Program-made: the position numbers and the translations under genes | IMG/VR virus record: IMGVR_UViG_3300028394_000001 | Coordinates: 62,001 to 126,000 of that record | From: a virus | Reading direction: 5' to 3' (one strand) | Length of the DNA stretch: 64,000 nt | The notes under the pieces: generated by a model | What the model was told of the DNA's origin: nothing | Database searches by the model: none | What the model saw: the letters and a program-made list of their open reading frames with translations, nothing else | Part shown: positions 1-64,000 of the stretch, piece by piece | Layout of the letters: each line of letters starts with the position of its first letter | Position numbering within the stretch: position 1 is the stretch's first letter

Positions 1-1
1 T

Positions 2-418
2 ATTCTTTCCATGTTTTACAAAATAGGTCGAGGTGTTGATATGATGAATGAACATACCTCTAGAACAGGCAAACAATATGATTTAGTTATTCGTATGAGA
101 CCTGATTTGGTTTTTAAACAACAGTTACCAAATTTTGATTCCAATAAATTTTATACCATATTGCATCGAAATCACGTTGGCCAAGGAACAGGAGATATGT
201 TTCAAGCAAGTAATCAATGGCTCATGACAATTTTTAGTAACATATCACTTATTTTGCCACAATTATACAAAGAAACTGGAATACTTTGTCCACACATTGT
301 TTCTGAACATATGTTTAGACAATTACAATTGCCTTGGGAAGAATTTCCTATTGAACGAATGTTGATGCATACACCAGCTGGCGAATATAAACCAAAACAA
401 CTTTATGGATACAATTAA
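2..418 (+). CDS. Partial glycosyltransferase-like protein (5' end outside window)
   Basis: The frame is open to the left edge, so the gene starts upstream. The visible 138 or so residues contain a YDLVIRMRPDLVF segment, typical of phage and bacterial proteins annotated as glycosyltransferase-like, in which an R-x-R/K-x-D core precedes a substrate loop. The C-terminus (PAGEYKPKQLYGYN) ends just before a methyltransferase gene, and a phosphodiesterase follows, so the three may act together on a surface glycan or another small polar substrate. Function is inferred from context and one motif only. Confidence 0.55.
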   Translation: MLSMFYKIGRGVDMMNEHTSRTGKQYDLVIRMRPDLVFKQQLPNFDSNKFYTILHRNHVGQGTGDMFQASNQWLMTIFSNISLILPQLYKETGILCPHIVSEHMFRQLQLPWEEFPIERMLMHTPAGEYKPKQLYGYN

Positions 419-419
419 A

Positions 420-1157
420 ATGACAAATGAAATTAAACTCACATCTGGTGAAGTTACACTTAGAGTATATGATGAACCAACCATCTTCGATGAAATTATT
501 TCATTAAAAGACGGACCTGTCCAATATGAGAGAGTTGGTACAGGTAACATTAAAATGGTTCAACATCCTTATCCATATTCCATTAAACTAGAAGAATTTA
601 ATTTTTTAACAAACTTGATTAAAGATAATAATCTACAAAGAGGTTATGAATGTGCAACAGCTTTTGGAATCAGCTCACTAGCCATTGGTTTAGGTTTTAA
701 AGAAACTGGTGGAAAATGTGTTACCATGGATGCCTATATTGAAGAAAAATGTGGAGATGCCGGTGCATATGAAAAATTCGAAAGAGAAGTATATGAAAAG
801 GCTGATGGGTTGAAATCGGTAAAGTATCTTATTGAAAAATACAATTTAGGAAATACATTGTATCCTGAAATTGGTTGGAGTCCAACAGATACAGAATCTG
901 CTGTCAGAAAACATATCACTGAACCATTGGATTTTGTTTTTATTGATGCTGGTCATTTCCCTGAACAGATGATAAAAGACTTTGATGCATTCTTACCATT
1001 GCTCGGTGAAAAGTATGTGTTAGCTTTCCATGACGTTTATCCTTGGAGTTATTCAGATATGGTACATGACCATATTTACAAAAGGATAGGAAAACGTGTA
1101 GAAATTAAAGTTCCACATCCAGCTGGTGAAAACTTAGGTGTTATTATTAACTTATGA
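420..1157 (+). CDS. Class I SAM-dependent methyltransferase-like protein
   Basis: The protein is about 245 residues and looks like a Methyltransf_24-type Rossmann methyltransferase. There is a glycine-rich SAM loop region (YECATAFGISSLAIGLGF), an acidic end of strand 2 (CVTMDAYIE), and the motif LDFVFIDAGHFPEQMIKDF, characteristic of small O-methyltransferases, followed by YVLAFHDVYPW. An upstream in-frame ATG at 405 would overlap the preceding gene by 14 nt. I prefer ATG 420 because it follows the preceding stop directly and has a GGA 10 nt upstream. The 3' end overlaps the next gene as ATGA. Substrate unknown; neighbours suggest glycan or lipid head-group modification. Confidence 0.7.
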   Translation: MTNEIKLTSGEVTLRVYDEPTIFDEIISLKDGPVQYERVGTGNIKMVQHPYPYSIKLEEFNFLTNLIKDNNLQRGYECATAFGISSLAIGLGFKETGGKCVTMDAYIEEKCGDAGAYEKFEREVYEKADGLKSVKYLIEKYNLGNTLYPEIGWSPTDTESAVRKHITEPLDFVFIDAGHFPEQMIKDFDAFLPLLGEKYVLAFHDVYPWSYSDMVHDHIYKRIGKRVEIKVPHPAGENLGVIINL

Positions 1158-1603
1158 TTTATATTGCTCATCGTGGACTAACAACCGGGCCCAATAAAGA
1201 TATTGAAAACTGGCCGAAACAGATTGAGAAAGCAATTTCAGAAGGTTTTCATTGTGAAATCGATTTGTGGGTGATGGATGATAAGAAAACTTTGATGTTG
1301 GGTCACGATAAACCTCAATATTTGATTGATTATACCTTTCTCTATGATAAACCCCTTTGGATACATGCAAAAAACTTTGAAGCTTTAAGTTGGTTATCTG
1401 AACGAATATTAAACTATTTTTGGCATGATAATGACAGTTATACATTAACCAGTAATGGTTGTATTTGGACATATCCCGGTTCCAAACTAAATGAAAATAG
1501 TATATGTAATCAGCCGGAATGGAATACACCAATTGAAAAACTATTAAATTTTAAAGAAAACTGTTTTGGTGTATGTTCCAAGTATGTGGGATTGATGAGA
1601 TAA
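1154..1603 (+). CDS. Glycerophosphodiester phosphodiesterase-like (PI-PLC fold) protein
   Basis: A 149-residue protein beginning MIYIAHRGL and continuing with CEIDLWVMDD and LGHDKPQY. These match the catalytic landmarks of the GDPD/PI-PLC TIM barrel: His-Arg near the N-terminus, Glu-x-Asp of the metal site, and the second His in GHD. It is shorter than cellular GDPD enzymes (about 250 residues), so the C-terminal half of the barrel is reduced. The start overlaps the upstream stop (ATGA), implying translational coupling. It may hydrolyse a phosphodiester in a lipid head group or teichoic-like polymer; the substrate is not visible. Confidence 0.65.
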   Translation: MIYIAHRGLTTGPNKDIENWPKQIEKAISEGFHCEIDLWVMDDKKTLMLGHDKPQYLIDYTFLYDKPLWIHAKNFEALSWLSERILNYFWHDNDSYTLTSNGCIWTYPGSKLNENSICNQPEWNTPIEKLLNFKENCFGVCSKYVGLMR

Positions 1604-1610
1604 AAAGTTG

Positions 1611-1618
1611 TATAAATA
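1611..1618 (+). promoter_or_regulatory. T4-type late promoter TATAAATA
   Basis: An exact match to the T4 late promoter -10 octamer TATAAATA, in the 57-nt gap after the phosphodiesterase gene and 43 nt before the next start. It marks the beginning of a long co-directional run (1661-9296) that looks like virion or late genes. Confidence 0.7.
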
Positions 1619-1660
1619 ACAGATGGTAACCAGAGTGTGTTACAATTCTAAGGGCAATCA

Positions 1661-2107
1661 ATGAAAACTTTTATTTCCTTCTTAAAAGAAGAAGCGGAGC
1701 CAGAAGGTTCGGCTTTAAAGCATATTCACCATGCGGAAGACCGTCCGTTAATGCACGGCGCCGAAGGGTTTGAACATGCACATGGTGCTTTAATGCAGGC
1801 TCACGAACACGTTAAAGCCAAAGCAAATAGCAGCAATCTAACCATGAAATATGATGGTTCACCTGCAATTGTCTTTGGTCACCATCCAAAAACAGGTAAA
1901 TTCTTTGTTGCAAGCAAGTCAGCCTTCAACAAGACTCCAAAAATTAACCACACAGAAAAAGATGTTGACAAGAATCATGGTCACGCACCTGGACTTGCAT
2001 TAAAACTTAAAGCTGCTTTGAAACATTTGCCAAAAGTTACACCAAAGCATGGTGTTTATCAAGGTGACATGATGCATTCATCAGAGGATTTACACCACCA
2101 TGACTAA
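1661..2107 (+). CDS. Ligase-type nucleotidyltransferase, N-terminal part (split gene)
   Basis: A 148-residue protein starting MKTFISFLKEE, a motif resembling the T4 capsid-targeting peptide. At residues 63-66 it has K-Y-D-G followed by SPAIVFG, which matches motif I (KxDG, lysine-nucleotide adduct site) of covalent nucleotidyltransferases such as DNA/RNA ligases. Near the end GVYQGDMM resembles motif III. The reading frame then stops, and motifs IV and V lie in the next ORF, in the +1 frame. It looks like the family phage annotators call DUF6267, usually one protein. Whether the break is real, programmed or a sequencing error is open. The protein is very rich in histidine. Confidence 0.65.
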   Translation: MKTFISFLKEEAEPEGSALKHIHHAEDRPLMHGAEGFEHAHGALMQAHEHVKAKANSSNLTMKYDGSPAIVFGHHPKTGKFFVASKSAFNKTPKINHTEKDVDKNHGHAPGLALKLKAALKHLPKVTPKHGVYQGDMMHSSEDLHHHD

Positions 2108-2855
2108 AAAAGTATCGTTTACTCCAAATACAATCACTTACACCGCGCATGGTGATAATGCTAAAAAAGTTGCTGCGTCTAAGGTTGGTGTAGTGGTTCA
2201 CACAAAATATCATGGTTCCGATATTGGTACTATGTCTGCACACCACGATGTTGACCACCACAACTTTAAACAACATAAAGATGTTCACCATCATGGTGCA
2301 GAACATGATACTGCAAAAGTTGATTATCCATCTCATGCACAGGATGAATTTCATAAACACATGGCAGCTGCAAAAGAAATCCATGATACACACGGATCAA
2401 AAATGTATCATGCAACAGCAAAACACAGAGGTGAAAATACACATCTGACAACCTACATCAACAAAACCGTTGACACCGGTGAAGTTCCAAATGTTTCATC
2501 ATTAAAAACTCACATTAAAACACAACACGCCAAAATGGCAGATAAAGTCAAAACCGACGCTGCCAAGAAAGCAAAAACTTCTGCGGGACAGGAACATGTT
2601 GACCATATTGAAAAGAACAAAGAACATTATCAGAATCTTCTAACAATGCACCATCATTTAGCACAAGCTAAGAACACTCTAGTTAAACACCTAGAAGGTC
2701 ATGAAGGACATTATGAACATCACATTGGTGGTGTTAAATCTAAACCCGAAGGATTTGTGGTTCACCATACTCCAGAATCTGGAAAAACTGAACCAACAAA
2801 GTTAGTAAATAGAGCGGAGTTCGCAAAACAAAACAGATTAAAAATCAGAAAATAA
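2100..2855 (+). CDS. Ligase-type nucleotidyltransferase, C-terminal part (split gene)
   Basis: A 251-residue ORF overlapping the upstream one by 8 nt (ATGACTAA) in the +1 frame. Its first residues (KKVSFTPNTITYTA, then VGVVVHTKYHG) read as the direct continuation of the upstream protein. Residues 216-221 (PEGFVV) match motif IV (EGxV), and TKLVNRAEF at about 233 matches the motif V lysine. The stretch at about 45-115 is His-rich and probably an insertion. An AGAGGA ribosome-binding site 11 nt before ATG 2100 allows separate initiation. The catalytic centre would need both polypeptides, or a +1 frameshift at GAC-TAA. Confidence 0.65.
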   Translation: MTKKVSFTPNTITYTAHGDNAKKVAASKVGVVVHTKYHGSDIGTMSAHHDVDHHNFKQHKDVHHHGAEHDTAKVDYPSHAQDEFHKHMAAAKEIHDTHGSKMYHATAKHRGENTHLTTYINKTVDTGEVPNVSSLKTHIKTQHAKMADKVKTDAAKKAKTSAGQEHVDHIEKNKEHYQNLLTMHHHLAQAKNTLVKHLEGHEGHYEHHIGGVKSKPEGFVVHHTPESGKTEPTKLVNRAEFAKQNRLKIRK

Positions 2856-4607
2856 ATGAAATCCTTTTTAGAAGTTATACAAGAAAAAGCATCTGGTGAT
2901 GTTCACCATGTGATGTCCTTTGGTCGGATGAATCCTCCGACTACTGGTCACCTAAAGCTTATAGACAAAGTAAAAGAAGTTGCAAAGAAACAACATGCGG
3001 ATCATTCCGCTGTGGTTGTTTCACATTCACAGGATTCAAAAAAGAACCCACTTTCTTCTCAACAGAAGATTAAACACCTGAAAAGATATTCACCTGGTAC
3101 ACATTTTGAAGCTTCTTCTAAAGAGAAACCAACATTTCTACAACATGCAGCTGAATTACACAAAAAAGGTGTGACACACTTGCACATGGTTGTTGGTTCA
3201 GACCGCGTGAAAGAAATGCACGATAAGTTACACCAATACAATGGAAATCATCCTGGAGCTCTGTACCATTTTAAGAAGATAACAGTTCATTCGGCTGGCC
3301 AAAGAGATCCTGACGCAGAAGGTACAGAAGGAATGTCTGGCACCAAGATGCGTGAACATGCTAAGAGCAGTAACTTTGGAGAATTCCGTAAAGGTGTTCC
3401 CTCTCATGTACCTGAACACCATGCAAAAGAATTGATGCATGATGTTCGCAAGGGAATGGGATTACATGAAGATTACAGTTATGGTCGCCATAAAGCAATC
3501 TTCGTAACTGGTGGTCCAGGTTCAGGTAAAGACATTATCGTCCGTGAGTGTATTGCTTCACAGAAGATTGTTGAACATAATTTCCAACAAGTTGTAGATA
3601 TTCTAAATGATAAACACAAACTTGCAATGAGATCCATGAGTCCAAAATTTGAATCCATACGCACCCGCGCACCACTAATCATTAATGGACCAGCAGACGA
3701 TTTGCAGAAAATTGGCCAAATCAAAGAAGAATTGGAAGAATTGGGTTATCAAACAATGATGGTGTTTGTGGATACAACCAATTCAGTCAGTAAAGAAAGA
3801 AACACACTATTATCTAAGATGATGATGGAATCTATTCGCCAAGAAAAGTGGCAAAAAGCACAAAAGAATGCTGAACAACTTTCTGAAATGTTTACTGATT
3901 TTGTGAGATTCGATAATTCTGGTGACTTAGAATGCAAAGAGGAAGATATTACAGAAACTTATAAACTAACAAAAGAGTTTCTATCTTCAAGCTCTATCAT
4001 TGAATCTTTACAGAACGGAAATCGTTTTAGAGGATTGTATGAAAGTTCTAAGACTAAAGTTAAAGTTTTAAAAGATAACAATAGTCCATTCATGCAAATT
4101 CAAAACAAAATGGGCAAACGGGATGATGTTCGTGATGGTGATGTAAAGTCAAATAGTACATATGCATTTAGGACATATGCGGAAGCCAATTTTAATAAAG
4201 ACAAAGAAACCGGTAAGAAAAAGACTGCATTGTCTGCCGGCCGAGTTGGTGATCCAGGTGGTATTGGTCCAACAATGAATGCTCGCACAGGTGGAGGTTC
4301 CAGTTCGGCTGGTGCTGGACTAGGTAACCAAACTTACAGTGAAGCTGAAGAATTTGATAACATAAATGTTGCCGCTGCGGGTTTAGATTCTAAACCTAAA
4401 AAAGTTAGTCCAAATCCGTTAGGTGAAAAGAAAAAACTTAAAGGTTTCAAAGAATCAGTTTACTCTGGTGAAACCGGAAATGAAATGGGAGTTGCAGGTG
4501 TTATGGGTGGTGCAATGAAAAAAGAACCTCTAGTTAAGCCTACAGATAAATACATAAAAGCGGGTATTACAACTAAAACACAAAAGAAAAAATTGGGAGC
4601 CAAATAA
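2856..4607 (+). CDS. Nucleotidylyltransferase fused to P-loop kinase-like domain
   Basis: A 583-residue multidomain protein. Residues 1 to about 200 form a HIGH-type nucleotidylyltransferase: [16 protein letters not shown] carries the (H/T)xGH signature, VVGSDRV lies mid-domain and SGTKMREH matches the ISSTxxR motif, as in NMN or phosphopantetheine adenylyltransferases. From about 210 a second domain carries Walker A GGPGSGKD and resembles zeta-toxin/kinase P-loop proteins. The last 200 residues are low-complexity and Gly/Lys-rich. The N-terminus [12 protein letters not shown] resembles a capsid-targeting peptide. Late position and neighbours suggest a packaged or late enzyme acting on nucleotide cofactors; the substrate is not determined. 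Confidence 0.75.
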
Positions 4608-6154
4608 TGTTTACTAAGAATAGTGTTTCACAATCAATGATAAGCGCAGTTGAGTCTGTGTTGGCTGAAGATAAGAAGTTGCTCCTTGAACCTGATGCTG
4701 AGAAAAAAGGCCGCAAAAAGAAAGATGGAGTTAACGAAATGGACAAGAGCCAAACACCTCCAGGTCGTGACGGTGGTCATCGTCCTGGTGGTCCAGACCG
4801 GTATGTAAAGCCAATAACAAAAGAAAAAATGGTCAAACACGCTCTTGACATTCTTAGTAAATCAAATGCTAAAAAAGATGACAAGAAAGATGTGAAAGAA
4901 GAATTAAAAGGTGACCAACACAAGTTGGACAAGAATCACAACGGTAAATTGGACGGCCAAGATTTCAAATTACTAAGAATGAAAAAAGAAGGCGTCCTTG
5001 ATTCAATTAGATCCGGTACAAGAAAAGTTATGAATAAAGTTGCTCCAGGTGACGATAAGTTACTAAGTAATTTAGAAAGAGACACTGGTGGTAAGCGTCC
5101 TAATATGTACAACAAACCCAATGCTGGGCCTAAAACTGATGATAACTTCCGTGCATATCTTGCTTCAAAGAAAAATAAAACAAATGAAGAAATTGAAACT
5201 GTAGAAGAAGGTTCGTCCGCTATCATGAACAGGACGAGGAGTAACCTTAAAAGCGACTCAAATGTTGATATGAAAAAACACATTGGTGCTCAGGCTGACA
5301 GACATGAAAAACTCATGAACGCGAAACATGATGACCACATCCACAACATTCACCAAGACCAAAAAAGACGAGAAATTGATACAGATTTTCACGCTAAAAA
5401 AAGAGAAATAGAATTAAAGCATATGGAACATGGCCATCCTCACGATGTAAATTTAAATGATATGGTTCCAGCAATAGTTCATAGATACAAAAATTACGGA
5501 AAAACAAATGAAGGACTTGATCCAGTTGGCAAAGAAGATGACGATGTTAATAACGACGGCAAAACAGATAAATCAGATGACTATTTAAAGAATCGCCGTA
5601 AAGCAATTTCCGCATCAATGAAAAAAGAAGAAGTTGAAGAACTTGATGAATTGTCAAAGTCCACTCTTGGTTCGTATGCTAAGAAAGCATCCCGTGATGC
5701 TACAATTATGCGTAAAATTGGAGCAGATTTTGAAAACAGGGCTGACAGAGCAAGAAGTCCAGGTATGAAAGATTCCAACACTCAACTATCCAGTAAATAT
5801 AAACAAACGTCTTGGAAACGCAGAGACGGTGTTGAAAAAGCAATTGACCGTTTAACCAAAGAAGACATTGGTGCAATGCAAAGTGTCGTTGGCGAAAACA
5901 AAGGTAAGAAATCTGTAAGAGTGGATACACTTAAAGGACCTACAATCTCTAATGATCCGGAAGTGAAAAGTGCAAATGCTCATTTTTCCGGTAAAGCAGC
6001 AACATTGAAAGCTGAAGGTAAAGGCACAGATACTGCTGTACCTTTTGTTACCGATTCTGCAACACACAGAGAAATCAATAAAGCTGTTAAACCTACATTC
6101 AAGAGAATCAAAGAAATGTTGGGTAAAACAGGAACTTCGGAAGAAAAAAAGTGA
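4607..6154 (+). CDS. Lys/Asp-rich late protein with EF-hand-like loops
   Basis: A 515-residue, strongly charged and probably largely disordered protein. It has two calcium-loop-like segments: [13 protein letters not shown] (about 108-120) and [14 protein letters not shown] (about 310-323), both following the DxNxDGxxxxxD pattern of EF-hand/dockerin loops. A module at about 45-86 ([12 protein letters not shown] ... PDRYVKPI ... HALDILSKS) is repeated in the next gene. It also contains [17 protein letters not shown], common in uncharacterised phage virion proteins. The start overlaps the upstream stop by 1 nt. Structural role inferred from late promoter context; function unknown. Confidence 0.6.
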
Positions 6155-7524
6155 AAAATAAAAAAGATGTAATTAAGGATGTAATGAAACCTACATCTAT
6201 TTCACCAAAAAGTAGTTTTACTGACCCAAATGAACCTTGGTCAGCAAAAGCTAATGTTGCTGAAAATATTACATCAAAGCGTTCAGATTTACTGAAACAA
6301 TTTTACAAGTCAAAAGGTTGGAATGTGAATTACATTACTAAAAATAAAAGAGTATCTCAATCTAAAACTGGTGACTATGATAAATGGAAAAGAGACCATG
6401 GCATTTATGAAGATGACCAAATCGATGAAGTGTCAAATGAATTACTGGGTCGTTACAAGACTGCTGCAGGAAGTCAAGCATCAACATTAGATAAAGCTGG
6501 TGGTAAAGAAAACATTCAGAAAGCTAACAAGCGTTTCTCTGGTATTGTTAAAGCAACCAAGAAACAATTTGCAAATGATGATAAAAAACAAGGCGTAATG
6601 GAAATGGACAAATCACAAACTCCCCCAGGCCGTGATGGTCCACCAAGACCTGGACCAGACAAATATGTCAAACCTATCAGTGCTAAAAAATTTGTAAATC
6701 ATGCATTAAGCATTTTGCAAAAATCATCGCAGGCCGGGGATAAAAAGAAGGATGTGAAAGAGGCAAAAGATGCTGGTGAATATGATTATGAAGGTGCAAT
6801 GGCCAAAACACAACTTCAAACAATTTGCAGAAACGCTGAAGCTTTAAAAGATATGCTTGATGATGATGAGAATCTTCCAGAATGGGTACAAGCAAAAATC
6901 ACAAAAGCTGAAGACTATATCACAACATCACTGGATTATTTAAAATCCACCGATGAATTAGAAGAAGAAATTAGTTTAGATGAAGCTCTATCTAAAAATT
7001 CAACTGCTTACAATTGGATCCATGATTTTGTCCATTCAGACAATCCAAAGTTTGATGGAAAATCTAAAGCACAACGTATGCAAATGGCTCTTGCTGCGTA
7101 TTATGCAATGCAAAAAAGAAGTAGAACAAAAAATGAAGGTGTTGGTGACCCACAGGCAGCAACACAATCTCCAGCTGATGGTGCAAACGGAGGTGAAGAA
7201 CTCGCACCTCCAAAGAAGTCCATTAAAAGAATTGTAAAAGAATTTCACTCAGCTTCTCGTAAAGTACAAGAAGATTTATATGATTGGGAGAAAGACGATA
7301 AGGCCGCAAAGCCTTATGGCAAAAAACCAACCACACAAAAAATAGACGGTGTGAATAACATAGGTGACGATAAACCGGATGCAAAGTTGATACTAAAAGG
7401 TGGTAAAACATTGACTGGTGAACCAAGAGATACCGTTGAAATTGATCCCATGTTAAAAAATCGTAGTAAGATGCCAGACTACAAGAGTATGGACAAAATC
7501 AAGCAGAAACCACAAGAACAATAA
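6151..7524 (+). CDS. Late charged protein sharing a module with its neighbour
   Basis: A 457-residue charged protein starting at GTG 6151, which overlaps the previous stop as GTGA. Residues about 150-191 ([29 protein letters not shown]) duplicate the module of the upstream gene, so the two genes share ancestry or a common docking segment. The middle contains acidic helices and [16 protein letters not shown]. No enzymatic motif is visible. The final codons overlap a late-promoter-like AATAAATA, after which a short structural gene begins. Confidence 0.6.
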
Positions 7525-7527
7525 ATA
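7520..7527 (+). promoter_or_regulatory. Late promoter-like AATAAATA
   Basis: AATAAATA differs from the T4 late octamer TATAAATA in the first base. It overlaps the stop codon of the upstream gene and lies 31 nt before the next start, which has a strong AAGGAG ribosome-binding site at 7548-7553. Confidence 0.5.
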
Positions 7528-7558
7528 GATAGAATACCTTTCTACCCAAGGAGAAAAA

Positions 7559-8182
7559 ATGACAAACGTATGGAATAAAACCGATACCCCAGAAACACCA
7601 GGTAACTTTGGACATCCAGAGTGGCCTGTTCAACGCCAAGTTAGAACTGTTGCACAACTAGTTACATCCAATTTGACAGTTACTGGCGCAACAACGATTA
7701 AATTTACACTTCCAGCAGCTGTTTCCACTGTTGGTCTTGCCGCTGGTCAATTTGTCAATCTTCTAGGTGGTGGTTCAGCAGTTGCAAACCTTTCTTCAAA
7801 TGGTTCTCCTGGAATGTTCGTTTCGAATAACACTGTTGCTTCTGTTTCTGCAAATTTGGTTGTATTAACAACCGGTGTTACAGGAAACATTGCGGCAGGA
7901 TCAACGATTGGTTTTGATGCAGCTATTGTAAGACCTACAGGTGAAGTTTCTGCAACTTATTACGCAGATACAGTTCTTGCAACAGATTCTAGAATTACTA
8001 ATGCTAATAATAAAATTGGCGGTTCAGTCAATACAGGTTGGGTTCACGTTAGAAAGAAAACAAATGGTTTAACTGGTGAAGTTCGTTACATTAGAGAAAC
8101 TCTGGTTTGTTTGACTGATGCTTCATCCGTAAACACTGCTGGTGGTAACACTTCATGGGGTAGAGCATTCGCTAATACCTAA
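7559..8182 (+). CDS. Putative virion structural protein
   Basis: A 207-residue protein rich in Thr, Val, Ala, Asn and Gly with many beta-strand-like alternations, as expected for a small decoration, neck or tail-surface protein. The C-terminal NTGWVHVRKKTNG ... VRYIRETLV segment is typical of small myovirus structural proteins. There are no cysteines apart from one near the C-terminus and no enzyme motifs. Strong ribosome-binding site and nearby late promoter-like sequence fit abundant late expression. The exact virion location cannot be told. Confidence 0.6.
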   Translation: MTNVWNKTDTPETPGNFGHPEWPVQRQVRTVAQLVTSNLTVTGATTIKFTLPAAVSTVGLAAGQFVNLLGGGSAVANLSSNGSPGMFVSNNTVASVSANLVVLTTGVTGNIAAGSTIGFDAAIVRPTGEVSATYYADTVLATDSRITNANNKIGGSVNTGWVHVRKKTNGLTGEVRYIRETLVCLTDASSVNTAGGNTSWGRAFANT

Positions 8183-8197
8183 TGTAATCTTTTTATA

Positions 8198-8587
8198 ATG
8201 AATTTTGATGACCTAAATGAAGACAACTTTGTGATGTATGCAGTAAAATGTTATACATCACCTAGTTGTTTAATGTCTGAGTTTGAGGGAGACTTAAAAA
8301 GAACAAAATACCTAAAAAGGTTATTTCGTAGATATAAGGCAACTAAAAACATAAAAGAAAGACTAATTCTCAATCATATTATTCTCTTAAATAATGTATT
8401 CGGACCTGAAGCAACTTCCAGAATATTGTTTTTTAGAATTGATGAGAAGGATTACGATTCACTAAAGACATTTCTGTTATTCTTAAATATATTGCCAAAG
8501 GTAATAAAGGGTATAAGAGGTAAACACATAGATACAGATTTAATATCAGTAGACATGAAAATAGCAGACATACTAAGAAACATATGA
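8198..8587 (+). CDS. Conserved T4-like phage protein of unknown function
   Basis: A 129-residue protein of a family widespread in T4-like phages of aquatic bacteria (I recall it as DUF7207). It starts NFDDLNEDNFVMYAVK, then has DLKRTKYLKRLFRRY and ERLILNHIILLNNVFGPEATSRILFF, and ends in helices. The fold is probably all-alpha. It sits between a structural gene and a DUF6321-like gene, an arrangement common in related phages. No function can be inferred. Confidence 0.6.
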   Translation: MNFDDLNEDNFVMYAVKCYTSPSCLMSEFEGDLKRTKYLKRLFRRYKATKNIKERLILNHIILLNNVFGPEATSRILFFRIDEKDYDSLKTFLLFLNILPKVIKGIRGKHIDTDLISVDMKIADILRNI

Positions 8588-9099
8588 TAACATTCAAACA
8601 ATTCCTAGAAGAAAAGAAAACCCTAAGAAACACAAATCCATGTTGGACTGGTTATCATCCAATTGGTACTAAACAAAAGGGTGGCCGAACAGTTCCTAAT
8701 TGTGTTCCAGAAGAAGTGGAAGCAATGTTCGATATTATTGAAGAACTGGTCATGGAAATCTCAGAAGTACACCATATTGATCCTGAAATCATTTGGGAAG
8801 AACTTGCAGATGTATCAGATGAAGAACTATACGAATCTGCTGCATGGAGACGCAGCGAAGGTAAAGATCCTAAGGGTGGCTTGAACAGAAAAGGTATCGC
8901 ATCTTATCGCCGTGAAAATCCAGGTTCGAAGTTAAGTATGGCAGTAACTACAAAACCATCAAAATTAAAACCAGGTTCTAAAGCAGCAAATCGCCGTAAA
9001 TCATTTTGTGCTAGGATGGGCGGTATGCAAGGTGCAATGAAAAAACCTAATGGTGAACCTTCACGCAAAGCTTTAGCACTGAGAAAATGGAATTGCTAA
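8584..9099 (+). CDS. DUF6321-like phage protein
   Basis: A 171-residue protein. The N-terminus MITFKQFLEEKK resembles the capsid-targeting-like peptide seen in genes 1661 and 2856. The C-terminal half (AAWRRSEGKDPKGGLNRKG, then SYRRENPGSKLSMAV, PGSKAANRRKSFCARM and ALALRKWNC) is a highly conserved basic domain found in many myoviruses. It may bind nucleic acid. It overlaps the previous gene by 4 nt and the next by one nucleotide (TAATG). Confidence 0.65.
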   Translation: MITFKQFLEEKKTLRNTNPCWTGYHPIGTKQKGGRTVPNCVPEEVEAMFDIIEELVMEISEVHHIDPEIIWEELADVSDEELYESAAWRRSEGKDPKGGLNRKGIASYRRENPGSKLSMAVTTKPSKLKPGSKAANRRKSFCARMGGMQGAMKKPNGEPSRKALALRKWNC

Positions 9100-9296
9100 T
9101 GCAAACCTTCAAACAATTTGTAACTGAAATTGAAATAAAAGAAGACGGCATGGCTGCTGCTGGTCCAACTAATGTAGTTGGAAACGGTGCTATCGCCGGT
9201 ACAGGTGGTCCAGGTGGTGAACCTGGCGTCAATCTTAAAAAGAAAAAGAAAGTTGTTCTTCAACCAATGAGACTTAGAGCTCCACCGAGGATGTAA
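9099..9296 (+). CDS. Small Gly/Pro-rich late protein with MQTFKQF start
   Basis: A 65-residue protein starting MQTFKQFVTEIE, again like the capsid-targeting-type N-terminus, followed by GNGAIAGTGGPGGEPG and a Lys run (KKKKKVV). The start at 9099 overlaps the previous stop as TAATG; an in-frame ATG at 9087 would lie inside the upstream gene. Similar short proteins occur beside DUF6321 genes in related phages. Possibly an internal head protein; unproven. Confidence 0.55.
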   Translation: MQTFKQFVTEIEIKEDGMAAAGPTNVVGNGAIAGTGGPGGEPGVNLKKKKKVVLQPMRLRAPPRM

Positions 9297-9298
9297 TT

Positions 9299-9724
9299 AT
9301 GTTTATGTGGTTATTGGATTTCTTACCTGATTGGGTTTTTTATGTTCCATTCTTTCTGAGTCTATTTGGGTTAATCATATCATTTTTTGCACCAATGCAT
9401 AAGACACTCATACAAGTTGTTTGTGTGTGTGTTTTATTGTTTTCCGTATACATGTTTGGTGGCATTTCTGAAAACAAAAAATGGAAAGAACGTGTCACTG
9501 AATTAGAAGCTAAAGTTGTTGTAGCTGAAAATAAATCTGCAATAGAAACGGTAAAAGTTGTTGAGAAGGTTGTTTATGAGAAACAAATCATCAAACAAAA
9601 AGGTGCAGATGTTATTAAGTACATAGACAAAGAAGTTGTCAAATATGATACCAAGTTTCTACCTGGCGGACCTTGTGAAATGCCTAAAGAATTTATCGAA
9701 TCTTTGAATAAGGCCGCAGAATGA
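9299..9724 (+). CDS. Inner-membrane spanin-like protein (Rz-like)
   Basis: A 141-residue protein with two N-terminal hydrophobic segments (about 8-30 and 37-55), then a long predicted coiled coil (ENKKWKERVTELEAKVVVAENK through VEKVVYEKQ) in the periplasm. It overlaps by 4 nt a lipoprotein gene and is directly upstream of the endolysin, the usual position of i-spanin/o-spanin pairs. Two-helix membrane anchoring is slightly unusual for Rz proteins, which normally have one. Role inferred: fusion of inner and outer membranes in lysis. Confidence 0.6.
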   Translation: MFMWLLDFLPDWVFYVPFFLSLFGLIISFFAPMHKTLIQVVCVCVLLFSVYMFGGISENKKWKERVTELEAKVVVAENKSAIETVKVVEKVVYEKQIIKQKGADVIKYIDKEVVKYDTKFLPGGPCEMPKEFIESLNKAAE

Positions 9725-10005
9725 ACCTAATTAAATTATTCATCCTCTGTATTTTTATCGTATTAATGTTTCTTGTTACGGGATGTTCAACAACTGTTCC
9801 TGTAACAGTTAATTTTCCTTCTATTCCGGAAGAACTGAATGTACAATGTCCTCCGTTGAAGAAAATACCAGATGAATCAAAACTAAGTGACATTTCAAAA
9901 ACAATAACAGAAAACTACAAACAATACAAAGATTGTTCTGCTAATAATAGTGGATTGATTGAATGGTTTAATAAACAAAAGAAAATATTTGAGGAGTTAC
10001 AATGA
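9721..10005 (+). CDS. Outer-membrane spanin-like lipoprotein (Rz1-like)
   Basis: A 94-residue lipoprotein: hydrophobic signal sequence ending in the lipobox LVTGC (cleavage before Cys22), then a Pro-containing mature part (STTVPVTVNFPSIP, CPPLKKIPDES) and a C-terminal helix. Together with the upstream coiled-coil membrane protein it forms a typical spanin pair, in overlapping rather than nested arrangement. Ends overlapping the endolysin start by 4 nt. Confidence 0.65.
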   Translation: MNLIKLFILCIFIVLMFLVTGCSTTVPVTVNFPSIPEELNVQCPPLKKIPDESKLSDISKTITENYKQYKDCSANNSGLIEWFNKQKKIFEELQ

Positions 10006-10610
10006 TTACACTAGAACAACTACAACAACTTCTTCCAAACAATCAATATGTTCAACAATGGCATGAAGCATTAGAGCAACTATTGCCTGACTATGAGATT
10101 AATACACCACATCGGATCGCAGCATTTATTGCTCAATGTTCACATGAGTCTGGTAGTTTCACTACATTAAAAGAAAACTTAAACTACAGAGCTGTAACTC
10201 TCCGCAAAGTATTTCCAAAATATTTCACTGATGCAGCGGCCGAACAGTTCGCAGGCAAAGCTGAAGCTATTGCAAATCGTGTATACGCAAATAGAATGGG
10301 TAATGGTCCCGAAGAATCGGGTGACGGTTATCGTTACTGCGGCCGAGGCCTAATTCAGTTGACAGGTAAACAAAATTATCAAAATTTTGCCGATAGTTTA
10401 CAAATGGCAGTAGAAGATGTTCCTGAATATCTTGCCACATTTGAAGGCGCTGTACAAAGTGCCTGCTGGTTCTGGGAAAGCAACAACCTAAATCAATTTG
10501 CCGATACAGGCGATATCCTAACAATGACCAAACGCATCAATGGAGGAACCATTGGTTTAGAAGATAGAATTAAACACTACGAACATGCACTGCATGTATT
10601 AGGAGCATAA
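10002..10610 (+). CDS. Endolysin, glycoside hydrolase family 19 type
   Basis: A 202-residue protein with the GH19 lysozyme/chitinase-like signature: FIAQCSHESGSF with the catalytic Glu, LNYRAVTLRKVFP, ANRMGNGPEESGDGYRYCGRGLIQLTGKQNY, and a C-terminal TKRINGG segment. It degrades peptidoglycan. There is no signal peptide, so it should need the holin-like proteins encoded downstream. It completes the lysis cassette with the two spanin-like genes upstream. Confidence 0.85.
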   Translation: MITLEQLQQLLPNNQYVQQWHEALEQLLPDYEINTPHRIAAFIAQCSHESGSFTTLKENLNYRAVTLRKVFPKYFTDAAAEQFAGKAEAIANRVYANRMGNGPEESGDGYRYCGRGLIQLTGKQNYQNFADSLQMAVEDVPEYLATFEGAVQSACWFWESNNLNQFADTGDILTMTKRINGGTIGLEDRIKHYEHALHVLGA

Positions 10611-10611
10611 A

Positions 10612-11064
10612 ATGTCAACACAAGAACATGATATTGAAGCACTAGTTAAAGATGTAAAAGAATTACGGGATGCTCAGATGGCTGCTGCCAGCAAAGGCGG
10701 CCTGGTTGAGAAGATAACCTTTGCAGGCATACCCATCATGTTTTCATGCATAGTGTATCTCATGACAGCCTTGAGCGCGGCCAGCCATGACCTTACTGTG
10801 CTGCAAAGCAAAATCAATGTGGTAGTGAGTGCCGAGAACAAGGCCATTCCACCTCAAGGAACCACTATTGAGATGGAAAAGATCAAAGAAGAAGCGGCAT
10901 TGGCTCGAGCAGCAATGACTTTAGAACGCACCAAAGATATGGCTGCCATGAGAGAAGAATCAGCATTGGGCAGAGCAAAAATCCGTGAAGACTCAGCCTT
11001 GGCCCGTGCAGATTTGGACAGCCGCCTTGACCTACTTGAATACAAAGTGTTTGGCAAAAGATAA
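10612..11064 (+). CDS. Membrane protein with charged helical tail, lysis cassette
   Basis: A 150-residue protein with one clear membrane segment (FAGIPIMFSCIVYLMTAL, about 37-55) and a long Ala/Glu/Arg-rich helix with internal repeats (EESALGRAKIREDSALARAD). It lies between the endolysin and a holin-like gene, so a holin accessory or membrane-regulatory role in lysis is likely. Not assignable to a family by eye. Confidence 0.5.
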   Translation: MSTQEHDIEALVKDVKELRDAQMAAASKGGLVEKITFAGIPIMFSCIVYLMTALSAASHDLTVLQSKINVVVSAENKAIPPQGTTIEMEKIKEEAALARAAMTLERTKDMAAMREESALGRAKIREDSALARADLDSRLDLLEYKVFGKR

Positions 11065-11069
11065 GAGAA

Positions 11070-11456
11070 ATGTCACGACACACCCATAAAAAAGAAGATT
11101 GGATGAATTCTAAATGGCGTCCAGCCATGGGATGGATGTACATGCTGGTATGTACCTGTGACTTTGTAATATTTCCAATTTTGTGGAGTCTATTGCAAGC
11201 ATTTAGTCATGGCCAAGTTACAAGTCAATGGCAACCACTAACACTTCAAGGTGCAGGTTTGTTTCATCTTGCTATGGGTGGTGTATTAGGTGTTGCGGCT
11301 TTTGGCAGAACACAAGAGAAGATAAGTGGAACAAATTATGTTGCTCCACCTGTACCACCAACACCTAACAATCAACCAATTATAAATAATCAAACACCAA
11401 CAACAGTTGTTGGTCGTAAAAGTCCAGTTCCCGAATCTAGTCAACCAATGCTTTGA
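11070..11456 (+). CDS. Holin-like membrane protein (three-TM GTA-holin type)
   Basis: A 128-residue protein with hydrophobic segments at about 20-40, 52-60 and 70-85, including RPAMGWMYMLVCTCDFVIFPILWSL and GAGLFHLAMGGVLGVAAFGR, which fit the 3TM holin family (PF11351 type). The Pro/Asn-rich tail is probably cytoplasmic. Its place after the endolysin supports a role as the pore that releases it. Confidence 0.6.
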   Translation: MSRHTHKKEDWMNSKWRPAMGWMYMLVCTCDFVIFPILWSLLQAFSHGQVTSQWQPLTLQGAGLFHLAMGGVLGVAAFGRTQEKISGTNYVAPPVPPTPNNQPIINNQTPTTVVGRKSPVPESSQPML

Positions 11457-11462
11457 GGTCCT

Positions 11463-11663
11463 ATGAAACAAATTAAACACTATGTCAGTTTATTATTCCT
11501 TGCATGTTTCTTGCTTGTAACAGTAACACCAACAATAGCTGCAACCAAAGAAGTTTGCAGAACAGTAAAAAATACTCAAGGAAAAATCAAAAGTGTTTGC
11601 AAAAAAATTAAAGTCCATAAGAAATTGGATGGCACTAAAGTTCCAGAGAAAAAGAAAAAATAA
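11463..11663 (+). CDS. Small secreted basic protein
   Basis: A 66-residue protein with a signal peptide (YVSLLFLACFLLVTVTPTIAA, likely cleaved after Ala at about 27). The mature part is short and very basic, with two cysteines (EVCRTVKNTQGKIKSVCKKIK) that could form a disulphide, and a Lys-rich end. It overlaps the next start by 1 nt. Being in the lysis region, it may act in the periplasm during lysis or exclusion; no family recognised. Confidence 0.5.
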   Translation: MKQIKHYVSLLFLACFLLVTVTPTIAATKEVCRTVKNTQGKIKSVCKKIKVHKKLDGTKVPEKKKK

Positions 11664-12088
11664 TGGCAACACCAGACGATTTAACGAAGGTCCAAGTGGA
11701 TGTTGGTGTTTTAAAGACGCAAGTCACAACAATCACTACACTCTGTAACAAGATGGACCAAGTAATAGAAAAATTGGTGGATCAGCATGACCGCCATATA
11801 TCTAAAGTCTATGACGATATTGATAAGAGGCGCGTGGAGACTGATATGGATATTAAAGAGATACATGGACGTATTGATACCGTCTTAGAAAAAGTTCAAG
11901 ATACTGAAAAAACTCTATTGGGTGAAATCAAAGGTCTCCGCAAAGAAATGCAAGACCACAATACCAAGGAAAAAGAAAAGCTTCAACAACTTCTGGATTG
12001 GAAGTGGATGATTGTTGGTGGCATAATTGTCGTTACATGGTTGCTTTCTCATGTAGGACCTGATATACTACTAGGAAATATAAAGTAA
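11663..12088 (+). CDS. Coiled-coil protein with C-terminal membrane anchor
   Basis: A 141-residue protein: a long amphipathic helix (about 1-110, heptad-like with DDLTKVQVDVGVLKTQV ... IDTVLEKVQDTEKTLLGEIKGL) and a C-terminal membrane segment (WMIVGGIIVVTWLLSHV). The topology resembles phage t-holin/antiholin accessory or DUF-type tail-anchored proteins. It closes the lysis cassette. Function not assigned. Confidence 0.5.
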   Translation: MATPDDLTKVQVDVGVLKTQVTTITTLCNKMDQVIEKLVDQHDRHISKVYDDIDKRRVETDMDIKEIHGRIDTVLEKVQDTEKTLLGEIKGLRKEMQDHNTKEKEKLQQLLDWKWMIVGGIIVVTWLLSHVGPDILLGNIK

Positions 12089-12107
12089 CTTAACTTCCTG
12101 GTTTATT

Positions 12108-13109
12108 ATGAGCGTCTTCATTGACAGAAATTTCCTATTACAAGTATCACCAAAATTGCAGAGGTTTTCCAAGAAAAAGGATGACCTCTACAACTTTCGG
12201 TGTCCTCTCTGTGGAGACTCACAGAAAAACAAAAGCAAATGCCGTGGTTATGTCTATCGTAAGAAGAATGACTACTTCTATATGTGCCACAATTGTGGTG
12301 TATCTACATCGTTCTATAATTTTCTAAAACAAGTTGATCCTAATCTCCTTGATGAATATCAGATGGAACGGTATAAGAATTCCGCAAACACAAATTCACC
12401 TGAACCTGAGTTCTCCGAATTAAAAGTTAAACCGGCATTTGTCAAGAAATTGGATCTACCAACTATTGAATCATTGCCAGATGAACACTACGCTAAGAAA
12501 TATGTTATAGGTAGAATGATACCAAAAAACATGTATTCGCAGTTGTATTATTCTGATGACTTCAAGGCTTTTGTGGATTCTTTTGGAGTTGAAAAAGATA
12601 TTATGGAAGGTGACAAACGCCTAATCATTCCTTTCTTTGATAAAGAAGGGAACCTGACCGGATTTCAAGGCCGCGCTCTCGGTGAGTCGAAGATTCGTTA
12701 CATCACAATCAAACTCATGGACGATGTTCCACGCATGTTTGGAATCAACCGCGTAGATGAAGACAAACCAATTTATGTCTTTGAGGGACCAATTGATTCA
12801 ATGTTTATTAAAAATTCTGTAGCTGTCGCCAGTTCGTCACTAGAATCGGCCGCAGAATACTTGGACAAATCAAAAATTGTACTAGTATTCGACAATGAAC
12901 CTAGGAATAAAGAAATCGTGAAATTGATGGAACATGCCGTTGATAATCATTTCAATGTTGTTGTTTGGCCAGGAATCATAACAGACAAAGACATTAATGA
13001 TATGGTATTAACTGGATTTGACATTGAAGATTTGCATGATATAATGGAGAAACACACTTTTGTGAATCTTAGAGCTAAAATGGAATTTGTGAATTGGAAA
13101 AAAATATGA
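12108..13109 (+). CDS. DNA primase, T4 gp61 family
   Basis: A 333-residue primase. The N-terminal zinc ribbon has CPLCGDSQKNKSKCRGY and CHNCG (about 34-66). The TOPRIM-type centre is visible as YVFEGPIDSMFI (the conserved Glu of the metal site) and IVLVFDNEP (DxE/D pair), preceded by LIIPFFDKEGNLTGFQGRAL. Length agrees with T4 gp61 (about 340). It makes RNA primers with the replicative helicase; the helicase loader gp59 homologue is encoded at 57.96 kb. Start overlaps nothing; the end overlaps thyX as ATGA. Confidence 0.88.
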   Translation: MSVFIDRNFLLQVSPKLQRFSKKKDDLYNFRCPLCGDSQKNKSKCRGYVYRKKNDYFYMCHNCGVSTSFYNFLKQVDPNLLDEYQMERYKNSANTNSPEPEFSELKVKPAFVKKLDLPTIESLPDEHYAKKYVIGRMIPKNMYSQLYYSDDFKAFVDSFGVEKDIMEGDKRLIIPFFDKEGNLTGFQGRALGESKIRYITIKLMDDVPRMFGINRVDEDKPIYVFEGPIDSMFIKNSVAVASSSLESAAEYLDKSKIVLVFDNEPRNKEIVKLMEHAVDNHFNVVVWPGIITDKDINDMVLTGFDIEDLHDIMEKHTFVNLRAKMEFVNWKKI

Positions 13110-13753
13110 ATGTAAATTTGATTTCGTACTCTCAAGGAGTGGATGGTAAAAGTTTGATGGACCAGGTTGCATATGCGGCCCGTGTGTCTAATCCAGCAAA
13201 CCAAAACAACTCAGAGACTGCTGAGAAGTTGGTCAGATACTTGATTAACAACCAACACTGGTCACCGTTGGAGATGGTTTCCGTATGTCTGGAGATTGAA
13301 ACAACCCGTGACATTGCAAGGCAGATTTTGCGACACCGTTCATTTTCATTCCAAGAATTTTCTCAACGATATGCTGATGCATCACAACTTGGTTTTGAAT
13401 TGCGTGAAGCAAGATTGCAAGATACCAAAAATCGGCAAAATAGTTTGCCTAGTACAGACTTCACACTGGATGATATGTGGCAAATTCAACAAAATAAACT
13501 TTTAGAACAAGTGCAAAAAACATACAAATGGGCCCTCGACAACGGTATTGCAAAAGAACAAGCTCGCGCAGTTCTACCTGAAGGTATGACAAAATCTCGT
13601 ATGTATATGAACGGAACCTTGAGGTCTTGGGTACACTATATACAACTCCGAAGCGCAAATGGTACACAGAAAGAACATCAAGAAATAGCTCTTGCATGTG
13701 CGGCCGCAATTGAACCAATTTTCCCAATGATTATGGAGTATACAAATGAATAG
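13106..13753 (+). CDS. thyX: Flavin-dependent thymidylate synthase ThyX
   Basis: A 215-residue FAD-dependent thymidylate synthase that methylates dUMP using methylene-tetrahydrofolate and NADPH. The ThyX motif RHRSFSFQEFSQRY is present (consensus RHRxxSxNExSxR, with Gln in place of Asn). LPEGMTKSRMYMNGTLRSWVHYIQLR contains the active-site serine-region and Arg residues expected for the family. ATG 13106 is chosen because it overlaps the primase stop (ATGA). Adjacent MazG-like and nrd genes form a dNTP-supply operon. Confidence 0.9.
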   Translation: MNVNLISYSQGVDGKSLMDQVAYAARVSNPANQNNSETAEKLVRYLINNQHWSPLEMVSVCLEIETTRDIARQILRHRSFSFQEFSQRYADASQLGFELREARLQDTKNRQNSLPSTDFTLDDMWQIQQNKLLEQVQKTYKWALDNGIAKEQARAVLPEGMTKSRMYMNGTLRSWVHYIQLRSANGTQKEHQEIALACAAAIEPIFPMIMEYTNE

Positions 13754-14117
13754 TTCTGATGATGTTAAACGATTTATGGATGCCTGTGACCAAAAAGAAA
13801 CAGGATTTGGAAAACAAGCAACTCTTTATATTGCCTTAATTCGAGAAGAATTTGATGAATTGATGAATGCGTTTTTTCGCCAAAACATGGTAGACATTGC
13901 AGATGGTTGTGCTGATTTAAAATGGGTCATTGAAGGACTAGAACATACATTGAAAATTCCACAACAAGATGTTTGGAATGAAGTTGCAAGAAGTAACCTG
14001 GCGAAAATTGACGATGAAACTGGAAAAGTATTAAAAAGAAACGATGGAAAAGTCCTAAAACCTGAAGGTTGGACTCCTCCTGATATTAAAAGTATTTTGA
14101 ATAATAATAAGGAATAA
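13746..14117 (+). CDS. MazG-like nucleotide pyrophosphohydrolase
   Basis: A 123-residue all-helical protein of the MazG/PRA-PH superfamily: REEFDELMNAF supplies an ExxE-type pair and VDIADGCADLKWVIEGL the E/D-xx-D helix that together bind magnesium. The C-terminus (NLAKIDDETGKVLKRNDGKVLKPEGWTPPD) is the conserved tail of the phage version. It probably hydrolyses a nucleoside triphosphate such as dUTP or ppGpp-like nucleotides. It overlaps thyX by 8 nt and precedes nrdA. Confidence 0.75.
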   Translation: MNSSDDVKRFMDACDQKETGFGKQATLYIALIREEFDELMNAFFRQNMVDIADGCADLKWVIEGLEHTLKIPQQDVWNEVARSNLAKIDDETGKVLKRNDGKVLKPEGWTPPDIKSILNNNKE

Positions 14118-14119
14118 AC

Positions 14120-15904
14120 ATGGAATACCTGGGTATAAATATAGATTTAGAAAGAGATAAACTTTTTGATGAATTAGGAATAAAAAGACTTAAAGAGTCT
14201 TACATGAAAGATGATGAAACTTCACCACAACAACGATTTGCCTTCGTTTCCGCAGCCTTCGGAACTGACTCAGCTCACGCTCAACGATTGTACGACTATT
14301 CCTCAAAACACTGGTTATCTTATTCAACTCCTATTCTATCTTATGGTCGTTCTAAAAAAGGACTTCCAATATCGTGTTTCCTCAATTTTATCGATGATAC
14401 AGCGGAGGGTCTAGTTGATAACCTATCTGAAACAAATTGGCTCTCGATGTTCGGCGGCGGTGTCGGAATCGGTTTTGGTATTCGCTCAGCGGATGATAAA
14501 TCGACTGGAGTTATGCCTCACCTTAAAATCTATGATGCATCATCTCTCGCTTATAGACAAGGTAGGACTCGTCGTGGTAGTTATGCCGCTTATCTTGATA
14601 TTTCTCATCCGGATATTACAGCTTTTCTAGAAATGCGTAAACCTACAGGCGATCCGAATGTTAGATGCCTAAACTTACACCACGGGATAAATATAACAGA
14701 TGACTTTATGCAGTTGATTGAAGACTGTATGTTGGATCCAAATGCTGACGATTCTTGGAATTTAGTAGACCCATTCAGTAAAGAAATTCGTGAAACTGTT
14801 TCAGCTAAACACCTATGGCAACAGATTCTTGAATTGCGTATGCACACGGGTGAACCATATATTCACTACATCGATACCAGCAATAGAATGCTTCCGCAGT
14901 GGTTGAAGGACAAAGGCCTAAAAGTACACCAATCTAATCTTTGTTCAGAAATCATTTTACCGACAAATAAAGAAAGAACAGCTGTTTGTTGTCTTTCTTC
15001 ATTAAATCTGGAGAACTATGATGAATGGAAAGATGAACCATTATTTCTCAGGGATGTTGCAGAAATGCTGGATAATGTTTTGCAGTATTTCATTGATAAT
15101 GCTCCTAATACAGTTCAACGTGCTAGGTATTCTGCCGAGCGTGAGCGTTCTATTGGCGTTGGCGCCTTGGGCTTTCATGCCTACCTCCAACGAAACGGAA
15201 TTGCTTTTGAAGGAGTTATGGCCAAGGTCGCAAACAATAGAATCTTTAAGTCAATAAGAGAGGGATTAGATGAAGCTAATCTCATTTTGGGAAAAGAGCG
15301 TGGTGAAGCTCCAGATGCTCTTGGTACTGGCAAGCGTTTCAGTCATCTTATGGCTATTGCTCCAAATGCTTCTTCGTCTATCATTATGCGAAACACTAGC
15401 CCTAGCATCGAGCCTTATCGTGCTAACGCTTACCGTCAGGACACTTTATCTGGATCATTTTTGAATAAGAACAGATGGCTTGATATAATAATCAAAGGAT
15501 TGACACAAACAGAAGAAGAATATAATGAAGTGTGGTCTTCTATTATTGCTAATGATGGTTCTGTCCAACATTTGAATATTTTAAATGAAAATCAAAAAGC
15601 GGTATTCAAAACATCTATGGAAATTGACCAACGCTGGGTTATTGACTTGGCTGCCGATAGACAAGTGTATATCGACCAAGCACAGTCATTGAACCTATTC
15701 TTTAGACCTGATGTTAATATCAAGTATCTCCATGCTATTCACTTTATGGCCTGGAAAAAAGGATTGAAGACATTGTACTACTGCCGTTCAGAGAAGATTG
15801 GCAAAGCTGATAAAGTTTCAAAGAGAATTGAAAGACAAGTCATCAAAGAAATTGACATGACACAAATTGCACAAGGTAACGATTGTATAGCTTGTGAAGG
15901 TTAA
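14120..15904 (+). CDS. nrdA: Ribonucleotide reductase large (alpha) subunit
   Basis: A 594-residue class I RNR alpha subunit. It starts almost at the catalytic barrel and lacks the N-terminal ATP-cone, so overall-activity inhibition by dATP should be absent. Key parts are seen: PILSYGRSKKGLPISCF (first active-site Cys), SNLCSEIILPTNKERTAVCCLSSLNL (Asn, Cys, Glu of the radical centre), an ALGFHAYLQ helix, and a C-terminal CIACEG Cys pair that is re-reduced by a thioredoxin, encoded nearby at 16795. Works with the beta subunit at 18521. Confidence 0.92.
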   Translation: MEYLGINIDLERDKLFDELGIKRLKESYMKDDETSPQQRFAFVSAAFGTDSAHAQRLYDYSSKHWLSYSTPILSYGRSKKGLPISCFLNFIDDTAEGLVDNLSETNWLSMFGGGVGIGFGIRSADDKSTGVMPHLKIYDASSLAYRQGRTRRGSYAAYLDISHPDITAFLEMRKPTGDPNVRCLNLHHGINITDDFMQLIEDCMLDPNADDSWNLVDPFSKEIRETVSAKHLWQQILELRMHTGEPYIHYIDTSNRMLPQWLKDKGLKVHQSNLCSEIILPTNKERTAVCCLSSLNLENYDEWKDEPLFLRDVAEMLDNVLQYFIDNAPNTVQRARYSAERERSIGVGALGFHAYLQRNGIAFEGVMAKVANNRIFKSIREGLDEANLILGKERGEAPDALGTGKRFSHLMAIAPNASSSIIMRNTSPSIEPYRANAYRQDTLSGSFLNKNRWLDIIIKGLTQTEEEYNEVWSSIIANDGSVQHLNILNENQKAVFKTSMEIDQRWVIDLAADRQVYIDQAQSLNLFFRPDVNIKYLHAIHFMAWKKGLKTLYYCRSEKIGKADKVSKRIERQVIKEIDMTQIAQGNDCIACEG

Positions 15905-15906
15905 TT

Positions 15907-16152
15907 ATGTTTGAGTATATACTGACATTTTTTGCTGTATTTTTTACCGACATATTTTATACTTACTATTTGAAATCGGTACAAGAAGAAAAAGTAATTA
16001 ATGCCAGTATATGGGCTTCTATAGTTTTCGTTATTGCTTGTGTTGCAGTTATAAATTATACAGTTGACCATTGGTTATTAATTCCCGCCGGTGCAGGTGC
16101 ATTTTGTGGTACTTTCGTTGGTATGATTTTAAGACGGAGATTAATAAAATGA
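15907..16152 (+). CDS. Small membrane protein, nrd operon
   Basis: An 81-residue, almost wholly hydrophobic protein with three likely membrane helices (about 3-20, 34-50, 58-76) and a basic tail RRRLIK. Similar short proteins sit between nrd genes in T4-like phages. No catalytic motif. It overlaps the next gene as ATGA, so it is co-translated with the amidotransferase-like protein. Confidence 0.5.
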   Translation: MFEYILTFFAVFFTDIFYTYYLKSVQEEKVINASIWASIVFVIACVAVINYTVDHWLLIPAGAGAFCGTFVGMILRRRLIK

Positions 16153-16793
16153 AAACTATAGCTCTATTCCAAGATGACCGAAATAAAGAATCACTATCTT
16201 GTGTTGATGGTGTGATTGAAGCACTGTCACCACATTTTAATATTAAAATCTTTAAAAAAGAACAATGTACAGAAGAAACATTTGAGGGTGTTGATATGTT
16301 GGCATTTCCTGGAGGTGTTGGTGATGCAGATGATTATTTTCATATGTTTCCTAGGAAAAGAGCAAACGCAGTAGCTAAATTTGTTGAAAATGGTGGCGCA
16401 TATCTTGGTATATGTGTTGGTGCTTATTGGGCTGGTCCAAACTATTTTGACATCTTAAAAGGTGCAGAACCTGTACAATATATCAAAAGGCCTACCGCCG
16501 ATATTATGAGAAGTTTTAACATTGCTGCACATTGTATGTGGGAAGGTGAAGAAGAACAAATATTCTTCCGTGACGGCTGTACGTTTGTAGGAGACCTTAG
16601 TCATTCAGAAATAGTAAGCACATATTATAATAAAGAACCAATGTGTATTAGACAAGGTAAAATTGGTGTTATGGGTGCCTGTTTAGACTCTTTGGAATGG
16701 TGGTATGATAACAAGAAATTAAAACAATATTGGCATGAAGGCAGACACCATAAGTTATTATTGGAATTTGTTAATAAATTAACGGAGAAATAA
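16149..16793 (+). CDS. Class I glutamine amidotransferase-like (BPL_N type) protein
   Basis: A 214-residue protein with an AFPGGVGD oxyanion loop and a nucleophile elbow GAYLGICVGAYWAG containing the candidate catalytic Cys. This pattern fits the biotin-protein-ligase-like N-terminal family, a GATase1-fold group. The ATG at 16149 overlaps the upstream stop. The substrate is unknown; it lies in a nucleotide metabolism cluster, directly before thioredoxin. Confidence 0.6.
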   Translation: MKTIALFQDDRNKESLSCVDGVIEALSPHFNIKIFKKEQCTEETFEGVDMLAFPGGVGDADDYFHMFPRKRANAVAKFVENGGAYLGICVGAYWAGPNYFDILKGAEPVQYIKRPTADIMRSFNIAAHCMWEGEEEQIFFRDGCTFVGDLSHSEIVSTYYNKEPMCIRQGKIGVMGACLDSLEWWYDNKKLKQYWHEGRHHKLLLEFVNKLTEK

Positions 16794-16794
16794 A

Positions 16795-17040
16795 ATGAAA
16801 AGAATTTTAAGATTTACCGCAGAGTGGTGCAGACCTTGTAAATCATTGGCTGCTATTTTGGAAGATGTTAAAGGAGATACCTTAATTGAGGTAATTGATA
16901 TTGACAAATATTCCGATATTGCAGTTGAGTTTGGTATTAGGTCTGTGCCGACTCTTGTAATGATGAATGAAAATATTGAAGTTAAGAGAATGACCGGTTT
17001 GAAAACTAAGAACGATTTGGAAATTTGGTTAACAACATAA
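16795..17040 (+). CDS. Thioredoxin/glutaredoxin
   Basis: An 81-residue minimal thioredoxin fold with the active site WCRPCK (about 11-16) and the cis-proline VPTLVMM at about 55. The length matches phage NrdC-type glutaredoxins (about 87) rather than cellular thioredoxins (about 105). It likely donates electrons to the phage ribonucleotide reductase encoded on either side. Confidence 0.85.
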   Translation: MKRILRFTAEWCRPCKSLAAILEDVKGDTLIEVIDIDKYSDIAVEFGIRSVPTLVMMNENIEVKRMTGLKTKNDLEIWLTT

Positions 17041-17049
17041 ATTTAAAAA

Positions 17050-17814
17050 ATGCAAAAGACATATAGAAGTATATTCATTTCAGATGTTCACTTAGGAACC
17101 AAAGATTGCCAAGCAGATAAATTGAATAACTTTTTAAAACATAATACCTGCGACACTCTTTATCTTGTGGGTGACATTATTGATGCATGGAGAATACAAC
17201 AAAATAAGTGGCGTTGGAAACAAAGCCATACAAATGTTGTCCGTAGAATTCTCGGCCATGCCAAGCGGGGTACAAAAGTAATTTATGTAGCTGGAAACCA
17301 TGATGAATTTTTAAGACCTATGATTCCCTATGGATTCAGTTTTGGTCTAATTGAAATACATAATCAAATAGAACATATTGGTGCTGACGGTAAACATTAT
17401 CTTGTTGTACATGGAGATTTATTTGATGGAATTACCAGACTAGCTCCTTGGTTAGCATTCTTGGGTGATAGAGCATATGATTTGATTTTGAGTCTAAATT
17501 CCAAATTCAATTGGTTTAGACACAAGTTTGGATTTGGTTATTGGAGTTTAAGTCAGTATTTAAAACAACGTGTTAAAAAAGCTGTTGACTTTATATTTAA
17601 GTTTGAGTATAATCTATCCAACTACTGTAAGAAGCGTGGATATGATGGCATAATTTGTGGCCACATCCACAAAGCTGAAATTAAAGATATTAATGGTATT
17701 GTATACATGAACGATGGTGATTGGGTGGAAAGTTGTACTGCACTGGTTGAACATCATGATGGTAAGTGGGAAATAATCACTTGGACAAAAGGATCAGATG
17801 ATGTTGAGCAATAA
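17050..17814 (+). CDS. LpxH-like metallophosphoesterase
   Basis: A 254-residue calcineurin-like phosphoesterase with all metal-site blocks: ISDVHLGT, LVGDIIDAW, AGNHDEF, VVHGDLFD and GHIHKAEI. The WRWKQSH segment and the overall layout match the UDP-2,3-diacylglucosamine hydrolase group and its close relatives in bacteria. It may act on a nucleotide-linked lipid or sugar. It is followed with a 17-nt overlap by a glycosyltransferase, suggesting a two-gene envelope-modification unit placed inside the nrd cluster. Confidence 0.75.
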   Translation: MQKTYRSIFISDVHLGTKDCQADKLNNFLKHNTCDTLYLVGDIIDAWRIQQNKWRWKQSHTNVVRRILGHAKRGTKVIYVAGNHDEFLRPMIPYGFSFGLIEIHNQIEHIGADGKHYLVVHGDLFDGITRLAPWLAFLGDRAYDLILSLNSKFNWFRHKFGFGYWSLSQYLKQRVKKAVDFIFKFEYNLSNYCKKRGYDGIICGHIHKAEIKDINGIVYMNDGDWVESCTALVEHHDGKWEIITWTKGSDDVEQ

Positions 17815-18508
17815 AATAACAATCGTTATTCCTTGCAAGAATGAAGAAAAATACATAGGGTGGTTATTATTACAATTACGCAATCAACTGATAGGCAGTA
17901 CAAGAATTATAATTGCAGATTGCTCTACTGACAATACTCGTAAAGTTATTGAATCCACCAAAGGAAGATTGAATGTTGAGATTATTGATGGTGGTCCAGT
18001 TAGTATTGCTAAAAACAATGGAGCCAAGTTAGTAACTACTCCGTACATCTTGTTTATCGATGCGGATGTTCGTTTCTTTAATATCGATACTATTCGTGAC
18101 GTAGTTGATGAAATGGAATCCCACAATCTAGATTTAATCGGATTGTACGCAAAGTGTTATGATAGTGATATAAGAGCACAGATTGGGTTTATGTTATTCA
18201 ACTTTGTAAATCGCATTATGAGTTACAAAGTTCCTTTTGCTGTTGGTGCATTTATGTTAACTCGCCGAGATAAGTTTGAAGAATTCGGTGGCTTTGCTGA
18301 AAATTATGGAACAAGCGAAGACTTCTTTCTGTCGAAGAAATATGATACAAAGAAGTTTAAATTGGTCAATCATTATGTTGGACAAGATAGTAGAAGATTT
18401 CAAAAAATGGGATACTTTGGTATGGCCTGGTACCTAATCAAGAATTTTTGGAATAGAAATAATAAAGAATACTGGAATAAAATAGACCATTCAAAATATT
18501 GGAATTAA
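17798..18508 (+). CDS. Family 2 glycosyltransferase
   Basis: A 236-residue GT-A fold protein. TIVIPCKNEEKYIGWLLLQL and IIADCSTDNT form the nucleotide-sugar-binding start, FIDADVRFF contains the DxD metal motif, and GGFAENYGTSEDFFLSKK the ED acceptor motif. The C-terminal part is amphipathic and may lie on the membrane. An ATG pair at 17798 and 17801 follows an AAGG site; either could start. With the LpxH-like phosphatase it may remodel host lipid or LPS during infection. Confidence 0.78.
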   Translation: MMLSNKITIVIPCKNEEKYIGWLLLQLRNQLIGSTRIIIADCSTDNTRKVIESTKGRLNVEIIDGGPVSIAKNNGAKLVTTPYILFIDADVRFFNIDTIRDVVDEMESHNLDLIGLYAKCYDSDIRAQIGFMLFNFVNRIMSYKVPFAVGAFMLTRRDKFEEFGGFAENYGTSEDFFLSKKYDTKKFKLVNHYVGQDSRRFQKMGYFGMAWYLIKNFWNRNNKEYWNKIDHSKYWN

Positions 18509-18520
18509 AGAAAGAAAAAA

Positions 18521-19507
18521 ATGATTAAAAAAACAAACCAAGACGTTACACAAGAACGTACATACTTTAAACCATTCAACTACGCCTGGGCATATGATGC
18601 ATGGTTGAAACATGAACAATCACATTGGTTGCATACAGAAGTTCCAATGATGGAAGATGTTAAAGATTGGAAGAAAAAACTATCAACGGAAGAAAAACAA
18701 TTTCTAACACACATTTTTAGATTTTTCACACAAGGTGATATTGATGTTGCTGGTGGTTATGTAAACAACTACTTGCCATATTTTCCACAACCTGAAATGC
18801 GTATGATGTTGTTAGGCTTTGCTGCTCGTGAAGCTCTACACGTTGCTGCTTATTCACACTTAATTGAAACACTTGGTCTACCGGAAACAACCTATAATGA
18901 ATTCTCTGAATATGCTGAAATGCGTGAGAAACATGATTATGTAATCGACATATCTAAACAAAATACAACTAAACAAAATACTGCAACACACATAGCTGTA
19001 TTCTCCGCATTCACCGAAGGTATGCAGTTGTTTTCCTCATTCATCATGTTATTGAATTTTCCCCGTCATGGTAAAATGAAAGGCATGGGCCAGATTGTTA
19101 CTTGGTCTATTGTCGATGAAACGCAACACGCAGAGAATATGATTAAATTGTTTAGAACATACATAGGTGAGAATCCAGAAATCTGGAATGATGAACTAAA
19201 ATCTCGCATCTACACTATCGCAGAAAAGATGGTTGAACTTGAAGATAAGTTTATTGATTTAGCTTTTAACATGGGTGCTATGGAAGGTCTATCTGCGGAA
19301 GATGTTAAGAAATATATTCGTTACATTGCTGACCGTAGATTGATTTCATTGAGTTTGAAAGGTATTTTTAAAGTTAAGAAAAACCCACTACCATGGGTTG
19401 AAGAAATGATTAATGCACCAACGCATACAAACTTCTTTGAGAATAGAGCAACCGACTATGCAAAGGGTGCTTTGTCTGGAGATTGGGGTGATGTGTGGGC
19501 AAACTAA
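18521..19507 (+). CDS. nrdB: Ribonucleotide reductase small (beta) subunit
   Basis: A 328-residue class I RNR beta subunit. The di-iron ligands are visible in GDIDVAGGY, AAREALHVAAYSHL (Glu, His and a nearby Tyr in the position of the radical tyrosine), AFTEGMQLFSSF and VDETQHAENM. Length fits the family (320-375). The start is 12 nt after the glycosyltransferase stop, following an A/G-rich AAAGAAAG stretch. Works with the alpha subunit at 14120. Confidence 0.9.
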   Translation: MIKKTNQDVTQERTYFKPFNYAWAYDAWLKHEQSHWLHTEVPMMEDVKDWKKKLSTEEKQFLTHIFRFFTQGDIDVAGGYVNNYLPYFPQPEMRMMLLGFAAREALHVAAYSHLIETLGLPETTYNEFSEYAEMREKHDYVIDISKQNTTKQNTATHIAVFSAFTEGMQLFSSFIMLLNFPRHGKMKGMGQIVTWSIVDETQHAENMIKLFRTYIGENPEIWNDELKSRIYTIAEKMVELEDKFIDLAFNMGAMEGLSAEDVKKYIRYIADRRLISLSLKGIFKVKKNPLPWVEEMINAPTHTNFFENRATDYAKGALSGDWGDVWAN

Positions 19508-19528
19508 CAACAAAAATGGGAGATAAAA

Positions 19529-19717
19529 ATGAAAAACAAGATAGTATCAGGAGAATGTCTAAGTTGTGAATCAACTTATGAAGTTGAGTTTTATGAGGAA
19601 CTAACCTCACAAGAAATGCCAGAGTTTTGTCCATTTTGTGGTGAACCCATCGAAGAATTATCCGAAGAATATATAGAGGATGATGACATTGATGAAGATG
19701 ACTTAAAATGGGAATAA
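19529..19717 (+). CDS. Small acidic zinc-ribbon protein
   Basis: A 62-residue protein with two cysteine pairs, ECLSCES and FCPFCGEP, spaced as a zinc ribbon, and a very acidic C-terminus (EEYIEDDDIDEDDL). The same layout is frequent in T4-like phages of aquatic bacteria. It probably binds one zinc ion and a protein or nucleic acid partner. Ribosome-binding site GGGAG lies just upstream. Overlaps the next gene by 10 nt. Confidence 0.55.
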   Translation: MKNKIVSGECLSCESTYEVEFYEELTSQEMPEFCPFCGEPIEELSEEYIEDDDIDEDDLKWE

Positions 19718-20139
19718 ACTGGTTATATAAAGACTCAGACTTTGTAGAAGATTTGATTGGAGATAGTTACGGGTTTGTTTACATAATAACAAACCTAGAA
19801 ACAAATAGAAAATACATTGGTAAGAAACTTTTCTATTTCTCCAAAACAAAACAAGTAAAAGGTAAAAGAAAAAAATATAAAGTGGCTAGCGATTGGCCAA
19901 CTTATTATGGTAGCAGTGAAGAATTACAAAAAGATGTTGAGCTCTATGGAAAAGATAAATTCAAAAGAGAAATACTACATCTATGTAAATCAAAAGGTGA
20001 ATGTAGTTATCTTGAAGCAAAAGAACAATTTGCACACAAGGTTATGGAGAGTGATGAATATTACAATAGCTGGATTATGGTTAGGGTAAGAAAATCACAT
20101 ATTAAGGATTATAATGCTAGACTACTTAAAGAAATTTGA
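19708..20139 (+). CDS. GIY-YIG-like putative endonuclease
   Basis: A 143-residue protein with YGFVYIITNLETNRKYIGKK, close to the GIY-YIG signature (here GFVYI ... KYIGKK), followed by WPTYYGSSEEL, a conserved basic-aromatic region, and FKREILHLCKSKGECSYLEAKEQF containing the candidate metal-binding Glu. Homologues in T4-like phages are called Seg-like or putative homing endonucleases. It is a stand-alone gene, not inside an intron, and it may have a replication or repair role instead. Confidence 0.6.
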   Translation: MGINWLYKDSDFVEDLIGDSYGFVYIITNLETNRKYIGKKLFYFSKTKQVKGKRKKYKVASDWPTYYGSSEELQKDVELYGKDKFKREILHLCKSKGECSYLEAKEQFAHKVMESDEYYNSWIMVRVRKSHIKDYNARLLKEI

Positions 20140-20455
20140 TAAGGCAAATTTTCATACGTTTATGTTTTTACCCGGTGAAGAAGAAGATTCTTTACACATT
20201 GAAGTTAATGAATTAAAAGAAGCTGGTGAAAAAGTTTCGGGTAGTGTTTTAGGTGATTGTTATGATGTTATAATATTCAAAGAAACCGAAGATGGTGACA
20301 TTGATAACTTGGAAAGATTTGATGCAATCCTTGCAGCTCCGTTGGAATATATGTCCATGTTGATACCTTTGGATTTTTATGGTGTAATTTGTAAAAAAAC
20401 AACAACATCTGGTAAACTTATGGATGGAATATTTGACAAATTTCAAGAAACGTGA
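20114..20455 (+). CDS. Hypothetical protein
   Basis: A 113-residue acidic protein (FLPGEEEDSLHIEVNEL, FKETEDGDIDNLERF) without recognised motif. Starting at ATG 20114 it overlaps the GIY-YIG gene by 26 nt. An internal ATG at 20162 (MFLPGEEED) would avoid the overlap but lacks an obvious ribosome-binding site. Mixed alpha/beta appearance. It is followed by a 32-nt gap before the RNase H gene. Confidence 0.5.
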   Translation: MLDYLKKFDKANFHTFMFLPGEEEDSLHIEVNELKEAGEKVSGSVLGDCYDVIIFKETEDGDIDNLERFDAILAAPLEYMSMLIPLDFYGVICKKTTTSGKLMDGIFDKFQET

Positions 20456-20487
20456 TATAGTGTAGTTTTATAACTTATGGATTTATA

Positions 20488-21348
20488 ATGATTCTCGTTG
20501 ACCTGAACCAGGTTCTTTTAGCCGGACTAATGGCACAATTGTCAAATCAAAAAGGAGTTAAGTTAGAAGAAGACTTAATTCGCCACTTGGTCTTGAATAT
20601 CCTTAGGATGCACCTAAAGACTTTCCGTAACGAATACGGAGAAGTTGTACTCTGTTGTGACAACCGCAAATATTGGCGTAAGGAGTTCTTTCCATTCTAC
20701 AAGGCGGGCCGTAAAGCAACCCGTGAAAAGTCTGCACTAGATTGGCATCTGATTTTTGAATTGTTGACCAAGCTCAAACAAGAACTGAAAGAAAACTTTC
20801 CTTACAAGGTTATTGATGTTGACGGAGCAGAAGCTGATGACATTATTGGTACACTTGCACCAAGATATGCAGCACATCAAAAAGTATTGATTTTATCCAG
20901 TGACGGAGATTTTCTCCAGTTGCAACAATACGGACCAAATATTAAACAATACAATCCATCACAAAAGAAATTTATCAAATCACAAAACCCGTTGGTTGAG
21001 TTAAAAGAGAAAATCATTCGCGGTGATAAAGGTGACGGCATTCCAAACATCTTTTCATCCTCAGACTGTTTTGTCCGCGGTATTCGGCAAAAGAGTATTT
21101 CAGAAGATAAATTGAATAAACTGTTAAAAGAAGATATGGTTCAAACCAGTGACTTGATTGACAGTAATGCTTTAACGGGGTTCTCACGCAATAAGACCTT
21201 AATTGACCTTACTTGCATACCTGTTGAAATTAAAGAGAAAATCATAAATACTTATGATGAATCTAAACCCGCATCTAAACAAAAGATGTTTAACTATTTT
21301 ATTCAGTACAAGCTGAAAAATTTAATGGAAGTAATTGAGGACTTTTAA
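20488..21348 (+). CDS. rnh: RNase H / 5'-3' flap exonuclease, T4 Rnh family
   Basis: A 286-residue FEN-type nuclease that removes RNA primers from lagging-strand fragments. Acidic metal ligands are seen in MILVDLNQVLL (first Asp), VLCCDNRKYWRKEFFPFYKAGRK, VIDVDGAEADDIIGTL (Glu and two Asp), ILSSDGDFLQL, and RGDKGDGIPN. Length compares with T4 RNase H (305). Its end overlaps the next gene by 1 nt. Confidence 0.85.
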   Translation: MILVDLNQVLLAGLMAQLSNQKGVKLEEDLIRHLVLNILRMHLKTFRNEYGEVVLCCDNRKYWRKEFFPFYKAGRKATREKSALDWHLIFELLTKLKQELKENFPYKVIDVDGAEADDIIGTLAPRYAAHQKVLILSSDGDFLQLQQYGPNIKQYNPSQKKFIKSQNPLVELKEKIIRGDKGDGIPNIFSSSDCFVRGIRQKSISEDKLNKLLKEDMVQTSDLIDSNALTGFSRNKTLIDLTCIPVEIKEKIINTYDESKPASKQKMFNYFIQYKLKNLMEVIEDF

Positions 21349-21770
21349 TGAAAAATGTATATGAAATTTTTGATGAATTTGAACTTGCTGTAACTAATCA
21401 ACAACGAATGGATGTAATTGGAAAAAATCTATCCAAAGTATTGACCGAAGTGTTGAAATTGGGATTTCATCCAGGACCACAATGGTATTTTAATGATATG
21501 CCTGATGGATATGTAATAAAGAATGTTCCAGCAGGAATGAGTTACTCAAGTCTTTCGACTGAAATGCGGAAACTTTACATGTTTCAAAAAGGCAATGAAA
21601 CAGCTGATAAACTAACAGATAAAAAGCGTGAACAGCTTTTAGTTGAGTTTTTGCAGAATTTGGAACCCCGTGAAGCAGAAGTTGTCATGGGTATTTTTAG
21701 AAAAGATTTTGGTGTAAAAGGACTTAATTACAAGTTCATTAAATCGGCTTTCCCGGCAATGTTGCCATAA
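21348..21770 (+). CDS. Conserved phage protein (DUF6433-like)
   Basis: A 140-residue protein, mostly helical: MKNVYEIFDEFELA, a conserved central segment HPGPQWYFNDMPDGY, and LEPREAEVVMGIFRKD ... GLNYKFIKSAFP. The last part looks like a helix-hairpin region. I associate it with the DUF6433 family found next to rnh in T4-like phages of marine bacteria, but this is by memory of the pattern. Function unknown. Confidence 0.55.
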   Translation: MKNVYEIFDEFELAVTNQQRMDVIGKNLSKVLTEVLKLGFHPGPQWYFNDMPDGYVIKNVPAGMSYSSLSTEMRKLYMFQKGNETADKLTDKKREQLLVEFLQNLEPREAEVVMGIFRKDFGVKGLNYKFIKSAFPAMLP

Positions 21771-21785
21771 CTATAGGAGTTTTAG

Positions 21786-21965
21786 GTGTCAAAAGATGTA
21801 GAGAAGTTTCGCAAAGATAGAAACTACAACGAAGATTATGGTTTTGAAAAAAACCAATATGATAAGCGTAAAAAGCGAGACAAACAAAAGAGTTTTACTA
21901 GACAATCCCAATTTGATAAGTACGAAACCGATTGGGGTGCCGATAAAATGAAATTTAGACGTTAA
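21786..21965 (+). CDS. Small basic/aromatic protein, GTG start
   Basis: A 59-residue protein beginning with GTG 21786, preceded by an AGGAG site at 21775. It is rich in Lys, Arg, Asp and aromatic residues (FRKDRNYNEDYGFEKNQYDKRKKRDK) and likely disordered and nucleic-acid binding. It ends immediately before the TGTTGT/ACAACA palindrome and an early promoter, so it closes the transcription unit starting upstream. Confidence 0.5.
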   Translation: MSKDVEKFRKDRNYNEDYGFEKNQYDKRKKRDKQKSFTRQSQFDKYETDWGADKMKFRR

Positions 21966-21966
21966 G

Positions 21967-21984
21967 TGTTGTATTAAAACAACA
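21967..21984 (+). repeat. Palindrome TGTTGT-N6-ACAACA upstream of promoter
   Basis: Perfect 6-bp inverted repeat with AT-only spacer, beginning one base after a stop codon and ending 6 nt before the -35 box. Equivalent elements occur at 33092, 36648 and 37792. It could be an operator or a short terminator hairpin. Confidence 0.6.
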
Positions 21985-21990
21985 AAAAAC

Positions 21991-22019
21991 TTGACAATTA
22001 CTTGAAAGTTCTGTATAAT
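21991..22019 (+). promoter_or_regulatory. Sigma70-type promoter (TTGACA-17-TATAAT)
   Basis: Both hexamers are exact consensus with 17-bp spacing. It drives the rightward group beginning at 22044 and lies just after the palindrome at 21967. Confidence 0.8.
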
Positions 22020-22043
22020 GTGAATCTTGTACGGAAATATATT

Positions 22044-22388
22044 ATGTTTATCCACTGTAAAGTTCCCAAATCTAAAAAACGCAAAGTGCCTAAGAACCAA
22101 CAGGCACAGTATGAAGAATGGCTCAAATCCATCGAGGATATGAAGCCTAAGTCATTAAGTAAATACTCAAAAACAATGGAAATCAAAACTCCTGTTGTGG
22201 CCAGTGTTTATGTCCGCGAAACGGCTAAATTTAAGTCATTGGATACGGGACCAGGTGATGCAACTAAAGCTCCAGCTAAAATATACACTGGAAATATGGT
22301 CAAAGGGATTGCAACAATGCATAAATCTAATGCCGTACCTGTTTTTACTGATGAGCAAGCAAAAGACATTTCAAGTATGAGGCGTTAA
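22044..22388 (+). CDS. Conserved phage protein of unknown function
   Basis: A 114-residue basic protein. The N-terminal part is Lys/Ser-rich; the conserved end reads IYTGNMVKGIATMHKSNAVPVFTDEQAKDISSMRR, whose family is common in T4-like phages. ATG 22044 is chosen because it lies about 20 nt after the expected transcript start of the 21991 promoter; an upstream in-frame ATG at 22002 falls inside the promoter. No function known. Confidence 0.6.
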   Translation: MFIHCKVPKSKKRKVPKNQQAQYEEWLKSIEDMKPKSLSKYSKTMEIKTPVVASVYVRETAKFKSLDTGPGDATKAPAKIYTGNMVKGIATMHKSNAVPVFTDEQAKDISSMRR

Positions 22389-22389
22389 C

Positions 22390-22539
22390 ATGAAAAAACT
22401 CAATTTTACACTAAAACTAGCACGTCCGCACTGCCGGACTCCCATAAAACCCGTGCAAAAGCACAAAATTGTGTCAGAGCACGACCGGAAAGTCAAACAT
22501 CCGCAGAAACTGTCACGAATTCTTCTCGGAGAGCAATAA
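22390..22539 (+). CDS. Small very basic protein
   Basis: A 49-residue protein, start 2 nt after the upstream stop. It is strongly basic (KLARPHCRTPIKPVQKHK, DRKVKHPQKLSRI) with His and Pro, so it may bind nucleic acid. The compact spacing with its neighbours and a GGAGAG site for the next gene inside its end support its being translated. Confidence 0.45.
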   Translation: MKKLNFTLKLARPHCRTPIKPVQKHKIVSEHDRKVKHPQKLSRILLGEQ

Positions 22540-22541
22540 AA

Positions 22542-22694
22542 ATGACAGAAAATACAGAAATTGACAATAATAAACCAAAATTCACTGAGGAATCACTAAA
22601 TGAGCTCAATCAAGCTGTCCGTCGATGGGCTGTTATGACACAATTTGAACAGGATCAAGAAAATTATGAACAACTACGACAATATACCAACTGA
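22542..22694 (+). CDS. Small hypothetical protein
   Basis: A 50-residue acidic, helical protein (FTEESLNELNQAVRRWAVMTQFEQDQENYEQLRQY) preceded by GGAGAG 8-14 nt upstream of ATG 22542. It overlaps the next gene by 29 nt in a different frame. Similar tiny helical proteins are often found before the AbrB-like gene in related phages. Confidence 0.45.
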   Translation: MTENTEIDNNKPKFTEESLNELNQAVRRWAVMTQFEQDQENYEQLRQYTN

Positions 22695-22881
22695 AAACAC
22701 TTGGATTACATACATTCAAGAAGCCGAAGACGGATCCGGCGATGGAATTCTGACTTTTCCACCAGAGTTAATCGAAAAAATGGGTTGGAAAGAAGGAACA
22801 ACACTACACCTAGAGGTGAACGAACAAGGCACACTAATTATTACTGATAAAAGCTTGACAAATAACGAAAATAGTGTATAA
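22666..22881 (+). CDS. AbrB/SpoVT-like DNA-binding domain protein
   Basis: A 71-residue protein with a swapped-hairpin AbrB pattern: DGILTFPPELIEKMGWKEGTTLHLEVNEQGTLIITD, comparable to antitoxin and transition-state regulators. ATG 22666 (MNNYDNIP) has AGGA 11 nt upstream. The promoter for the next gene lies within its last codons. It is probably a small transcription regulator, with early-region promoters as possible targets. Confidence 0.65.
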   Translation: MNNYDNIPTENTWITYIQEAEDGSGDGILTFPPELIEKMGWKEGTTLHLEVNEQGTLIITDKSLTNNENSV

Positions 22882-22882
22882 T
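22855..22882 (+). promoter_or_regulatory. Sigma70-type promoter (TTGACA-16-TATAAT)
   Basis: Exact hexamers with 16-bp spacing inside the end of the AbrB-like gene, 25 nt before the start of the VWA metallopeptidase gene, whose RBS AGGAAA follows. Confidence 0.8.
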
Positions 22883-22907
22883 ACATACATTATCTTTAGG
22901 AAATACC

Positions 22908-25109
22908 ATGGAACTAATCGAATCCAAGTCAATTCTTGCCAAACTTATGGCAACCGAGAACCTTCATATCGAACAACGCAAGGTTCCGACAGCATCCTTT
23001 GATGTTAAAAATCGTATTCTAACCATTCCTATTCTGGAAAACGGAATCTCATCTTATCTGTACGACCTTTTCATGGGTCACGAAGTCGGTCATGCACTTT
23101 ATACACCAGAAGATGGTATGAAAAAGGCCTACGACCTAAAATACTCCATGAGTGTTATGAATGTACTGGAAGATTCCCGTATTGAACGTAAAATCAAAAC
23201 AAAATATCCCGGCATTCGTCAGTCTTTCATTCGTGCTTACAAAGAATTGGTTGACCAAGATTTCTTTGGAACCGAAGGCAAAGACCTGAATGAACTAAAT
23301 TTCATCGACCGTGTTAACCTTTACTGCAAAGGTGGTGCATCAACTGGCATTAAATTCAGTGATGTTGAAACCGAACTCCTGGAAGAAATCGAAAACACAC
23401 AAACCTATGATGATGTAATTGAAGTTTACAAAAAAGTTTCAGATTACATGAAAAGTGAAGAAGAAGACAATCCTGAACCTGAAACTGAAACCAAAAAAGG
23501 TGATGGTGAATTGTCTGATGAAGAAATGGAAGAAATGCTTGAGGAAATCCTTGGTGAAAAAACTGATGAGCAACCAGATGAAGATAGCAAAAAAGATAAA
23601 GCACAAGATGAAGGCTTGGGTGGTGAAGAAGGAAACAAAAATTCTTCTCCTGGTGATTCACAAGAAGAAGGTGTAAGTGACGACTCCGGTAAAAACCAAG
23701 GTGGTGGTGCCGGCGGCCGTAAAACAAAACAAGTTGAAGAACCTGTTTCAGAAACAGATGAAGCTTACCGTAAAAACGAAAGCCGAATGTTTTCTTCTAG
23801 TTCTTTAGAATATGGATATGGTAATGTTCCAAATTTAGACATTGATAGAATTATTGTGAATCACAGTGTAGTTTGGTCTCGTTATGAAGATGATGTTACA
23901 TCCAAGTATAAAGAGTTGGGTGGACCCAAATCCGAATGGAAAGAATTCTTAGTAAAAGATAAAGAAGAATTTCTTAAATTCCGTGAAGATTCTAAGAAAG
24001 TGGTTTCTTATCTTGTAAAAGAATTTGAGCTGCGTAAGAATGCTGACCAAATGAAACGTGCTAGCATTTCCAAAACTGGTGAACTGAATATGAGTAAGAT
24101 TTTCTCTTATCAATTCAGTGAAGATATTTTCAAGAAGATTACTGTTGTACCTGGTGGTAAATCACATGGTCTGGTTATGTTCATTGATTGGTCAGGTTCT
24201 ATGTCTGATAACATTGGAAACACCGTAAAGCAATTATTGAACCTTGTAATGTTTTGCAAGAAGATTAATATTCCTTATGAAGTATATGCTTTCAGTACCG
24301 AATATGAAGATATTGATAAAGGTTGGCAACATCAAAGTAACCTAAAACGCGGTGATATGTGTCTTTCTGATTTTAGATTGTTGAATCTGCTTTCAAACAA
24401 AATGAGTGCAGTACAATTCACTAAAGCTGCTGGTGCTCTTTTGAGATATGAAACACACGGTCGTTGGACAATGCCTGAATGGTTTAAACTTGGTGGAACT
24501 CCTTTGAATGAATCTATTGTTGCTGCAATGAAAATTGTTCCAAGATTCAAAAAGGATAACCGTCTGCAAATTGTTAATACTGTATTCTTGACTGATGGTG
24601 AAGGAAATAAATGGACTTCTGTTGCTGATGGTTGTGGCCGTTATCTGTGGTCAGCTCAAGGTTATGGTAGCAAAAACCAAAGATTGATTATCCGTGATCC
24701 AATCACAAAATATGAAGTGATGGTTTCAGATATGACGGACAATGAACTGACTTCAGCTTACATCAAACTTCTGAAAGTCCGTACAGGTTGTAATATTATT
24801 GGTTTCTATGTTCTTCCTGGCCGTTCTTTTAGTTATGTTGTATCGAAATATATGCCAGACCTTGATTCAATTAAAACTGAAAAATTGAAGAAAGACTTTC
24901 GTACTAACAAGTTTCAAGTTATCACCAACGGTGGTTTTGATGAGTATTATTTGCTCCGTTCCGAAGGCCTAGATACTGATGAAGATTCAGAATTTGAAGT
25001 AGAAGAATCCGCATCTTTGAAAAAGATTGCTTCCCAATTCAACAAATTTAGTTCTTCAAGAAAAAGCAGCCGAGTTGTTCTCAACCGGTTTATTGATTTG
25101 ATTACATAA
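22908..25109 (+). CDS. CobT-like metallopeptidase with VWA domain
   Basis: A 733-residue protein. Residues about 55-70 hold GHEVGHALYTPEDG, a zincin HExxH motif. A long acidic, disordered linker (about 185-280; EEEDNPEPETETKKGDGELSDEEMEEMLEE) precedes a VWA domain with the MIDAS start FIDWSGSMSDN and later FLTDGEG. This is the CobT-like partner of a MoxR/CobS-type AAA+ ATPase, and the phage encodes one at 40285. The pair probably forms a chelatase-like remodelling complex; the target in phages is unknown. Confidence 0.8.
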   Translation: MELIESKSILAKLMATENLHIEQRKVPTASFDVKNRILTIPILENGISSYLYDLFMGHEVGHALYTPEDGMKKAYDLKYSMSVMNVLEDSRIERKIKTKYPGIRQSFIRAYKELVDQDFFGTEGKDLNELNFIDRVNLYCKGGASTGIKFSDVETELLEEIENTQTYDDVIEVYKKVSDYMKSEEEDNPEPETETKKGDGELSDEEMEEMLEEILGEKTDEQPDEDSKKDKAQDEGLGGEEGNKNSSPGDSQEEGVSDDSGKNQGGGAGGRKTKQVEEPVSETDEAYRKNESRMFSSSSLEYGYGNVPNLDIDRIIVNHSVVWSRYEDDVTSKYKELGGPKSEWKEFLVKDKEEFLKFREDSKKVVSYLVKEFELRKNADQMKRASISKTGELNMSKIFSYQFSEDIFKKITVVPGGKSHGLVMFIDWSGSMSDNIGNTVKQLLNLVMFCKKINIPYEVYAFSTEYEDIDKGWQHQSNLKRGDMCLSDFRLLNLLSNKMSAVQFTKAAGALLRYETHGRWTMPEWFKLGGTPLNESIVAAMKIVPRFKKDNRLQIVNTVFLTDGEGNKWTSVADGCGRYLWSAQGYGSKNQRLIIRDPITKYEVMVSDMTDNELTSAYIKLLKVRTGCNIIGFYVLPGRSFSYVVSKYMPDLDSIKTEKLKKDFRTNKFQVITNGGFDEYYLLRSEGLDTDEDSEFEVEESASLKKIASQFNKFSSSRKSSRVVLNRFIDLIT

Positions 25110-25118
25110 GGAGTTAGT

Positions 25119-25316
25119 ATGTTTGATTTATGTTACACTGCACAAGTAGACAATAAGAAAAGTGAAGTCCGCAAGGATGCAATGGGTGTATACACTATTG
25201 CTTTTTATATGAACGATATGTTTTCACACTCCGCTCGGAGTTATGTGAAAGAAGAAGCTGAGAAGTTGGCTGATTCATTTGTTGGTAATAGCCGTCCTAC
25301 ATTCCTATCAGAATGA
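25119..25316 (+). CDS. Small hypothetical protein
   Basis: A 65-residue protein 9 nt after the VWA gene, with a GGAG site. Sequence MFDLCYTAQVDNKKSEVRKD then VYTIAFYMNDMFSHS and a helical end. No family recognised. It overlaps the epimerase gene by 4 nt and is thus in the same operon. Confidence 0.5.
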   Translation: MFDLCYTAQVDNKKSEVRKDAMGVYTIAFYMNDMFSHSARSYVKEEAEKLADSFVGNSRPTFLSE

Positions 25317-26134
25317 GAGTATTAATTACTGGTTCAAACGGGTACATCGGTAAGCATTTGTATAGAATGCTTATCGAGACTCGTCCTGATATTGAAATAT
25401 ATCGATTGGACTATAATGATCCTGCGTGGAATAAAAATATAGACATTCGTAATCATAATGACATTTACAATCATTTCTCTGATGTGTTCTTTGATGCTGT
25501 GATTCATCTTGCTGCACTTGTTCGTGTTGGTGAATCGGTTGAAAGGCCTAAAGCATATTGTGAAACGAATGTTAACGGTACAATCAATCTACTGGAGAAT
25601 TTGGAATATAAAAACTTCATTTTCGCATCTACCGGTGCTGCAAGTAATCCAACAAGTCCTTATGCCTACACCAAATTGATGGCTGAGCATATCATTAGAG
25701 AATATATGGGAGAAAAAGATTACACCATCTTTAGATTCTATAATGTAACTGGGTCTGGAGGTTATCCTGCAACGAATCCAGATGGTCTGTTCTACAATCT
25801 GACTAACGCTATACAAACTAGGGCTTTCACACTTTATGGAACGAATTATCCGACCAAGGATGGTACTGCTATCCGTGAGTATGTCCATGTGAATGATATT
25901 TGCAGAGCGCTCATTAAGGCTATAGATAAACCAAGCATGTCTATTGAGAATCTAGCATATGGTGATACTCGGACAGTCCAAGAGATTGTTGACATTTTTA
26001 AGAAAGTCAATGGTGTAGACTTTAAAGTGAATCATTCCCCTAGGAGAGATGGTGACTTGATAGAAAATTATTTGAAGAATCCCTCAACCTACATGGAACG
26101 TAATTATACTTACGAAGAAATGTTAAAAATATAG
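25313..26134 (+). CDS. NAD-dependent sugar epimerase, GalE-like SDR
   Basis: A 273-residue extended short-chain dehydrogenase. The NAD-binding loop TGSNGYIGKHL (GxxGxxG), the catalytic SPYAYTKLMAE (Ser, YxxxK) and the downstream REYVHVNDI sugar-binding segment are all present. It is shorter than bacterial GalE (about 338), with the region after the Rossmann fold reduced. It could make a UDP- or dTDP-sugar used for glycosylating DNA or envelope; the phage also encodes a GT2 at 17798. Confidence 0.8.
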   Translation: MRVLITGSNGYIGKHLYRMLIETRPDIEIYRLDYNDPAWNKNIDIRNHNDIYNHFSDVFFDAVIHLAALVRVGESVERPKAYCETNVNGTINLLENLEYKNFIFASTGAASNPTSPYAYTKLMAEHIIREYMGEKDYTIFRFYNVTGSGGYPATNPDGLFYNLTNAIQTRAFTLYGTNYPTKDGTAIREYVHVNDICRALIKAIDKPSMSIENLAYGDTRTVQEIVDIFKKVNGVDFKVNHSPRRDGDLIENYLKNPSTYMERNYTYEEMLKI

Positions 26135-26144
26135 AAAGAAAATT

Positions 26145-26405
26145 ATGCTAAAGCCTTTGAGAAATAAATTAGTGGTAGAGATTATTGAAAAAGAAAAAGT
26201 ATCATCGGGTGGTATTATTCTAACTAGGTCTGACCGTGATGAAGTTAACCGCGGTAAAGTTATCTTTGTTGGTTCTGGTGTGCTTGACATTTCTGTTGGT
26301 GATGTTATACTACCCAACTGGAACGCAGCAGTTAAGACTGTTGTTGAAGGAAACACTTTCTACATCCTTTCAGAAGAAGATGTAGTTTTGATTTTTGGTG
26401 ATTAA
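26145..26405 (+). CDS. GroES-like co-chaperonin
   Basis: An 86-residue GroES fold: LKPLRNKLVVEIIEKEKVSSGGIILT contains the start and the mobile loop, then RGKVIFVGSG and VGDVILPNW, ending YILSEEDVVLIFGD. It probably works with host GroEL on capsid protein folding, like T4 gp31, but is closer in size and sequence pattern to bacterial GroES (about 95). Confidence 0.8.
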   Translation: MLKPLRNKLVVEIIEKEKVSSGGIILTRSDRDEVNRGKVIFVGSGVLDISVGDVILPNWNAAVKTVVEGNTFYILSEEDVVLIFGD

Positions 26406-26723
26406 ATGGCAAAAGCAAATTGGAATATAAATCCTTGGGACGATTTTCACAAAACAGCGACAGAAACTCAACATGTAATCAAAGGTGAAATGTTGACGGC
26501 TAATTTTAAAATAACAGAATTTCAAAAATTAAGCCTCGATGTTGGAGATTCAGAAGCTTGGATTAAGAAAAGTTTATGTGATATGATTGCTGAAGACTTG
26601 TTACGGTCTAAATATGTTTTGTTTACAAAAAGGGAAGATAAAATAATAGGTGGCACCGATTATCTAGTTCGAGCCTTCCTTGTTCCTTCGGACATGGTAC
26701 AAATCTTGAAACAGGTTAAATGA
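26406..26723 (+). CDS. Hypothetical protein
   Basis: A 105-residue alpha/beta protein starting directly after the co-chaperonin stop. Features include NINPWDDFHKTATETQ, VIKGEMLTANFKITEFQ and DMIAEDLLRSKYVLFTKRED. No motif recognised. Position suggests a virion assembly or regulatory role, but this is not supported further. Confidence 0.5.
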   Translation: MAKANWNINPWDDFHKTATETQHVIKGEMLTANFKITEFQKLSLDVGDSEAWIKKSLCDMIAEDLLRSKYVLFTKREDKIIGGTDYLVRAFLVPSDMVQILKQVK

Positions 26724-26730
26724 ATTTATT

Positions 26731-26937
26731 ATGGAAAAACTTTATATGATTACTGAACCTACTGAACGGCTGTCCGATGCAGCCCTACAATCCAACCTGA
26801 GTTATTATACTACATTGTCTATTGAACACCAAATCAAGCATATGGAGTATGATGATAAAGCCTTTCTCATTGAAGAAGAACTGAGGCTCCGGGAAATGCA
26901 GAGAATGAATAATGGCGACCAGAACCAAGAAGCCTGA
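26731..26937 (+). CDS. Small helical protein
   Basis: A 68-residue acidic, helical protein (AALQSNLSYYTTLSIEHQIKHMEYDDKAFLIEEELRLREMQ). No recognised family. It overlaps the following gene by 26 nt; the tail NGDQNQEA lies in the overlap. Confidence 0.45.
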   Translation: MEKLYMITEPTERLSDAALQSNLSYYTTLSIEHQIKHMEYDDKAFLIEEELRLREMQRMNNGDQNQEA

Positions 26938-27100
26938 ACCGTTTGTCGTAGAAGTCCTGAGTACCGAAGGTTACCGACATTTTTGGAATGATGTTGAGAT
27001 TGATGAAGAAACATTTAACAAAAATAACAAAGACCACGAAGAATGGATTGCAAGGTTCCAGGAGACTGTTGAACCTCCACCTAAGAGGAAAAAGAAATGA
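26912..27100 (+). CDS. Small hypothetical protein with basic ends
   Basis: A 62-residue protein with basic ends (MATRTKKPE; PPPKRKKK) and an acidic, aromatic middle (YRHFWNDVEIDEETFNKNNKDHEEW). It overlaps both neighbours, which suggests translational coupling. No family recognised. Confidence 0.45.
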   Translation: MATRTKKPEPFVVEVLSTEGYRHFWNDVEIDEETFNKNNKDHEEWIARFQETVEPPPKRKKK

Positions 27101-27636
27101 CCACAAGAAAGAAAATTTTTATAGTGGCGGGCAATGTCCAAGAGTTTGAAGCCTACAAAGCAAAGAAACTCCATGAGTGGACCGAATATGGTGGAGAATT
27201 AGAAGGATATTTTCCTGAGTATGTCTGTGTGCATAATGCATGGCAACTTAAAGGCCTGAATGAAATAGAAGGATACTATATTGGGTCCTATAAGAACAGA
27301 CCTGATTTGGATGAGATAGAATGGTGCATAAAAGCCATTAAGGGTAGGAAAAATAACGTAGATAACTTAAAGGGTGTTGCTGCGGCCGCCATTGCAAACG
27401 GTTCCAATGGTCTATCAGGTAAATCAATTCCGCAGGTCGATACAACAGCCGTTGGTACTATGTTACCACATACTATGTTACCAATAGGTACCGGTGGTAT
27501 AAGTTCAAGTATTACAAATGGCGCCACAGCCGTTACTCAGTATAGTTATCCGAACCCTAATTTGGAACAAAGAACGAAGGCGCTCGAAGAAGCCTTAGAG
27601 TGGATAAAAAAACAAATAGACTCTGCGGCCTCCTGA
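27097..27636 (+). CDS. Hypothetical protein with coiled-coil C-terminus
   Basis: A 179-residue protein. The N-terminal 90 residues (KKIFIVAGNVQEFEAYKAKKL then YVCVHNAWQLKG and EGYYIGSYKNRPDLDEIEW) form a compact alpha/beta domain. The middle is Gly/Thr/Ser-rich and probably flexible, and the end (LEQRTKALEEALEWIKKQI) is a short coiled coil. It is the last gene of the rightward block; an inverted repeat overlaps its stop codon. Confidence 0.5.
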   Translation: MTTRKKIFIVAGNVQEFEAYKAKKLHEWTEYGGELEGYFPEYVCVHNAWQLKGLNEIEGYYIGSYKNRPDLDEIEWCIKAIKGRKNNVDNLKGVAAAAIANGSNGLSGKSIPQVDTTAVGTMLPHTMLPIGTGGISSSITNGATAVTQYSYPNPNLEQRTKALEEALEWIKKQIDSAAS

Positions 27637-27652
27637 AAAAAAATTAGGAGGC
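27628..27652. repeat. Inverted repeat at the convergent gene boundary
   Basis: A 7-bp stem GCCTCCT/AGGAGGC with an 11-nt A/T loop that includes the stop codon of the rightward gene. It separates the rightward block from the leftward block, so it may act as a terminator in both directions, although there is no U-run after the stem. Confidence 0.45.
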
Positions 27653-27848
27653 GAAAATAGTGAAAATTTGAAAGCTGCTTGGAGGGGCCAGAAAATAAAA
27701 TGGAAAAGAAAAGAGTTTCGCCATGGAGAACTTTTTCTTAGCACAGCCCGCCGGCGCGCCATAGCCTGTCGCCGGCACTGCTGCCAGCCCCTGTCAAACC
27801 ACTGTGCTTCCAAGCAGTGCTGGGGCTTGACCCCCAGCCCCACCTGTG
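27653..27848. other. Hairpin-rich gap with no convincing gene
   Basis: About 200 nt between converging blocks. It holds strong inverted repeats: GCCGGCG 27750-27756 with CGCCGGC 27770-27776, an imperfect CACTG...CAGTG hairpin at 27801-27820, and GCTGGGG 27819-27825 with CCCCAGC 27832-27838. The last overlaps a rightward promoter-like TTGACC (27827) and TATACT (27850). I see no gene with a ribosome-binding site here. Confidence 0.45.
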
Positions 27849-27968
27849 TTATACTGGCCGATTAGCCTTGTGGATTATCTTGCCAACCACAGAGCAATCC
27901 AAAGCAGGCCCGATTCTCCCAGCCATATCATAACCCATCAAAATATTAACCATGTCCATCCAAAGCAT
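27849..27968 (-). CDS. Tiny protein in leftward block
   Basis: A 39-codon ORF (MLWMDMVNILMGYDMAG...) on the minus strand. Its start overlaps the upstream stop as TAATG and a GGAGG ribosome-binding site lies 8 nt before the ATG, so translation is likely by re-initiation. Methionine-rich and partly hydrophobic. No family recognised. Confidence 0.4.
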   Translation of the reverse strand: MLWMDMVNILMGYDMAGRIGPALDCSVVGKIIHKANRPV

Positions 27969-28075
27969 TATCCTGCCCTCCAATAAATTGTATCCATTAC
28001 CAATACCACCACGACCAGCATATAAACGGCACAGAATGCCATGCCGGTCAGGACCTTTTCCATGTCCTTGTCCAT
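27968..28075 (-). CDS. Tiny single-pass membrane protein
   Basis: A 35-residue protein on the minus strand: MDKDMEKVLTGM followed by the membrane segment AFCAVYMLVVVVLVM and a short tail IYWRAG. Starts 2 nt after the upstream stop and overlaps the next start. It is a plausible phage inner-membrane micropeptide; function unknown. Confidence 0.45.
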   Translation of the reverse strand: MDKDMEKVLTGMAFCAVYMLVVVVLVMDTIYWRAG

Positions 28076-28076
28076 A

Positions 28077-28310
28077 TTATGCTTCCAATCCCTTGAGAGC
28101 CTCAGAGGTACGCTCCTCGAAGCATTCTAGCCAGTGCGCTTGCTGTGCCTTGGTCATCTCAGCAAACATGGACAGGACCGTGCTCTCCATGTAACCTGCC
28201 GAGAAGGCGTAGGTCTTATGCTTTTTAACAGAGGTTTCACCGAAGGTCCTCAAGAGCTCTTGCATACGGAGGGTACGGACTTTGCTTGCTGCGGATTGTG
28301 TCTTGAACAT
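28077..28310 (-). CDS. Small early-type helical protein
   Basis: A 77-residue protein on the minus strand, basic N-terminus (MFKTQSAASKVRTLRMQELLRTFGETSVKKHKTYAF) then helical (MFAEMTKAQQAHWLECFEERTSEAL). Start confirmed by AGGAAG 7 nt upstream and by its own promoter (28341-28369) with the common leader. G+C content is visibly higher than in the rightward genes. Likely an early host-takeover or regulatory protein; no family recognised. Confidence 0.6.
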   Translation of the reverse strand: MFKTQSAASKVRTLRMQELLRTFGETSVKKHKTYAFSAGYMESTVLSMFAEMTKAQQAHWLECFEERTSEALKGLEA

Positions 28311-28340
28311 TTTGCTTCCTAGTTTCGTTTAGATGGTGCC

Positions 28341-28369
28341 ATTATACCAGAGTCCAGTGGTCCTGTCAC
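28341..28369 (-). promoter_or_regulatory. Leftward early promoter cassette (GTGACA-17-TATAAT)
   Basis: On the minus strand GTGACA, 17 bp and TATAAT, followed by GGCACCATCTAAACGAAA, the same leader as the promoter at 29456. An upstream tcgcaact...agtttg element is also shared. Confidence 0.75.
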
Positions 28370-28372
28370 AAA

Positions 28373-28603
28373 CTAGAGTTGCGATCCTAGGAATTCTTCA
28401 GGCAGGTAGCCTAGAAGCTGTTCCTCGGGGCAGCACATTAGGAGACCTTCGATGGCTGTCAGGTCACCCATGGCTATGTCGGTTTTAATCTGCTCCAGGA
28501 CGGCATCGATTAGGGAAGCAGGGTCATCCTTGAATAGTTCGGCACGGGTCAAGGTTTGTCCTTGTAAGCGTTGCATCAGGTCAGCTTTGTAATTTTCGTT
28601 CAT
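28373..28603 (-). CDS. Small acidic helical protein
   Basis: A 76-residue protein on the minus strand (LMQRLQGQTLTRAELFKDDPASLIDAVLEQIKTDIAMGDL, then LMCCPEEQLLGYLPEEF). Ribosome-binding site TAAGG at 6-10 nt upstream. It has no obvious promoter of its own and is presumably read from the gene upstream (28651-28920), through a GGGGCTTG/CAAGCCCC hairpin. No family recognised. Confidence 0.55.
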   Translation of the reverse strand: MNENYKADLMQRLQGQTLTRAELFKDDPASLIDAVLEQIKTDIAMGDLTAIEGLLMCCPEEQLLGYLPEEFLGSQL

Positions 28604-28615
28604 TTTATGCCTTAG

Positions 28616-28639
28616 AGGGGGCTTGACAAAGCAAGCCCC
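28616..28639. repeat. GGGGCTTG/CAAGCCCC hairpin over a -35 box
   Basis: A perfect inverted repeat (8-bp arms around a 6-nt loop) between two leftward genes. In the rightward direction the TTGACA -35 box sits within it. It might attenuate leftward readthrough or control the antisense promoter. Confidence 0.5.
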
Positions 28640-28651
28640 TTGTGATATAAT
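28623..28651 (+). promoter_or_regulatory. Antisense sigma70 promoter (TTGACA-17-TATAAT)
   Basis: Both hexamers are perfect with 17-bp spacing, but on the plus strand within a leftward gene block. Transcription would run antisense to the 28651-28920 gene and beyond. No plus-strand gene follows. Confidence 0.6.
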
Positions 28652-28920
28652 CAGCCCTTGGTCACAATAACTGCGGACGGTTTGCGATTCGCTTTGAGAG
28701 CTTTAGCGCCTACAGGAGCAGTCAGCTTTTCCAGTTTAGCTTTCGCTTTTGCGATAGCAGCTTCCTTGCGAGCAGCTGCCATAACCACTTTATCTTGCTT
28801 GATAGCGAAACGCTCATGAGCATATTGTTTAGCCATCTGAGCGACTTCAGCTTTGAGAGCTTTCAGCTCAGCACGCTTGTTTGCGAGAGCAGAACCGAGA
28901 AAAGATTTTGATTTAGCCAT
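28651..28920 (-). CDS. Small Lys/Ala-rich basic protein
   Basis: An 89-residue protein on the minus strand; ATG at 28920 has AAGGAAA upstream and its promoter lies at 28954-28982. It is almost entirely helical and highly basic (KKxxx patterns such as LANKRAELKALKAEVAQMAKQ, AIAKAKAKLEKL), like histone- or HU-tail-type nucleic-acid binders. Likely an early DNA- or RNA-binding protein. Extending to an upstream start at 29121 would read through the promoter, so that is rejected. Confidence 0.6.
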   Translation of the reverse strand: MAKSKSFLGSALANKRAELKALKAEVAQMAKQYAHERFAIKQDKVVMAAARKEAAIAKAKAKLEKLTAPVGAKALKANRKPSAVIVTKG

Positions 28921-28953
28921 TTTAAAGTTTCCTTTTTTGTTTACGATGGGTGT

Positions 28954-28982
28954 ATTATACACCCGGTTTAGTGAAATGTCAA
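28954..28982 (-). promoter_or_regulatory. Leftward early promoter with GCAAC/GTTGC hairpin
   Basis: Minus strand TTGACA, 17 bp, TATAAT, exact consensus. A GCAAC-TAAG-GTTGC hairpin (28983-28996) abuts the -35 box. The -35 overlaps the stop codon of the upstream gene (GCTTGACA). Confidence 0.8.
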
Positions 28983-29359
28983 GCAACCTTAGTTGCGAAA
29001 TCATAGTTTTTGGAAATGTAGCCGTAAGGCACGCCCAGCAGGTATTCGGCAAAATCAGGATCACCAGCGGCACCTTCAGCCTCCATGATCCAACGGATGG
29101 CCGTGGCACGGTCTTGAGCACCAGTGGCCATCAGGTTGGCCAAACGAGCCTCGAAGCGCTCGATGGCCTGACCTTCATTAAAGGCCCGCAGGAGCTCCTC
29201 TTGGCGAATGGCCAGCTCGAGAGCTTCGAATTCAGCCACGAACATTTCCTCGGTCCAGTGGGTGGTATCCACGTGGCGAGGACGGATGCCGTGAGCGTCC
29301 TTGTACATATCCCAGTAAATACACTGGAGCTCTTCGGTGCGGGTCATTTCGTTGGTCAT
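28979..29359 (-). CDS. Conserved phage protein, YWDxYKDxxGxRPR type
   Basis: A 126-residue protein on the minus strand. It has QCIYWDMYKDAHGIRPRHVD, a signature I recognise from many uncharacterised phage and bacterial proteins, followed by acidic helices and a C-terminal LLGVPYGYISKNYDF. The stop codon lies inside the next promoter. The start at 29359 has AAGG upstream and follows a roughly 90-nt leader with a 9-bp inverted repeat. Function unknown; probably early. Confidence 0.6.
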   Translation of the reverse strand: MTNEMTRTEELQCIYWDMYKDAHGIRPRHVDTTHWTEEMFVAEFEALELAIRQEELLRAFNEGQAIERFEARLANLMATGAQDRATAIRWIMEAEGAAGDPDFAEYLLGVPYGYISKNYDFATKVA

Positions 29360-29380
29360 ACTGTAGGCCTTAAATTAGAT

Positions 29381-29434
29381 GGTTGATCCGTGCTTAACTT
29401 TTTGCTTTCGCGTGTCTTGCTTTTTGGATCAACC
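29381..29434 (-). promoter_or_regulatory. Structured 5' leader with 9-bp inverted repeat
   Basis: GGTTGATCC (29381-29389) and GGATCAACC (29426-29434) close a 36-nt A-rich loop in the leader of the 29359 gene. In the minus-strand transcript this forms a stable stem shortly after the transcription start and about 20 nt before the start codon. Confidence 0.5.
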
Positions 29435-29455
29435 TTATTTCGTTTAGATGGTGCC

Positions 29456-29484
29456 ATTATACCAGAGTCGGTCGTTCCTGTCAC
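29456..29484 (-). promoter_or_regulatory. Leftward early promoter cassette (GTGACA-17-TATAAT)
   Basis: Minus strand GTGACA-17-TATAAT followed by GGCACCATCTAAACGAAA, the same cassette as at 28341-28369. Drives the 126-residue protein gene. Confidence 0.75.
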
Positions 29485-29506
29485 AAACTGTAGTTGCGAT
29501 TTAGGA

Positions 29507-29731
29507 TTATTTCAGGACCTTTTTGGCCAGACGGAGAACCCGAGCCTCGATTTGGTATATCCGAGGGCCTGTGATTCCGTGTTCCTTAGCCAGCTGATTG
29601 ATAGCGACACCGTGGACTATCCGATCCACCATGATATTGTAGTCCCTTTCACTGACCTTGGAGGCCAGCTTGGTTGCCAGCATATCCTGAAGGCGGGAGG
29701 TGTAGACTGCGGCTTCGGTATCTGTTAGCAT
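29507..29731 (-). CDS. Stand-alone sigma70 region 4-like HTH protein
   Basis: A 74-residue protein on the minus strand. Its second half, VHGVAINQLAKEHGITGPRI followed by YQIEARVLRLAKKVLK, aligns with sigma70 region 4.2 (pattern LxExGxxxGVTRERIRQIExxALRKL), which reads the -35 element and contacts activators. The rest of a sigma factor is missing. AAGGAC lies upstream of the ATG. It is the third gene of the operon starting at 30187. Likely an early regulator of host or phage promoters. Confidence 0.7.
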   Translation of the reverse strand: MLTDTEAAVYTSRLQDMLATKLASKVSERDYNIMVDRIVHGVAINQLAKEHGITGPRIYQIEARVLRLAKKVLK

Positions 29732-29740
29732 GACCAGTCC

Positions 29741-29869
29741 TTATTTGGCAATCACCTCGACGGTAGCCGCCTTGACCTTGGTGAGGCCCACGTCGGCTAT
29801 CTTAGCGAAGCCTGTGAAACCAACCGTAGCCACTATGATACCAAAAGCCATGCCTAATAGAAAATTCAT
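29741..29869 (-). CDS. Tiny membrane protein
   Basis: A 42-residue protein on the minus strand: one membrane helix (FLLGMAFGIIVATVGFTGFA) followed by a basic, probably cytoplasmic tail. AAGGAC precedes the ATG; the upstream stop TAA is part of that site. Too short for usual gene finders; supported by coupling and RBS. Function unknown. Confidence 0.55.
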   Translation of the reverse strand: MNFLLGMAFGIIVATVGFTGFAKIADVGLTKVKAATVEVIAK

Positions 29870-29878
29870 TTTTTGTCC

Positions 29879-30187
29879 TTAATCGTGAGAGAAACCATAG
29901 TCCTCATCCGTACCGAAGCCCGCAGAGGCCATGGCCGAATCGTGGTCACCATCCATATCGACACCGAAATTCTCCTCTTGATCCTCATCGGTCCAGCCTT
30001 CGACATAGGTGCCGTCCTCAGCAAGAGTCTCCGTATATTCACCGAAACCCACACGGTAGGCGATAGGGTCCATCTCCTTCAGCACTGCGCTAGCCAGGAA
30101 AGAGGAGTAGCCCAGAGTAACCTCAGGGTATACCTCATCCAGCATTTGGTCATAGCGTTCGTAGGCTTCGTATTCGGAGAGTATCAT
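29879..30187 (-). CDS. Acidic early protein
   Basis: A 102-residue protein on the minus strand, very acidic in the second half (EDGTYVEGWTDEDQEENFGVDMDGDHD). N-terminus MILSEYEAYERYDQMLDEVYPEVTLGYSSFLASAV is helical. First gene of a three-gene operon, with CAAGGAAA before ATG and a near-consensus promoter at 30219-30246. Acidic charge is typical of phage DNA mimics, but no homology is seen. Confidence 0.6.
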   Translation of the reverse strand: MILSEYEAYERYDQMLDEVYPEVTLGYSSFLASAVLKEMDPIAYRVGFGEYTETLAEDGTYVEGWTDEDQEENFGVDMDGDHDSAMASAGFGTDEDYGFSHD

Positions 30188-30218
30188 TTTCGTTTCCTTG
30201 TTTCGTTTAAGTGGTTGT

Positions 30219-30246
30219 ATTATACCACAACCAGTGGGAATGTCAA
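30219..30246 (-). promoter_or_regulatory. Leftward early promoter (TTGACA-16-TATAAT)
   Basis: Minus strand TTGACA, 16 bp, TATAAT, leader TTAAACGAAACAAGG. The -10 box is flanked by GGTTGT and ACAACC, an inverted repeat related to the TGTTGT/ACAACA elements elsewhere. Leftmost of the divergent promoters that surround 30.25 kb. Confidence 0.8.
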
Positions 30247-30281
30247 GCGAAAAATCACAACAATGGTTGCGAAATGGGGGC

Positions 30282-30310
30282 TTGACAGGGGCTCTGGATT
30301 GTGATAGGAT
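30282..30310 (+). promoter_or_regulatory. Weak rightward promoter (TTGACA-17-TAGGAT)
   Basis: Perfect -35, -10 with two mismatches. Would start an RNA of about 80 nt before the next promoter, containing the CTCTAT/ATAGAG nested hairpin. Confidence 0.45.
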
Positions 30311-30395
30311 GGAGGCACACCGACTGTGGGCGAATCGATAGAGTCCCTCTATGAGGCCTCAGAGGCTGATAGAGAAAAACAATAGGCGGAAGGGC

Positions 30396-30424
30396 TTGAC
30401 AAAGCTCAGAAACTCTGGTATAAT
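30396..30424 (+). promoter_or_regulatory. Rightward promoter (TTGACA-17-TATAAT)
   Basis: Both hexamers exact with 17-bp spacing. Downstream GGACGCATG resembles the start of the other early leaders (GGCACTCATG). Confidence 0.7.
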
Positions 30425-30443
30425 GGACGCATGATTCGAAGCA

Positions 30444-30563
30444 ATGAGCGGGATGGACGAGGAGAGTGGTCGTTATATTCTCAGAGCACCTCAGAGACCT
30501 GCGATAGTTTTTATCAATCGAAAACCTCGAAGCGATAGCGAAAATTGTGCGGAAAACGCTTGA
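30444..30563 (+). CDS. Possible micro-ORF in control region
   Basis: A 39-codon ORF (MSGMDEESGRYILRAPQRP...) that starts 20 nt after the -10 box at 30419 and whose TGA lies inside the next promoter's TTGACA. No strong ribosome-binding site is seen, and a second ORF (30431-30538) overlaps it in another frame. It may be a coding leader or chance; the RNA itself may be the product. Confidence 0.25.
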   Translation: MSGMDEESGRYILRAPQRPAIVFINRKPRSDSENCAENA

Positions 30564-30588
30564 CAACCTTCGGATTTTCTGATATAAT
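30560..30588 (+). promoter_or_regulatory. Rightward promoter (TTGACA-17-TATAAT)
   Basis: Exact hexamers with 17-bp spacing. No ATG with a ribosome-binding site follows for 250 nt, so the RNA is either non-coding or a long leader for 30872. Confidence 0.65.
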
Positions 30589-30646
30589 GCTGGATTATTC
30601 TTAGGAAAATCGGACACACAGACTAAACTTCGCTAAACTGTCTTAA

Positions 30647-30688
30647 TTGCGACATATTATATCGTGGATGCGACAGGTTGCGACATAT
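30647..30688 (+). repeat. Iteron-like TGCGACA repeats
   Basis: TTGCGACATAT occurs at 30647-30657 and again at 30678-30688, with ATGCGACA at 30668-30675 between. Three TGCGACA cores within 42 nt suggest binding sites for a replication or transcription protein. Confidence 0.5.
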
Positions 30689-30809
30689 ACTGCGGGCTGT
30701 TGTTTTAATGACACAAAAATGCACTTATTTGCACTAAAATATCAAATCGCAACTATTATCACTTGACAAGCAATACTGTACCGGTCTCTAATGTCTTTCC
30801 AAATAGTGC

Positions 30810-30837
30810 TTGACATTTTCTCGGATCCGTGTATAAT
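30810..30837 (+). promoter_or_regulatory. Rightward early promoter with GGCACTCATGTTAAACG leader
   Basis: TTGACA-16-TATAAT, exact hexamers. The downstream GGCACTCATGTTAAACG is identical to the leader of the promoter at 32017. A weaker TTGACA (30763)/TCTAAT pair lies just upstream. Confidence 0.8.
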
Positions 30838-30871
30838 GGCACTCATGTTAAACGATAAGAGCGATTATAAA

Positions 30872-31117
30872 ATGAATTATTATATTATTGGTGAATCTAG
30901 CAAATTTTCTGCTGATACTACCCCCGAGTTTTATTATTACAGTTTATTTGCTGATTCTAAACTAATCGGTACCTTTGTTCATAATACCGAATTTGATACT
31001 TTTACTGTAAATCATTCGGAAATTGATATTGGTGACGGTAAAACTGGTTGGTTGACTGATACTGTAGATAGTATGGCGGAAGCGATTCGCTATATTAAGC
31101 AGGAAGAATTAGTTTAA
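30872..31117 (+). CDS. Small hypothetical protein, first of rightward block
   Basis: An 81-residue protein (MNYYIIGESSKFSADTTPEFYYYSLF ... FTVNHSEIDIGDG ... TDTVDSMAEAIRYIKQEE). ATG 30872 is chosen by comparison with 32078, where the same leader is followed by a start at the equivalent place. An in-frame upstream ATG at 30845 (MLND...) lies about 8 nt after the -10 box and might be used as a leaderless start. No family recognised. Confidence 0.55.
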   Translation: MNYYIIGESSKFSADTTPEFYYYSLFADSKLIGTFVHNTEFDTFTVNHSEIDIGDGKTGWLTDTVDSMAEAIRYIKQEELV

Positions 31118-31139
31118 TTTATAGTAATTAGGATATATT

Positions 31140-31313
31140 ATGACATTCGGACAAGCAATGGCGGTAGTTTCTCGCTTCGGTTACTCTAATAAATGCGAAT
31201 CATTTATGGACGCTATTGAAACAATGGAACTAGAATATGCGGACTTAACATCGGTCGAGCAGGATGCTTTTGATACTGTGGTATCGGAGTATGAAATGCT
31301 GGCGGAATATTGA
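31140..31313 (+). CDS. Small acidic helical protein
   Basis: A 57-residue protein (MTFGQAMAVVSRFGYSNKCESFMDAIETMELEYADLTSVEQDAFDTVVSEYEML is its pattern, in short helices). TAGGA lies upstream at 31129-31133. Fits tightly between 31117 and 31318, so it is real coding space. Function unknown. Confidence 0.5.
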   Translation: MTFGQAMAVVSRFGYSNKCESFMDAIETMELEYADLTSVEQDAFDTVVSEYEMLAEY

Positions 31314-31317
31314 TATT

Positions 31318-31518
31318 ATGAAAAATATAAATGAAATAAACGCAAAATATAATGAGTTATGTTCTGCTGTAGATATGGTCGATTGGAAATTGAGAGAATT
31401 TACCAAAGTATTCGATCCGCAAATTGATAATTTATATCTTACCAATGAACCTATGCATGATTTACTGATTAAAATCGGTGAAATGCTGGAACAATTGGAA
31501 CAAGCGGAAAACAATTAA
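31318..31518 (+). CDS. Small coiled-coil protein
   Basis: A 66-residue helical protein (MKNINEINAKYNELCSAVD ... LIKIGEMLEQLEQAENN). The ATG at 31318 starts 4 nt after the upstream stop; a longer version starting at 31264 lies within the previous gene. No family recognised. Confidence 0.5.
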   Translation: MKNINEINAKYNELCSAVDMVDWKLREFTKVFDPQIDNLYLTNEPMHDLLIKIGEMLEQLEQAENN

Positions 31519-31528
31519 GGTAGATATT

Positions 31529-31798
31529 ATGGCGAATAAGATATTATTTAATTCTCGGGAACTAATGAATAGCACTACCGCAGGTGAATCGAAGGTAGTA
31601 TATTCGGTACCATTTACTTTTGATAATAATGGTTATACCCATCTCCATGAAGCGAGACATAATCTATCCTATGAAGAGCAACAATTCAAGGATAATATTG
31701 TGAATAAAATAGAAGCGGCATTAACCGACCGTGAAATGTTTCTGGTCCATATATCTTTTTCTACTATGCGAATGGTAGTCGGAATTAGTCCAAAATGA
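31529..31798 (+). CDS. Small hypothetical protein
   Basis: An 89-residue protein (MANKILFNSRELMNSTTAG ... LTDREMFLVHISFSTMRMVVGI). The TAAGG before ATG 31529 supports this start over the longer ORF from 31478. Overlaps the next gene by 4 nt (ATGA). Mixed alpha/beta, no family recognised. Confidence 0.5.
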   Translation: MANKILFNSRELMNSTTAGESKVVYSVPFTFDNNGYTHLHEARHNLSYEEQQFKDNIVNKIEAALTDREMFLVHISFSTMRMVVGISPK

Positions 31799-32010
31799 AA
31801 ATTATTGCAAACTGTGCAAGTTATAACGATTATAAAGATGTCCTCTTTATGATGGAATCGGATGATTATCGTTTGTCCGATCCTGATTATGGATATACTA
31901 AAGTATCGGCCGGAGAATATATGCATAAATTGCGGAAATTCATTACTCCTGACGGAGTTTATTCTGTATTTTCTGACTGGTCTGTAAAGAAAGACCAGGA
32001 TCGCAACTAA
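31795..32010 (+). CDS. Small hypothetical protein
   Basis: A 71-residue protein (MKIIANCASYNDYKDVLFMMES ... KLRKFITPDGVYSVFSDWSVKKD). Coupled to the upstream gene by ATGA. Its stop codon falls in the GCAAC-TAAG-GTTGC hairpin immediately upstream of the next promoter. Confidence 0.5.
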   Translation: MKIIANCASYNDYKDVLFMMESDDYRLSDPDYGYTKVSAGEYMHKLRKFITPDGVYSVFSDWSVKKDQDRN

Positions 32011-32044
32011 GGTTGCTTGACAAATCCTTGGATTCGTGTATAAT
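32003..32044 (+). promoter_or_regulatory. Early promoter cassette with GCAAC/GTTGC hairpin
   Basis: GCAAC-TAAG-GTTGC (32003-32016) directly abuts TTGACA (32017-32022); TATAAT is at 32039-32044 (16-bp spacer). The hairpin and -35 are identical to the leftward cassette at 28977-28996. Leader GGCACTCATGTTAAACG as at 30838. Confidence 0.8.
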
Positions 32045-32051
32045 GGCACTC

Positions 32052-32081
32052 ATGTTAAACGCAAACGGCAATAAATTATGA
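32052..32081 (+). CDS. Possible 9-codon leader peptide
   Basis: MLNANGNKL, starting about 8 nt after the -10 box, with its TGA overlapping the ATG of the next gene (ATGA). The equivalent ATG at 30845 in the sister cassette also begins M-L-N. May be leaderless translation that couples to the main gene, or coincidence. Confidence 0.3.
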   Translation: MLNANGNKL

Positions 32082-32827
32082 AATTATTATCAGTCGGTAA
32101 TCCCAAAACGCTCAAGGGTATGACTCAAGGTTATATGACCTATATTCTGCACCTTGCTCCTGCTACATTATCAGGACATAATACTTGCCCCAAAGCAACG
32201 GCAGGTTGTATTGCTGCCTGCTTGAATACTGCTGGTCGCGGCGGTATGTTCAAAAAAGGTGAAAATACCAATGTTATTCAAAAGGCACGGATCCGTAAAA
32301 CTGTATTCTTTTACGAAGAGCGTGCTGGTTTCTTTGAGTGGTTGGTCGCTGATATTAAATTAGCAATCAAGCAGGCAGCGAAACAAGGTCTGGTTCCTGT
32401 GTTCCGCCTCAATGGTACCTCTGATATATCATGGGAAAAATATACTGTCGAGGTAGACGGTGTGACATATATCAATATTTTCGCGGCATTTCCTAATGTC
32501 CAATTCTATGACTACACCAAGGTGCTAGGTCGTAAAGTAAATAATATTGCTAATTATCACCTGACATTTTCTGCTGCTGACGGTAATGATGCTGATGTAA
32601 TGTCGGCGATGACCCAAGGTTATAATATTGCTGTAGTATTCGGCATCAAAAAAGGTTCAGCAATGCCTGAGACCTATAAATTTATGCCTGTATTTAACGG
32701 CGATGAGTCGGACCTGCGTTTCCTGGACCCTGCAAACTCTGTGGTCGGTCTCTATGCAAAAGGTAAAGCGAAAAAGGATACCTCTGGTTTCGTAAAATAC
32801 CCTTCAATTATGCTCAAATCGGCATAA
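32078..32827 (+). CDS. Gp88-like cysteine-containing phage protein
   Basis: A 249-residue protein with the conserved block LSGHNTCPKATAGCIAACLNTAGRGG (four residues of interest: three Cys) near 45-70, followed by RIRKTVFFYEERAGFF and FRLNGTSDISWEKY. I link it to the phage gene-product-88 family, in which the cysteines may hold an iron-sulphur cluster; that is inference. It is the first gene after a strong early promoter, which suggests early high expression. Confidence 0.65.
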   Translation: MKLLSVGNPKTLKGMTQGYMTYILHLAPATLSGHNTCPKATAGCIAACLNTAGRGGMFKKGENTNVIQKARIRKTVFFYEERAGFFEWLVADIKLAIKQAAKQGLVPVFRLNGTSDISWEKYTVEVDGVTYINIFAAFPNVQFYDYTKVLGRKVNNIANYHLTFSAADGNDADVMSAMTQGYNIAVVFGIKKGSAMPETYKFMPVFNGDESDLRFLDPANSVVGLYAKGKAKKDTSGFVKYPSIMLKSA

Positions 32828-32851
32828 TTATTATTTAATTATTTAATTATC

Positions 32852-33091
32852 ATGAAAATATCTTTTAATTCTTTCGCTAATTACTCGGCACAGGCAGAAT
32901 ATTCTAATATCCCAATTAAATATCTTTCTGTATTTCGGGAAATATCTAAAATCACTGGTAAATATTACAAACTGCGATACCGTGGTCCCCGTAATACTCC
33001 TGCCGATGCGTTTCCTAATCGAAACCGTAACTGCCGCCAGTCTACCTGCCTGAAGCAGAATGCGGTTACTTTCTCAGCATATGAATATTGA
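32852..33091 (+). CDS. Small basic hypothetical protein
   Basis: A 79-residue protein; conserved-looking core YKLRYRGPRNTPADAFPNRNR with a C-terminal CLKQNAVTFSAYEY. Short phage proteins with the RYRGPR and (D/N)AxTFxxY elements are common, of unknown function. Directly upstream of the palindrome-promoter pair at 33092-33143. Confidence 0.5.
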   Translation: MKISFNSFANYSAQAEYSNIPIKYLSVFREISKITGKYYKLRYRGPRNTPADAFPNRNRNCRQSTCLKQNAVTFSAYEY

Positions 33092-33143
33092 TGTTGTTTT
33101 AATACAACACTGGCTTGACATATCCGTTGGATTCTGTTATAAT
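33092..33143 (+). promoter_or_regulatory. Palindrome plus promoter (TTGACA-17-TATAAT)
   Basis: TGTTGT-TTTAAT-ACAACA at 33092-33109, then TTGACA 33115-33120 and TATAAT 33138-33143. Starts transcription of the 33172 operon. Confidence 0.8.
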
Positions 33144-33171
33144 ATAGTTTGATTTGTTGATAGAGGTAATT

Positions 33172-33681
33172 ATGGAAAAAGTATTTAATTCTGGTGTTAA
33201 TCCTGTTCACTCTGGCCTGTATGTGGTCGACCGTGGTGAGAAACTCGGTACTCCGTATCGCTGGTTCGATGCCGAGTCTCAGGAATGGTCACGCTGCGAG
33301 TATCTCATGGAAGATGTGATGCAGGCCAAAGGTAAGACTGGTGCTCTCGGTTTCCTACCGTGGCGTGGTCCTGTCAAGGTCCTGGCCAAGCAACCTGTGA
33401 CCGTTGAATTGGTCGCCAATATTGAGACTGTCAAGGTAGCAAAACCCGCTAAAGCACCAAAAGCACCTAAGGCTGTCAAGGTAGCAAAAGTCAAAGTAGC
33501 GAAAGCATCTACTAAAGAAACCTTTGCAGATGGTACTATCGTGTTCCGTGCAGACCGTCAAAAATATATGGCCTGGTTCGGTGGTAAATCGGAAGCGGCC
33601 CGTCCTACGGTCGATGCTGCAAAATCATTTCTGACCAAAAAGTATGGTATCACCGAGTTTGTTGTGATTGATAACAAGTAA
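33172..33681 (+). CDS. Hypothetical protein with Ala/Lys/Pro linker
   Basis: A 169-residue protein: a compact N-terminal domain (HSGLYVVDRGEKLGTPYRWFDAESQEW, about 1-75), a flexible KxAKAPKAPKAVKVAKVK linker (about 85-115), and a C-terminal domain (ETFADGTIVFRADRQKYMAWFGGKSEAARPT). The second half resembles short domains in phage proteins that bind DNA, but this is only an impression. ATG 33172 follows GAGG; the longer frame from 33154 overlaps the promoter. Confidence 0.5.
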   Translation: MEKVFNSGVNPVHSGLYVVDRGEKLGTPYRWFDAESQEWSRCEYLMEDVMQAKGKTGALGFLPWRGPVKVLAKQPVTVELVANIETVKVAKPAKAPKAPKAVKVAKVKVAKASTKETFADGTIVFRADRQKYMAWFGGKSEAARPTVDAAKSFLTKKYGITEFVVIDNK

Positions 33682-33690
33682 GAGGTTAAT

Positions 33691-33939
33691 ATGAAAACTG
33701 CTGATATTAAAAAAGGTATGCGTGTCCGTATGCGTAATGGCTGGTACGGTACTATGATGGATAACCAACGAGGTACAACCCGTATGGTCGAGGTAGAAGG
33801 TTATTTTACTGAAATTGGTTCGGTCTATTCGCATGATATTGTGATGGCCTTGCCTGTCAAAGGTGGTATTTGGGAGATTATCGACCACACCACTAAAGAG
33901 TTACAAGTCCAAGAGATGGACGCTCAGATTTTTGGTTAA
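33691..33939 (+). CDS. Small beta-rich protein
   Basis: An 82-residue protein that looks like an SH3-like or KOW-like barrel (DIKKGMRVRMRNGWYGTMMDNQRGTTRMVEVEGYFTEIGSVYSHDIV). Preceded by AGAGG. Many phages carry such a one-domain protein with unknown role. Confidence 0.5.
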   Translation: MKTADIKKGMRVRMRNGWYGTMMDNQRGTTRMVEVEGYFTEIGSVYSHDIVMALPVKGGIWEIIDHTTKELQVQEMDAQIFG

Positions 33940-33948
33940 AGGATTATT

Positions 33949-34140
33949 ATGACTTCAATTTTTATTGTTCGTGCAGAGACCCGGGGATGTCCTGAGAGTT
34001 ATATTTCTGGTGTTTATCCCACAGCAGAATTAGCACAGGTTCGTGTCGATTTCATGCTAACTGATGGGATGGACTTGGTATGGTATGACGAAGTAAAGGT
34101 TGGCCCTGATGGTGCTGATTGTATGCTTTGCAATCGTTAA
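33949..34140 (+). CDS. Small hypothetical protein
   Basis: A 63-residue protein (MTSIFIVRAETRGCPESYISGVYPTAELAQ ... DMGMDLVWY-like centre ... DCMLCNR). Three cysteines, two in a CMLC pair near the end, may bind metal. Ribosome-binding site AAAGGA upstream. Confidence 0.45.
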   Translation: MTSIFIVRAETRGCPESYISGVYPTAELAQVRVDFMLTDGMDLVWYDEVKVGPDGADCMLCNR

Positions 34141-34161
34141 TTTTATATTTGGAGAACAGGC

Positions 34162-34281
34162 ATGAAAGAGTTTGGATTTTTTCTTGAAGCGTATCGCTTT
34201 TGTATAACGGCAGGTATTCCGACAACGAATATTGCACGCCGTGATTGGAAAACTTGGACTGTGAAAGTGATTGTAAAATGA
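34162..34281 (+). CDS. Tiny basic protein
   Basis: A 39-residue protein (MKEFGFFLEAYRFCITAG ... ARRDWKTWTVKVIVK). GGAGAACAGGC upstream provides a ribosome-binding site, and the end overlaps the next gene as ATGA. Supported by coupling, not by homology. Confidence 0.45.
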   Translation: MKEFGFFLEAYRFCITAGIPTTNIARRDWKTWTVKVIVK

Positions 34282-34502
34282 AAATGGATATATCTACTAC
34301 TATTGGTGCCTTTGTTGCCTTGGTGATATTTGCTATCGTCCTTGGTTTCCTGCTGAGTTGGCCAATAATGTGGTTGTGGAATAATGCACTGGTTGGTGCC
34401 GTTGATGGTGTCAACGAAATTGGTTGGTTGCAGGCCTGGGGTATTAACATTCTCTCCGGTTTCTTGCTCAAGAGCTCATTGACCCACAAAACCAAAGAAT
34501 GA
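34278..34502 (+). CDS. Conserved small phage membrane protein
   Basis: A 74-residue protein with a strong membrane helix (FVALVIFAIVLGFLLSWPIMWLW) followed by NEIGWLQAWGINILSGFLLKSS, a combination found in many unrelated phages (PxxWLWN ... QAWGxNxLxxxLFK). Function unknown. Its end overlaps another tiny membrane protein gene. Confidence 0.6.
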   Translation: MKMDISTTIGAFVALVIFAIVLGFLLSWPIMWLWNNALVGAVDGVNEIGWLQAWGINILSGFLLKSSLTHKTKE

Positions 34503-34618
34503 TATTCTTAGGCACTGTACTGGCGGTTTTGTTCGCATTGGAACTGACCATAGGCGTTTTAATTACGATTTTGATACGCCGCTATGGTGTCTATAGGGAT
34601 TTTATTTACTCAGCATAA
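34499..34618 (+). CDS. Tiny membrane protein
   Basis: A 39-residue protein, mostly one hydrophobic helix (FLGTVLAVLFALELTIGVLITILI) with a basic RRYGVYRDF tail. Coupled by ATGA to the upstream membrane protein. Confidence 0.5.
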   Translation: MIFLGTVLAVLFALELTIGVLITILIRRYGVYRDFIYSA

Positions 34619-34627
34619 GGATAATAT

Positions 34628-35470
34628 ATGAAAGTGGCATTGTGTAGTGATTTGCATTTGGAATTTCAGGACATTAACATTCAGAATACTGAGGGTGCAG
34701 ATGTTTTGATTCTATCTGGTGATATTCTTGTCGCCGAGGACCTGCACAACCACCCGGAAATCCATCCAATGGATCCTGTGAATATTCCTAATTTGGGTCG
34801 CAGGCAAGCAATAGCTTTGCGTTTCCGTGACTTTATCAAGCGTTGTAGTTTTCAATTTCCTCATGTTGTGGTAATTGCAGGCAATCATGAATTCTATCAT
34901 GGCCGGTGGAAAGGTACTATTCAACACCTGCGGGATGAATACAGTAAGTTTCCAAATGTGTATTTTCTGGAACAGGACTTCAAGGTTATTGATGATGTTA
35001 CATTCATTGGTGGTACACTATGGACCGATTGCAATAATGGTGACCCCTTGACAATCAATGCATTATCTGGTATGATGAATGACTTTAGGGTTATCCGCAA
35101 TGATGAGAAAGCTTATATAAAGTTGAAGCCTGAGAACACCGTATTCAGGCACCGACAGACCGTTGGTTATTTCAAAACAGTATTGGCTGACAGAAAAGAT
35201 AGTAAAGTGGTTGTTGTCGGACACCATGCACCGACATTTAATAGTGTGCATGAAAAATACCGTAATGAGCAATTGATGAATGGTGGTTATGCTAGTGACC
35301 TGAGTGAATTTATCTTGGATAATCCACAGATTGTATTGTGGACCCATGGTCATATGCATGATCCTTGTGATTACATGGTTGGTACCACCCGTGTTGTTTG
35401 TAACCCCCGCGGTTATGCAGGACATGATGCACAGGCCGATGTATTTCAAGTGAAGTTTTTGGAGATTTGA
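34628..35470 (+). CDS. Metallophosphoesterase
   Basis: A 280-residue calcineurin-like phosphatase: CSDLHLEF, ILSGDILVAED, VIAGNHEFYHG, VVGHHAPT, and WTHGHMHDP together supply the two-metal site. The NPRGYAGHDAQ ending is typical of the phage and bacterial group. It is not the LpxH-like one at 17050. Substrate unknown. Confidence 0.75.
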   Translation: MKVALCSDLHLEFQDINIQNTEGADVLILSGDILVAEDLHNHPEIHPMDPVNIPNLGRRQAIALRFRDFIKRCSFQFPHVVVIAGNHEFYHGRWKGTIQHLRDEYSKFPNVYFLEQDFKVIDDVTFIGGTLWTDCNNGDPLTINALSGMMNDFRVIRNDEKAYIKLKPENTVFRHRQTVGYFKTVLADRKDSKVVVVGHHAPTFNSVHEKYRNEQLMNGGYASDLSEFILDNPQIVLWTHGHMHDPCDYMVGTTRVVCNPRGYAGHDAQADVFQVKFLEI

Positions 35471-35472
35471 TA

Positions 35473-35817
35473 ATGAGTTTAGATGTTGATTTGATGGTGA
35501 TGCAACCTGTATCTGTTTACAGTAGAAACATCACACATAATTTGAATGTAATGGCTAGTCAGGTTGTGGTCGGTGAAAACAATCTCACCCTCTATGACAT
35601 TCTATGGCAGCCCGAAGAACATGGGTTTACCCATGCTCGGATGATTGTTGATTACTTGGATGAAGGATGGAACATTCTAATGTCTGATCCAGAATTCTTC
35701 AAGCAATTTGATCCAGAGAATGGTTGGGGTTCTTATGAAGGACTATGTGATTTTGTATACACATACAGAAACGCTTGTAGAGACAATATGGAAGCAGAAT
35801 TGGAGGTGAGTAAATGA
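35473..35817 (+). CDS. Conserved phage protein of unknown function
   Basis: A 114-residue protein in a widespread phage family: MSLDVDLMVMQPVSVYSRNITHNLNVMA then LYDILWQPEEHGFTHARMIVDYLDEG and FVYTYRNAC. ATG 35473 is preferred over TTG 35467. It precedes a second conserved small gene and a SGNH hydrolase. Function unknown. Confidence 0.6.
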   Translation: MSLDVDLMVMQPVSVYSRNITHNLNVMASQVVVGENNLTLYDILWQPEEHGFTHARMIVDYLDEGWNILMSDPEFFKQFDPENGWGSYEGLCDFVYTYRNACRDNMEAELEVSK

Positions 35818-36032
35818 AAACAATTGAATTAAGTGCGGAAGTTGCTGATGGTATTACCTTGTCTAATCTCAAAGAACACCGAGAATATCTCGCTAATGGA
35901 TTGCAAAAATGGAAGGACAACCCTAAGTCAGATTCCAATCCGAATGGTTATTGGATGCATCCAGAAGATGTGCTAGGTGATGCGGTAATCATCAAAGCTT
36001 TAGATACTGTTATCAGTTATTACGGAGGTTAA
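35814..36032 (+). CDS. Conserved small phage protein
   Basis: A 72-residue protein (IELSAEVADGITLSNLKEHREYLANGLQKW ... WMHPEDVLGDAVIIKALDTVISYYGG). This layout is common in small phage proteins next to the preceding family. Coupled by ATGA. Function unknown. Confidence 0.55.
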   Translation: MKTIELSAEVADGITLSNLKEHREYLANGLQKWKDNPKSDSNPNGYWMHPEDVLGDAVIIKALDTVISYYGG

Positions 36033-36428
36033 ATGATTGATTGTTTGATTCTTGGTGATAGTATTGCAGTTGGCACACAGCAATTTCGGCCTAGGTGTAT
36101 TGCATATGCAGAAGGTGGTATCAATAGTTCTCAATGGAACAAACGGAATGCGAATAAGAATCTGAATGCTAATACAGTCATTATCAGCCTAGGGTCAAAT
36201 GACCATGAGGGTGTTAGGACGCTGTGGGAACTACAGCAATTAAGGACTAAGGTCAATGCTGAACGAGTGTTTTGGATACTGCCTGCAATCAAACCTGATG
36301 TTCAGAAGATGGTTGAATTGGTAGCAAAAGACCACGGAGATATTGTATTACCAATTGAAAAACTTGCGAAAGACAAAATACATCCAAGTTGGTCGGGTTA
36401 TAGGAAACTAGCAGAGGAAACAAGATGA
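36033..36428 (+). CDS. SGNH-fold hydrolase
   Basis: A 131-residue GDSL/SGNH-type esterase domain. Block I (LILGDSIAVGTQQF, Ser), block II-like Gly (EGGINSSQW), block III (ISLGSNDHEG, Asn) and block V (DKIHPSWSGY, Asp and His) are all visible. It is small for the family (usually about 200). Possible substrates are O-acetylated polysaccharides or lipids. Confidence 0.7.
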   Translation: MIDCLILGDSIAVGTQQFRPRCIAYAEGGINSSQWNKRNANKNLNANTVIISLGSNDHEGVRTLWELQQLRTKVNAERVFWILPAIKPDVQKMVELVAKDHGDIVLPIEKLAKDKIHPSWSGYRKLAEETR

Positions 36429-36646
36429 TTGAAATTTTTATACCGGTACTATTCATGTGCCTAAATGGCAACTGCAATTTTATGCAGGCGCAAACACATT
36501 ATAAGAGTGAAGTACAATGCAGAGCATCTATCGATACACAAAAGAAAGTGATGATTCAAAATGCCGAGAAATCAGGATTTCCTATTGAGACATTGGAAGG
36601 CACCTGTATCAATGCAAAAGTGGACGGCCTAAAAGGACAAGTCTAA
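36425..36646 (+). CDS. Small secreted-type protein, paralogue of 43144
   Basis: A 73-residue protein with a hydrophobic start and paired cysteines (FIPVLFMCLNGNCNFMQAQTHYKSEVQCRASI ... EGTCINAKV). The gene at 43144 encodes the same pattern (MCxxxGxCQFMQ ... Y.S...C ... ESTC), so these are paralogues. Probably exported and disulphide bonded. Ends just before a palindrome-promoter pair. Confidence 0.5.
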   Translation: MIEIFIPVLFMCLNGNCNFMQAQTHYKSEVQCRASIDTQKKVMIQNAEKSGFPIETLEGTCINAKVDGLKGQV

Positions 36647-36647
36647 C

Positions 36648-36713
36648 TGTTGTATAAAAACAACAAAAATCACAACTGTGGTTGCTTGACATTTCTGCCA
36701 GTCCTGATATAAT
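36648..36713 (+). promoter_or_regulatory. Palindromes plus promoter (TTGACA-16-TATAAT)
   Basis: TGTTGT-ATAAAA-ACAACA (36648-36665), then CAAC-TGTG-GTTG (36673-36684), TTGACA (36686-36691), TATAAT (36708-36713). Combines both palindrome types. Drives the AAA+ gene at 36746. Confidence 0.8.
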
Positions 36714-36745
36714 AGACTCTTAATTGATACACAACTGGAGATTTT

Positions 36746-37612
36746 ATGTCTAATATTTTCACTATCGGCGACAAGTTTGCAGCTATTATCGACGGCAAGA
36801 CCGTCAAGCGTTCCAACCGCCGTGCTTTAGAGCGTATGCTCAAGCGTACCGATGCGGCAGAACCTGTCGTTGAATCTAAATTCACAATCAACCAGCGTTT
36901 TGGTTTTGTGAAAGATATGGTCACTATGCTCGCTAACGGCGACCAAGCGTCCGTTGTTGTTACTGGTCCTGGTGGTCTCGGTAAATCTCATACTGTGTCG
37001 GCTGCTTTGCGTGACGCCGGTTTCAATGATGTATCTGTGCTCGATGAGCTCGATGTTGGCGACAATATCCCCAAGAATTCATATCGTGTTATCAAAGGTT
37101 ACTCTACACCTAAAGGTCTGTATCGCGTCCTGTATGAGAACCGCAATTCGGTTATCGTGTTCGATGATTGTGACTCTGTGCTCAAGGATCCTGTGTCCTT
37201 GAATCTGCTCAAAGCTGCTCTCGATTCTTACTCTCGCCGTATCATTTCTTGGCGTGCAGATATTAAAGATGAAGACCTGCCTAATGTCTTTGAATTCAAA
37301 GGCCGCGTGGTGTTTATCTCTAACCTGTCCTCAGGTTCTATGGACCAAGCAATCATCACTCGGTCGCTTGCTGTTGACCTGACTATGACTGCTAAGCAGA
37401 AGGTCGAGCGTATGCGTTTCCTGTTGACTCAAGCAGACTTCATGGAAGATTTTGCTATGACTCACAAGTCGGATGCAATGGAGCTGATTGATACTCTGTG
37501 TGAGAAAATCAAAGAATTGTCCTTGCGTACTCTTATGCAAGTGATTAAGATTCGGAAATCTAATCCGAATGGTAAGTGGAAAGAATTGGCGGAATACGCT
37601 ATCTGCGGTTAA
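36746..37612 (+). CDS. AAA+ ATPase
   Basis: A 288-residue ATPase: Walker A VVTGPGGLGKSHTV (about 76-89), Walker B SVIVFDDCDSVL, sensor-like RVVFISNLSSGS. The layout resembles small phage AAA+ proteins that remodel protein or nucleic-acid complexes. No membrane or DNA-binding domain is evident. It is in an early-type block behind its own strong promoter, so probably abundant early. Confidence 0.75.
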   Translation: MSNIFTIGDKFAAIIDGKTVKRSNRRALERMLKRTDAAEPVVESKFTINQRFGFVKDMVTMLANGDQASVVVTGPGGLGKSHTVSAALRDAGFNDVSVLDELDVGDNIPKNSYRVIKGYSTPKGLYRVLYENRNSVIVFDDCDSVLKDPVSLNLLKAALDSYSRRIISWRADIKDEDLPNVFEFKGRVVFISNLSSGSMDQAIITRSLAVDLTMTAKQKVERMRFLLTQADFMEDFAMTHKSDAMELIDTLCEKIKELSLRTLMQVIKIRKSNPNGKWKELAEYAICG

Positions 37613-37624
37613 TAGGAGTTTATT

Positions 37625-37801
37625 ATGACTGACGATAAGAAAGATGAAATGTTCGATTTCCTGGACGCTGTCCGAGAATCTGGTGCCGTCAATATGTTTG
37701 AGGGTGCCAAATTGATCCAATATGAATATGGACTCAGCCGGTATGAAGCTCGAGACATTCTAGTGGAGTGGATGAAAACATACCCTAGGACTGTTGCCTA
37801 A
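37625..37801 (+). CDS. Small helical protein
   Basis: A 58-residue acidic protein (MTDDKKDEMFDFLDAVRESGAVNMFEGAKLIQYEYGLSRYEARDILVEWMKTY in broken helices). The second half looks like a helix-turn-helix or UBA-like bundle. Its stop overlaps a TGTTGC...ACAACA element upstream of the next promoter. Confidence 0.5.
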   Translation: MTDDKKDEMFDFLDAVRESGAVNMFEGAKLIQYEYGLSRYEARDILVEWMKTYPRTVA

Positions 37802-37844
37802 AAACAACACATACCATTGACATTTATGCCGAATAGTGTATAAT
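37792..37844 (+). promoter_or_regulatory. Near-palindrome plus promoter (TTGACA-16-TATAAT)
   Basis: TGTTGC-CTAAAA-ACAACA (37792-37809; one mismatch from the other copies), TTGACA (37817-37822), TATAAT (37839-37844). Drives 37875 onward. Confidence 0.8.
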
Positions 37845-37874
37845 ACCACTATTGACTCAGTAAATAGGATTTTT

Positions 37875-38123
37875 ATGCGTACTAAACAAATTGTTCCCGG
37901 TTTCAAAAACAAACAGCGGGTTCGTGCTATCGTCAATGGTGTTGGTTATATTACAACAATTCAAGACCTTGTGTGTGGTCCTTTCAGCACACAAACTACA
38001 GCATTGCTGAATGTCCTGCACATAATGAAAAATGAAAACTGTGGCGGTGTTGGTACTACAATACGAACATTCGACCATGAAATGAAAGAGCATTCATTTC
38101 AAATTCAATTAAACTTGATATGA
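37875..38123 (+). CDS. Hypothetical protein
   Basis: An 82-residue protein (MRTKQIVPGFKNKQRVRAIVNGVGYITTIQDLVCGPFSTQTTALLNVLHIMK...). The start at 37875 has AGGAT upstream and lies after the promoter; a longer frame from 37836 starts inside it. Ends overlapping the next gene as ATGA. Confidence 0.5.
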   Translation: MRTKQIVPGFKNKQRVRAIVNGVGYITTIQDLVCGPFSTQTTALLNVLHIMKNENCGGVGTTIRTFDHEMKEHSFQIQLNLI

Positions 38124-38458
38124 GAAAACCAATTTCAGATATTGACCAGGTGCTTATTGCAAGTAACCTGATTGCTTGTGCAACCCAAGATATTGAATTT
38201 ATGACCAAAAGGTCGTATGATTTTATTTCCAATAGAGTTGGATTTACTAAACACACTGACCGTGAAACTTTCATTAAGGTTTATAAATTACCAATAGATT
38301 TAGCCTGTGATATTTTGGATCTTCGAACATTTAATCAATATGAGCATGTTCAACCCGGTGATTTGAATTACGAATACTATATGTCAGTTCGTAAGGTTTA
38401 CAATGCTATCGTTGAAGGTATTATGAGTTATGTATCACATTTTGAAAGAAACAACTAA
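38120..38458 (+). CDS. Hypothetical helical protein
   Basis: A 112-residue protein (ISDIDQVLIASNLIACATQDIEFMTKRSYDF ... VYKLPIDLACDILDLRTFNQ ... YYMSVRKVYNAIVEGI). Helical, no recognised motif. Confidence 0.5.
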   Translation: MRKPISDIDQVLIASNLIACATQDIEFMTKRSYDFISNRVGFTKHTDRETFIKVYKLPIDLACDILDLRTFNQYEHVQPGDLNYEYYMSVRKVYNAIVEGIMSYVSHFERNN

Positions 38459-38465
38459 TTGGAAA

Positions 38466-38642
38466 ATGGCCGGTTCGGCCTGCAACCATGTATATCTGTT
38501 TGAAGATAAACCTAAAGGTAAAACCGTGAAGGCTGTAGGTTACATTCGGCAAGATAGTGATGAGGTAGCATTTTTCAAAAATGGTTTGACAATGAACCTG
38601 AAGAACAGGACCTTTGTCGAGGTAAAAAAGGTGAAGATATGA
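38466..38642 (+). CDS. Small hypothetical protein
   Basis: A 58-residue beta-rich protein (MAGSACNHVYLFEDKPKGKTVKAVGYIRQDSDEVAFF ...). ATG 38466 is preferred since the longer frame from 38430 overlaps the previous gene. Overlaps the next gene by 4 nt. Confidence 0.5.
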   Translation: MAGSACNHVYLFEDKPKGKTVKAVGYIRQDSDEVAFFKNGLTMNLKNRTFVEVKKVKI

Positions 38643-38914
38643 ACGAACGAATTAAAGAACTGGCTCTACAGGCTAACATAGATTTCATTTATGATCCAAC
38701 AGAAACGCCAATGAGGGCATTTGCTGAATGTTGGGAAGATGAACTGGAAAAGTTCGCCGAGTTGATTATACAGGAATGTATCAGCATTGTGGAAGAACAG
38801 AAAGAATGTCTGTGTGAAGAACAGCAATACTGGTCCGACCATGACTATGGATACGAAATGGCTGTGAATGATGCCAGCAAGGGTATCAAACAATTTTTCG
38901 GAGTTGAAGAATGA
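38639..38914 (+). CDS. Small helical phage protein, MNERI family (copy 1)
   Basis: A 91-residue protein with the frame MNERIKELALQA ... EKFAELIIQECISIVEE ... KQFFGVEE. Another copy starts at 39174. This family is common in phages, of unknown function. The two copies share N-terminal, FAELI(V/I)(R/Q)ECI and FFGVEE ends, so they are tandem paralogues separated by one gene. Confidence 0.55.
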   Translation: MNERIKELALQANIDFIYDPTETPMRAFAECWEDELEKFAELIIQECISIVEEQKECLCEEQQYWSDHDYGYEMAVNDASKGIKQFFGVEE

Positions 38915-39177
38915 AAGTTAAACTGACTATTGAACTTGAGTTGCCCGATGAAACTCCAGGAATGCTAAAAGCACAACAAGAAGATTTGGGACAGTTGTTG
39001 TTTGATGTATATATCAACTATGCTACTTTAAGACATTTTCGGGATTCGCTAGAATGGTGTGCTAGGGGCAAAGTCGGTTCTGACAATGAAGATCCCAGAG
39101 CAAAACTAATCTACCAACACCACGACACTTGGGGTAAGATTTGCCAAAACGCCAAATGGGATTTTGAGGTAGTATGA
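38911..39177 (+). CDS. Hypothetical protein
   Basis: An 88-residue protein (MKVKLTIELELPDETPGMLKAQQEDLGQLLFDVYINYATLRHFRDSLEWCARGK...). It separates the two MNERI-family copies and is coupled to both by ATGA overlaps. Confidence 0.5.
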   Translation: MKVKLTIELELPDETPGMLKAQQEDLGQLLFDVYINYATLRHFRDSLEWCARGKVGSDNEDPRAKLIYQHHDTWGKICQNAKWDFEVV

Positions 39178-39401
39178 TGAACGAACGAATTCGAGAACTT
39201 TGGCGTGACTGTGTGTTGAAACATACAAAGGATCCTATGAACTGGCAGACAGTCGCCGATGAATTCGCCGAGTTGATTGTTAGGGAATGTATTGAGATAG
39301 TTGAATACAAAGGTCGCAAGATTGGGACAAAACATCCGGTTGGGTTCAATCTCATGGATGCTGCATGGGATATAAAAGAACATTTTGGAGTTGAAGAATG
39401 A
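39174..39401 (+). CDS. Small helical phage protein, MNERI family (copy 2)
   Basis: A 75-residue protein (MMNERIRELWRDCV ... EFAELIVRECIEIVE ... IKEHFGVEE), paralogous to the gene at 38639. ATG 39174 overlaps the previous stop; ATG 39177 is an equally possible start. Confidence 0.55.
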   Translation: MMNERIRELWRDCVLKHTKDPMNWQTVADEFAELIVRECIEIVEYKGRKIGTKHPVGFNLMDAAWDIKEHFGVEE

Positions 39402-39529
39402 GTGAGAAGCAATACACCCACAGCTTCACTCGCAAAATTGTGGGTTTCGTTTATTGTGCTCATTGTGGTCTGATACGGTTAAACAATGATGCAACATTTA
39501 AGTTAGTTAGAACAAGTTGTCCGAGGTAA
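39398..39529 (+). CDS. Tiny Cys-containing protein
   Basis: A 43-residue protein (MSEKQYTHSFTRKIVGFVYCAHCGLIRL ... TSCPR). The CAHCG pair plus a third Cys could bind zinc with the His. Coupled by ATGA to the upstream gene; the next start follows a GAGG at its end. Confidence 0.45.
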   Translation: MSEKQYTHSFTRKIVGFVYCAHCGLIRLNNDATFKLVRTSCPR

Positions 39530-39531
39530 TT

Positions 39532-40077
39532 ATGAATTATTTGTATATGTTAGTTGGTGTTCCAGGTTCAGGTAAATCTACTTGGGCTAAACAACAAAAA
39601 TGGTCTAATTCTCCTAATCCCTGTAGTTATATTTCTACAGACAAACACATTGATAGGTGGGCTGAAGAACTAGGTCGAGATTATACTGATATTTTCTCTA
39701 CTTTCATGCCAGCAGCCGTAGAGTTGATGACTTGTGAAGTTATCTATGCTCGCGAAAACAACCAAGATATTATTTGGGATCAAACCTCCACTACTGTGTA
39801 CAGTCGGCGTAAAAAGTTTGATATGTTGCCTGATTACTATGCTATCGCTGTGGTATTTCCTACACCTGACCGGTTGGAACTGAATGAAAGACTCAAACTT
39901 CGGCGAGGTAAAATTATTCCTGTGGATGTAATTGATAATATGATCCAAGGATATGAACCTCCTACATTGAAGGAAGGTTTTAAGGAAATCTGGACATGGA
40001 AAGAAACCACTACAGCACCTATGTTCAATCAAGGACACCGCCATCCTATACTGAGTTTCGATATTGTCAAGGGCTGA
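39532..40077 (+). CDS. P-loop kinase-like (polynucleotide kinase-type) protein
   Basis: A 181-residue P-loop protein: LVGVPGSGKSTWAKQ (Walker A), YISTDKHI (phosphate acceptor or D box), DIIWDQTSTTVYSRRKK (Walker B-like). These fit AAA_33/Pnk-type zeta-like kinases. ATG 39532 follows CCGAGG; a TTG at 39517 gives only a shorter spacing and is less likely. Possible roles: DNA/RNA 5'-kinase or small-molecule kinase. Confidence 0.65.
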   Translation: MNYLYMLVGVPGSGKSTWAKQQKWSNSPNPCSYISTDKHIDRWAEELGRDYTDIFSTFMPAAVELMTCEVIYARENNQDIIWDQTSTTVYSRRKKFDMLPDYYAIAVVFPTPDRLELNERLKLRRGKIIPVDVIDNMIQGYEPPTLKEGFKEIWTWKETTTAPMFNQGHRHPILSFDIVKG

Positions 40078-40091
40078 AACCAAAAAAGTGC

Positions 40092-40120
40092 TTGACATAT
40101 ACCACAAAGTGGTGTATAAT
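40092..40120 (+). promoter_or_regulatory. Promoter with ACCAC-AAA-GTGGT in spacer
   Basis: TTGACA-17-TATAAT, exact. The spacer carries a perfect palindrome ACCAC-AAA-GTGGT, an ideal place for a repressor. Drives the HTH gene and the MoxR-like ATPase. Confidence 0.8.
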
Positions 40121-40142
40121 GTAATTTTTAACTGGAGATTGT

Positions 40143-40292
40143 ATGGCAAGGATGAAAGATGTTTATGCAGAGATTCAAGACATGGCTGATAATGGCTATG
40201 ATACTGATGAAATTGCATTGATGTTGGAAGTTGATATTAAACAAGTGCAGGCTACATTGGGTCTGACAGTAGATGGAGAAAATGATGAATAA
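40143..40292 (+). CDS. Small HTH protein
   Basis: A 49-residue protein with a helix-turn-helix-like layout (DVYAEIQDMADNGYDTDEIALMLEVDIKQVQATLGL), resembling the recognition part of phage regulators or sigma-like domains. It is first in the operon with the AAA+ ATPase and its end overlaps that gene by 8 nt. It could bind the palindrome in its own promoter; inference only. Confidence 0.55.
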   Translation: MARMKDVYAEIQDMADNGYDTDEIALMLEVDIKQVQATLGLTVDGENDE

Positions 40293-41460
40293 GAATCAAA
40301 AAGAGTTTATTGCAGCAGCTACACAAAAGTATGGTGTCGGTGCAATTATTTCCCGTGACCAAATTTCTGATGTTGTAGAAGAATCTGGTTGCACCTATCC
40401 CTTCTGGTTGGTAACTAAGACTGAACACCGTGCAGGTCGTGGTCAGTATATTGTTCCCTACATTGCAGGTCTTGTACCTGTGAAAGCAAAAGAACCTGAA
40501 CCTGAACTTGCTACTGTTGACATGGCAGTTGGTCAAGTCCTTTCATTTCGCCAACCTAAACTGGTTGATGAATCTGACACCTCTATTCCCGTAAAGTATC
40601 CTGATTATGTCCCTTTTGGTTTCTTTAAAGACCTTCGCAATATTGTTAAGTCTTCTATGTTTTATCCCGTGTTCGTTACTGGTCATTCTGGCAACGGCAA
40701 AACACTTATGGTTGAACAAGTATGCGCTGAGCTCCAGCGTGAGTGCATCCGTGTTAACATTTCTATTGAAACTGATGAATCAGACCTGTTGGGTGGTCCT
40801 ACTCTTGTCAACGGCAATGTCGTCAACCGTGATGGTCCTGTCATTATTGCTATGAAACGTGGTGCAGTCCTTCTAATCGATGAAGTTGACCGTGGTTCAA
40901 ACAAACTAATGTGCTTGCAAGGTATTCTTGAAGGCAAACCTTATTACAACAAAAAATCTGGTGAGTTGGTACATCCTAAAACCGGTTTCAATATCATTGC
41001 TACTGCAAACACCAAAGGTCGTGGTTCAGATGAAGGTAAGTATCTGTCACAAATTCTTGATGATGCATTCCTTGAACGCTTTCCTATTACAGTCGAACAG
41101 GACTATCCTGATGTTAAGACTGAAACAAAGATTCTGAAGCCTTTGATTGCTGAAGAAGATTTCGTTACCTGCTTGGTTACATGGGCTGATACAGTTCGTA
41201 AGACATTCAAAGAGGGTGGTACAGATGAAATCATTTCTACTCGCCGTTTGGTCCACATTGCACGAGCATATACGATTTTCAATGACCGCATGAAGGCTAT
41301 TACACTCTGTGTTAATCGTTTCGATGAAGAAACTAAGACTGCATTCCTTGACCTGTATAGCAAAGTCGATGCAAAAGTCCATGCACCTGAACCAGTGCCA
41401 GATCCGGCGCCTGCAAAACCAATTGCACCGGCACCTGATGATGAAGAAATTCCCTTTTAA
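40285..41460 (+). CDS. MoxR/CobS-like AAA+ ATPase
   Basis: A 391-residue ATPase. N-terminal domain about 1-105, then Walker A TGHSGNGKTLMVEQ, CobS-type ESDLLGGPTLVNG insert, Walker B VLLIDEVDRG, sensor 1 IIATANTKG and an arginine finger region LERFPITVEQ. The tail is Pro/Ala-rich. It is likely the ATPase partner of the CobT-like VWA metallopeptidase at 22908, although the genes are 15 kb apart. ATG 40285 is chosen for its 7-nt distance from GGAG; ATGs at 40273 and 40282 are in frame. Confidence 0.8.
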   Translation: MNKNQKEFIAAATQKYGVGAIISRDQISDVVEESGCTYPFWLVTKTEHRAGRGQYIVPYIAGLVPVKAKEPEPELATVDMAVGQVLSFRQPKLVDESDTSIPVKYPDYVPFGFFKDLRNIVKSSMFYPVFVTGHSGNGKTLMVEQVCAELQRECIRVNISIETDESDLLGGPTLVNGNVVNRDGPVIIAMKRGAVLLIDEVDRGSNKLMCLQGILEGKPYYNKKSGELVHPKTGFNIIATANTKGRGSDEGKYLSQILDDAFLERFPITVEQDYPDVKTETKILKPLIAEEDFVTCLVTWADTVRKTFKEGGTDEIISTRRLVHIARAYTIFNDRMKAITLCVNRFDEETKTAFLDLYSKVDAKVHAPEPVPDPAPAKPIAPAPDDEEIPF

Positions 41461-41475
41461 TTGAAAGAATATATT

Positions 41476-41829
41476 ATGGCTACAAAACTTAAAGTACGCA
41501 CTGGCAAACAAAATCGCCACGAAAAAATCGCAGTTGTGATGTTGTCAGGCCTGCCTGTATCACCAGATAATATTAAGGCCTGTTTCAAGGGCACCGACCA
41601 AGAGGCAGTCCTGTATCGGTTGCCGACTAATATATACAATATCCGTCGTGATGGAGGCGTGATTAAAGTGTTCAAGACAGGTCGTAATGTCACTGCTTAT
41701 CAACTAATGAATCGTAACGAGTTTAATGCAGAAGGACGATACATTGGTCGACCTACTACTGTGACACCTGTTACTGAAAGAGAAAATATCGTAACGCAAA
41801 TTGTAACGGAAGAATTGGAGACTGCATGA
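41476..41829 (+). CDS. Hypothetical protein, possible winged-helix
   Basis: A 117-residue basic protein (MATKLKVRTGKQNRHEKIAVVMLSGLPV ... YRLPTNIYNIRRDGGVIKVFKTGRNVTAYQLMN). The middle has a helix-turn-helix-beta-hairpin look (YRLPTNIYNIRRDGGVIKV). Start 41476 chosen over an upstream TTG. DNA-binding role is only suggested. Confidence 0.5.
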   Translation: MATKLKVRTGKQNRHEKIAVVMLSGLPVSPDNIKACFKGTDQEAVLYRLPTNIYNIRRDGGVIKVFKTGRNVTAYQLMNRNEFNAEGRYIGRPTTVTPVTERENIVTQIVTEELETA

Positions 41830-42062
41830 GTGGATGGAGAAAACGGCAGATTGCCGACAAGATTGAAGATGATACGACCAATTCGAGGAGTATCTCGCAA
41901 TGGTATATTGAAAACAATGTAGAGATTACCTGGTATGTACTTGGCATCTTAACAATGTCTGTGATGGATTCCTTAATCAAGCGTCAATATTCGGCAGCAG
42001 GATTTATTTTTGTCCTTATGGTTGCTAACTATCTACTACGAAAACATGGATTCCGTAAATGA
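41826..42062 (+). CDS. Small membrane protein
   Basis: A 78-residue protein with two hydrophobic segments (ITWYVLGILTMSVMDSLI and AAGFIFVLMVANYLL) and charged ends. Coupled by ATGA to both neighbours. Function unknown. Confidence 0.5.
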   Translation: MSGWRKRQIADKIEDDTTNSRSISQWYIENNVEITWYVLGILTMSVMDSLIKRQYSAAGFIFVLMVANYLLRKHGFRK

Positions 42063-42289
42063 AAAAAAGAGACCGCAAAAACCTACATTACCTATTGAGT
42101 TTGGATGAAATGACACTACTTGCGTGGTGGCTGTCAGCCCCTATGCCGGACAAAGAATATGCAACCGAACTTTTGAAAATGTACAGCGAAGAGCTTGACA
42201 ACCGTAAGATTTTGTGTTATGATGGTCCCGAGGACGGGGATTTTGCCCAGGCAAATGACCTAATCAATAGTATTAAGAGTAAATTGTAA
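42059..42289 (+). CDS. Small hypothetical protein
   Basis: A 76-residue protein (MKKRDRKNLHYLLSLDEMTLLAWWLSAPMPDKEYATELLKMYSEELDNRK). Helical, acidic second half. Coupled by ATGA to the previous gene. A promoter-like TTGACA/TATGAT pair lies inside it. Confidence 0.5.
   Translation: MKKRDRKNLHYLLSLDEMTLLAWWLSAPMPDKEYATELLKMYSEELDNRKILCYDGPEDGDFAQANDLINSIKSKL
42195..42223 (+). promoter_or_regulatory. Promoter-like TTGACA-17-TATGAT
   Basis: Perfect -35, one mismatch in the -10, inside the end of the upstream gene and about 80 nt before 42301. Might give extra expression of the SH3-like gene. Confidence 0.45.
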
Positions 42290-42300
42290 ATAGAGGATAT

Positions 42301-42558
42301 ATGATGAATCGTAAATGGTTTGAAGAATTGCTAACTGACCAAGTTGTGACAGTGGCTTTTGTTAAGAAAGATGGAACTGAACGCAATATGCGTTGTACAC
42401 TTATGCCTGAATGGATGCCTGATACAGCGGTGCCTGCTCGTGAGGGAACTACTCAGCGTGCTAAATCTGAAAAATCGGTTTCTGTGTATGACCTAGATAT
42501 TAACAGCTGGCGTGCATTCAGTATTGAATCTGTTAAGTCGATTACATTCGGAGCATAA
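42301..42558 (+). CDS. SH3-like phage protein (DUF2693 type)
   Basis: An 85-residue beta-barrel protein: VTVAFVKKDGTERNMRCTLMPEWMP ... SVSVYDLDINSWRAFSIESVKSI, matching the DUF2693 family found in T4-like phages and near the T4 SH3 beta-barrel protein. ATG 42301 is followed in frame by a second ATG at 42304. Function unknown. Confidence 0.6.
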   Translation: MMNRKWFEELLTDQVVTVAFVKKDGTERNMRCTLMPEWMPDTAVPAREGTTQRAKSEKSVSVYDLDINSWRAFSIESVKSITFGA

Positions 42559-42560
42559 TC

Positions 42561-42794
42561 ATGCCTTATGTTAGTGTTGATGTTGATGTTGAATTAGATG
42601 ATTTCGATAATGAAGATATTGTTGATTATATGGAGCGTCAAGGTTATGAAGTATCTAAAACTATTGCTGTTGTCGGTGACCTAGGTGATCCAAAAGAAGA
42701 ATTGCGTTTGATTTGGGAAGCAATGTATCTAGGTAAACCTTATGATGCAATGGTTCGAAAGTTTGTTAGTGACCATACTGGTCGTTTTTTGTGA
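42561..42794 (+). CDS. Small acidic protein
   Basis: A 77-residue protein (MPYVSVDVDVELDDFDNEDIVDYMERQGYEVSKTI ... LRLIWEAMYLGKPYDAMVRKF). Acidic beta start, helical end. No family recognised. Confidence 0.5.
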   Translation: MPYVSVDVDVELDDFDNEDIVDYMERQGYEVSKTIAVVGDLGDPKEELRLIWEAMYLGKPYDAMVRKFVSDHTGRFL

Positions 42795-42808
42795 AAAGTG
42801 AGTATATT

Positions 42809-43141
42809 ATGAAAGTTAAATTATTGTCGGCTATTGCTGCTGTTGTCCTTGTTACCGGCTGTTCTACAGCACATAAAACAGCATGGGAAGTAAGTGTACC
42901 TGCAAAACAACCAGATGCACCTACTGTTATTGTTAACATGCCTAAACCTGTTGAAACAGATACCTACAAGTTGCAAAACTATAAAGGTCCTGAAGCAATG
43001 GACTCTAACGAACTAGCAATGCATTCCCGTGAATGTGTTCTTTCTAAATTGCGTCCTCGCGTGACCTATGTTTCTGTCCGTGCAGAAGCAGGTAAGATTT
43101 TGGTGCCTGTGTCTGTTAACTGCGAACCTTACATCCAATAA
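42809..43141 (+). CDS. Lipoprotein
   Basis: A 110-residue protein with a lipoprotein signal (MKVKLLSAIAAVVLVTGC, lipobox VTGC) and a periplasmic domain (TAWEVSVPAKQPDAPTVIVNMP ... HSRECVLSKLRPRVTYVSVRAEAGKILVPV). ATG 42809 gives a normal signal-peptide length; a further upstream start adds an acidic stretch. Possibly for superinfection exclusion or lysis; unknown. Confidence 0.6.
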   Translation: MKVKLLSAIAAVVLVTGCSTAHKTAWEVSVPAKQPDAPTVIVNMPKPVETDTYKLQNYKGPEAMDSNELAMHSRECVLSKLRPRVTYVSVRAEAGKILVPVSVNCEPYIQ

Positions 43142-43143
43142 AA

Positions 43144-43647
43144 ATGGGAACCATCTACATGCCCGTGTTCTGGATGTGTTTCATTTCATCTGGTGGTGAT
43201 TGTCAATTCATGCAACCTGTAATTTCAAATTATTACAGGACACCCTCTGCTTGTGCAAGGGTGATGGAGAAGGACAAAATATCTCTTTTGCAGAAAATTA
43301 AAAAAGAAAAGAAACAACCAGATATTTTCGAATCAACTTGTATTTCTTTTACTGTGGAATCACCTAGATACACAAATGAAGAAGTGGGTAACACATACGA
43401 AAGTAAAAACATTGAAAATTATTTGGCTTTAGATGTAAGTACCTACAAAACTAAAGTGATTAAACCGATTGATTTTGAAGAACTGGAAAAAGATGTTGAG
43501 GATACAATTGTAACTAAAAAACCTGTTGTAAAAAATAAAGAATCAGATTATTCTATAAATGAAGCACCTCGATCCTTTATTATTGATTGTATGCGTTTTA
43601 TGAGCCTCTCAAAAAATGATTGTGAGAAGAGCTGGTTCATAAAATAA
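43144..43647 (+). CDS. Secreted-type protein, paralogue of 36425
   Basis: A 167-residue protein beginning MGTIYMPVFWMCFISSGGDCQFMQPVISNYYRTPSACARVM, the same core as the 73-residue protein at 36425, then a long charged extension and FMSLSKNDCEKSW. The N-terminal part may be an export signal; cysteines suggest disulphides. It ends the rightward early-type block. Confidence 0.5.
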   Translation: MGTIYMPVFWMCFISSGGDCQFMQPVISNYYRTPSACARVMEKDKISLLQKIKKEKKQPDIFESTCISFTVESPRYTNEEVGNTYESKNIENYLALDVSTYKTKVIKPIDFEELEKDVEDTIVTKKPVVKNKESDYSINEAPRSFIIDCMRFMSLSKNDCEKSWFIK

Positions 43648-43672
43648 AATTTGTTTATGCGATTAAATGTCG

Positions 43673-43680
43673 TATAAATA
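43673..43680 (+). promoter_or_regulatory. T4-type late promoter TATAAATA
   Basis: Exact late octamer at the switch from the early-type block to the next group. A terminator hairpin begins 7 nt downstream. Confidence 0.7.
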
Positions 43681-43686
43681 TTTGTA

Positions 43687-43716
43687 CACCAATTAGTTGG
43701 TGATTTTTTTATTTTT
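43687..43716 (+). terminator. Rho-independent terminator CACCAA-TTAG-TTGGTG
   Basis: A 6-bp stem with a TTAG loop followed by ATTTTTTTATTTTT. It lies between the end of the early-type block and the next gene and just after the late promoter, so it may stop early transcription while allowing late transcription, or form a leader hairpin. Confidence 0.7.
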
Positions 43717-43732
43717 AATTAATGGAGCACTT

Positions 43733-43918
43733 ATGAGTGATAATTCTACAGAAAAACTTACAATTTCTTCGGCACTGTTGAACACAGTCTTTCAATATTT
43801 GGGAACAAAACCTTTTCAGGAAGTTTTTCAAATGATTCAAGATATACAAAAAGAGGTAGGTCCTCAGTTACCTGAAAATCAAGGTTCTAATGTTACCACA
43901 TTGACGCCTAAAAAATAA
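43733..43918 (+). CDS. Small hypothetical protein
   Basis: A 61-residue protein (MSDNSTEKLTISSALLNTVFQYLGTKPFQEVFQMIQDIQKEVGPQLPENQ). GGAG precedes ATG 43733. Helical. It is the first gene after the terminator/late promoter. Confidence 0.5.
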   Translation: MSDNSTEKLTISSALLNTVFQYLGTKPFQEVFQMIQDIQKEVGPQLPENQGSNVTTLTPKK

Positions 43919-44595
43919 TGAAAATTAAAATTGGTCCTTACATCAATTGGATTGGCCCATATCAAATTGCAGATATGCTTTGCTTTTGGGTCAAACCAGT
44001 AAAAGATGAACATGGCTTTAAAGATAAACCAGATTGGGTACACCAATTCGGTAAACGATTGAGTAAAAATAGTAAAGGTGAAGAATCACTTCTATCTAAA
44101 TTTTGCCACTGGGTACATTCTAAAAGAAGCCAAACTGTCAAGATAAAGATTGACCGTTGGGATACTTGGAACATGGATGGAACATTGGCTTTGATTATTC
44201 TGCCAATGTTGAAACAACTAAGAGACAAAAAACACGGCGCACCATATGTTCGTGATGAAGATGTACCTGAAGGTTTGAATCTTCGTTCTACTGAAGCACC
44301 ACCTAAAGAAAATGAATGGGACACCGATGAAAACCATTTCAAGCGTTGGGATTGGGTGCTTGATGAAATCATTTGGGGTTTTGAACAGGAACATCCTGAT
44401 TATGATTGGGATGCCCAATACCATACAGGTGTAATTGACACTGAATGGATTGAATTGGAAAATGGAATGTTTGAAATGAAGAAAACAGATAAAGACACCA
44501 GCCATTTCGACATTGAAGGTTACAAGGCCCATGCGGACCGTATTGACAATGCTATGCTTCTATTTGGTCGTTACTATAGAGGTCTTTGGGACTGA
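43918..44595 (+). CDS. Conserved T4-like phage protein
   Basis: A 225-residue protein well conserved across T4-like phages: YINWIGPYQIADMLCFWVK, IDRWDTWNMDGTLALIILPMLKQLRDKKHG, PPKENEWDTDENHFKRWDWVLDEIIWGFEQ, and a C-terminal YYRGLWD. Function unknown despite strong conservation. Overlaps the upstream stop by 1 nt. Confidence 0.65.
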   Translation: MKIKIGPYINWIGPYQIADMLCFWVKPVKDEHGFKDKPDWVHQFGKRLSKNSKGEESLLSKFCHWVHSKRSQTVKIKIDRWDTWNMDGTLALIILPMLKQLRDKKHGAPYVRDEDVPEGLNLRSTEAPPKENEWDTDENHFKRWDWVLDEIIWGFEQEHPDYDWDAQYHTGVIDTEWIELENGMFEMKKTDKDTSHFDIEGYKAHADRIDNAMLLFGRYYRGLWD

Positions 44596-44738
44596 TGGAC
44601 TACGATACAATTGGTCGTGAGTTGGTTGAAATGTTTGGTGATAAACTGCCTGATCCCATACATGAACCAATTCGTTTTGCGTACTATATAAAATTATATA
44701 ACTATGAAAAGGCGGTGAAAGATGAGCCACGAGGATGA
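44595..44738 (+). CDS. Tiny hypothetical protein
   Basis: A 47-residue protein (MDYDTIGRELVEMFGDKLPDPIHEPIRFAYYIKLYNYEKA...). Its ATG overlaps the previous stop by one nucleotide and its end overlaps the next gene. Supported by compact coupling. Confidence 0.5.
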   Translation: MDYDTIGRELVEMFGDKLPDPIHEPIRFAYYIKLYNYEKAVKDEPRG

Positions 44739-45012
44739 CAAATTCAAACATAGCAAACGCCTACTCAAAGATGAGAATGCTGTAAACAAGCAGACTAAAA
44801 TTGCCAAAGCATTTGGTGTACAGGTTAAAGAACCACATAAATTTGCCAAGAAACATGCAATGAATTGTGGCAATCCAAATTGTGTAATGTGTGGTAATCC
44901 GCGCAAAGTGTTTAAAGAACCAACACAACAAGAAAAGCGCCTGTTTCAGGACGTTGATGCACAAACAAACAAACATAGTAATGGTTTGAATATAAATGAA
45001 GAAAACATATGA
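44722..45012 (+). CDS. Conserved small Cys-containing phage protein
   Basis: A 96-residue basic protein with the conserved KKHAMNCGNPNCVMCGNPRK motif, three Cys with a CxxxxCxxC arrangement likely to bind zinc. Found next to the previous family in T4-like phages. Function unknown; nucleic-acid binding plausible. Confidence 0.6.
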   Translation: MSHEDDKFKHSKRLLKDENAVNKQTKIAKAFGVQVKEPHKFAKKHAMNCGNPNCVMCGNPRKVFKEPTQQEKRLFQDVDAQTNKHSNGLNINEENI

Positions 45013-45515
45013 GTAATTTAGTTAAGCACGCTGAGAAAGAGTTGGACCTTCTAGGTTTGACTGATAGTGATGAATACAATGCTTCGATGCGTAAACATGT
45101 TCTACACATGGTTAAAGAATTTGCAGCTGAAGGACATTCTGGTTTCTCTGCGATTTATGCAATTAGTGTTCTGACAAAATTACTAAAGTATGAACCACTA
45201 ACACCATTGATTGGTGAAGATTCTGAATGGACTGATGTAACACCTTACGGAGATGGAGGTCCACATTGGCAAAATAACCGACATGGTTCTGTATTTAAAG
45301 ATGCTGATGGTTTTTGTTATGATATTGATGGTAAGGTATTCTGGGACTGGGCCAAAGATGGTGACGGTAAACCATATAAATGCCATTACACATGTTTTGA
45401 ATCTCGTACTCCTGTGACATTTCCTTATAATATACCTGATGAACCAATCTATGAATATCGACATACCGTTGATGATGGTAGTATTCCTCTGCAAAACGAA
45501 GATGGTTTTATCTGA
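45009..45515 (+). CDS. Conserved T4-like phage protein
   Basis: A 168-residue protein. Helical first part (SNLVKHAEKELDLLGL ... FSAIYAISVLTKLLKYEPLTPLIGEDSEW), then QNNRHGSVFKDADGFCYDIDGKVFWD and IYEYRHTVDDGSIPLQNEDGF. Seen widely in T4-like phages in the same gene order. Function unknown. Confidence 0.6.
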   Translation: MSNLVKHAEKELDLLGLTDSDEYNASMRKHVLHMVKEFAAEGHSGFSAIYAISVLTKLLKYEPLTPLIGEDSEWTDVTPYGDGGPHWQNNRHGSVFKDADGFCYDIDGKVFWDWAKDGDGKPYKCHYTCFESRTPVTFPYNIPDEPIYEYRHTVDDGSIPLQNEDGFI

Positions 45516-45772
45516 TGAAATCGATATTTAATTATTTTGAGGCAAAGAATAGGTTGCGTGAAGCTAAAAAAACTATCCTAATGATGGGTGGTGAAGATGA
45601 ATGTCAACCTATGCTTCTAGGCCAAAGAGACTTCTTGGAATTAGAAGTTGATTATTACCGTGATGAAATGGTATCCTTAGGATATGTGACCTTGACAATC
45701 GTTTGTCTTTGTGTTATACTGTATTTTGTAAATAACTTTTTAGGACTATATGAAAATCCCTTCCACTTTTAA
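45515..45772 (+). CDS. Small membrane protein
   Basis: An 85-residue protein with a helical front (AKNRLREAKKTILMMGGEDE) and one C-terminal membrane helix (VTLTIVCLCVILYFVNNFL). Contains a strong promoter near its 3' end. Function unknown. Confidence 0.5.
   Translation: MKSIFNYFEAKNRLREAKKTILMMGGEDECQPMLLGQRDFLELEVDYYRDEMVSLGYVTLTIVCLCVILYFVNNFLGLYENPFHF
45692..45720 (+). promoter_or_regulatory. Internal promoter TTGACA-17-TATACT
   Basis: Perfect -35 and a one-mismatch -10 inside the membrane protein gene, about 30 nt before 45750. Confidence 0.55.
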
Positions 45773-45929
45773 ACTATCTAAAAGAAACAAGACTATGCTT
45801 GCGCTGTTGCCATTCTCAAATAGAGAACAACGTGAGGCTATGAAACGAAACATGATTCAAGCTCAATACATTGCATCAACATCTGAACGATATATGATGG
45901 GTGTGAATGCTAAGGGCAAAGACGAATAA
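45750..45929 (+). CDS. Small basic protein
   Basis: A 59-residue protein (MKIPSTFKLSKRNKTMLALLPFSNREQREAMKRNMIQAQYIASTS...), starting inside the previous gene's end after TTAGGA. Basic and helical. Last codons overlap a late-promoter-like sequence. Confidence 0.5.
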   Translation: MKIPSTFKLSKRNKTMLALLPFSNREQREAMKRNMIQAQYIASTSERYMMGVNAKGKDE

Positions 45930-45932
45930 ATA
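45925..45932 (+). promoter_or_regulatory. Late promoter-like AATAAATA
   Basis: One mismatch from TATAAATA, 29 nt before the 45962 start. Confidence 0.45.
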
Positions 45933-45961
45933 CAACCTAATCACTAACTTGAAAGAATATT

Positions 45962-46261
45962 ATGAGCACATTTATCGAAGTATTTTCTGTTGAAAAAAAC
46001 ACCAAAGTAATTATCAATCTAGATTCAATTCTAGAAATTGCACCGCTGCGTGATGGTGGATGTAATTTGTTTTTCCCTGATGCTGCGGCCGTCGGTGGTA
46101 AAAACTCTATGAAGGTTACAGATTCTTATTCAATGTTCCAGCAATTTGCATTGCAAACAGTATCAACTGAAGATATTGCAGCACGAATTCAAAGGATGCA
46201 ACCGCAAGAAGAACGTCGTGGTCCAGGTCGACCACCAAAAGTAACTTCTAGTGTTGAATAA
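45962..46261 (+). CDS. Small protein with AT-hook-like tail
   Basis: A 99-residue protein: beta-rich start (FIEVFSVEKNTKVIINLDSILEIAP) and the tail EERRGPGRPPK, an AT-hook-like RGPGRPP sequence that could bind the minor groove of AT-rich DNA. Function unknown. Confidence 0.5.
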   Translation: MSTFIEVFSVEKNTKVIINLDSILEIAPLRDGGCNLFFPDAAAVGGKNSMKVTDSYSMFQQFALQTVSTEDIAARIQRMQPQEERRGPGRPPKVTSSVE

Positions 46262-46533
46262 TGGAAAAAAACCGAGAAGTATTGTTAATTGCACAAGAAG
46301 AATGTGCAGAGGTAATACAAGCGATTAGTAAATGTTTTAGGTTTGGCCTCGATAATATTAAACCAGGTAAACCTAAAACTAATCGTGAACACCTAGAAGA
46401 AGAAATTGGCGATGTAATGGCAATGATTTATATGTGTTATGATTTAAAAATTATTGATCCTGTTAAAGTGCGTGAAGCACAAGAAAACAAAATTGAAAAA
46501 CTTAAACAATGGTCTACCTTATTTGATGAGTAA
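46261..46533 (+). CDS. MazG-type nucleotide pyrophosphohydrolase
   Basis: A 90-residue single MazG-like domain: AQEECAEVIQAISKCFRFG and REHLEEEIGDVMAMIYMCYDL supply the ExxE and ExxD metal ligands. It may hydrolyse ppGpp or non-canonical dNTPs to support phage replication. It is distinct from the helical protein at 13746. Confidence 0.75.
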   Translation: MEKNREVLLIAQEECAEVIQAISKCFRFGLDNIKPGKPKTNREHLEEEIGDVMAMIYMCYDLKIIDPVKVREAQENKIEKLKQWSTLFDE

Positions 46534-46801
46534 CATTTTAAAATGGATTGGTAATGATTACAAAAGTAATAGAATACGTTTTTGTTTTGAGGTCCTTGCT
46601 TGGGCTATATCTATTGGTTGTTCTATCACTATGGCCCTCACCGTGCCTAATCCCCCCCTTCTTATCATGTACCCAATCTGGATTACAGGTTGTTTTATAT
46701 ACGCTGGGTGCGCTTATAGTCGGCGTTCCTTTGGTATGCTCGCTAATTATTGCTTATTGGTCACCATCGACTTTATCGGATTACTAAGGATGATACTGTG
46801 A
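46526..46801 (+). CDS. Conserved phage membrane protein
   Basis: A 91-residue protein of a family found in T4-like phages: NDYKSNRIRFCFEVLAWAISIGCSITMALTVPNPPLLIMYPIWITGCFIYAGCAYSRRSFGMLANY is its pattern over two to three membrane segments. Starts 8 nt before the MazG stop (overlap) and ends overlapping a GTG start. Function unknown. Confidence 0.6.
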   Translation: MSNILKWIGNDYKSNRIRFCFEVLAWAISIGCSITMALTVPNPPLLIMYPIWITGCFIYAGCAYSRRSFGMLANYCLLVTIDFIGLLRMIL

Positions 46802-47031
46802 AATTAACTACAGGTTCATTTACTATTCCACCAGTTCAAACACCACCACCATCTCAGGTTTTTGTGATGCCTGATCCAGTCAGTTATGAGTTTCGAGTGG
46901 TTGAGTTTATGAAAGATGGAAAAATAGATAAGGTTGCTTTACAGTTTTGTATGCATACACATGACCAATACGGAAACATTAAACTACACGGAACTTGGGA
47001 AGGAGTTCCAAGAATTCAATTACCGCTATGA
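46798..47031 (+). CDS. Small hypothetical protein (GTG start)
   Basis: A 77-residue beta-rich protein. GTG 46798 overlaps the previous stop as GTGA and avoids the long overlap of an ORF starting at 46750. Contains PPVQTPPPSQVF and YEFRVVEFMKDGKIDKVALQF. Confidence 0.45.
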   Translation: MKLTTGSFTIPPVQTPPPSQVFVMPDPVSYEFRVVEFMKDGKIDKVALQFCMHTHDQYGNIKLHGTWEGVPRIQLPL

Positions 47032-47597
47032 ATATCTTTTACCTCGACCATGATCCAAAAGTGTGTGCAGAAATGCACAATGACAAACATTGTATTAAAA
47101 TGATTCTTGAATATGCACAACTACTCTCAACTGCTCATCGTGTTCTTGACGGGACTATTATCGACCGCCTCAGTTCTTCTGGTCGTAAACAAAAAGCATA
47201 TGTACTTGCCGATAACCGTGACGCCACTCTTTACTCTGCTACTCATATCAATCACCCATCGGCAGTTTGGGTAAGACAATCCCGTGACAATTATGCATGG
47301 TTGTGGGATCTTTTAAAAGCTTTGTGTAAAGAATACACATATCGTTATGGTAAAGTGCATAAAGTTGAGCGTGATGGTCTACTTTGGGAATTATGGCATG
47401 TTCCTACAAAAATTCACCAACAAGAACATCCTACTTTTACTGAACCAACACCAGCTATGCCTGATGAAGTAAAAATTGCCGGTGATTCTATTGCATCATA
47501 TCGGAATTATTATATAAATAATAAGACGCACCTAGCCTCATGGCGTGGTAAGATTAACTCTCGTAATGTTCCAGGATGGTATAATGCCCAGCTATGA
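47028..47597 (+). CDS. Conserved T4-like phage protein
   Basis: A 189-residue protein (MNIFYLDHDPKVCAEMHNDKHCIKMILEYAQLLSTAHRVLDG) of a family common in T4-like phages. The NDKHCIKMILE helix with His pattern suggests a metal- or DNA-binding domain, and a HPSAVWVRQSRDNYAWLWDL segment follows. Function unknown. Start 47028 overlaps the previous stop (ATGA). Confidence 0.6.
   Translation: MNIFYLDHDPKVCAEMHNDKHCIKMILEYAQLLSTAHRVLDGTIIDRLSSSGRKQKAYVLADNRDATLYSATHINHPSAVWVRQSRDNYAWLWDLLKALCKEYTYRYGKVHKVERDGLLWELWHVPTKIHQQEHPTFTEPTPAMPDEVKIAGDSIASYRNYYINNKTHLASWRGKINSRNVPGWYNAQL
47513..47520 (+). promoter_or_regulatory. Late promoter-like TATAAATA inside gene
   Basis: Exact octamer near the end of the upstream gene, 64 nt before 47584. 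May boost the following genes late. Confidence 0.45.
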
Positions 47598-47862
47598 TTT
47601 CTTAAACAAAGATACAAACGAAGTAGAAGAACACCGTATGAGAATTGCGGAACTAGATTCGTTTGTTGAAAACAATCCACATCTTGAACGCTATCACACA
47701 GCACATAATCTTCCAATTATGTCCGACGGCTCTCGTATGTCTGTTCCTGGTATTGGTCAGGCACATATGGCCTTTGAGCGTGGTGTCATCCAGCGCATGA
47801 AAGAATCCATTCCAGGAAACACAATGTCAGGTCATAAAACAAAGTTGCCTAGAGAATGGTAA
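47584..47862 (+). CDS. Conserved small phage protein, zinc-ribbon relative
   Basis: A 92-residue protein (MPSYDFLNKDTNEVEEHRMRIAELDSFVENNPHLERYHT) resembling the FmdB-like small phage family MPxYxFxNK, but without clear cysteines. ATG 47584 is preferred because the N-terminus matches that family. Function unknown. Confidence 0.55.
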   Translation: MPSYDFLNKDTNEVEEHRMRIAELDSFVENNPHLERYHTAHNLPIMSDGSRMSVPGIGQAHMAFERGVIQRMKESIPGNTMSGHKTKLPREW

Positions 47863-48011
47863 TCAATCGTCCTTATCGCATTCCCGCACTTCTTGGTACT
47901 GGCTTTTACAAACAGCCACAAAAACAACAAGCACAACCCAAGAAAGTCCCACAAACCAAAGTAGCTGCTTTACTAAAGAAGGATTCTGCAACAACAAAAA
48001 CCTCCAAATAA
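47856..48011 (+). CDS. Tiny basic protein
   Basis: A 51-residue protein, Lys/Gln-rich, starting in an overlap with the upstream gene (ATG 47856, stop 47862). Likely disordered. Weakly supported. Confidence 0.4.
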   Translation: MVINRPYRIPALLGTGFYKQPQKQQAQPKKVPQTKVAALLKKDSATTKTSK

Positions 48012-48037
48012 TCCCGCAACAACAACAAGGATGTTTC

Positions 48038-48802
48038 ATGGCAAGCAATAGAAAAACAGCAATACAAAAACGTGATGATTCAATTGAAGGTGATGAGGTA
48101 ACACACAGACACCAACCCGTTTCAAACTCACTAAAAATAAAATTAGACCATTTAAAAACATTTGAAGCACTAACACAAAATCAACAAAAGTTCTTTGACG
48201 CATACAAAACAGGTGATTACTTTATTGGCCTATTAGGATCACCAGGTGTAGGTAAAACATTCTTAGCATTGTATCGTGCAATCGAAGAAGTATTAAACAA
48301 GGATAATCCTTTTACACATATTGTAGTTGTTCGTTCCGCTGTACAGGTAAGAGACCAAGGTTTTGTTCCTGGTACATTGGATGAAAAGATGGAGATTTAT
48401 GAAGTGCCTTACAAAGAAATTTGTGAGACACTTTTTGGTCGTTCTGATGCATGGGAAAGATTAAAGGAACAAGGTTACGCTAGATTCATTTCAACTACCG
48501 CTATTCGTGGTATCTCTATTGACAACTCTATCATTATTGTAGATGAATGCCAGTCAATGACATTTCATGAATTGAGTTCGGTTATCTCCCGTGTTGGCCA
48601 TCGTTCAAAGATTATATTTGTTGGTGACCTGAAACAGAATGACCTAATTAAGAGTAAACATGATATATCGGGCCTTGCTGAGTTTTTGAATGTTGCAAGA
48701 CATATGGATGAGTTTACTGAAATTTTATTTACACCAAACGACATTGTTCGCAGCAGTTTGGTCAAATCATGGATTGTTGCCTGCGATAAATTAGGAATAT
48801 AA
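48038..48802 (+). CDS. phoH: PhoH-like ATPase
   Basis: A 254-residue P-loop protein with GLLGSPGVGKTFLALYRA (Walker A), IIIVDECQSMTFHEL (Walker B), RSAVQVRDQGFVPGTLDEKM and a conserved FVGDLKQND segment, fitting PhoH. Common in phages of aquatic bacteria. Phosphate-limitation role is debated; ATPase and RNA-related activity is the safe claim. Overlaps the next gene by 1 nt. Confidence 0.85.
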   Translation: MASNRKTAIQKRDDSIEGDEVTHRHQPVSNSLKIKLDHLKTFEALTQNQQKFFDAYKTGDYFIGLLGSPGVGKTFLALYRAIEEVLNKDNPFTHIVVVRSAVQVRDQGFVPGTLDEKMEIYEVPYKEICETLFGRSDAWERLKEQGYARFISTTAIRGISIDNSIIIVDECQSMTFHELSSVISRVGHRSKIIFVGDLKQNDLIKSKHDISGLAEFLNVARHMDEFTEILFTPNDIVRSSLVKSWIVACDKLGI

Positions 48803-49398
48803 TGATTGATGATGTGTTATGTATTGAAGGTATCTTTGATGATCCGCAAGAAATTATAAATTTGGCGAAGAAACAAAGATACTATTCTTGTGAAGATAAT
48901 CCTACAGTAAAAAATACAAATATCAAGTATAGTGGTGAGAGAACCGACCATTTAGCCAACATATTGAGTGATGGTGAATACTATGAATTAACTAAGAAAA
49001 TCATAAGTAAAATATTCAAAAATGTACCATCGTCAAATATAAAGGCTCAAATTATTTGTTTGTTTCACTATCTAACTGAAATGGACATACCGAACAGTTC
49101 TTGGATACACAAAGATACATCATTGTATTCTGGTGTGATATATTTAAGTGAAGGTTTCAATGATAAATATAATAACCATGGTACCAAAATAATCATAGGC
49201 CGTGACGTTTTAAATTACCGCAATGAATTCAATAAGTTAATCCTATATCGTGGAGACTACTCACATTCGGCTAATTTTGGTTTTGGTCAAACTATAGATA
49301 ATTCAAGACTAACATTAAATTTCTTCATAAATGAAATAATGATTGATATGAAAAATGAAAATAAGGTAAAAGAGAAATACTATGATTACAAAACATGA
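48802..49398 (+). CDS. 2OG-Fe(II) oxygenase-like protein (1)
   Basis: A 198-residue protein with the iron-binding pattern H103-x-D105 (WIHKDTSLYSGVIYLSE), distal H155 (GDYSHSANFGFG) and R169 (SRLTLNFFI), as in phage 2OG-Fe(II) oxygenases. It lies at the start of the oxygenase/radical-SAM/halogenase island and directly follows PhoH. Probable hydroxylase; target unknown. Confidence 0.65.
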   Translation: MIDDVLCIEGIFDDPQEIINLAKKQRYYSCEDNPTVKNTNIKYSGERTDHLANILSDGEYYELTKKIISKIFKNVPSSNIKAQIICLFHYLTEMDIPNSSWIHKDTSLYSGVIYLSEGFNDKYNNHGTKIIIGRDVLNYRNEFNKLILYRGDYSHSANFGFGQTIDNSRLTLNFFINEIMIDMKNENKVKEKYYDYKT

Positions 49399-49966
49399 AT
49401 GGTGGTCAACACCTGTTTGGGAGATTGAAACAGGATTTGATGAATATTTTAATTTGTGTTTTAGAAATGAATTACTTGATTTGATTTGTGCAAGTGAACA
49501 TAACAAATATGTCGATATTTGGACAGTAGATTCCGACTATTGCAGACAATTGAAGAATAAAATATATGAAATGATGGATTTAATTTTACCTGAATATTTT
49601 TCAAACTACCACGAATCAAAACCCTTTATATCAAATGGATGGGTGAATCAGCAAAAACCAGGACAATCATTTCCACTACACAGTCATGGTGAAAGTGTGG
49701 TGGCTTGCGTGTATTATATAGAAACTTATGAGAATAGTGGTGACCTTCTGATAGTAGATCCAAGGGGTTCTGTTGTTTGGGATTTGAATGTTGAGAATGG
49801 TGTAAACTCAGTAAAATATAAAAGAATTACACCAAAGGCAGGTAAAATGGTCTTATTTCCATCGTATCTATTACATTCAGTTGAAGAAAATAAGTCAGAA
49901 AAAACAAGATTTGGCATTGCTACAAATATACATATTCCCACGAAACACTATATAAATGACAGATAA
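49382..49966 (+). CDS. 2OG-Fe(II) oxygenase, TIGR02466 type (2)
   Basis: A 194-residue protein: H100-S-H102 (FPLHSHGESVV), GDLLIVDPRGSVVWD, H165 (SYLLHSVEEN) and R176 supply the two-His/one-His facial triad in this family's version plus the 2OG-binding Arg. It shares the DLLxxDPRGxVVWD loop with the protein at 53194, so they are paralogues. Ends before the late promoter. Confidence 0.75.
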   Translation: MITKHEWWSTPVWEIETGFDEYFNLCFRNELLDLICASEHNKYVDIWTVDSDYCRQLKNKIYEMMDLILPEYFSNYHESKPFISNGWVNQQKPGQSFPLHSHGESVVACVYYIETYENSGDLLIVDPRGSVVWDLNVENGVNSVKYKRITPKAGKMVLFPSYLLHSVEENKSEKTRFGIATNIHIPTKHYINDR

Positions 49967-49969
49967 ATA
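49962..49969 (+). promoter_or_regulatory. Late promoter-like GATAAATA
   Basis: One mismatch from TATAAATA, 24 nt before the Cys-rich protein start, which has CGGAG upstream. Confidence 0.6.
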
Positions 49970-49993
49970 GACCATATCTTCGGAGAACAAAAA

Positions 49994-50395
49994 ATGACAT
50001 TACCAAACACATCTCAAGGAATATCTTTTCAAAATATAAGAGATGAAACGGGCCAACCTGCGGGTTTTTCCGCATCTATGCAATGGGTCAAGGACAACAG
50101 CAAACTCACAAAAGGCGGCGCCACTGGTGTTATTAATGACATGGGATCCCTACGCGATAAGGCATATTATAGAGATAATACTTCAGGCAATTGTAGTAAT
50201 GGTAATTGTACATCTAATTGTAATTGCGGTAATAAAAATTGCAGTAATTGTATTATTACTGGCACCGTAAATTGTGCAAATTGCGATGCTTCGGCTTTTA
50301 TCCAACCGAATTGTAATTGCAATTGTACATATAATTGTACCACTTCGTCAACATCTTTTAACTGTGATTGTTGGATCTGTGCTTGTACTTGGTAA
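49994..50395 (+). CDS. Cysteine-rich (Asn-Cys repeat) protein, probable RiPP-type substrate
   Basis: A 133-residue protein. Residues 1-60 (MTLPNTSQGISFQNIRDETGQ ... INDMGSLRDKAYYRDN) look like the N-terminus of phage collar/tail structural proteins. Residues 67-131 carry 16 cysteines; the first 13 are all preceded by Asn (NC), then DC, IC and AC. There is no long signal peptide. A late promoter and ribosome-binding site stand before it, and a radical SAM enzyme gene follows 21 nt later. Likely modified, virion-linked peptide; inference. Confidence 0.7.
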   Translation: MTLPNTSQGISFQNIRDETGQPAGFSASMQWVKDNSKLTKGGATGVINDMGSLRDKAYYRDNTSGNCSNGNCTSNCNCGNKNCSNCIITGTVNCANCDASAFIQPNCNCNCTYNCTTSSTSFNCDCWICACTW

Positions 50396-50416
50396 TTTAA
50401 TAAACTAGGAAAAAAT

Positions 50417-51901
50417 ATGATTTTTGAAATTAATGCGGAGCGTAGTGCTTCAGACGTAAAGACTTTTTATTATGATAATGAAAAAAATATACTTTCAGAT
50501 TCTACTGGATTTGTTTATGAGTATCCGGAACCACAGATTCCACAACCCGTAACAGGTACAGGCTTGGAGTTATTCCATAAATGTGAAGAGGTTAAACCCT
50601 TTGATAAAAATACTCCACTAAAAAAATCAAAAGATGTTACTGTCATTAAAATCCAATTAGGTTTATCATGCAACTACTCTTGTGATTACTGCTCACAAAG
50701 GTTTGTTGAAAGGCCACCAGAAACTAGTAAAAAGGATATTGAATCTTTCATCTCTAAGTTGGATAATCTAAACATTACAGAAAAAGCTGGACTAAGAGTT
50801 GAATTTTGGGGTGGTGAACCACTTGTCTATTGGAAAACATTAAAACCTCTCGCTGAAACAATTGCTGAGAAATTTTCTCATTGGAAAAAGAAACCATCTT
50901 TTGGCATGGTGACTAATGGATCACTATTGACAAGAGAAATATGTTCTTGGTTATATTATATGGGTTTTGGTGTTGGTATTAGTCATGATGGTCCAGGTCA
51001 ACATGCTCGTGGTCCTGATCCATTTGAAGATCCAGAAAAAAAGAAAATCATCTTAGAGTTTTATAAAGTAATGCATTCCCAAAATCGTATTAGTTTTAAT
51101 TCTATGATGAATAGAAAGAATACTAGCCGCAAACAAATCCATGATTGGTTTGTTAATTTAACAGGTGATCCTACTGTTCCAATTGGTGAGGGTGGTTTTA
51201 TTGATGCATATGATGAAGCCGCTATCAATAGTTCATTAGAAACAAAACAAGAACATTTTGAATACCGAAGAAATGCATTTAATGATATTTATAGTACAGA
51301 TAATACAGATGAACAAATTAATTTTGGTATTATTAATGACAAAACAGACATGTTTGTTCGTGGTGTTTTGAATCACACTGAATCTAAATTTGTTGGTCAA
51401 AAATGCGGAATGGACAACGAAGGAACAATTTCTGTAGACCTCAAAGGTAACATCACAACTTGCCAAAATGTTTCTATAATGGAAACCAGTAAAAACGGTG
51501 AGTCACACTTAGGTGGTAACTTAGATGATTACGAAAATGTTGAACTGAAATCTGTTACTCATTGGATGAACCGAGCAGGTTGTAAGGATTGTCCTGTGTT
51601 GCATTTATGTAAAGGTTCTTGTATGTACCTTGACGGTAAATTTTGGGATATAACTTGCAATAATGCTTATAGTGATAATGTTGTTTTCTTTGCTTTAGCT
51701 CTGGAAAGAATTACAAATGGTTACATACCAACTAAAATTAAAGGTGATGGATTAGCTTTAGAAAGACAAGACATTTGGGGAACACTATATGAACACAAAG
51801 AAGTTGAAAAGAAAAAAATGATACCAATTAAAATTATAGCAGAAAAAATTGGTATGTTAAATGATGTTGAAATTTACGGACAATCAAGAGTAGAGGCATA
51901 A
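50417..51901 (+). CDS. Radical SAM/SPASM maturase
   Basis: A 494-residue radical SAM enzyme. The [4Fe-4S] motif C85-xxx-C89-xx-C92 (CNYSCDYC) is followed by GGEP at 132-135. A C-terminal auxiliary cluster region resembles SPASM (CGMD ... ITTCQNVS ... GCKDCPVLHLCKGSC ... TCNN). N-terminal residues 1-70 form a separate domain. This architecture is that of peptide-modifying maturases (anSME/RiPP types). The immediately upstream Cys-rich gene is its obvious substrate. Confidence 0.85.
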   Translation: MIFEINAERSASDVKTFYYDNEKNILSDSTGFVYEYPEPQIPQPVTGTGLELFHKCEEVKPFDKNTPLKKSKDVTVIKIQLGLSCNYSCDYCSQRFVERPPETSKKDIESFISKLDNLNITEKAGLRVEFWGGEPLVYWKTLKPLAETIAEKFSHWKKKPSFGMVTNGSLLTREICSWLYYMGFGVGISHDGPGQHARGPDPFEDPEKKKIILEFYKVMHSQNRISFNSMMNRKNTSRKQIHDWFVNLTGDPTVPIGEGGFIDAYDEAAINSSLETKQEHFEYRRNAFNDIYSTDNTDEQINFGIINDKTDMFVRGVLNHTESKFVGQKCGMDNEGTISVDLKGNITTCQNVSIMETSKNGESHLGGNLDDYENVELKSVTHWMNRAGCKDCPVLHLCKGSCMYLDGKFWDITCNNAYSDNVVFFALALERITNGYIPTKIKGDGLALERQDIWGTLYEHKEVEKKKMIPIKIIAEKIGMLNDVEIYGQSRVEA

Positions 51902-51902
51902 A

Positions 51903-52538
51903 ATGAAAGTTACAATCACACAAGAATTGCAGAATTGCATTAACCTTTTAAATTCTATTCCTGCTGTAAAATCAGTTGCAGTATCTGAAGCTTCAGACAT
52001 TATTAAATCACAAATTAAAAATGTAGACTCTTTCGTATTCAGTTTAACTAACGAGATGGGTAATACAATTAAATATATTATTCCTAAAAATGCGATTATT
52101 CGTGCAACAACTCATCCAGTGGAAGATTTTATGGATATTGTTAATGTTATAACACAAAGACTACAATTCTTAGATGAAAATACGAATCCAGATTGGATTG
52201 AACCTTGTTATTATAATAATATCGAAACAACTAGAGTTGAAGTGGTCAGAGAAGATATAGCACCAATTGCCGCAAATACTGAATTGCAATTATTAGTGAA
52301 TAGTTTGGAGGATCTACCTGGACTATTTAATGTTAATGTTTATTCATTAACATCAGGCAATGCCGATAGTGTATTTTTTACTTGTGATATTATTGAACAT
52401 CCTCGAGGTGGAAAAATTAATTTTGTGGTGCCTTTTAGTACATGCACAAATCTCGAAATGCATTCACAACTGATTGATAATGCAAATGAGTTATTCGAAC
52501 AAGCAAAAACAGGAAATACAACAACTAGTCAATCTTAA
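51903..52538 (+). CDS. Two-repeat protein of unknown function in maturase island
   Basis: A 211-residue protein consisting of two similar halves: residues 1-95 (ELQNCINLLNSIPAVKSVAVSEAS ... NVDSFVFSLTNEMGNTIKYIIP) and 125-200 (ELQLLVNSLEDLPGLFNVNVYSLTSG ... ADSVFFTCDIIEHPRGGKINFVVP). No known motif. It follows the radical SAM gene by one nucleotide, so it may help substrate recognition; it could be an RRE-like partner, but no homology is asserted. Confidence 0.5.
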   Translation: MKVTITQELQNCINLLNSIPAVKSVAVSEASDIIKSQIKNVDSFVFSLTNEMGNTIKYIIPKNAIIRATTHPVEDFMDIVNVITQRLQFLDENTNPDWIEPCYYNNIETTRVEVVREDIAPIAANTELQLLVNSLEDLPGLFNVNVYSLTSGNADSVFFTCDIIEHPRGGKINFVVPFSTCTNLEMHSQLIDNANELFEQAKTGNTTTSQS

Positions 52539-52544
52539 AATATT

Positions 52545-53201
52545 ATGAGAATCGAGAATATTTTTGGTTATAACATAACAAGAATACAATGTACAAATGA
52601 ATCTCTCTATAGAGATAATGAAATAACCAAAACGGTTAACAATGTATTTAATTTTCCAAAAGTTCAAAGTAGAGATAGAACACTCAAGGGAGATTCTCAT
52701 AAAGGTGCAGGTCTAACCACGGTTAGTGAATCATACCTTTCTTTAGTAAATCTACCGGGTTTTGGTAATTTAACTGAATGGATTACACAGCAATTTTTAT
52801 TGGCAAAAGAACCTTTGGGGCTTGACAATAAAGGAAATATCGTGTATTATAAGAGAAGTTGGGCAAATAGGTTATTTCGTGGCGGCCATGGATTATGCCA
52901 TAATCACAATAAAGTGGATAACTATATTGCGAGTCTTACGGATTATACAAATGAAAATTTTAGACCAGATGCTGTTGGTATTTTTTATCTTGATGTGCCG
53001 GAAGCTTCATCAAATTTAGTCATAGTTAAAGATGGCAAACCTGAGACTTGGATTGATGATTATGTAGAAGAAGATACTCATTGGATACAACCAATAGAAG
53101 GAGAGTTATTAATACACTCTCCTGATGTATATCATGCTGTGAGTGTTCATCACAATAATTTACCTCGTAATGTTTTTGTTTTTGATATTGAATATGTTTA
53201 A
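52545..53201 (+). CDS. 2OG-Fe(II) oxygenase-like protein (3)
   Basis: A 218-residue protein with CH119-N-H121 (GLCHNHNKVDNYI), YLDVPEASSNLVIVKDG, H197 (PDVYHAVSVHHN) and R208 (LPRNVFVFDI), consistent with a hydroxylase of the phage 2OG family, although the first metal pair is HxH instead of HxD. Overlaps the next gene by 8 nt. Confidence 0.6.
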   Translation: MRIENIFGYNITRIQCTNESLYRDNEITKTVNNVFNFPKVQSRDRTLKGDSHKGAGLTTVSESYLSLVNLPGFGNLTEWITQQFLLAKEPLGLDNKGNIVYYKRSWANRLFRGGHGLCHNHNKVDNYIASLTDYTNENFRPDAVGIFYLDVPEASSNLVIVKDGKPETWIDDYVEEDTHWIQPIEGELLIHSPDVYHAVSVHHNNLPRNVFVFDIEYV

Positions 53202-53718
53202 AAAGAATCTTTTTGCAACACCAATTTGGCAAAGAATATTGCCAATTGAATTGAACAATGGATTATTAGAAGAATCTACTCAATTTGATGGTAATATATT
53301 TGATATGAACCTAACATATACAAATAAACTAAAAAACATTATTAGAGAATTATACATCAACATCAACTATGAATACATACTTGAAGAACGCACAATTCAT
53401 GGTAGACTGAATATAATAAATTATGGAGAAAATGATACACCACACAGTCACATAGGTAAATCACTTTTAGTTGGTGTCTATTATTTGGATGTTGAGATTG
53501 ATACGGGTGACCTTTTGTTACACGATCCCAGAGGTGGTGTTGTTTGGGATAATTTAGATTTTGAACCGAATGACCCTATAAAAGGAAAAACTTCCAGAAC
53601 TTATCATAGAATTAAACCTGTAAACGGATTATTAATTATGTTTCCTGGATATTTGGTACATTCAGTAGAAAACAATATGAATAAAAAACCAAGAAAGTCG
53701 ATAGTTATTAACATATGA
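53194..53718 (+). CDS. 2OG-Fe(II) oxygenase, TIGR02466 type (4)
   Basis: A 174-residue protein (start ATG 53194, MFKKNLFATPIWQ). H84-S-H86 (TPHSHIGKS), GDLLLHDPRGGVVWD, H156 (GYLVHSVENN) and R167. Close relative of the protein at 49382. It may hydroxylate Asn, Asp or Pro residues or a small molecule. Confidence 0.75.
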   Translation: MFKKNLFATPIWQRILPIELNNGLLEESTQFDGNIFDMNLTYTNKLKNIIRELYININYEYILEERTIHGRLNIINYGENDTPHSHIGKSLLVGVYYLDVEIDTGDLLLHDPRGGVVWDNLDFEPNDPIKGKTSRTYHRIKPVNGLLIMFPGYLVHSVENNMNKKPRKSIVINI

Positions 53719-55235
53719 AATATACAATATTGGGTGGCGGAAGTGCTGGTTGGTTAACTGCATTGTTCATTAGAAAAATTTGTCCAGATGATGAGGTAAC
53801 TGTCATTGCTAGCTCCGAAATTGGAATTTTAGGTGCAGGTGAAGGCACTACACCTCAATTTCCTATGTTTCTTAAAAAGATTGATATATCGGTTCATGAT
53901 ATAATTAAAAACGCTAAAGGAACATTTAAGAATGGAATTAAATTTACTAATTGGAATGGAGATGGTGAACATTACTATCATAACTTTCAAGATTCATTAG
54001 TAAATTTCGAAGATTACAAACACATTGATGTTAATCCCTATGCTTTAAATAACATTTCAAACCATGAAAATTTAGATAGCTTGAATTTTACTCCACTCAT
54101 ATCTGAAAAAAATAAAGTAAAATATATAAAATCTAATGATAAAGAATGTGGATCGGATGCGTTACATTTTGATGCAAATTTATTAGCCAAATATTTTCAA
54201 ACTGTTGGTTTAGAAAGAAATATTAAACTTGTTGATGATGAAGTTATTTCTGTTGATTCAAAGGACAATAAGATTGTTGGATTTAATTTAAAATCAAATA
54301 ATAAGATAGATACGGATTTTGTTTTTGATTGTTCTGGTTTTAAAAGATTTCTAATTGGTGGCCACTACAAAGGTAAATGGAATTCTTATAATGACCATTT
54401 ACCAATGAAACGAGCGATGCCTTTCTTTGTTCAGAACGACACTAAAGAGATTCCACCATACACAGAAAGTATTGCTATGAAGTATGGTTGGGTTTGGAAG
54501 ATTCCGGTACAAGGTCGATTTGGTTGTGGTTATGTGTTTGATTCGGATTTGGTGTCTGATGAAGAAATCAAAAAAGAGTTGGAGGAATATTTTGGACATG
54601 AAATTATAAGTCCAAGAACATTCACTTTTAATCCAGGTTGTTTTGAAGAGGTGTGTATAGGTAACTGTATTGCTATTGGTTTATCAGCCGCTTTTATTGA
54701 ACCACTTGAAGCGACAAGCATATGGGTTACCATTATGCAATTGACTGAATTTGAAGCGAATAAAAACAAAATCTTAAACGACTCTGGTGATTCTATTGAA
54801 TCATATAATCAAACTATTAAGGCAATAAACAGAGACATTTTAAACTTTATACAATTACACTATTTAACTAATCGTAATGATAGTGTTTTTTGGAATACTT
54901 TTAAAGTAAAAAACAAGGTATTACCGCAAATAGAAGGTCTTAAAGAATTGTGTCAAGATAAAATTCCAGAATCTCACAATTTAAAATACCTTACATTAAC
55001 AGAAAATATTAACATAGGTTGTTCGCGTAGTAACCATCGGGGTATTTTTTCCGAAACAAGTTGGCATCAAGTTGGTGCCGGCATAAAATTCTTTAAAGAA
55101 GATATTGCAAGAAAAGTTTTGGATACTGAATATCCAAATTTTAAAAATGAGGTTATATTTCAGGACTTTTTTGAAAAAAATAGTGAACTGTTATATGACC
55201 ATTACGATTACATAGAGAAATTAAAAAATGTTTAA
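53715..55235 (+). CDS. Flavin-dependent tryptophan halogenase-like protein
   Basis: A 506-residue FAD protein: GGGSAGWLTAL (GxGxxG), GAGEGTTPQF, FKNGIKFTNW with K72 in the position of the catalytic Lys of PrnA-type halogenases, GWVWKIPVQGRFGCGYVFDSD (WxWxIP motif), SAAFIEPLEATSIWVTIMQL. Comparable viral enzymes exist, such as VirX1 of cyanophage Syn10. It needs reduced flavin. Tryptophan occurs in the Cys-rich protein at positions 31, 127 and 133; whether it is the substrate is unknown. Confidence 0.85.
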   Translation: MKYTILGGGSAGWLTALFIRKICPDDEVTVIASSEIGILGAGEGTTPQFPMFLKKIDISVHDIIKNAKGTFKNGIKFTNWNGDGEHYYHNFQDSLVNFEDYKHIDVNPYALNNISNHENLDSLNFTPLISEKNKVKYIKSNDKECGSDALHFDANLLAKYFQTVGLERNIKLVDDEVISVDSKDNKIVGFNLKSNNKIDTDFVFDCSGFKRFLIGGHYKGKWNSYNDHLPMKRAMPFFVQNDTKEIPPYTESIAMKYGWVWKIPVQGRFGCGYVFDSDLVSDEEIKKELEEYFGHEIISPRTFTFNPGCFEEVCIGNCIAIGLSAAFIEPLEATSIWVTIMQLTEFEANKNKILNDSGDSIESYNQTIKAINRDILNFIQLHYLTNRNDSVFWNTFKVKNKVLPQIEGLKELCQDKIPESHNLKYLTLTENINIGCSRSNHRGIFSETSWHQVGAGIKFFKEDIARKVLDTEYPNFKNEVIFQDFFEKNSELLYDHYDYIEKLKNV

Positions 55236-55893
55236 CTATTGCGCTGTACCTACACTAAAAGATATTAAGGCTGAGACTTTCCCAGATGGCCGATACTATG
55301 TAATGGAAGACGGTGCAAGATTGCCGTCAATTACGACTGTACTGGGTGCTTTAAGTAAGGCTGACATACTTGCATGGCGTAAGCGTGTTGGTTATGAAGA
55401 AGCCAATAAAATCTCACGCAAAGCATCTGGTCGTGGTACCAATATGCATAGCATCTGTGAAGCATATCTAAACAACAATATAGAGTATTCAAAGAAGGCT
55501 ATGCCTGATGCATTGGAAATGTTCAAGAGCCTCAAACCAATTATAGATGCAAATGTGTCTGATATTTGGTACCAAGAATGTGCATTGTTTTCCAAAAAAC
55601 TTGGTGTTGCAGGTCGTGTTGACTTGATTGCACATTGGGACGGAAAACTATCTATCATTGATTTCAAGACCAGTAGCAGGATTAAAACCAGAGATAAGGT
55701 TATGTCCTATTTTTGGCAAGAAACTGCATATGCATTGATGTTAGAAGAAATGATTGATATACCTGTTGACCAGATTGTTACCGTTATGGCAGTAGATGGT
55801 TCTGAACCATTGGTGTTCATTGAAAAGACTCAAGACCATATCGATGGACTAGTAAAAGCCATACAATTCTATAAAGATTCTTTGGTGGCTTGA
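55228..55893 (+). CDS. PD-(D/E)XK nuclease, exonuclease-like
   Basis: A 221-residue protein with PD-(D/E)xK core: LGVAGRVDLIAHWDGKLSIIDFKTSS (D ... DFK), preceded by RGTNMHSICEAYL and followed by QETAYALMLEEM. It resembles the MGME1/PDDEXK_1 exonucleases of T4-like phages. Probably processes DNA in replication or recombination. The stop codon lies in the -35 box of the following promoter. Confidence 0.75.
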   Translation: MFNYCAVPTLKDIKAETFPDGRYYVMEDGARLPSITTVLGALSKADILAWRKRVGYEEANKISRKASGRGTNMHSICEAYLNNNIEYSKKAMPDALEMFKSLKPIIDANVSDIWYQECALFSKKLGVAGRVDLIAHWDGKLSIIDFKTSSRIKTRDKVMSYFWQETAYALMLEEMIDIPVDQIVTVMAVDGSEPLVFIEKTQDHIDGLVKAIQFYKDSLVA

Positions 55894-55918
55894 CAAGTCT
55901 CTAATCCTGTGATACAAT
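55890..55918 (+). promoter_or_regulatory. Promoter TTGACA-17-TACAAT for RNA locus
   Basis: Exact -35, one mismatch in the -10, spacing 17. It is the only good promoter before the structured RNAs and the tmRNA. The stop codon of the exonuclease gene overlaps its -35. Confidence 0.75.
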
Positions 55919-55926
55919 ATATAATT

Positions 55927-56023
55927 AACACACTTATGAACTGGGACATGGCTCGGCTGTGCAATTAGACTAAGTTCCCACTTTGTGGGTACGGGAGGGT
56001 GGATCTCCCTGAGTGTGTTTTTT
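55927..56023 (+). ncRNA. Structured RNA A (unassigned)
   Basis: AACACACT (55927-55934) pairs with AGTGTGTT (56012-56019) and is followed by a T-run. Inside are CCCAC-TTT-GTGGG (about 55978-55990) and GGGAG-GGTGGAT-CTCCC (about 55993-56009). The hairpin with a 7-nt loop resembles a T arm, but there is no tRNA acceptor match. It begins about 10 nt after the promoter. Identity unknown. Confidence 0.5.
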
Positions 56024-56121
56024 AACACTATAGAAGATTAGATAATATCAAATCTCAGGGCTGGTACACCAGATTACTCTAGGGAAACCTAAAAGTGCAG
56101 ATAGACCGTATAGTGTTTTTT
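56024..56121 (+). ncRNA. Structured RNA B (unassigned)
   Basis: AACACTATA (56024-56032) pairs with TATAGTGTT (56109-56117), followed by TTTT. Internal hairpins include CTGGT-AC-ACCAG (56061-56072) and a GNRA-capped TAGG-GAAA-CCTA (56080-56091). It abuts the tmRNA acceptor piece. A U-run terminator here would stop the tmRNA transcript, so it may be a processing element. Confidence 0.45.
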
Positions 56122-56185
56122 ATTGCTGTATGAAGCAAAGAGAAAAGTGTTCTGGACGGGGGTGCGAATCCCCCCAGGTCCACCA
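56122..56185 (+). ncRNA. ssrA: Permuted tmRNA, acceptor (3') piece
   Basis: T arm GGGGG-TGCGAAT-CCCCC (56158-56174), then acceptor strand CAGGTCC (56175-56181) and ACCA. CAGGTCC pairs with GGGCCTG at 56270-56276, with G.U at the third pair, the alanine identity element of tmRNA. Thus the 3' part of the tRNA-like domain is encoded before the 5' part. The 5' end is approximate; a GCTGT at 56125 could pair with ACAGC at 56311. Confidence 0.75.
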
Positions 56186-56196
56186 TAAGGATTGTA

Positions 56197-56268
56197 ATGA
56201 AAGAAAAAATATTAACTGCTATTGAAATGATTGCAGAGTTCCTAAAAGGAATAGCACAATCTTTATGA
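56197..56268 (+). CDS. Small ORF in tmRNA intervening segment
   Basis: A 23-residue ORF MKEKILTAIEMIAEFLKGIA... with TAAGGA 7 nt upstream, lying wholly in the spacer expected to be excised from the permuted tmRNA precursor and ending 1 nt before the acceptor strand. Amphipathic helix. May be translated from the precursor RNA. Could also be chance, since short ORFs are common. Confidence 0.35.
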   Translation: MKEKILTAIEMIAEFLKGIAQSL

Positions 56269-56269
56269 T

Positions 56270-56400
56270 GGGCCTGCATAGTTTCGACAGGGCAAAGAGT
56301 AACAGAGTGGACAGCACGGTAGGCGATGACCGTTAATCAAGCAAAAAACGTAAATGCAAACGACTCCGCATATCGCCTAGCTGCTTAAGCTAAGCTGAGG
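56270..56400 (+). ncRNA. ssrA: Permuted tmRNA, coding (5') piece
   Basis: Starts with acceptor strand GGGCCTG, then CATAGTTTCGACAGGGC, the conserved tmRNA start sequence. The tag reading frame is at 56356-56388 and encodes ANDSAYRLAA followed by TAA; the resume codon GCA is preceded by GTAAAT. Ten residues, ending in LAA like bacterial tags. Rescues stalled ribosomes and marks proteins for proteolysis. Confidence 0.85.
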
Positions 56401-56404
56401 TTTC

Positions 56405-56435
56405 GCCGACTGTCCTTATTATCCAATCAGTCGGC
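56405..56435 (+). terminator. Hairpin after tmRNA
   Basis: GCCGACTG (56405-56412) and CAGTCGGC (56428-56435), 8-bp stem with a 15-nt loop, then AATTTGTT. Probably the terminator or 3' processing hairpin of the tmRNA coding piece. Confidence 0.55.
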
Positions 56436-56461
56436 AATTTGTTCAACAAAAGGAGAAAATT

Positions 56462-56905
56462 TTGATTAAAAAACTCGTACTTATCGCATCCCTTATGGGT
56501 GTATTTGCAAGCGCACAGGCTTTAGAAGTTGGTATCAATGATGGTACTAATCTTAGCTCAACGCAAAATGTTTGGGGTGTTACAGTAGGTGAAACTGTGA
56601 AAGGTTATAACTTAACCGCAGGCTTCAATCGTTCTACAACTGCCGACTCTTATAGTTTGGTAAATGCTGTAGAGGTAGCAAAATTTGGACCTGTATCACT
56701 TGATGCTAAATTTGGTGCTGTCTTTGTTGACAGTCAATCAGGTTCAGCTTATGATGGTTATGCCGCTACGGTTGGTGTCGGTGCTCGTATGCCTATCACT
56801 AAATCAGTTTCAGCAGGCCTTGATTACAGTTACCAAGCTGGTCAAGACCGTGTTGTTGCAGAAAACGGTAGCCGTATCACTGCTGGCGTTAAATTTAGTT
56901 TCTAA
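56462..56905 (+). CDS. Outer-membrane beta-barrel protein (TTG start)
   Basis: A 147-residue protein translated from TTG (56462) behind AAAGGAG. It has a signal peptide (KKLVLIASLMGVFASAQA, cleavage before LEVG) and amphipathic beta strands ending in KFSF, the C-terminal aromatic signature of outer-membrane barrels. Probably an 8-stranded OmpW/Lom-like barrel made by the phage, possibly altering host surface or blocking superinfection. Confidence 0.7.
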   Translation: MIKKLVLIASLMGVFASAQALEVGINDGTNLSSTQNVWGVTVGETVKGYNLTAGFNRSTTADSYSLVNAVEVAKFGPVSLDAKFGAVFVDSQSGSAYDGYAATVGVGARMPITKSVSAGLDYSYQAGQDRVVAENGSRITAGVKFSF

Positions 56906-56920
56906 ACTAAAAAGGGTTTA

Positions 56921-56968
56921 ATAGGTTTTCCCTGGCGGCCGACCCGTCCAAATAACCTATCAATTTTT
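56921..56968 (+). terminator. Probable terminator
   Basis: ATAGGTT (56921-56927) pairs with AACCTAT (56954-56960), followed by CAATTTTT. It lies after the outer-membrane gene. Confidence 0.45.
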
Positions 56969-56981
56969 CGAAAGGAAACCC

Positions 56982-57533
56982 ATGCGAAGTAAAGCAATAC
57001 TTTTCAGCATAGTAGTTTCCGCAATAGTTCTTTGCCTCTCCATGGTAAACATTAATTTTAGGATGCCCCTAAAAGCTGATTACCAAAATCTTACTGAGGC
57101 AACAAAAAGGCAGGTTACATGCCTTGCAGAGAACATTTACTTTGAGGCTGGACATGAACCATTGAGTGGTAAACAAGCTGTTGCTTTTGTTACCATGAAT
57201 CGTGTACAAGCCGGTTACAGTAAAGATATTTGCGGAGTTGTTCATCAGAAGACGGGGGATACCTGTCAGTTTTCCTGGTTGTGTGACAAAAACATTACCA
57301 GTAAACGCTTGACAATTAGAGATAGTTCATTGTATAATGAAGTTCGTGAGTTGGCTGTGGACATGATTCTAAATCGTGACCTCAAGGAAGATGTTACACA
57401 AGGTGCAACATACTACCATGCCGACTATGTAAATCCACAGTGGAAATTAGAAAAAGTGAAGAAAATAGGTCATCACATTTTCTATAGAAGCCGTGTGGAT
57501 AATATTGACAGAAATAGGAATTTTTATGAATAA
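56982..57533 (+). CDS. Cell-wall hydrolase (SleB-like) with membrane anchor
   Basis: A 183-residue protein: N-terminal signal-anchor (ILFSIVVSAIVLCLSMV), then the Hydrolase_2 domain CLAENIYFEAGHEPLSGKQAVAFVTMNRVQAGYSKDICGVVHQ ... CQFSWLCDK ... GATYYHADYV. The catalytic Glu is in YFEAGHE. Probably a SAR-type exported peptidoglycan enzyme. AAGGAAA precedes ATG 56982. Contains a promoter-like TTGACA/TATAAT at 57309-57338. Confidence 0.75.
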   Translation: MRSKAILFSIVVSAIVLCLSMVNINFRMPLKADYQNLTEATKRQVTCLAENIYFEAGHEPLSGKQAVAFVTMNRVQAGYSKDICGVVHQKTGDTCQFSWLCDKNITSKRLTIRDSSLYNEVRELAVDMILNRDLKEDVTQGATYYHADYVNPQWKLEKVKKIGHHIFYRSRVDNIDRNRNFYE

Positions 57534-57741
57534 AGAATTAGTGACATATATTGTTTGTGTGAGCATTTTAATTGGTTCTGCTATTGCAGGTTTCACCGTT
57601 TACAACCTAAATGAACGCAACAACTTTGCAAAGAACATGGAATCAGCAATCGCCAAAGGTGTTGATCCATTGTCGGTGAAGTGTGCTTATGAACAATTAC
57701 CCACTGCAACCTGCATCACATTTGCACTAGGTAAACGATAA
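57526..57741 (+). CDS. Small membrane protein
   Basis: A 71-residue protein: membrane helix (VTYIVCVSILIGSAIAGFTVY) and a C-terminal region with GVDPLSVKCAYEQLPTATCITFALG, which is seen in small phage membrane proteins. Starts inside the previous gene's end. Function unknown. Confidence 0.5.
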   Translation: MNKELVTYIVCVSILIGSAIAGFTVYNLNERNNFAKNMESAIAKGVDPLSVKCAYEQLPTATCITFALGKR

Positions 57742-57962
57742 TGGCAACTAGAGAAGAAATATCTGATTTCTCCACTAGAATATTGGAGATGGCTGATGAA
57801 CAAGGTCAACCTTGTATGGATGTCATTATCCAATATTGTGATGAAACAGGTATCGAGGTAGAAATTGCAGCAACAATGATTTCTTCATTTCTAAAAGCTC
57901 GTATCCGTGAAGAAGCACAGTCGGTTAATCTAATCAAGAAGGCCGCAAAGCTACCGTTATGA
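57741..57962 (+). CDS. Gp33-like late transcription accessory protein
   Basis: A 73-residue protein (TREEISDFSTRILEMADEQGQPCMDVIIQYCDETGIEVEIAATMISSFLKARIREEA ... KLPL). It resembles the short late-promoter accessory proteins of T4-like cyanophages in its YCExxxxEVExAAxxIS pattern and KLPL end. Would act with a gp55-like sigma factor and the sliding clamp; the assignment rests on pattern memory. Confidence 0.5.
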   Translation: MATREEISDFSTRILEMADEQGQPCMDVIIQYCDETGIEVEIAATMISSFLKARIREEAQSVNLIKKAAKLPL

Positions 57963-58561
57963 ATGAAGGTACAGGCTTTGCGGCCTTTGCGTTATATAAT
58001 GCATTGAAGTTACATTTCACATCTTCCTATGATTACTTTAAGTATCATGGGAAGACTAATGTGAGTAAAGATACCTTTTTGAGGCGTAAAGATAAATATA
58101 GCTTCTACAAGTTATCACGCAAATACTCGTTGGATGAACTCAGGAACTTCTTTGTGGCTAATTTTGTATACGGTGACTCAACTTGGGTTGGTGAAATGAC
58201 TGGACCGAATGGTGAAGATGTATATAAAAAGTGGCAAAAGATTTCTCAGAGCTTGACATATAATTTTGAATCTGATATAGTACGCATCTTAGAACAGGTA
58301 AATAGTCCTGATGAATTGATGAAGGTAAGGTCTGGTGAGTATCCTGACCTACTAGTTGGTGCGATGCAGAATTCAATTTCGATTGAAACACTGGTGATAC
58401 TGAATGATATGATGAACTTCTTTTCCATGTGGGACAAAAAGATAAGTGATGACATTATTTGGCCGTCCTGGAAATTGAAGTGTGAAAAGTATGCACCATT
58501 TATTACATACGATAAAGTTAAGTTTAAGAATATTTTAAAAGAGGCAATTACAAATGAGTAA
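57959..58561 (+). CDS. Helicase loader, T4 gp59 family
   Basis: A 200-residue all-helical protein: FAAFALYNALKLHFTSSYDYFKYHGKTNVSKDTFLRRKDKYSFYKLSRKYSLDELRNFFVANF is its beginning in pattern, matching gp59, which loads the gp41 helicase on gp32-coated forks. Length fits T4 gp59 (217). Gene order gp33-like, gp59, gp32 nearly matches T4 (33-59-32). Confidence 0.85.
   Translation: MNEGTGFAAFALYNALKLHFTSSYDYFKYHGKTNVSKDTFLRRKDKYSFYKLSRKYSLDELRNFFVANFVYGDSTWVGEMTGPNGEDVYKKWQKISQSLTYNFESDIVRILEQVNSPDELMKVRSGEYPDLLVGAMQNSISIETLVILNDMMNFFSMWDKKISDDIIWPSWKLKCEKYAPFITYDKVKFKNILKEAITNE
58253..58281 (+). promoter_or_regulatory. Promoter-like TTGACA-17-TATAGT inside gp59 gene
   Basis: Perfect -35 and one mismatch in the -10, inside the gp59-like gene. 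It may give independent expression of the HAD phosphatase and gp32 genes. Confidence 0.4.
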
Positions 58562-59045
58562 ATATACAAAAATCTATTTGGACATGGACGGCGTAATTGC
58601 TGACTTTGCCAAGAGATATAAGGAATTGTTCCTTATTACACCTGAACAAGCAGATAGGAGCCGCAATTTTGCTGGTTACTTTAAGTCTTTTATTGATACT
58701 AAACAATTCGCAAACCTTGATATGATGCCAGATGCAAGGATGCTATTGGATCATTTGAACACATTAGATATTCCTGTAGAGATTCTTTCTTCTACAGCAA
58801 AACAAGATTCACATGTGGACATTTCAGACCAAAAAAGAGTATGGTTGATTTCACAAGGTATCAATTATCCACGCAATTTTGTACCAGGTAAAAGCCTGAA
58901 GTACACCTTTGCGGCACCAGAATCCATTATCATTGATGACACACTTTCTGTTATTAGTGACTGGGTTGAGGCAGGTGGTACAGCAATCCATCACACGGAT
59001 GCTGCATCTACTATTGCTTCATTAGACGCTTTATTGAGCGCCTAA
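58554..59045 (+). CDS. HAD-type phosphatase (deoxyribonucleotidase-like)
   Basis: A 163-residue HAD-fold protein: DMDGVIADF (nucleophile Asp and acid/base Asp), ILSSTAK (Ser/Thr motif II), VPGKSLKYTFA (Lys motif III) and IIIDDTLSVI (acidic motif IV). The length and first motif resemble 5'(3')-deoxyribonucleotidases, so it may balance nucleotide pools. Overlaps gp59 by 8 nt. Confidence 0.75.
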   Translation: MSKYTKIYLDMDGVIADFAKRYKELFLITPEQADRSRNFAGYFKSFIDTKQFANLDMMPDARMLLDHLNTLDIPVEILSSTAKQDSHVDISDQKRVWLISQGINYPRNFVPGKSLKYTFAAPESIIIDDTLSVISDWVEAGGTAIHHTDAASTIASLDALLSA

Positions 59046-59048
59046 ATA
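59041..59048 (+). promoter_or_regulatory. Late promoter-like CCTAAATA
   Basis: Two mismatches from TATAAATA at the end of the HAD gene, 70 nt before gp32. Weak. Confidence 0.25.
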
Positions 59049-59117
59049 CACTTATATTATGTATAAAGTGGATAATCCGTTTTAATTTTTTACACTCCGT
59101 TATATAAAGGAAAAATC

Positions 59118-60008
59118 ATGGTAGATTTCGCAAATCTTAAACGCTCTTCGGGCAATCTTGACAAACTCTCTAAAGCTATTGAAGCTTTAAACACTACAGA
59201 GGGTTCTGACAACAAAGACAATTATTGGAAACCTGAAGTAGACAAAGCTGGTAACGGCATGGCTGTTATTCGTTTTCTTCCAGCTCCGGCTGTAGATGGT
59301 GATGACGCACTTCCGTGGGTCAAACTATTCTCACACGGCTTTCAAGGTCCTGGTGGTTGGCTTATTGACAACTGCTTGACAACCAAGAACCAACAATGTC
59401 CTGTGTGTGAACACAATTCTTCATTGTGGAATACTGGTATCGAAGCCAACAAAGACATTGTACGCAAACAAAAGCGTAAACTGAACTACATTGCAAATGT
59501 CTATATCGTTTCGGATCCAAAACATCCTGAGAACGAAGGACAAATCAAGTTGTTCCGTTTCGGTAAGAAAATCTTTGACAAAATCTCAGAAGCAATGAAC
59601 CCACAGTTTGCTGATGAACAGGCAATCAACCCATTCGACCTGTGGGCTGGCGCTAACTTCAAGTTGAAGATTCGTAAAGTTGAGGGTTACCAAAACTATG
59701 ACAAGTCTGAATTTGAATCTCCTGCACCATTGTCTACAGATGATGCAAAGCTTGAGAAAATCTGGAAATCAGAACACTCTTTGAAAGAGATGACTGCTGA
59801 TAAGGAATTCAAGACATATGATGAACTATCGACTCGCTTGAATCGTGTTCTTGGTTTGAATGGTGAGACTATTAAACCTAAGACTACTGTTGAACAAATG
59901 AAGGCAACACCTGAGGCATTTAGACCTAAGGCTGTTGAACCTGAATTGTCACTGTCTGGTGATGATGACGATATGGCCTACTTCTCAAAGTTGGCTGAAG
60001 AAGACTAA
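59118..60008 (+). CDS. Single-stranded DNA-binding protein, T4 gp32 family
   Basis: A 296-residue gp32: N-terminal basic region, OB fold core with AVIRFLPAP, HGFQGPGGWLIDNCLTTKNQQCPVCE carrying the zinc ligands, NYIANVYIVSDP and NPFDLWAGANFKLKI, and an acidic tail (SGDDDDMAYFSKLAEED) that recruits partners. Coats single-stranded DNA at the fork and works with gp59 and gp61-like proteins encoded here. A strong terminator follows. Confidence 0.92.
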   Translation: MVDFANLKRSSGNLDKLSKAIEALNTTEGSDNKDNYWKPEVDKAGNGMAVIRFLPAPAVDGDDALPWVKLFSHGFQGPGGWLIDNCLTTKNQQCPVCEHNSSLWNTGIEANKDIVRKQKRKLNYIANVYIVSDPKHPENEGQIKLFRFGKKIFDKISEAMNPQFADEQAINPFDLWAGANFKLKIRKVEGYQNYDKSEFESPAPLSTDDAKLEKIWKSEHSLKEMTADKEFKTYDELSTRLNRVLGLNGETIKPKTTVEQMKATPEAFRPKAVEPELSLSGDDDDMAYFSKLAEED

Positions 60009-60034
60009 AATTCTTTCTTTCATGGAACTTGATA

Positions 60035-60057
60035 CCCCGCCTAGTGCGGGGTTTTTT
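60035..60057 (+). terminator. Strong rho-independent terminator after gp32
   Basis: CCCCGC-CTAGT-GCGGGG stem followed by TTTTTT. It stops rightward transcription; its U-run overlaps the stop codon of the opposing leftward gene. Confidence 0.9.
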
Positions 60058-61834
60058 ATGCCATCGCAATAGGTGGTCCACTAAATCTACGATTAGCTTT
60101 AAGTATTGCTACTAGAGTTTCATTTGTTGTTCGGACAGGAGTTGACACAGCAAAATCAATGCCGCCGGTGCCAGTTTTTACAACATTCTTACTTGCATCA
60201 ATTATAGTAGGCTTTGTACTTCCACCACTATCATTTAAATTTAAACTAGCATAAAGATTTTGATTTTGTAAAAAACTTTGAGCCGCTCTACTGGCTGCCG
60301 GCATTGTTGGAGAAAAACTACTTTTACCACTTTGATTTGGTACTAAGTTTAAGTCTGTTCCAGCAGGTTTATCTACACTTCTTAGAGGCATACTTTCACC
60401 AATAGGAGGTGGAAGACCTACTGTACCACTGGCCGACCCAAACTCGCGGGTTGCTGTTGTCGCACCACCACTAGAATTAGATGTACCTATTGTTGATGTA
60501 CGAGAACCACTCCTATCAACTGCGACAGCTGTAGAACCTGGTGATTGTGCAGTTACTGGTCTCACAGAAACTGATGATGTATCTGGTTGGCTTGACATTT
60601 GATTTGCCTCTGCGCCGCCCGGAGCAATCTGAACCTGTGTCGGATCAGGTGGTCCTGCATTAGTAATGACCGGTACAGGCGCCGGTGGTGCAACATATTT
60701 TGGACTTCTTGGATTTGTGTTAGGAACAACTAAATTTTCACCTACACCACCAGAAAGAATAACCAATTTTCCAGCTCTATTTGTAACTTCACCTTGAAAT
60801 TGAGCCCTTTGATTACCCTGCGTTCTCGCTAACCAATCTGTCACTTGTTGTAAATTTTGAACAGATAACTCTTGCTTTTTTTCTGCTTCAGTAAAAAGAG
60901 GATTAGTCATTATTGATTCGACTAAATCTCTAGGTTTTTGTTTTCCTATTTTTTGAGCGTTTAATGCTCCAGCTTCAGTATTATTGGAAGCTTCACCCCT
61001 CTGAATCATTGCGTATGGATCACTTAAATACTCCGCTTTGTAAGGATTAATCCTTACAGCGGCTTGACGTTCTTCAACTTCTCTTGTTGTTACCACTACT
61101 GCGCCAATGGCTGCTGCACCTAAAAAAGTTAAAGGATTTGCTAAAGCTAATGATGCAATACTTCGCAAGGTGCTCAAGTCTTTACCCATGGCAATCGATT
61201 TTATCATCGTTTTCAAAAATTTTAATAAAGGTTTTAGTTTTAGAAATACCGCGGCCAACATTTTTTTGACTATTTCAATTATTCTTTCCAGGAATCCTTT
61301 ACCTTTATCTTGTTTAGTTGCAGTACCTCCACCTAAATGACCAAGTGCATCAATCAATTCTTTATGTCTTAATTCTCTTTCAAATTCTCGTTCTTCTTCA
61401 AAATTTGCAGTAATTTCATTCTGCTTCTTTTCATCCAATATTTGTTTTTTTAACAAATTGAAAATACGAGCCATAATGGTAGAAAGACCTTCACCTCTCC
61501 TTACTGGCCTGTTTTCGCCGTCAGATACTTTTGAAATTAATGGATTGTTTTTAATTGCTGTTATAGCCGAATTTCTTTTGCCGGTAAAGTAATCAATGTC
61601 TTCCTGACTTCTGCCTGCAATTTTACCATAAGCATATGCACCTAATCTTCCTCCAATTGCTCTAGAGATATTCATTGGATCAAATTTCTCTTTGAGGCCT
61701 GTTAGTTTGGCTTTAGTCTTATCTTTTATTGAACTGGAAATAGATTTACCAAAACCTTGGCCATCTAAAGTTCTATCGATAATTAGAGTTTTGAGGCTTT
61801 GATTTCTTATTCCTCTTGCTGATCTGTAGTCCAT
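60056..61834 (-). CDS. Virion-type protein with hydrophobic centre
   Basis: A 592-residue protein on the minus strand. N-terminal basic region (RSARGIRNQSLKTLIIDR), a helical region, a hydrophobic centre (MLAAVFLKLKPLLKFLKTMIKSIAM ... SIASLALANPLTFLGAAAIGAVVV), and a long Ser/Pro/Thr-rich C-terminus. Such features suit tape-measure-like or DNA-ejection/baseplate proteins. It is the neighbour of a lysozyme-like virion gene, transcribed in the same direction. Function inferred from features only. Confidence 0.55.
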   Translation of the reverse strand: MDYRSARGIRNQSLKTLIIDRTLDGQGFGKSISSSIKDKTKAKLTGLKEKFDPMNISRAIGGRLGAYAYGKIAGRSQEDIDYFTGKRNSAITAIKNNPLISKVSDGENRPVRRGEGLSTIMARIFNLLKKQILDEKKQNEITANFEEEREFERELRHKELIDALGHLGGGTATKQDKGKGFLERIIEIVKKMLAAVFLKLKPLLKFLKTMIKSIAMGKDLSTLRSIASLALANPLTFLGAAAIGAVVVTTREVEERQAAVRINPYKAEYLSDPYAMIQRGEASNNTEAGALNAQKIGKQKPRDLVESIMTNPLFTEAEKKQELSVQNLQQVTDWLARTQGNQRAQFQGEVTNRAGKLVILSGGVGENLVVPNTNPRSPKYVAPPAPVPVITNAGPPDPTQVQIAPGGAEANQMSSQPDTSSVSVRPVTAQSPGSTAVAVDRSGSRTSTIGTSNSSGGATTATREFGSASGTVGLPPPIGESMPLRSVDKPAGTDLNLVPNQSGKSSFSPTMPAASRAAQSFLQNQNLYASLNLNDSGGSTKPTIIDASKNVVKTGTGGIDFAVSTPVRTTNETLVAILKANRRFSGPPIAMA

Positions 61835-61849
61835 TTTTATTCTCTTTGG

Positions 61850-64000
61850 TTAAGCATACGCATAGTATACATTGTGGTCAGGATCGGTTGGTATTGAAAT
61901 GGTTTCTCTCTTGTTTGATCCTATTATAGTTGTACTATTATTTACAAAGATAATAGATGCCATATTTTTACTTTTCTTCATCGATGAATTTAACGATGAC
62001 ATTTGATTTAAAGCCAAACCATCTAAAATATTTTCCGAATTTAAACTAGAACTTCTGCGTGGTGTTTGTTGTATTATTATTTTATCTTTTCTATCTTTTG
62101 TTTCTTGTTCAGATAAATCTTTTAATGTTTGTAAAGGAATAAGTTTTCTTGATAAATATCCCAATTCATTTTTATATTCACCTATAGTTTTTGGAAAATT
62201 TTCATCATTATTCTTATAAACAAGGTAATGGTTTGCTCTAATTTCAGCAGGTGTAAGAAAGTCTTTTAAAAGCTTATCATCTTCACCTTCATCAAATGCT
62301 TTTTTTATTGCCTTAGCATAAGTTATTCCGTTAAAGTGAGCCAGTCTTAGAGTTAATTCGGAAATGCTGGATCCTAAATTTTTAGCATTTTCAATCGTAT
62401 GTTCATTCATCAACAATTCTTGGACATCTTCAGAATATACTGTGTCCATGTAATTTGGTCCTAAAACATCTCTAGCTCTAAATAAAAGTGTATCTGGCAT
62501 GAATTGATATTTACCCATGGCTGAGCCAGCACCTTTTGCATTGAAGTATCTACTTCTACTTTTTTGTAGTTCATTAACTTCTCGTATTGTCATGTCAGTT
62601 AAGTCTTTTTCAAAATTAACTCTTTTTTCCCAAACCAATTTTCCTTTAGGATATTTTTTATAATTATCAGGATCTGTTCTTTTATCAAATGTTATTAATT
62701 TTAATTTTGAACCAGGATCACTTATGTCACCCTCACCTTTTTTAATTATACTTGTAAGAATAGGTTCTTGGGAATTTTCATTAGACCACACAAAACGGTC
62801 TTTTGAAGCTTGATTTGCACCTAAATATTCATCGGGAACTTTAGCGGATTCACCTCTTGAGATATTGGCTTTTGCTGCTTTTAATACATCTGAAGACTGT
62901 TCTTCAACTCTAGGAACAGGCACTGCGGTTTGTTCTCTTGGTGGAATTGGTGTAACAGTAACAGGTCTCGCTGGTTGAGGCCTTGGTGCTACCGGCGCAG
63001 GTTCAGGAACAGGTTGCGCTGTTACTGGTTGACCATGACGATTCTTTAATGACTCATCATTGGATGCACTTCTTTCAGCTATTTTTTGTTCTTCTTGGCG
63101 TTTTCTTTCAGCTGCAGCTTCAGTGACTTGACGCCTCCTCTCAATTTCAGCCTCACGAGCAGCTTCAAAATCTTGGCGTCTTCTCTCAGCCAAAGCCGCC
63201 GCTTCATCATCTTTACGTTTTTTCTCAGTTTCAGCTGCTATACGAGCTTTTTCAGCTTCAATAGCTGCAGTTTCTTCTCTCTGTCTTCTATCATCATCTT
63301 CTTTTTGTTTTCTTCTTCGAGCAACCTCAGCTGCATTTTGTTCCGTTTGTTGCCTTTGATTGTCTTCTCTTTGCTTTCTTTCCGTTTCTTCCCTCTGTCT
63401 TTTTTCATCATCTTGACGTTTTTTGTCAGCTTCTTCTTTTTGTTTTATTTCTTGTAAACGACGAGCTTCAGCTTTTGCAGATTCAGCTGCAGCTTGTTCT
63501 CTTTGTTGCCTTATTTGATTTTCTGCGGCCGCACGTTTTTCTTCTTCTGCTCGAGCAGCATCACTCTCTCTTTCTTTTTGTCTACTTTCAGACTTAGCTT
63601 TTTCTCTGTTTCTTTCATCTTCAGCGGCTTTTTCTTCTTTCAACTTTCTTTCTTGTCTTGCTTTATCTTCTATTTCCCTTTGTCGTTCAGCTTCAGCGTT
63701 GGTTCTTTGTATTCTTCTTTCTTCAACAATAGCCTCCGATTTAGCATCAGCTTCATTTTTTAGCCTTAATCTATCAGCTTCTCTTTGTTTTTCTTCTTGT
63801 TCAGCTCGTCTTCTTTCAACATCTTCTCTTGCTTTTTTTTCTTTTTCTTGTTCAGCTTTTAAACGTATCCTTTCTTCAAACGCTGCGCTTTGTCTTTCCA
63901 ATTCATCTTGTTCTTTTTGTGCTTGTTCTCTGTTAGGTGGTGTTGGAGAAGGTGCTGGTGGCGGTGCTGGAGGAGGTGTTGGAGTTGTTTGAGCAGCTGC
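61850..64000 (-). CDS. Virion coiled-coil protein with lytic transglycosylase-like domain (partial)
   Basis: The frame is open to the right edge, so the gene begins outside; more than 716 residues visible. N-terminal visible part is Pro/Ala-rich, then about 270 residues of Glu/Arg/Gln/Lys-rich helix (RxxEExxR repeats), a Pro/Val linker, and a domain with GSAMGKYQFMPDTLLFRA and LLMNEHTIENAKNLG, the KYQF/M signature of transglycosylase-like lysozyme domains. Likely a tail/baseplate-associated peptidoglycan-degrading protein. The C-terminus ends DPDHNVYYAYA. Confidence 0.65.
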   Translation of the reverse strand, partial: AAAQTTPTPPPAPPPAPSPTPPNREQAQKEQDELERQSAAFEERIRLKAEQEKEKKAREDVERRRAEQEEKQREADRLRLKNEADAKSEAIVEERRIQRTNAEAERQREIEDKARQERKLKEEKAAEDERNREKAKSESRQKERESDAARAEEEKRAAAENQIRQQREQAAAESAKAEARRLQEIKQKEEADKKRQDDEKRQREETERKQREDNQRQQTEQNAAEVARRRKQKEDDDRRQREETAAIEAEKARIAAETEKKRKDDEAAALAERRRQDFEAAREAEIERRRQVTEAAAERKRQEEQKIAERSASNDESLKNRHGQPVTAQPVPEPAPVAPRPQPARPVTVTPIPPREQTAVPVPRVEEQSSDVLKAAKANISRGESAKVPDEYLGANQASKDRFVWSNENSQEPILTSIIKKGEGDISDPGSKLKLITFDKRTDPDNYKKYPKGKLVWEKRVNFEKDLTDMTIREVNELQKSRSRYFNAKGAGSAMGKYQFMPDTLLFRARDVLGPNYMDTVYSEDVQELLMNEHTIENAKNLGSSISELTLRLAHFNGITYAKAIKKAFDEGEDDKLLKDFLTPAEIRANHYLVYKNNDENFPKTIGEYKNELGYLSRKLIPLQTLKDLSEQETKDRKDKIIIQQTPRRSSSLNSENILDGLALNQMSSLNSSMKKSKNMASIIFVNNSTTIIGSNKRETISIPTDPDHNVYYAYA

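Follow-up and report, generated by a model that had tools for sequence, protein, structure and literature searches.

At the locus lies a run of genes, all on the + strand, four of which (named here, like all genes, by their first position: 1661, 2856, 8584 and 9099) open with closely similar ten-residue peptides (Table 1). The window, the whole 64,000-nucleotide stretch of DNA that was analysed, comprises bases 62,001-126,000 of a 170,520-bp viral record, and the phage, which is uncultured, is T4-like and related to Kyanoviridae. Two modular proteins lacking the 10-mer lie within the run; in most relatives of one of them, 4607, the N-terminus (22 residues) is retained while the body diverges. 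The longest ORF for 9099 starts at 9087, four codons upstream of the tag.

Table 1. Features of the locus, with positions in the window and peptides as in the gene translations.
Feature	Position	Strand	Basis or remark
T4-late-promoter-like octamer TATAAATA	1611..1618	+	43 nt upstream of 1661; not above chance
Capsid-targeting-like peptide MKTFISFLKE (L-K-E at 8-10)	1661..1690	+	pattern match; MK[TS]FISFLKE in all split-gene relatives
DUF6267 N-terminal half, 148 aa, motifs KYDG and QGD	1661..2107	+	PF19782 E 3e-46, profile 2-122 of 376
DUF6267 C-terminal half (251 aa; motifs PEGFV, TKLV), itself untagged	2100..2855	+	PF19782 E 3e-45, profile 132-371
Capsid-targeting-like peptide, I-Q-E at 8-10	2856..2885	+	pattern match
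NadD/cytidylyltransferase-type and P-loop polynucleotide-kinase-like protein with disordered tail	2856..4607	+	PF01467, phrog_3041/395, AlphaFold, Foldseek
515-aa modular protein without the 10-mer	4607..6154	+	translation, relatives
457-aa modular protein, no tag; 61-aa segment in common with 4607	6151..7524	+	sequence comparison
Capsid-targeting-like peptide MITFKQFLEE (L-E-E)	8584..8613	+	pattern match
DUF6321 protein, 171 aa	8584..9099	+	PF19846 E 5e-21
Capsid-targeting-like peptide MQTFKQFVTE (V-T-E, position 8 off consensus)	9099..9128	+	pattern match
phrog_3286 protein of 65 aa, in which the tag is followed by a GPTNVVGNG segment similar to the gp23 N-arm and a tail rich in lysine	9099..9296	+	

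The shared N-terminal peptides and their proposed cargo

A preliminary description of this DNA had proposed that the four genes share an N-terminal motif resembling the capsid-targeting peptides of the T4 internal proteins, and all four peptides were confirmed at the gene starts. They are like the tags of T4 IPI-IPIII and Alt in being N-terminal 10-mers with an aromatic residue at positions 4 and 7, L/I at 8 and E at 10. Position 4 is F in all four and position 7 is F, V, F and F in 1661, 2856, 8584 and 9099, respectively. The L/I-x-E motif of the T4 prohead protease gp21 occupies positions 8-10 in the first three; in 9099 the V at position 8 departs from the T4 rule, hence this peptide is called tag-like only. 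We wrote the tag as M-x-[ST]-F-x-x-φ-φ-x-E, and its DNA form, ATGNNNWSNTTYNNNNNNNTNNTNNNNGAR, matches the window four times, precisely at the starts of the four genes, against 0.15 expected. None of 100 shuffled windows reached four matches, a figure that is optimistic since the pattern was composed after the peptides were known. The full 170,520-bp record contains the same four sites only, and neither its opposite strand nor a search of the whole record with the reversed pattern gave any match. On these counts in the window and the whole record we reject chance resemblance of the four N-termini. The preliminary description had also placed the genes behind a late promoter. The octamer TATAAATA does exist upstream of 1661, but it is no commoner than chance (six copies in the window vs 4.95 expected; one in L003 vs 1.86 expected, that copy preceding gp22), and we therefore gave it no weight as support.

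The first tagged gene encodes one half of a divided protein. Both ORFs, 1661 and 2100, belong to a single DUF6267 gene and score 159 and 155.6 bits on PF19782, against a cut-off of 27. Their start/stop overlap (ATGACTAA; CACCATGACTAAAAAAGTATC) is unchanged across 17 variants; translational coupling would account for this arrangement, as would, with lower likelihood, a +1 frameshift. A sequencing error is ruled out by the same break in many independent contigs, and relatives with one ORF (L028, L029) suggest that the protein was originally single. In the family alignment (A4) the residues K63, D65, G66, E365, G366, V368 and K377 are invariant; at the level of sequence, K63-x-D-G, E365-G-x-V and K377 form the signature of a covalent nucleotidyltransferase of the ligase/capping type. 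The structural comparison with the PDB returned a DNA ligase as the top match (E 0.04), with other ligases and capping enzymes lower. Because the best match reaches just this value, we regard the ligase resemblance as a suggestive lead only. A PDB sequence search with the DUF6267 and 2856 profiles yielded nothing useful.

The protein of 2856 carries an HxGH-type nucleotidyltransferase domain (PF01467, 31.3 bits vs a cut-off of 21). A structure search with its AlphaFold model matched NadD (Foldseek, E 3e-5), a similarity of fold that does not separate NadD from its CTP-using relatives, and the kinase domain matched Clostridium Pnkp (E 3e-5) and T4 Pnk (E 4e-4) in structure comparison. The preliminary description is to be corrected on two of the genes: 2856 is NadD-like and has a PNK-like kinase in addition, and 1661 codes for just the N-terminal part of a split DUF6267 protein with ligase-type motifs. 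The ligase-like 1661/2100 protein beside the kinase-bearing 2856 may point to RNA or DNA repair, and the NadD-like domain to NAD synthesis. Gene 8584 encodes a DUF6321 protein (PF19846, 75.5 bits vs a cut-off of 28.5), whose C-terminal domain also occurs in gp137 of phage S-CREM2, a protein detected in virions. The small 9099 protein resembles T4 gene 61.1 in layout, both having a tag (MKTFKEFIKE in 61.1), a segment like the N-arm of their own gp23 and a lysine-rich tail, with little sequence identity beyond the layout; several relatives retain the 9099 tag despite a variable insert behind it. No homologue of a T4 ip gene was found among 1661, 2856, 8584 and 9099. In contrast to T4, the cargo here consists of DUF6267, NadD/PNK-like and DUF6321 proteins, together with 9099 and its V at position 8. 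In the openly accessible literature we found no paper mentioning DUF6267 or DUF6321, or applying the capsid-targeting idea to cyanophage enzymes.

Head machinery and constraint on the tag

The genome encodes the head machinery with which such a tag would operate. A gp21-type prohead protease, the enzyme that the preliminary description advised looking for, is present in the genome (PF03420, E 3e-32), and its triad-region motifs GELGHP, GVSSRG and ATAADIVADPSAP align with those of T4 gp21. A T4-type portal, gp20, is also encoded (PF07230, E 5e-178), and L003 has genes resembling gp22, gp23 and terminase arranged in order, the first two assigned from gene order and sequence. Within the first 240 residues of gp23 the sole L/I-x-E is LNE52, followed by T, near the T4 cut between FLTE65 and A. 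Since LNE52 lies where a head-maturation cut is expected, the T4 cleavage rule is probably valid in this phage. This genome is like the T4 system in its gp21-type protease with a gp22/gp20/gp23 core and in having the tag on unrelated proteins.

The N-terminal ten residues of T4 IPIII are enough to have a protein packaged, and they carry foreign protein into heads; mutagenesis assigned residues 4 and 7 to targeting and residues 8 and 10 to processing, and gp21 cuts after L/I-x-E (PMC9026906). Among 69 unique DUF6267 N-termini, information peaks at these same positions: 4 (2.90 bits), 7 (2.44), 8 (2.57) and 10 (3.02). The most conserved residues after the start Met are F4 (53/69), F/Y7 (56/69), L/I8 (57/69) and E10 (55/69), and L/I-x-E occupies positions 8-10 in 54 of the 69. 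This family-wide constraint supports the proposed likeness to the T4 peptides. From sequence alone, cleavage after E10 is likely for 1661, 2856 and 8584 and is predicted less surely for 9099; the residue following the predicted cut is E, K, K and I, respectively, and so departs from the Ala of S-SM1, S-CREM2 gp154 and T4 gp23, which counts against the reading.

Not all relatives carry the tag. Cytidylyltransferase family members are built of the 10-mer, a variable linker of 0 to ~90 residues and the conserved GRxNPPTxGH domain; the N-termini fit the tag strictly in 21 of 62 cases and loosely in 28, and others start directly at the domain. For DUF6321 the tag fits at 16/80 loci, and many short relatives are without any tag. 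Fusions of DUF6267 with the cytidylyltransferase (12 unique) carry a strict N-terminal tag in seven cases and one shifted by a single residue in two more, and in none of the 12 does a tag precede the internal domain. AlphaFold confidence is below 50 for residues 1-15 of a DUF6267 relative, the rest of the model being at about 91, and about 52 for the tag helix of 2856; these low values are as for a detachable peptide.

Tagged proteins of other phages and published virions

We scanned 16 phage records with a pattern modelled on T4, which requires aromatic residues at positions 4 and 7 and E at position 10. The scan was blind for most of them; for S-SM1, S-SZBM1, S-CREM2, HTVC008M and Melnitz some N-termini near the cytidylyltransferase were known beforehand and the rest of the genome was not. 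Since the pattern was applied to different phage records, these tests escape the problem of a pattern composed after the fact. It gave 34 matches, vs three with the reversed pattern, and in T4, the positive control, it returned exactly ipII, ipIII and gene 61.1. The S-PM2 record gave no match with it.

The single match in the whole S-SM1 genome is the start of SSM1_190, the T4-GC190 cytidylyltransferase. T4-GC190 is a cyanophage core gene, and its product was detected in purified S-SM1 virions (PMC3037559). The 2856 protein shares its nucleotidyltransferase domain and its N-terminal tag with the T4-GC190/NMNAT virion proteins of cyanophages S-SM1, S-SZBM1, S-SCSM1 and S-CREM2, and the gene is similarly placed ahead of gp61 and ribonucleotide reductase. 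Identity with the S-SM1 protein is about 35% over the aligned N-terminal region, and 2856 differs from T4-GC190 in its extra PNK-like kinase domain and disordered tail.

The N-terminus of S-SCSM1_91, an NMNAT designated a virion protein, reads MKSFLQFLKE. In S-CREM2 the pattern picks out three proteins that MS detected, namely the SAM hydrolase, the cytidylyltransferase and gp136; one more match falls within nrdA. The MS-detected APH-like kinase with a GTG start (VKRFDAFLTE) and gp13 (MKDLHSFLTE) bear the tag as well, and the Cas9-like protein, also detected, has a related segment, LRFASFMAE, at residues 17-25. Virion-detected S-SZBM1_140 has a nine-residue version of the tag, MRFRQFIIE. Tagged proteins of S-CRM01 are a kinase, a cytidylyltransferase, an acetyltransferase and g33, and the virions of this phage are reported to contain a putative protein kinase. 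Syn9 gp184 and P-SSM2_194 are tagged too. On the other side, S-SZBM1_191 and _192 are tagged, yet absent from the 30 virion proteins detected, and S-SCSM1_30 is tagged yet bears no virion-protein mark. Gene 7559 showed no convincing similarity to the virion protein S-SZBM1_136.

Interpretation

We read the N-termini of 1661, 2856, 8584 and 9099 as T4-type capsid-targeting sequences on packaged proteins, with a probability of about 0.8. By analogy with T4 the tagged proteins are probably packaged in the head of this phage. The packaging that the preliminary description had supposed is well supported by inference because, in addition to the gp21-type protease in the genome and the family-wide constraint, published work has found tagged relatives in virions, among them a direct relative of 2856. 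During head assembly the tag would bind each protein to a prohead core of the gp22 type, and the gp21-type protease would cut after Glu10 of L/I-x-E, so that the freed proteins remain inside the head alongside the DNA. Such cargo would comprise the DUF6267 protein and its ligase-type nucleotidyltransferase motifs, the NadD/cytidylyltransferase and PNK-like enzyme with its two domains, the DUF6321 protein and the small 9099 protein rich in lysine. It would most likely be ejected with the genome and be active in the host without delay, with NAD or damaged RNA as plausible targets; we infer injection and in-host function by analogy with T4 and from the enzyme folds.

A rather unlikely alternative is that the tag does bring the proteins into the prohead, but that they serve in assembly (core building, DNA packaging or capsid maturation) instead of as injected effectors. 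T4 IPIII affects head morphogenesis (PMC9026906), 9099 is lysine-rich and resembles the gp23 N-arm, and the core status reported for T4-GC190 would suit such a role; against this stand the conserved catalytic motifs in two of the proteins, and the tagged SAM hydrolase, kinases and acetyltransferase of the relatives do not easily fit a role in assembly. It is improbable that the peptide is an uncleaved assembly or localisation signal for another phage structure, its T4 likeness being convergent. A short aromatic/acidic helix could have many binding partners and 9099 is off the cleavage consensus, but the exact ten-residue register, the same four constrained positions as in T4, the protease in the genome and the tagged proteins in virions of relatives all speak for the T4-type signal. 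We give even less credence to the view that the cyanophage virion enzymes are contaminants and hence lend no support to packaging. The authors of two proteomes (S-CREM2 and S-SCSM1) did raise carry-over through CsCl purification as a possibility; however, the six non-structural proteins listed for S-CREM2 virions comprise three exactly tagged enzymes, the Cas9-like protein with its related segment and two endolysins without a tag, and random contamination would not pick out tagged proteins. Common descent of the genes, without any signal, would account for similar short peptides within a neighbouring gene set, but we reject it as scarcely credible, because the four proteins come from different families and the peptide sits on unrelated domains, is missing from some members of each family and occurs once per fusion.

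With the four N-termini read as capsid-targeting sequences, the kind of tag system is known, and what is new is the cargo set and the phage group. Several proteomics papers on cyanophages could not tell enzyme cargo from contamination in the particles; a recognisable tag together with the protease turns this question into a testable prediction and provides a rule by which packaged proteins, unknown families included, can be listed from the sequences of T4-like phages. We tentatively propose, at somewhat less than even odds, that T4-like phages of aquatic bacteria share one tag-based system that loads many unrelated enzymes into the head, to be delivered as infection begins, and that the enzymes of the virion can be predicted from the tag by sequence alone; in the present phage this might be a nucleic-acid-repair or NAD-restoring kit acting before phage gene expression. 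If this is true, delivery of enzymes with the genome would be widespread among environmental T4-like phages instead of being peculiar to the T4 Alt and IP proteins. The giant phages phiKZ and SPN3US are similar in that a gp21-related protease removes propeptides from packaged proteins, and differ in that these propeptides are mostly over 100 residues long and the cut motif is S/A-x-E. The enzymes loaded by a general cargo system of this kind would include NMNAT-like and ligase-like proteins, a SAM hydrolase, kinases and perhaps a Cas9-like nuclease.

Capsid N-arm-like segments and a tagged T4 protein

Within small lysine-rich phage proteins lies a stretch that looks like the major capsid protein's N-arm immediately past the cleavage site of that protein. 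The match score was 69 for T4 gp23 (major capsid protein) against the 61.1 product (0 of 500 shuffles) and 95 for the S-CREM2 capsid protein against gp160, while gp23 of the window phage matched the 9099 protein weakly (score 38, p 0.012). Possibly these small proteins are mimics of the capsid lattice. T4 gene 61.1, a gene of unknown function (NC_000866 18966-19130), carries a perfect capsid-targeting-like peptide, MKTFKEFIKE, and its product may therefore be an unrecognised internal head protein.

Positions of proteins with N-arm-like or tag-like segments
Protein	Description	Sequence	Positions
9099	small, lysine-rich, N-arm-like segment	window	9099-9296
T4 61.1	small, lysine-rich, N-arm-like segment	L046	667-831
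S-CREM2 gp160	small, lysine-rich, N-arm-like segment	L035	24343-25236
S-SM1_197	small, lysine-rich, N-arm-like segment	L039	28705-29253
S-CREM2 Cas9/Csn1	annotated Cas9/Csn1	L045	4205-6814

Targeting-like peptides on other genes

Residues 17-25 of the annotated S-CREM2 Cas9/Csn1 protein, described in the literature as present in virions, form a tag-like LRFASFMAE|A, with a CTG codon at that place. The same ten-residue tag heads unrelated sequences in other genes adjoining the tagged families (loci L142-L300); one such neighbour, reading MKSFKDYLIEESKGSLHVFDVDDTLFHT, looks HAD-like when judged by eye.

The N-terminus of the 515-aa 4607 protein (window 4607-4669), ending in (S/D)AV(E/Q)SVLAED, is kept in most close relatives and the body diverges. 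Because of the L-A-E at its end, this N-terminus may be a head-targeting peptide of a different, longer type.

Shared and split genes of the window

The 4607-6154 and 6151-7524 proteins have in common a 61-aa segment (69% identical) that is a shuffled module. In the window lineage DUF6267 is encoded by two overlapping ORFs that meet within window 2092-2115 (ATGACTAA), and their junction is unchanged in 17 variants while third positions around it vary.
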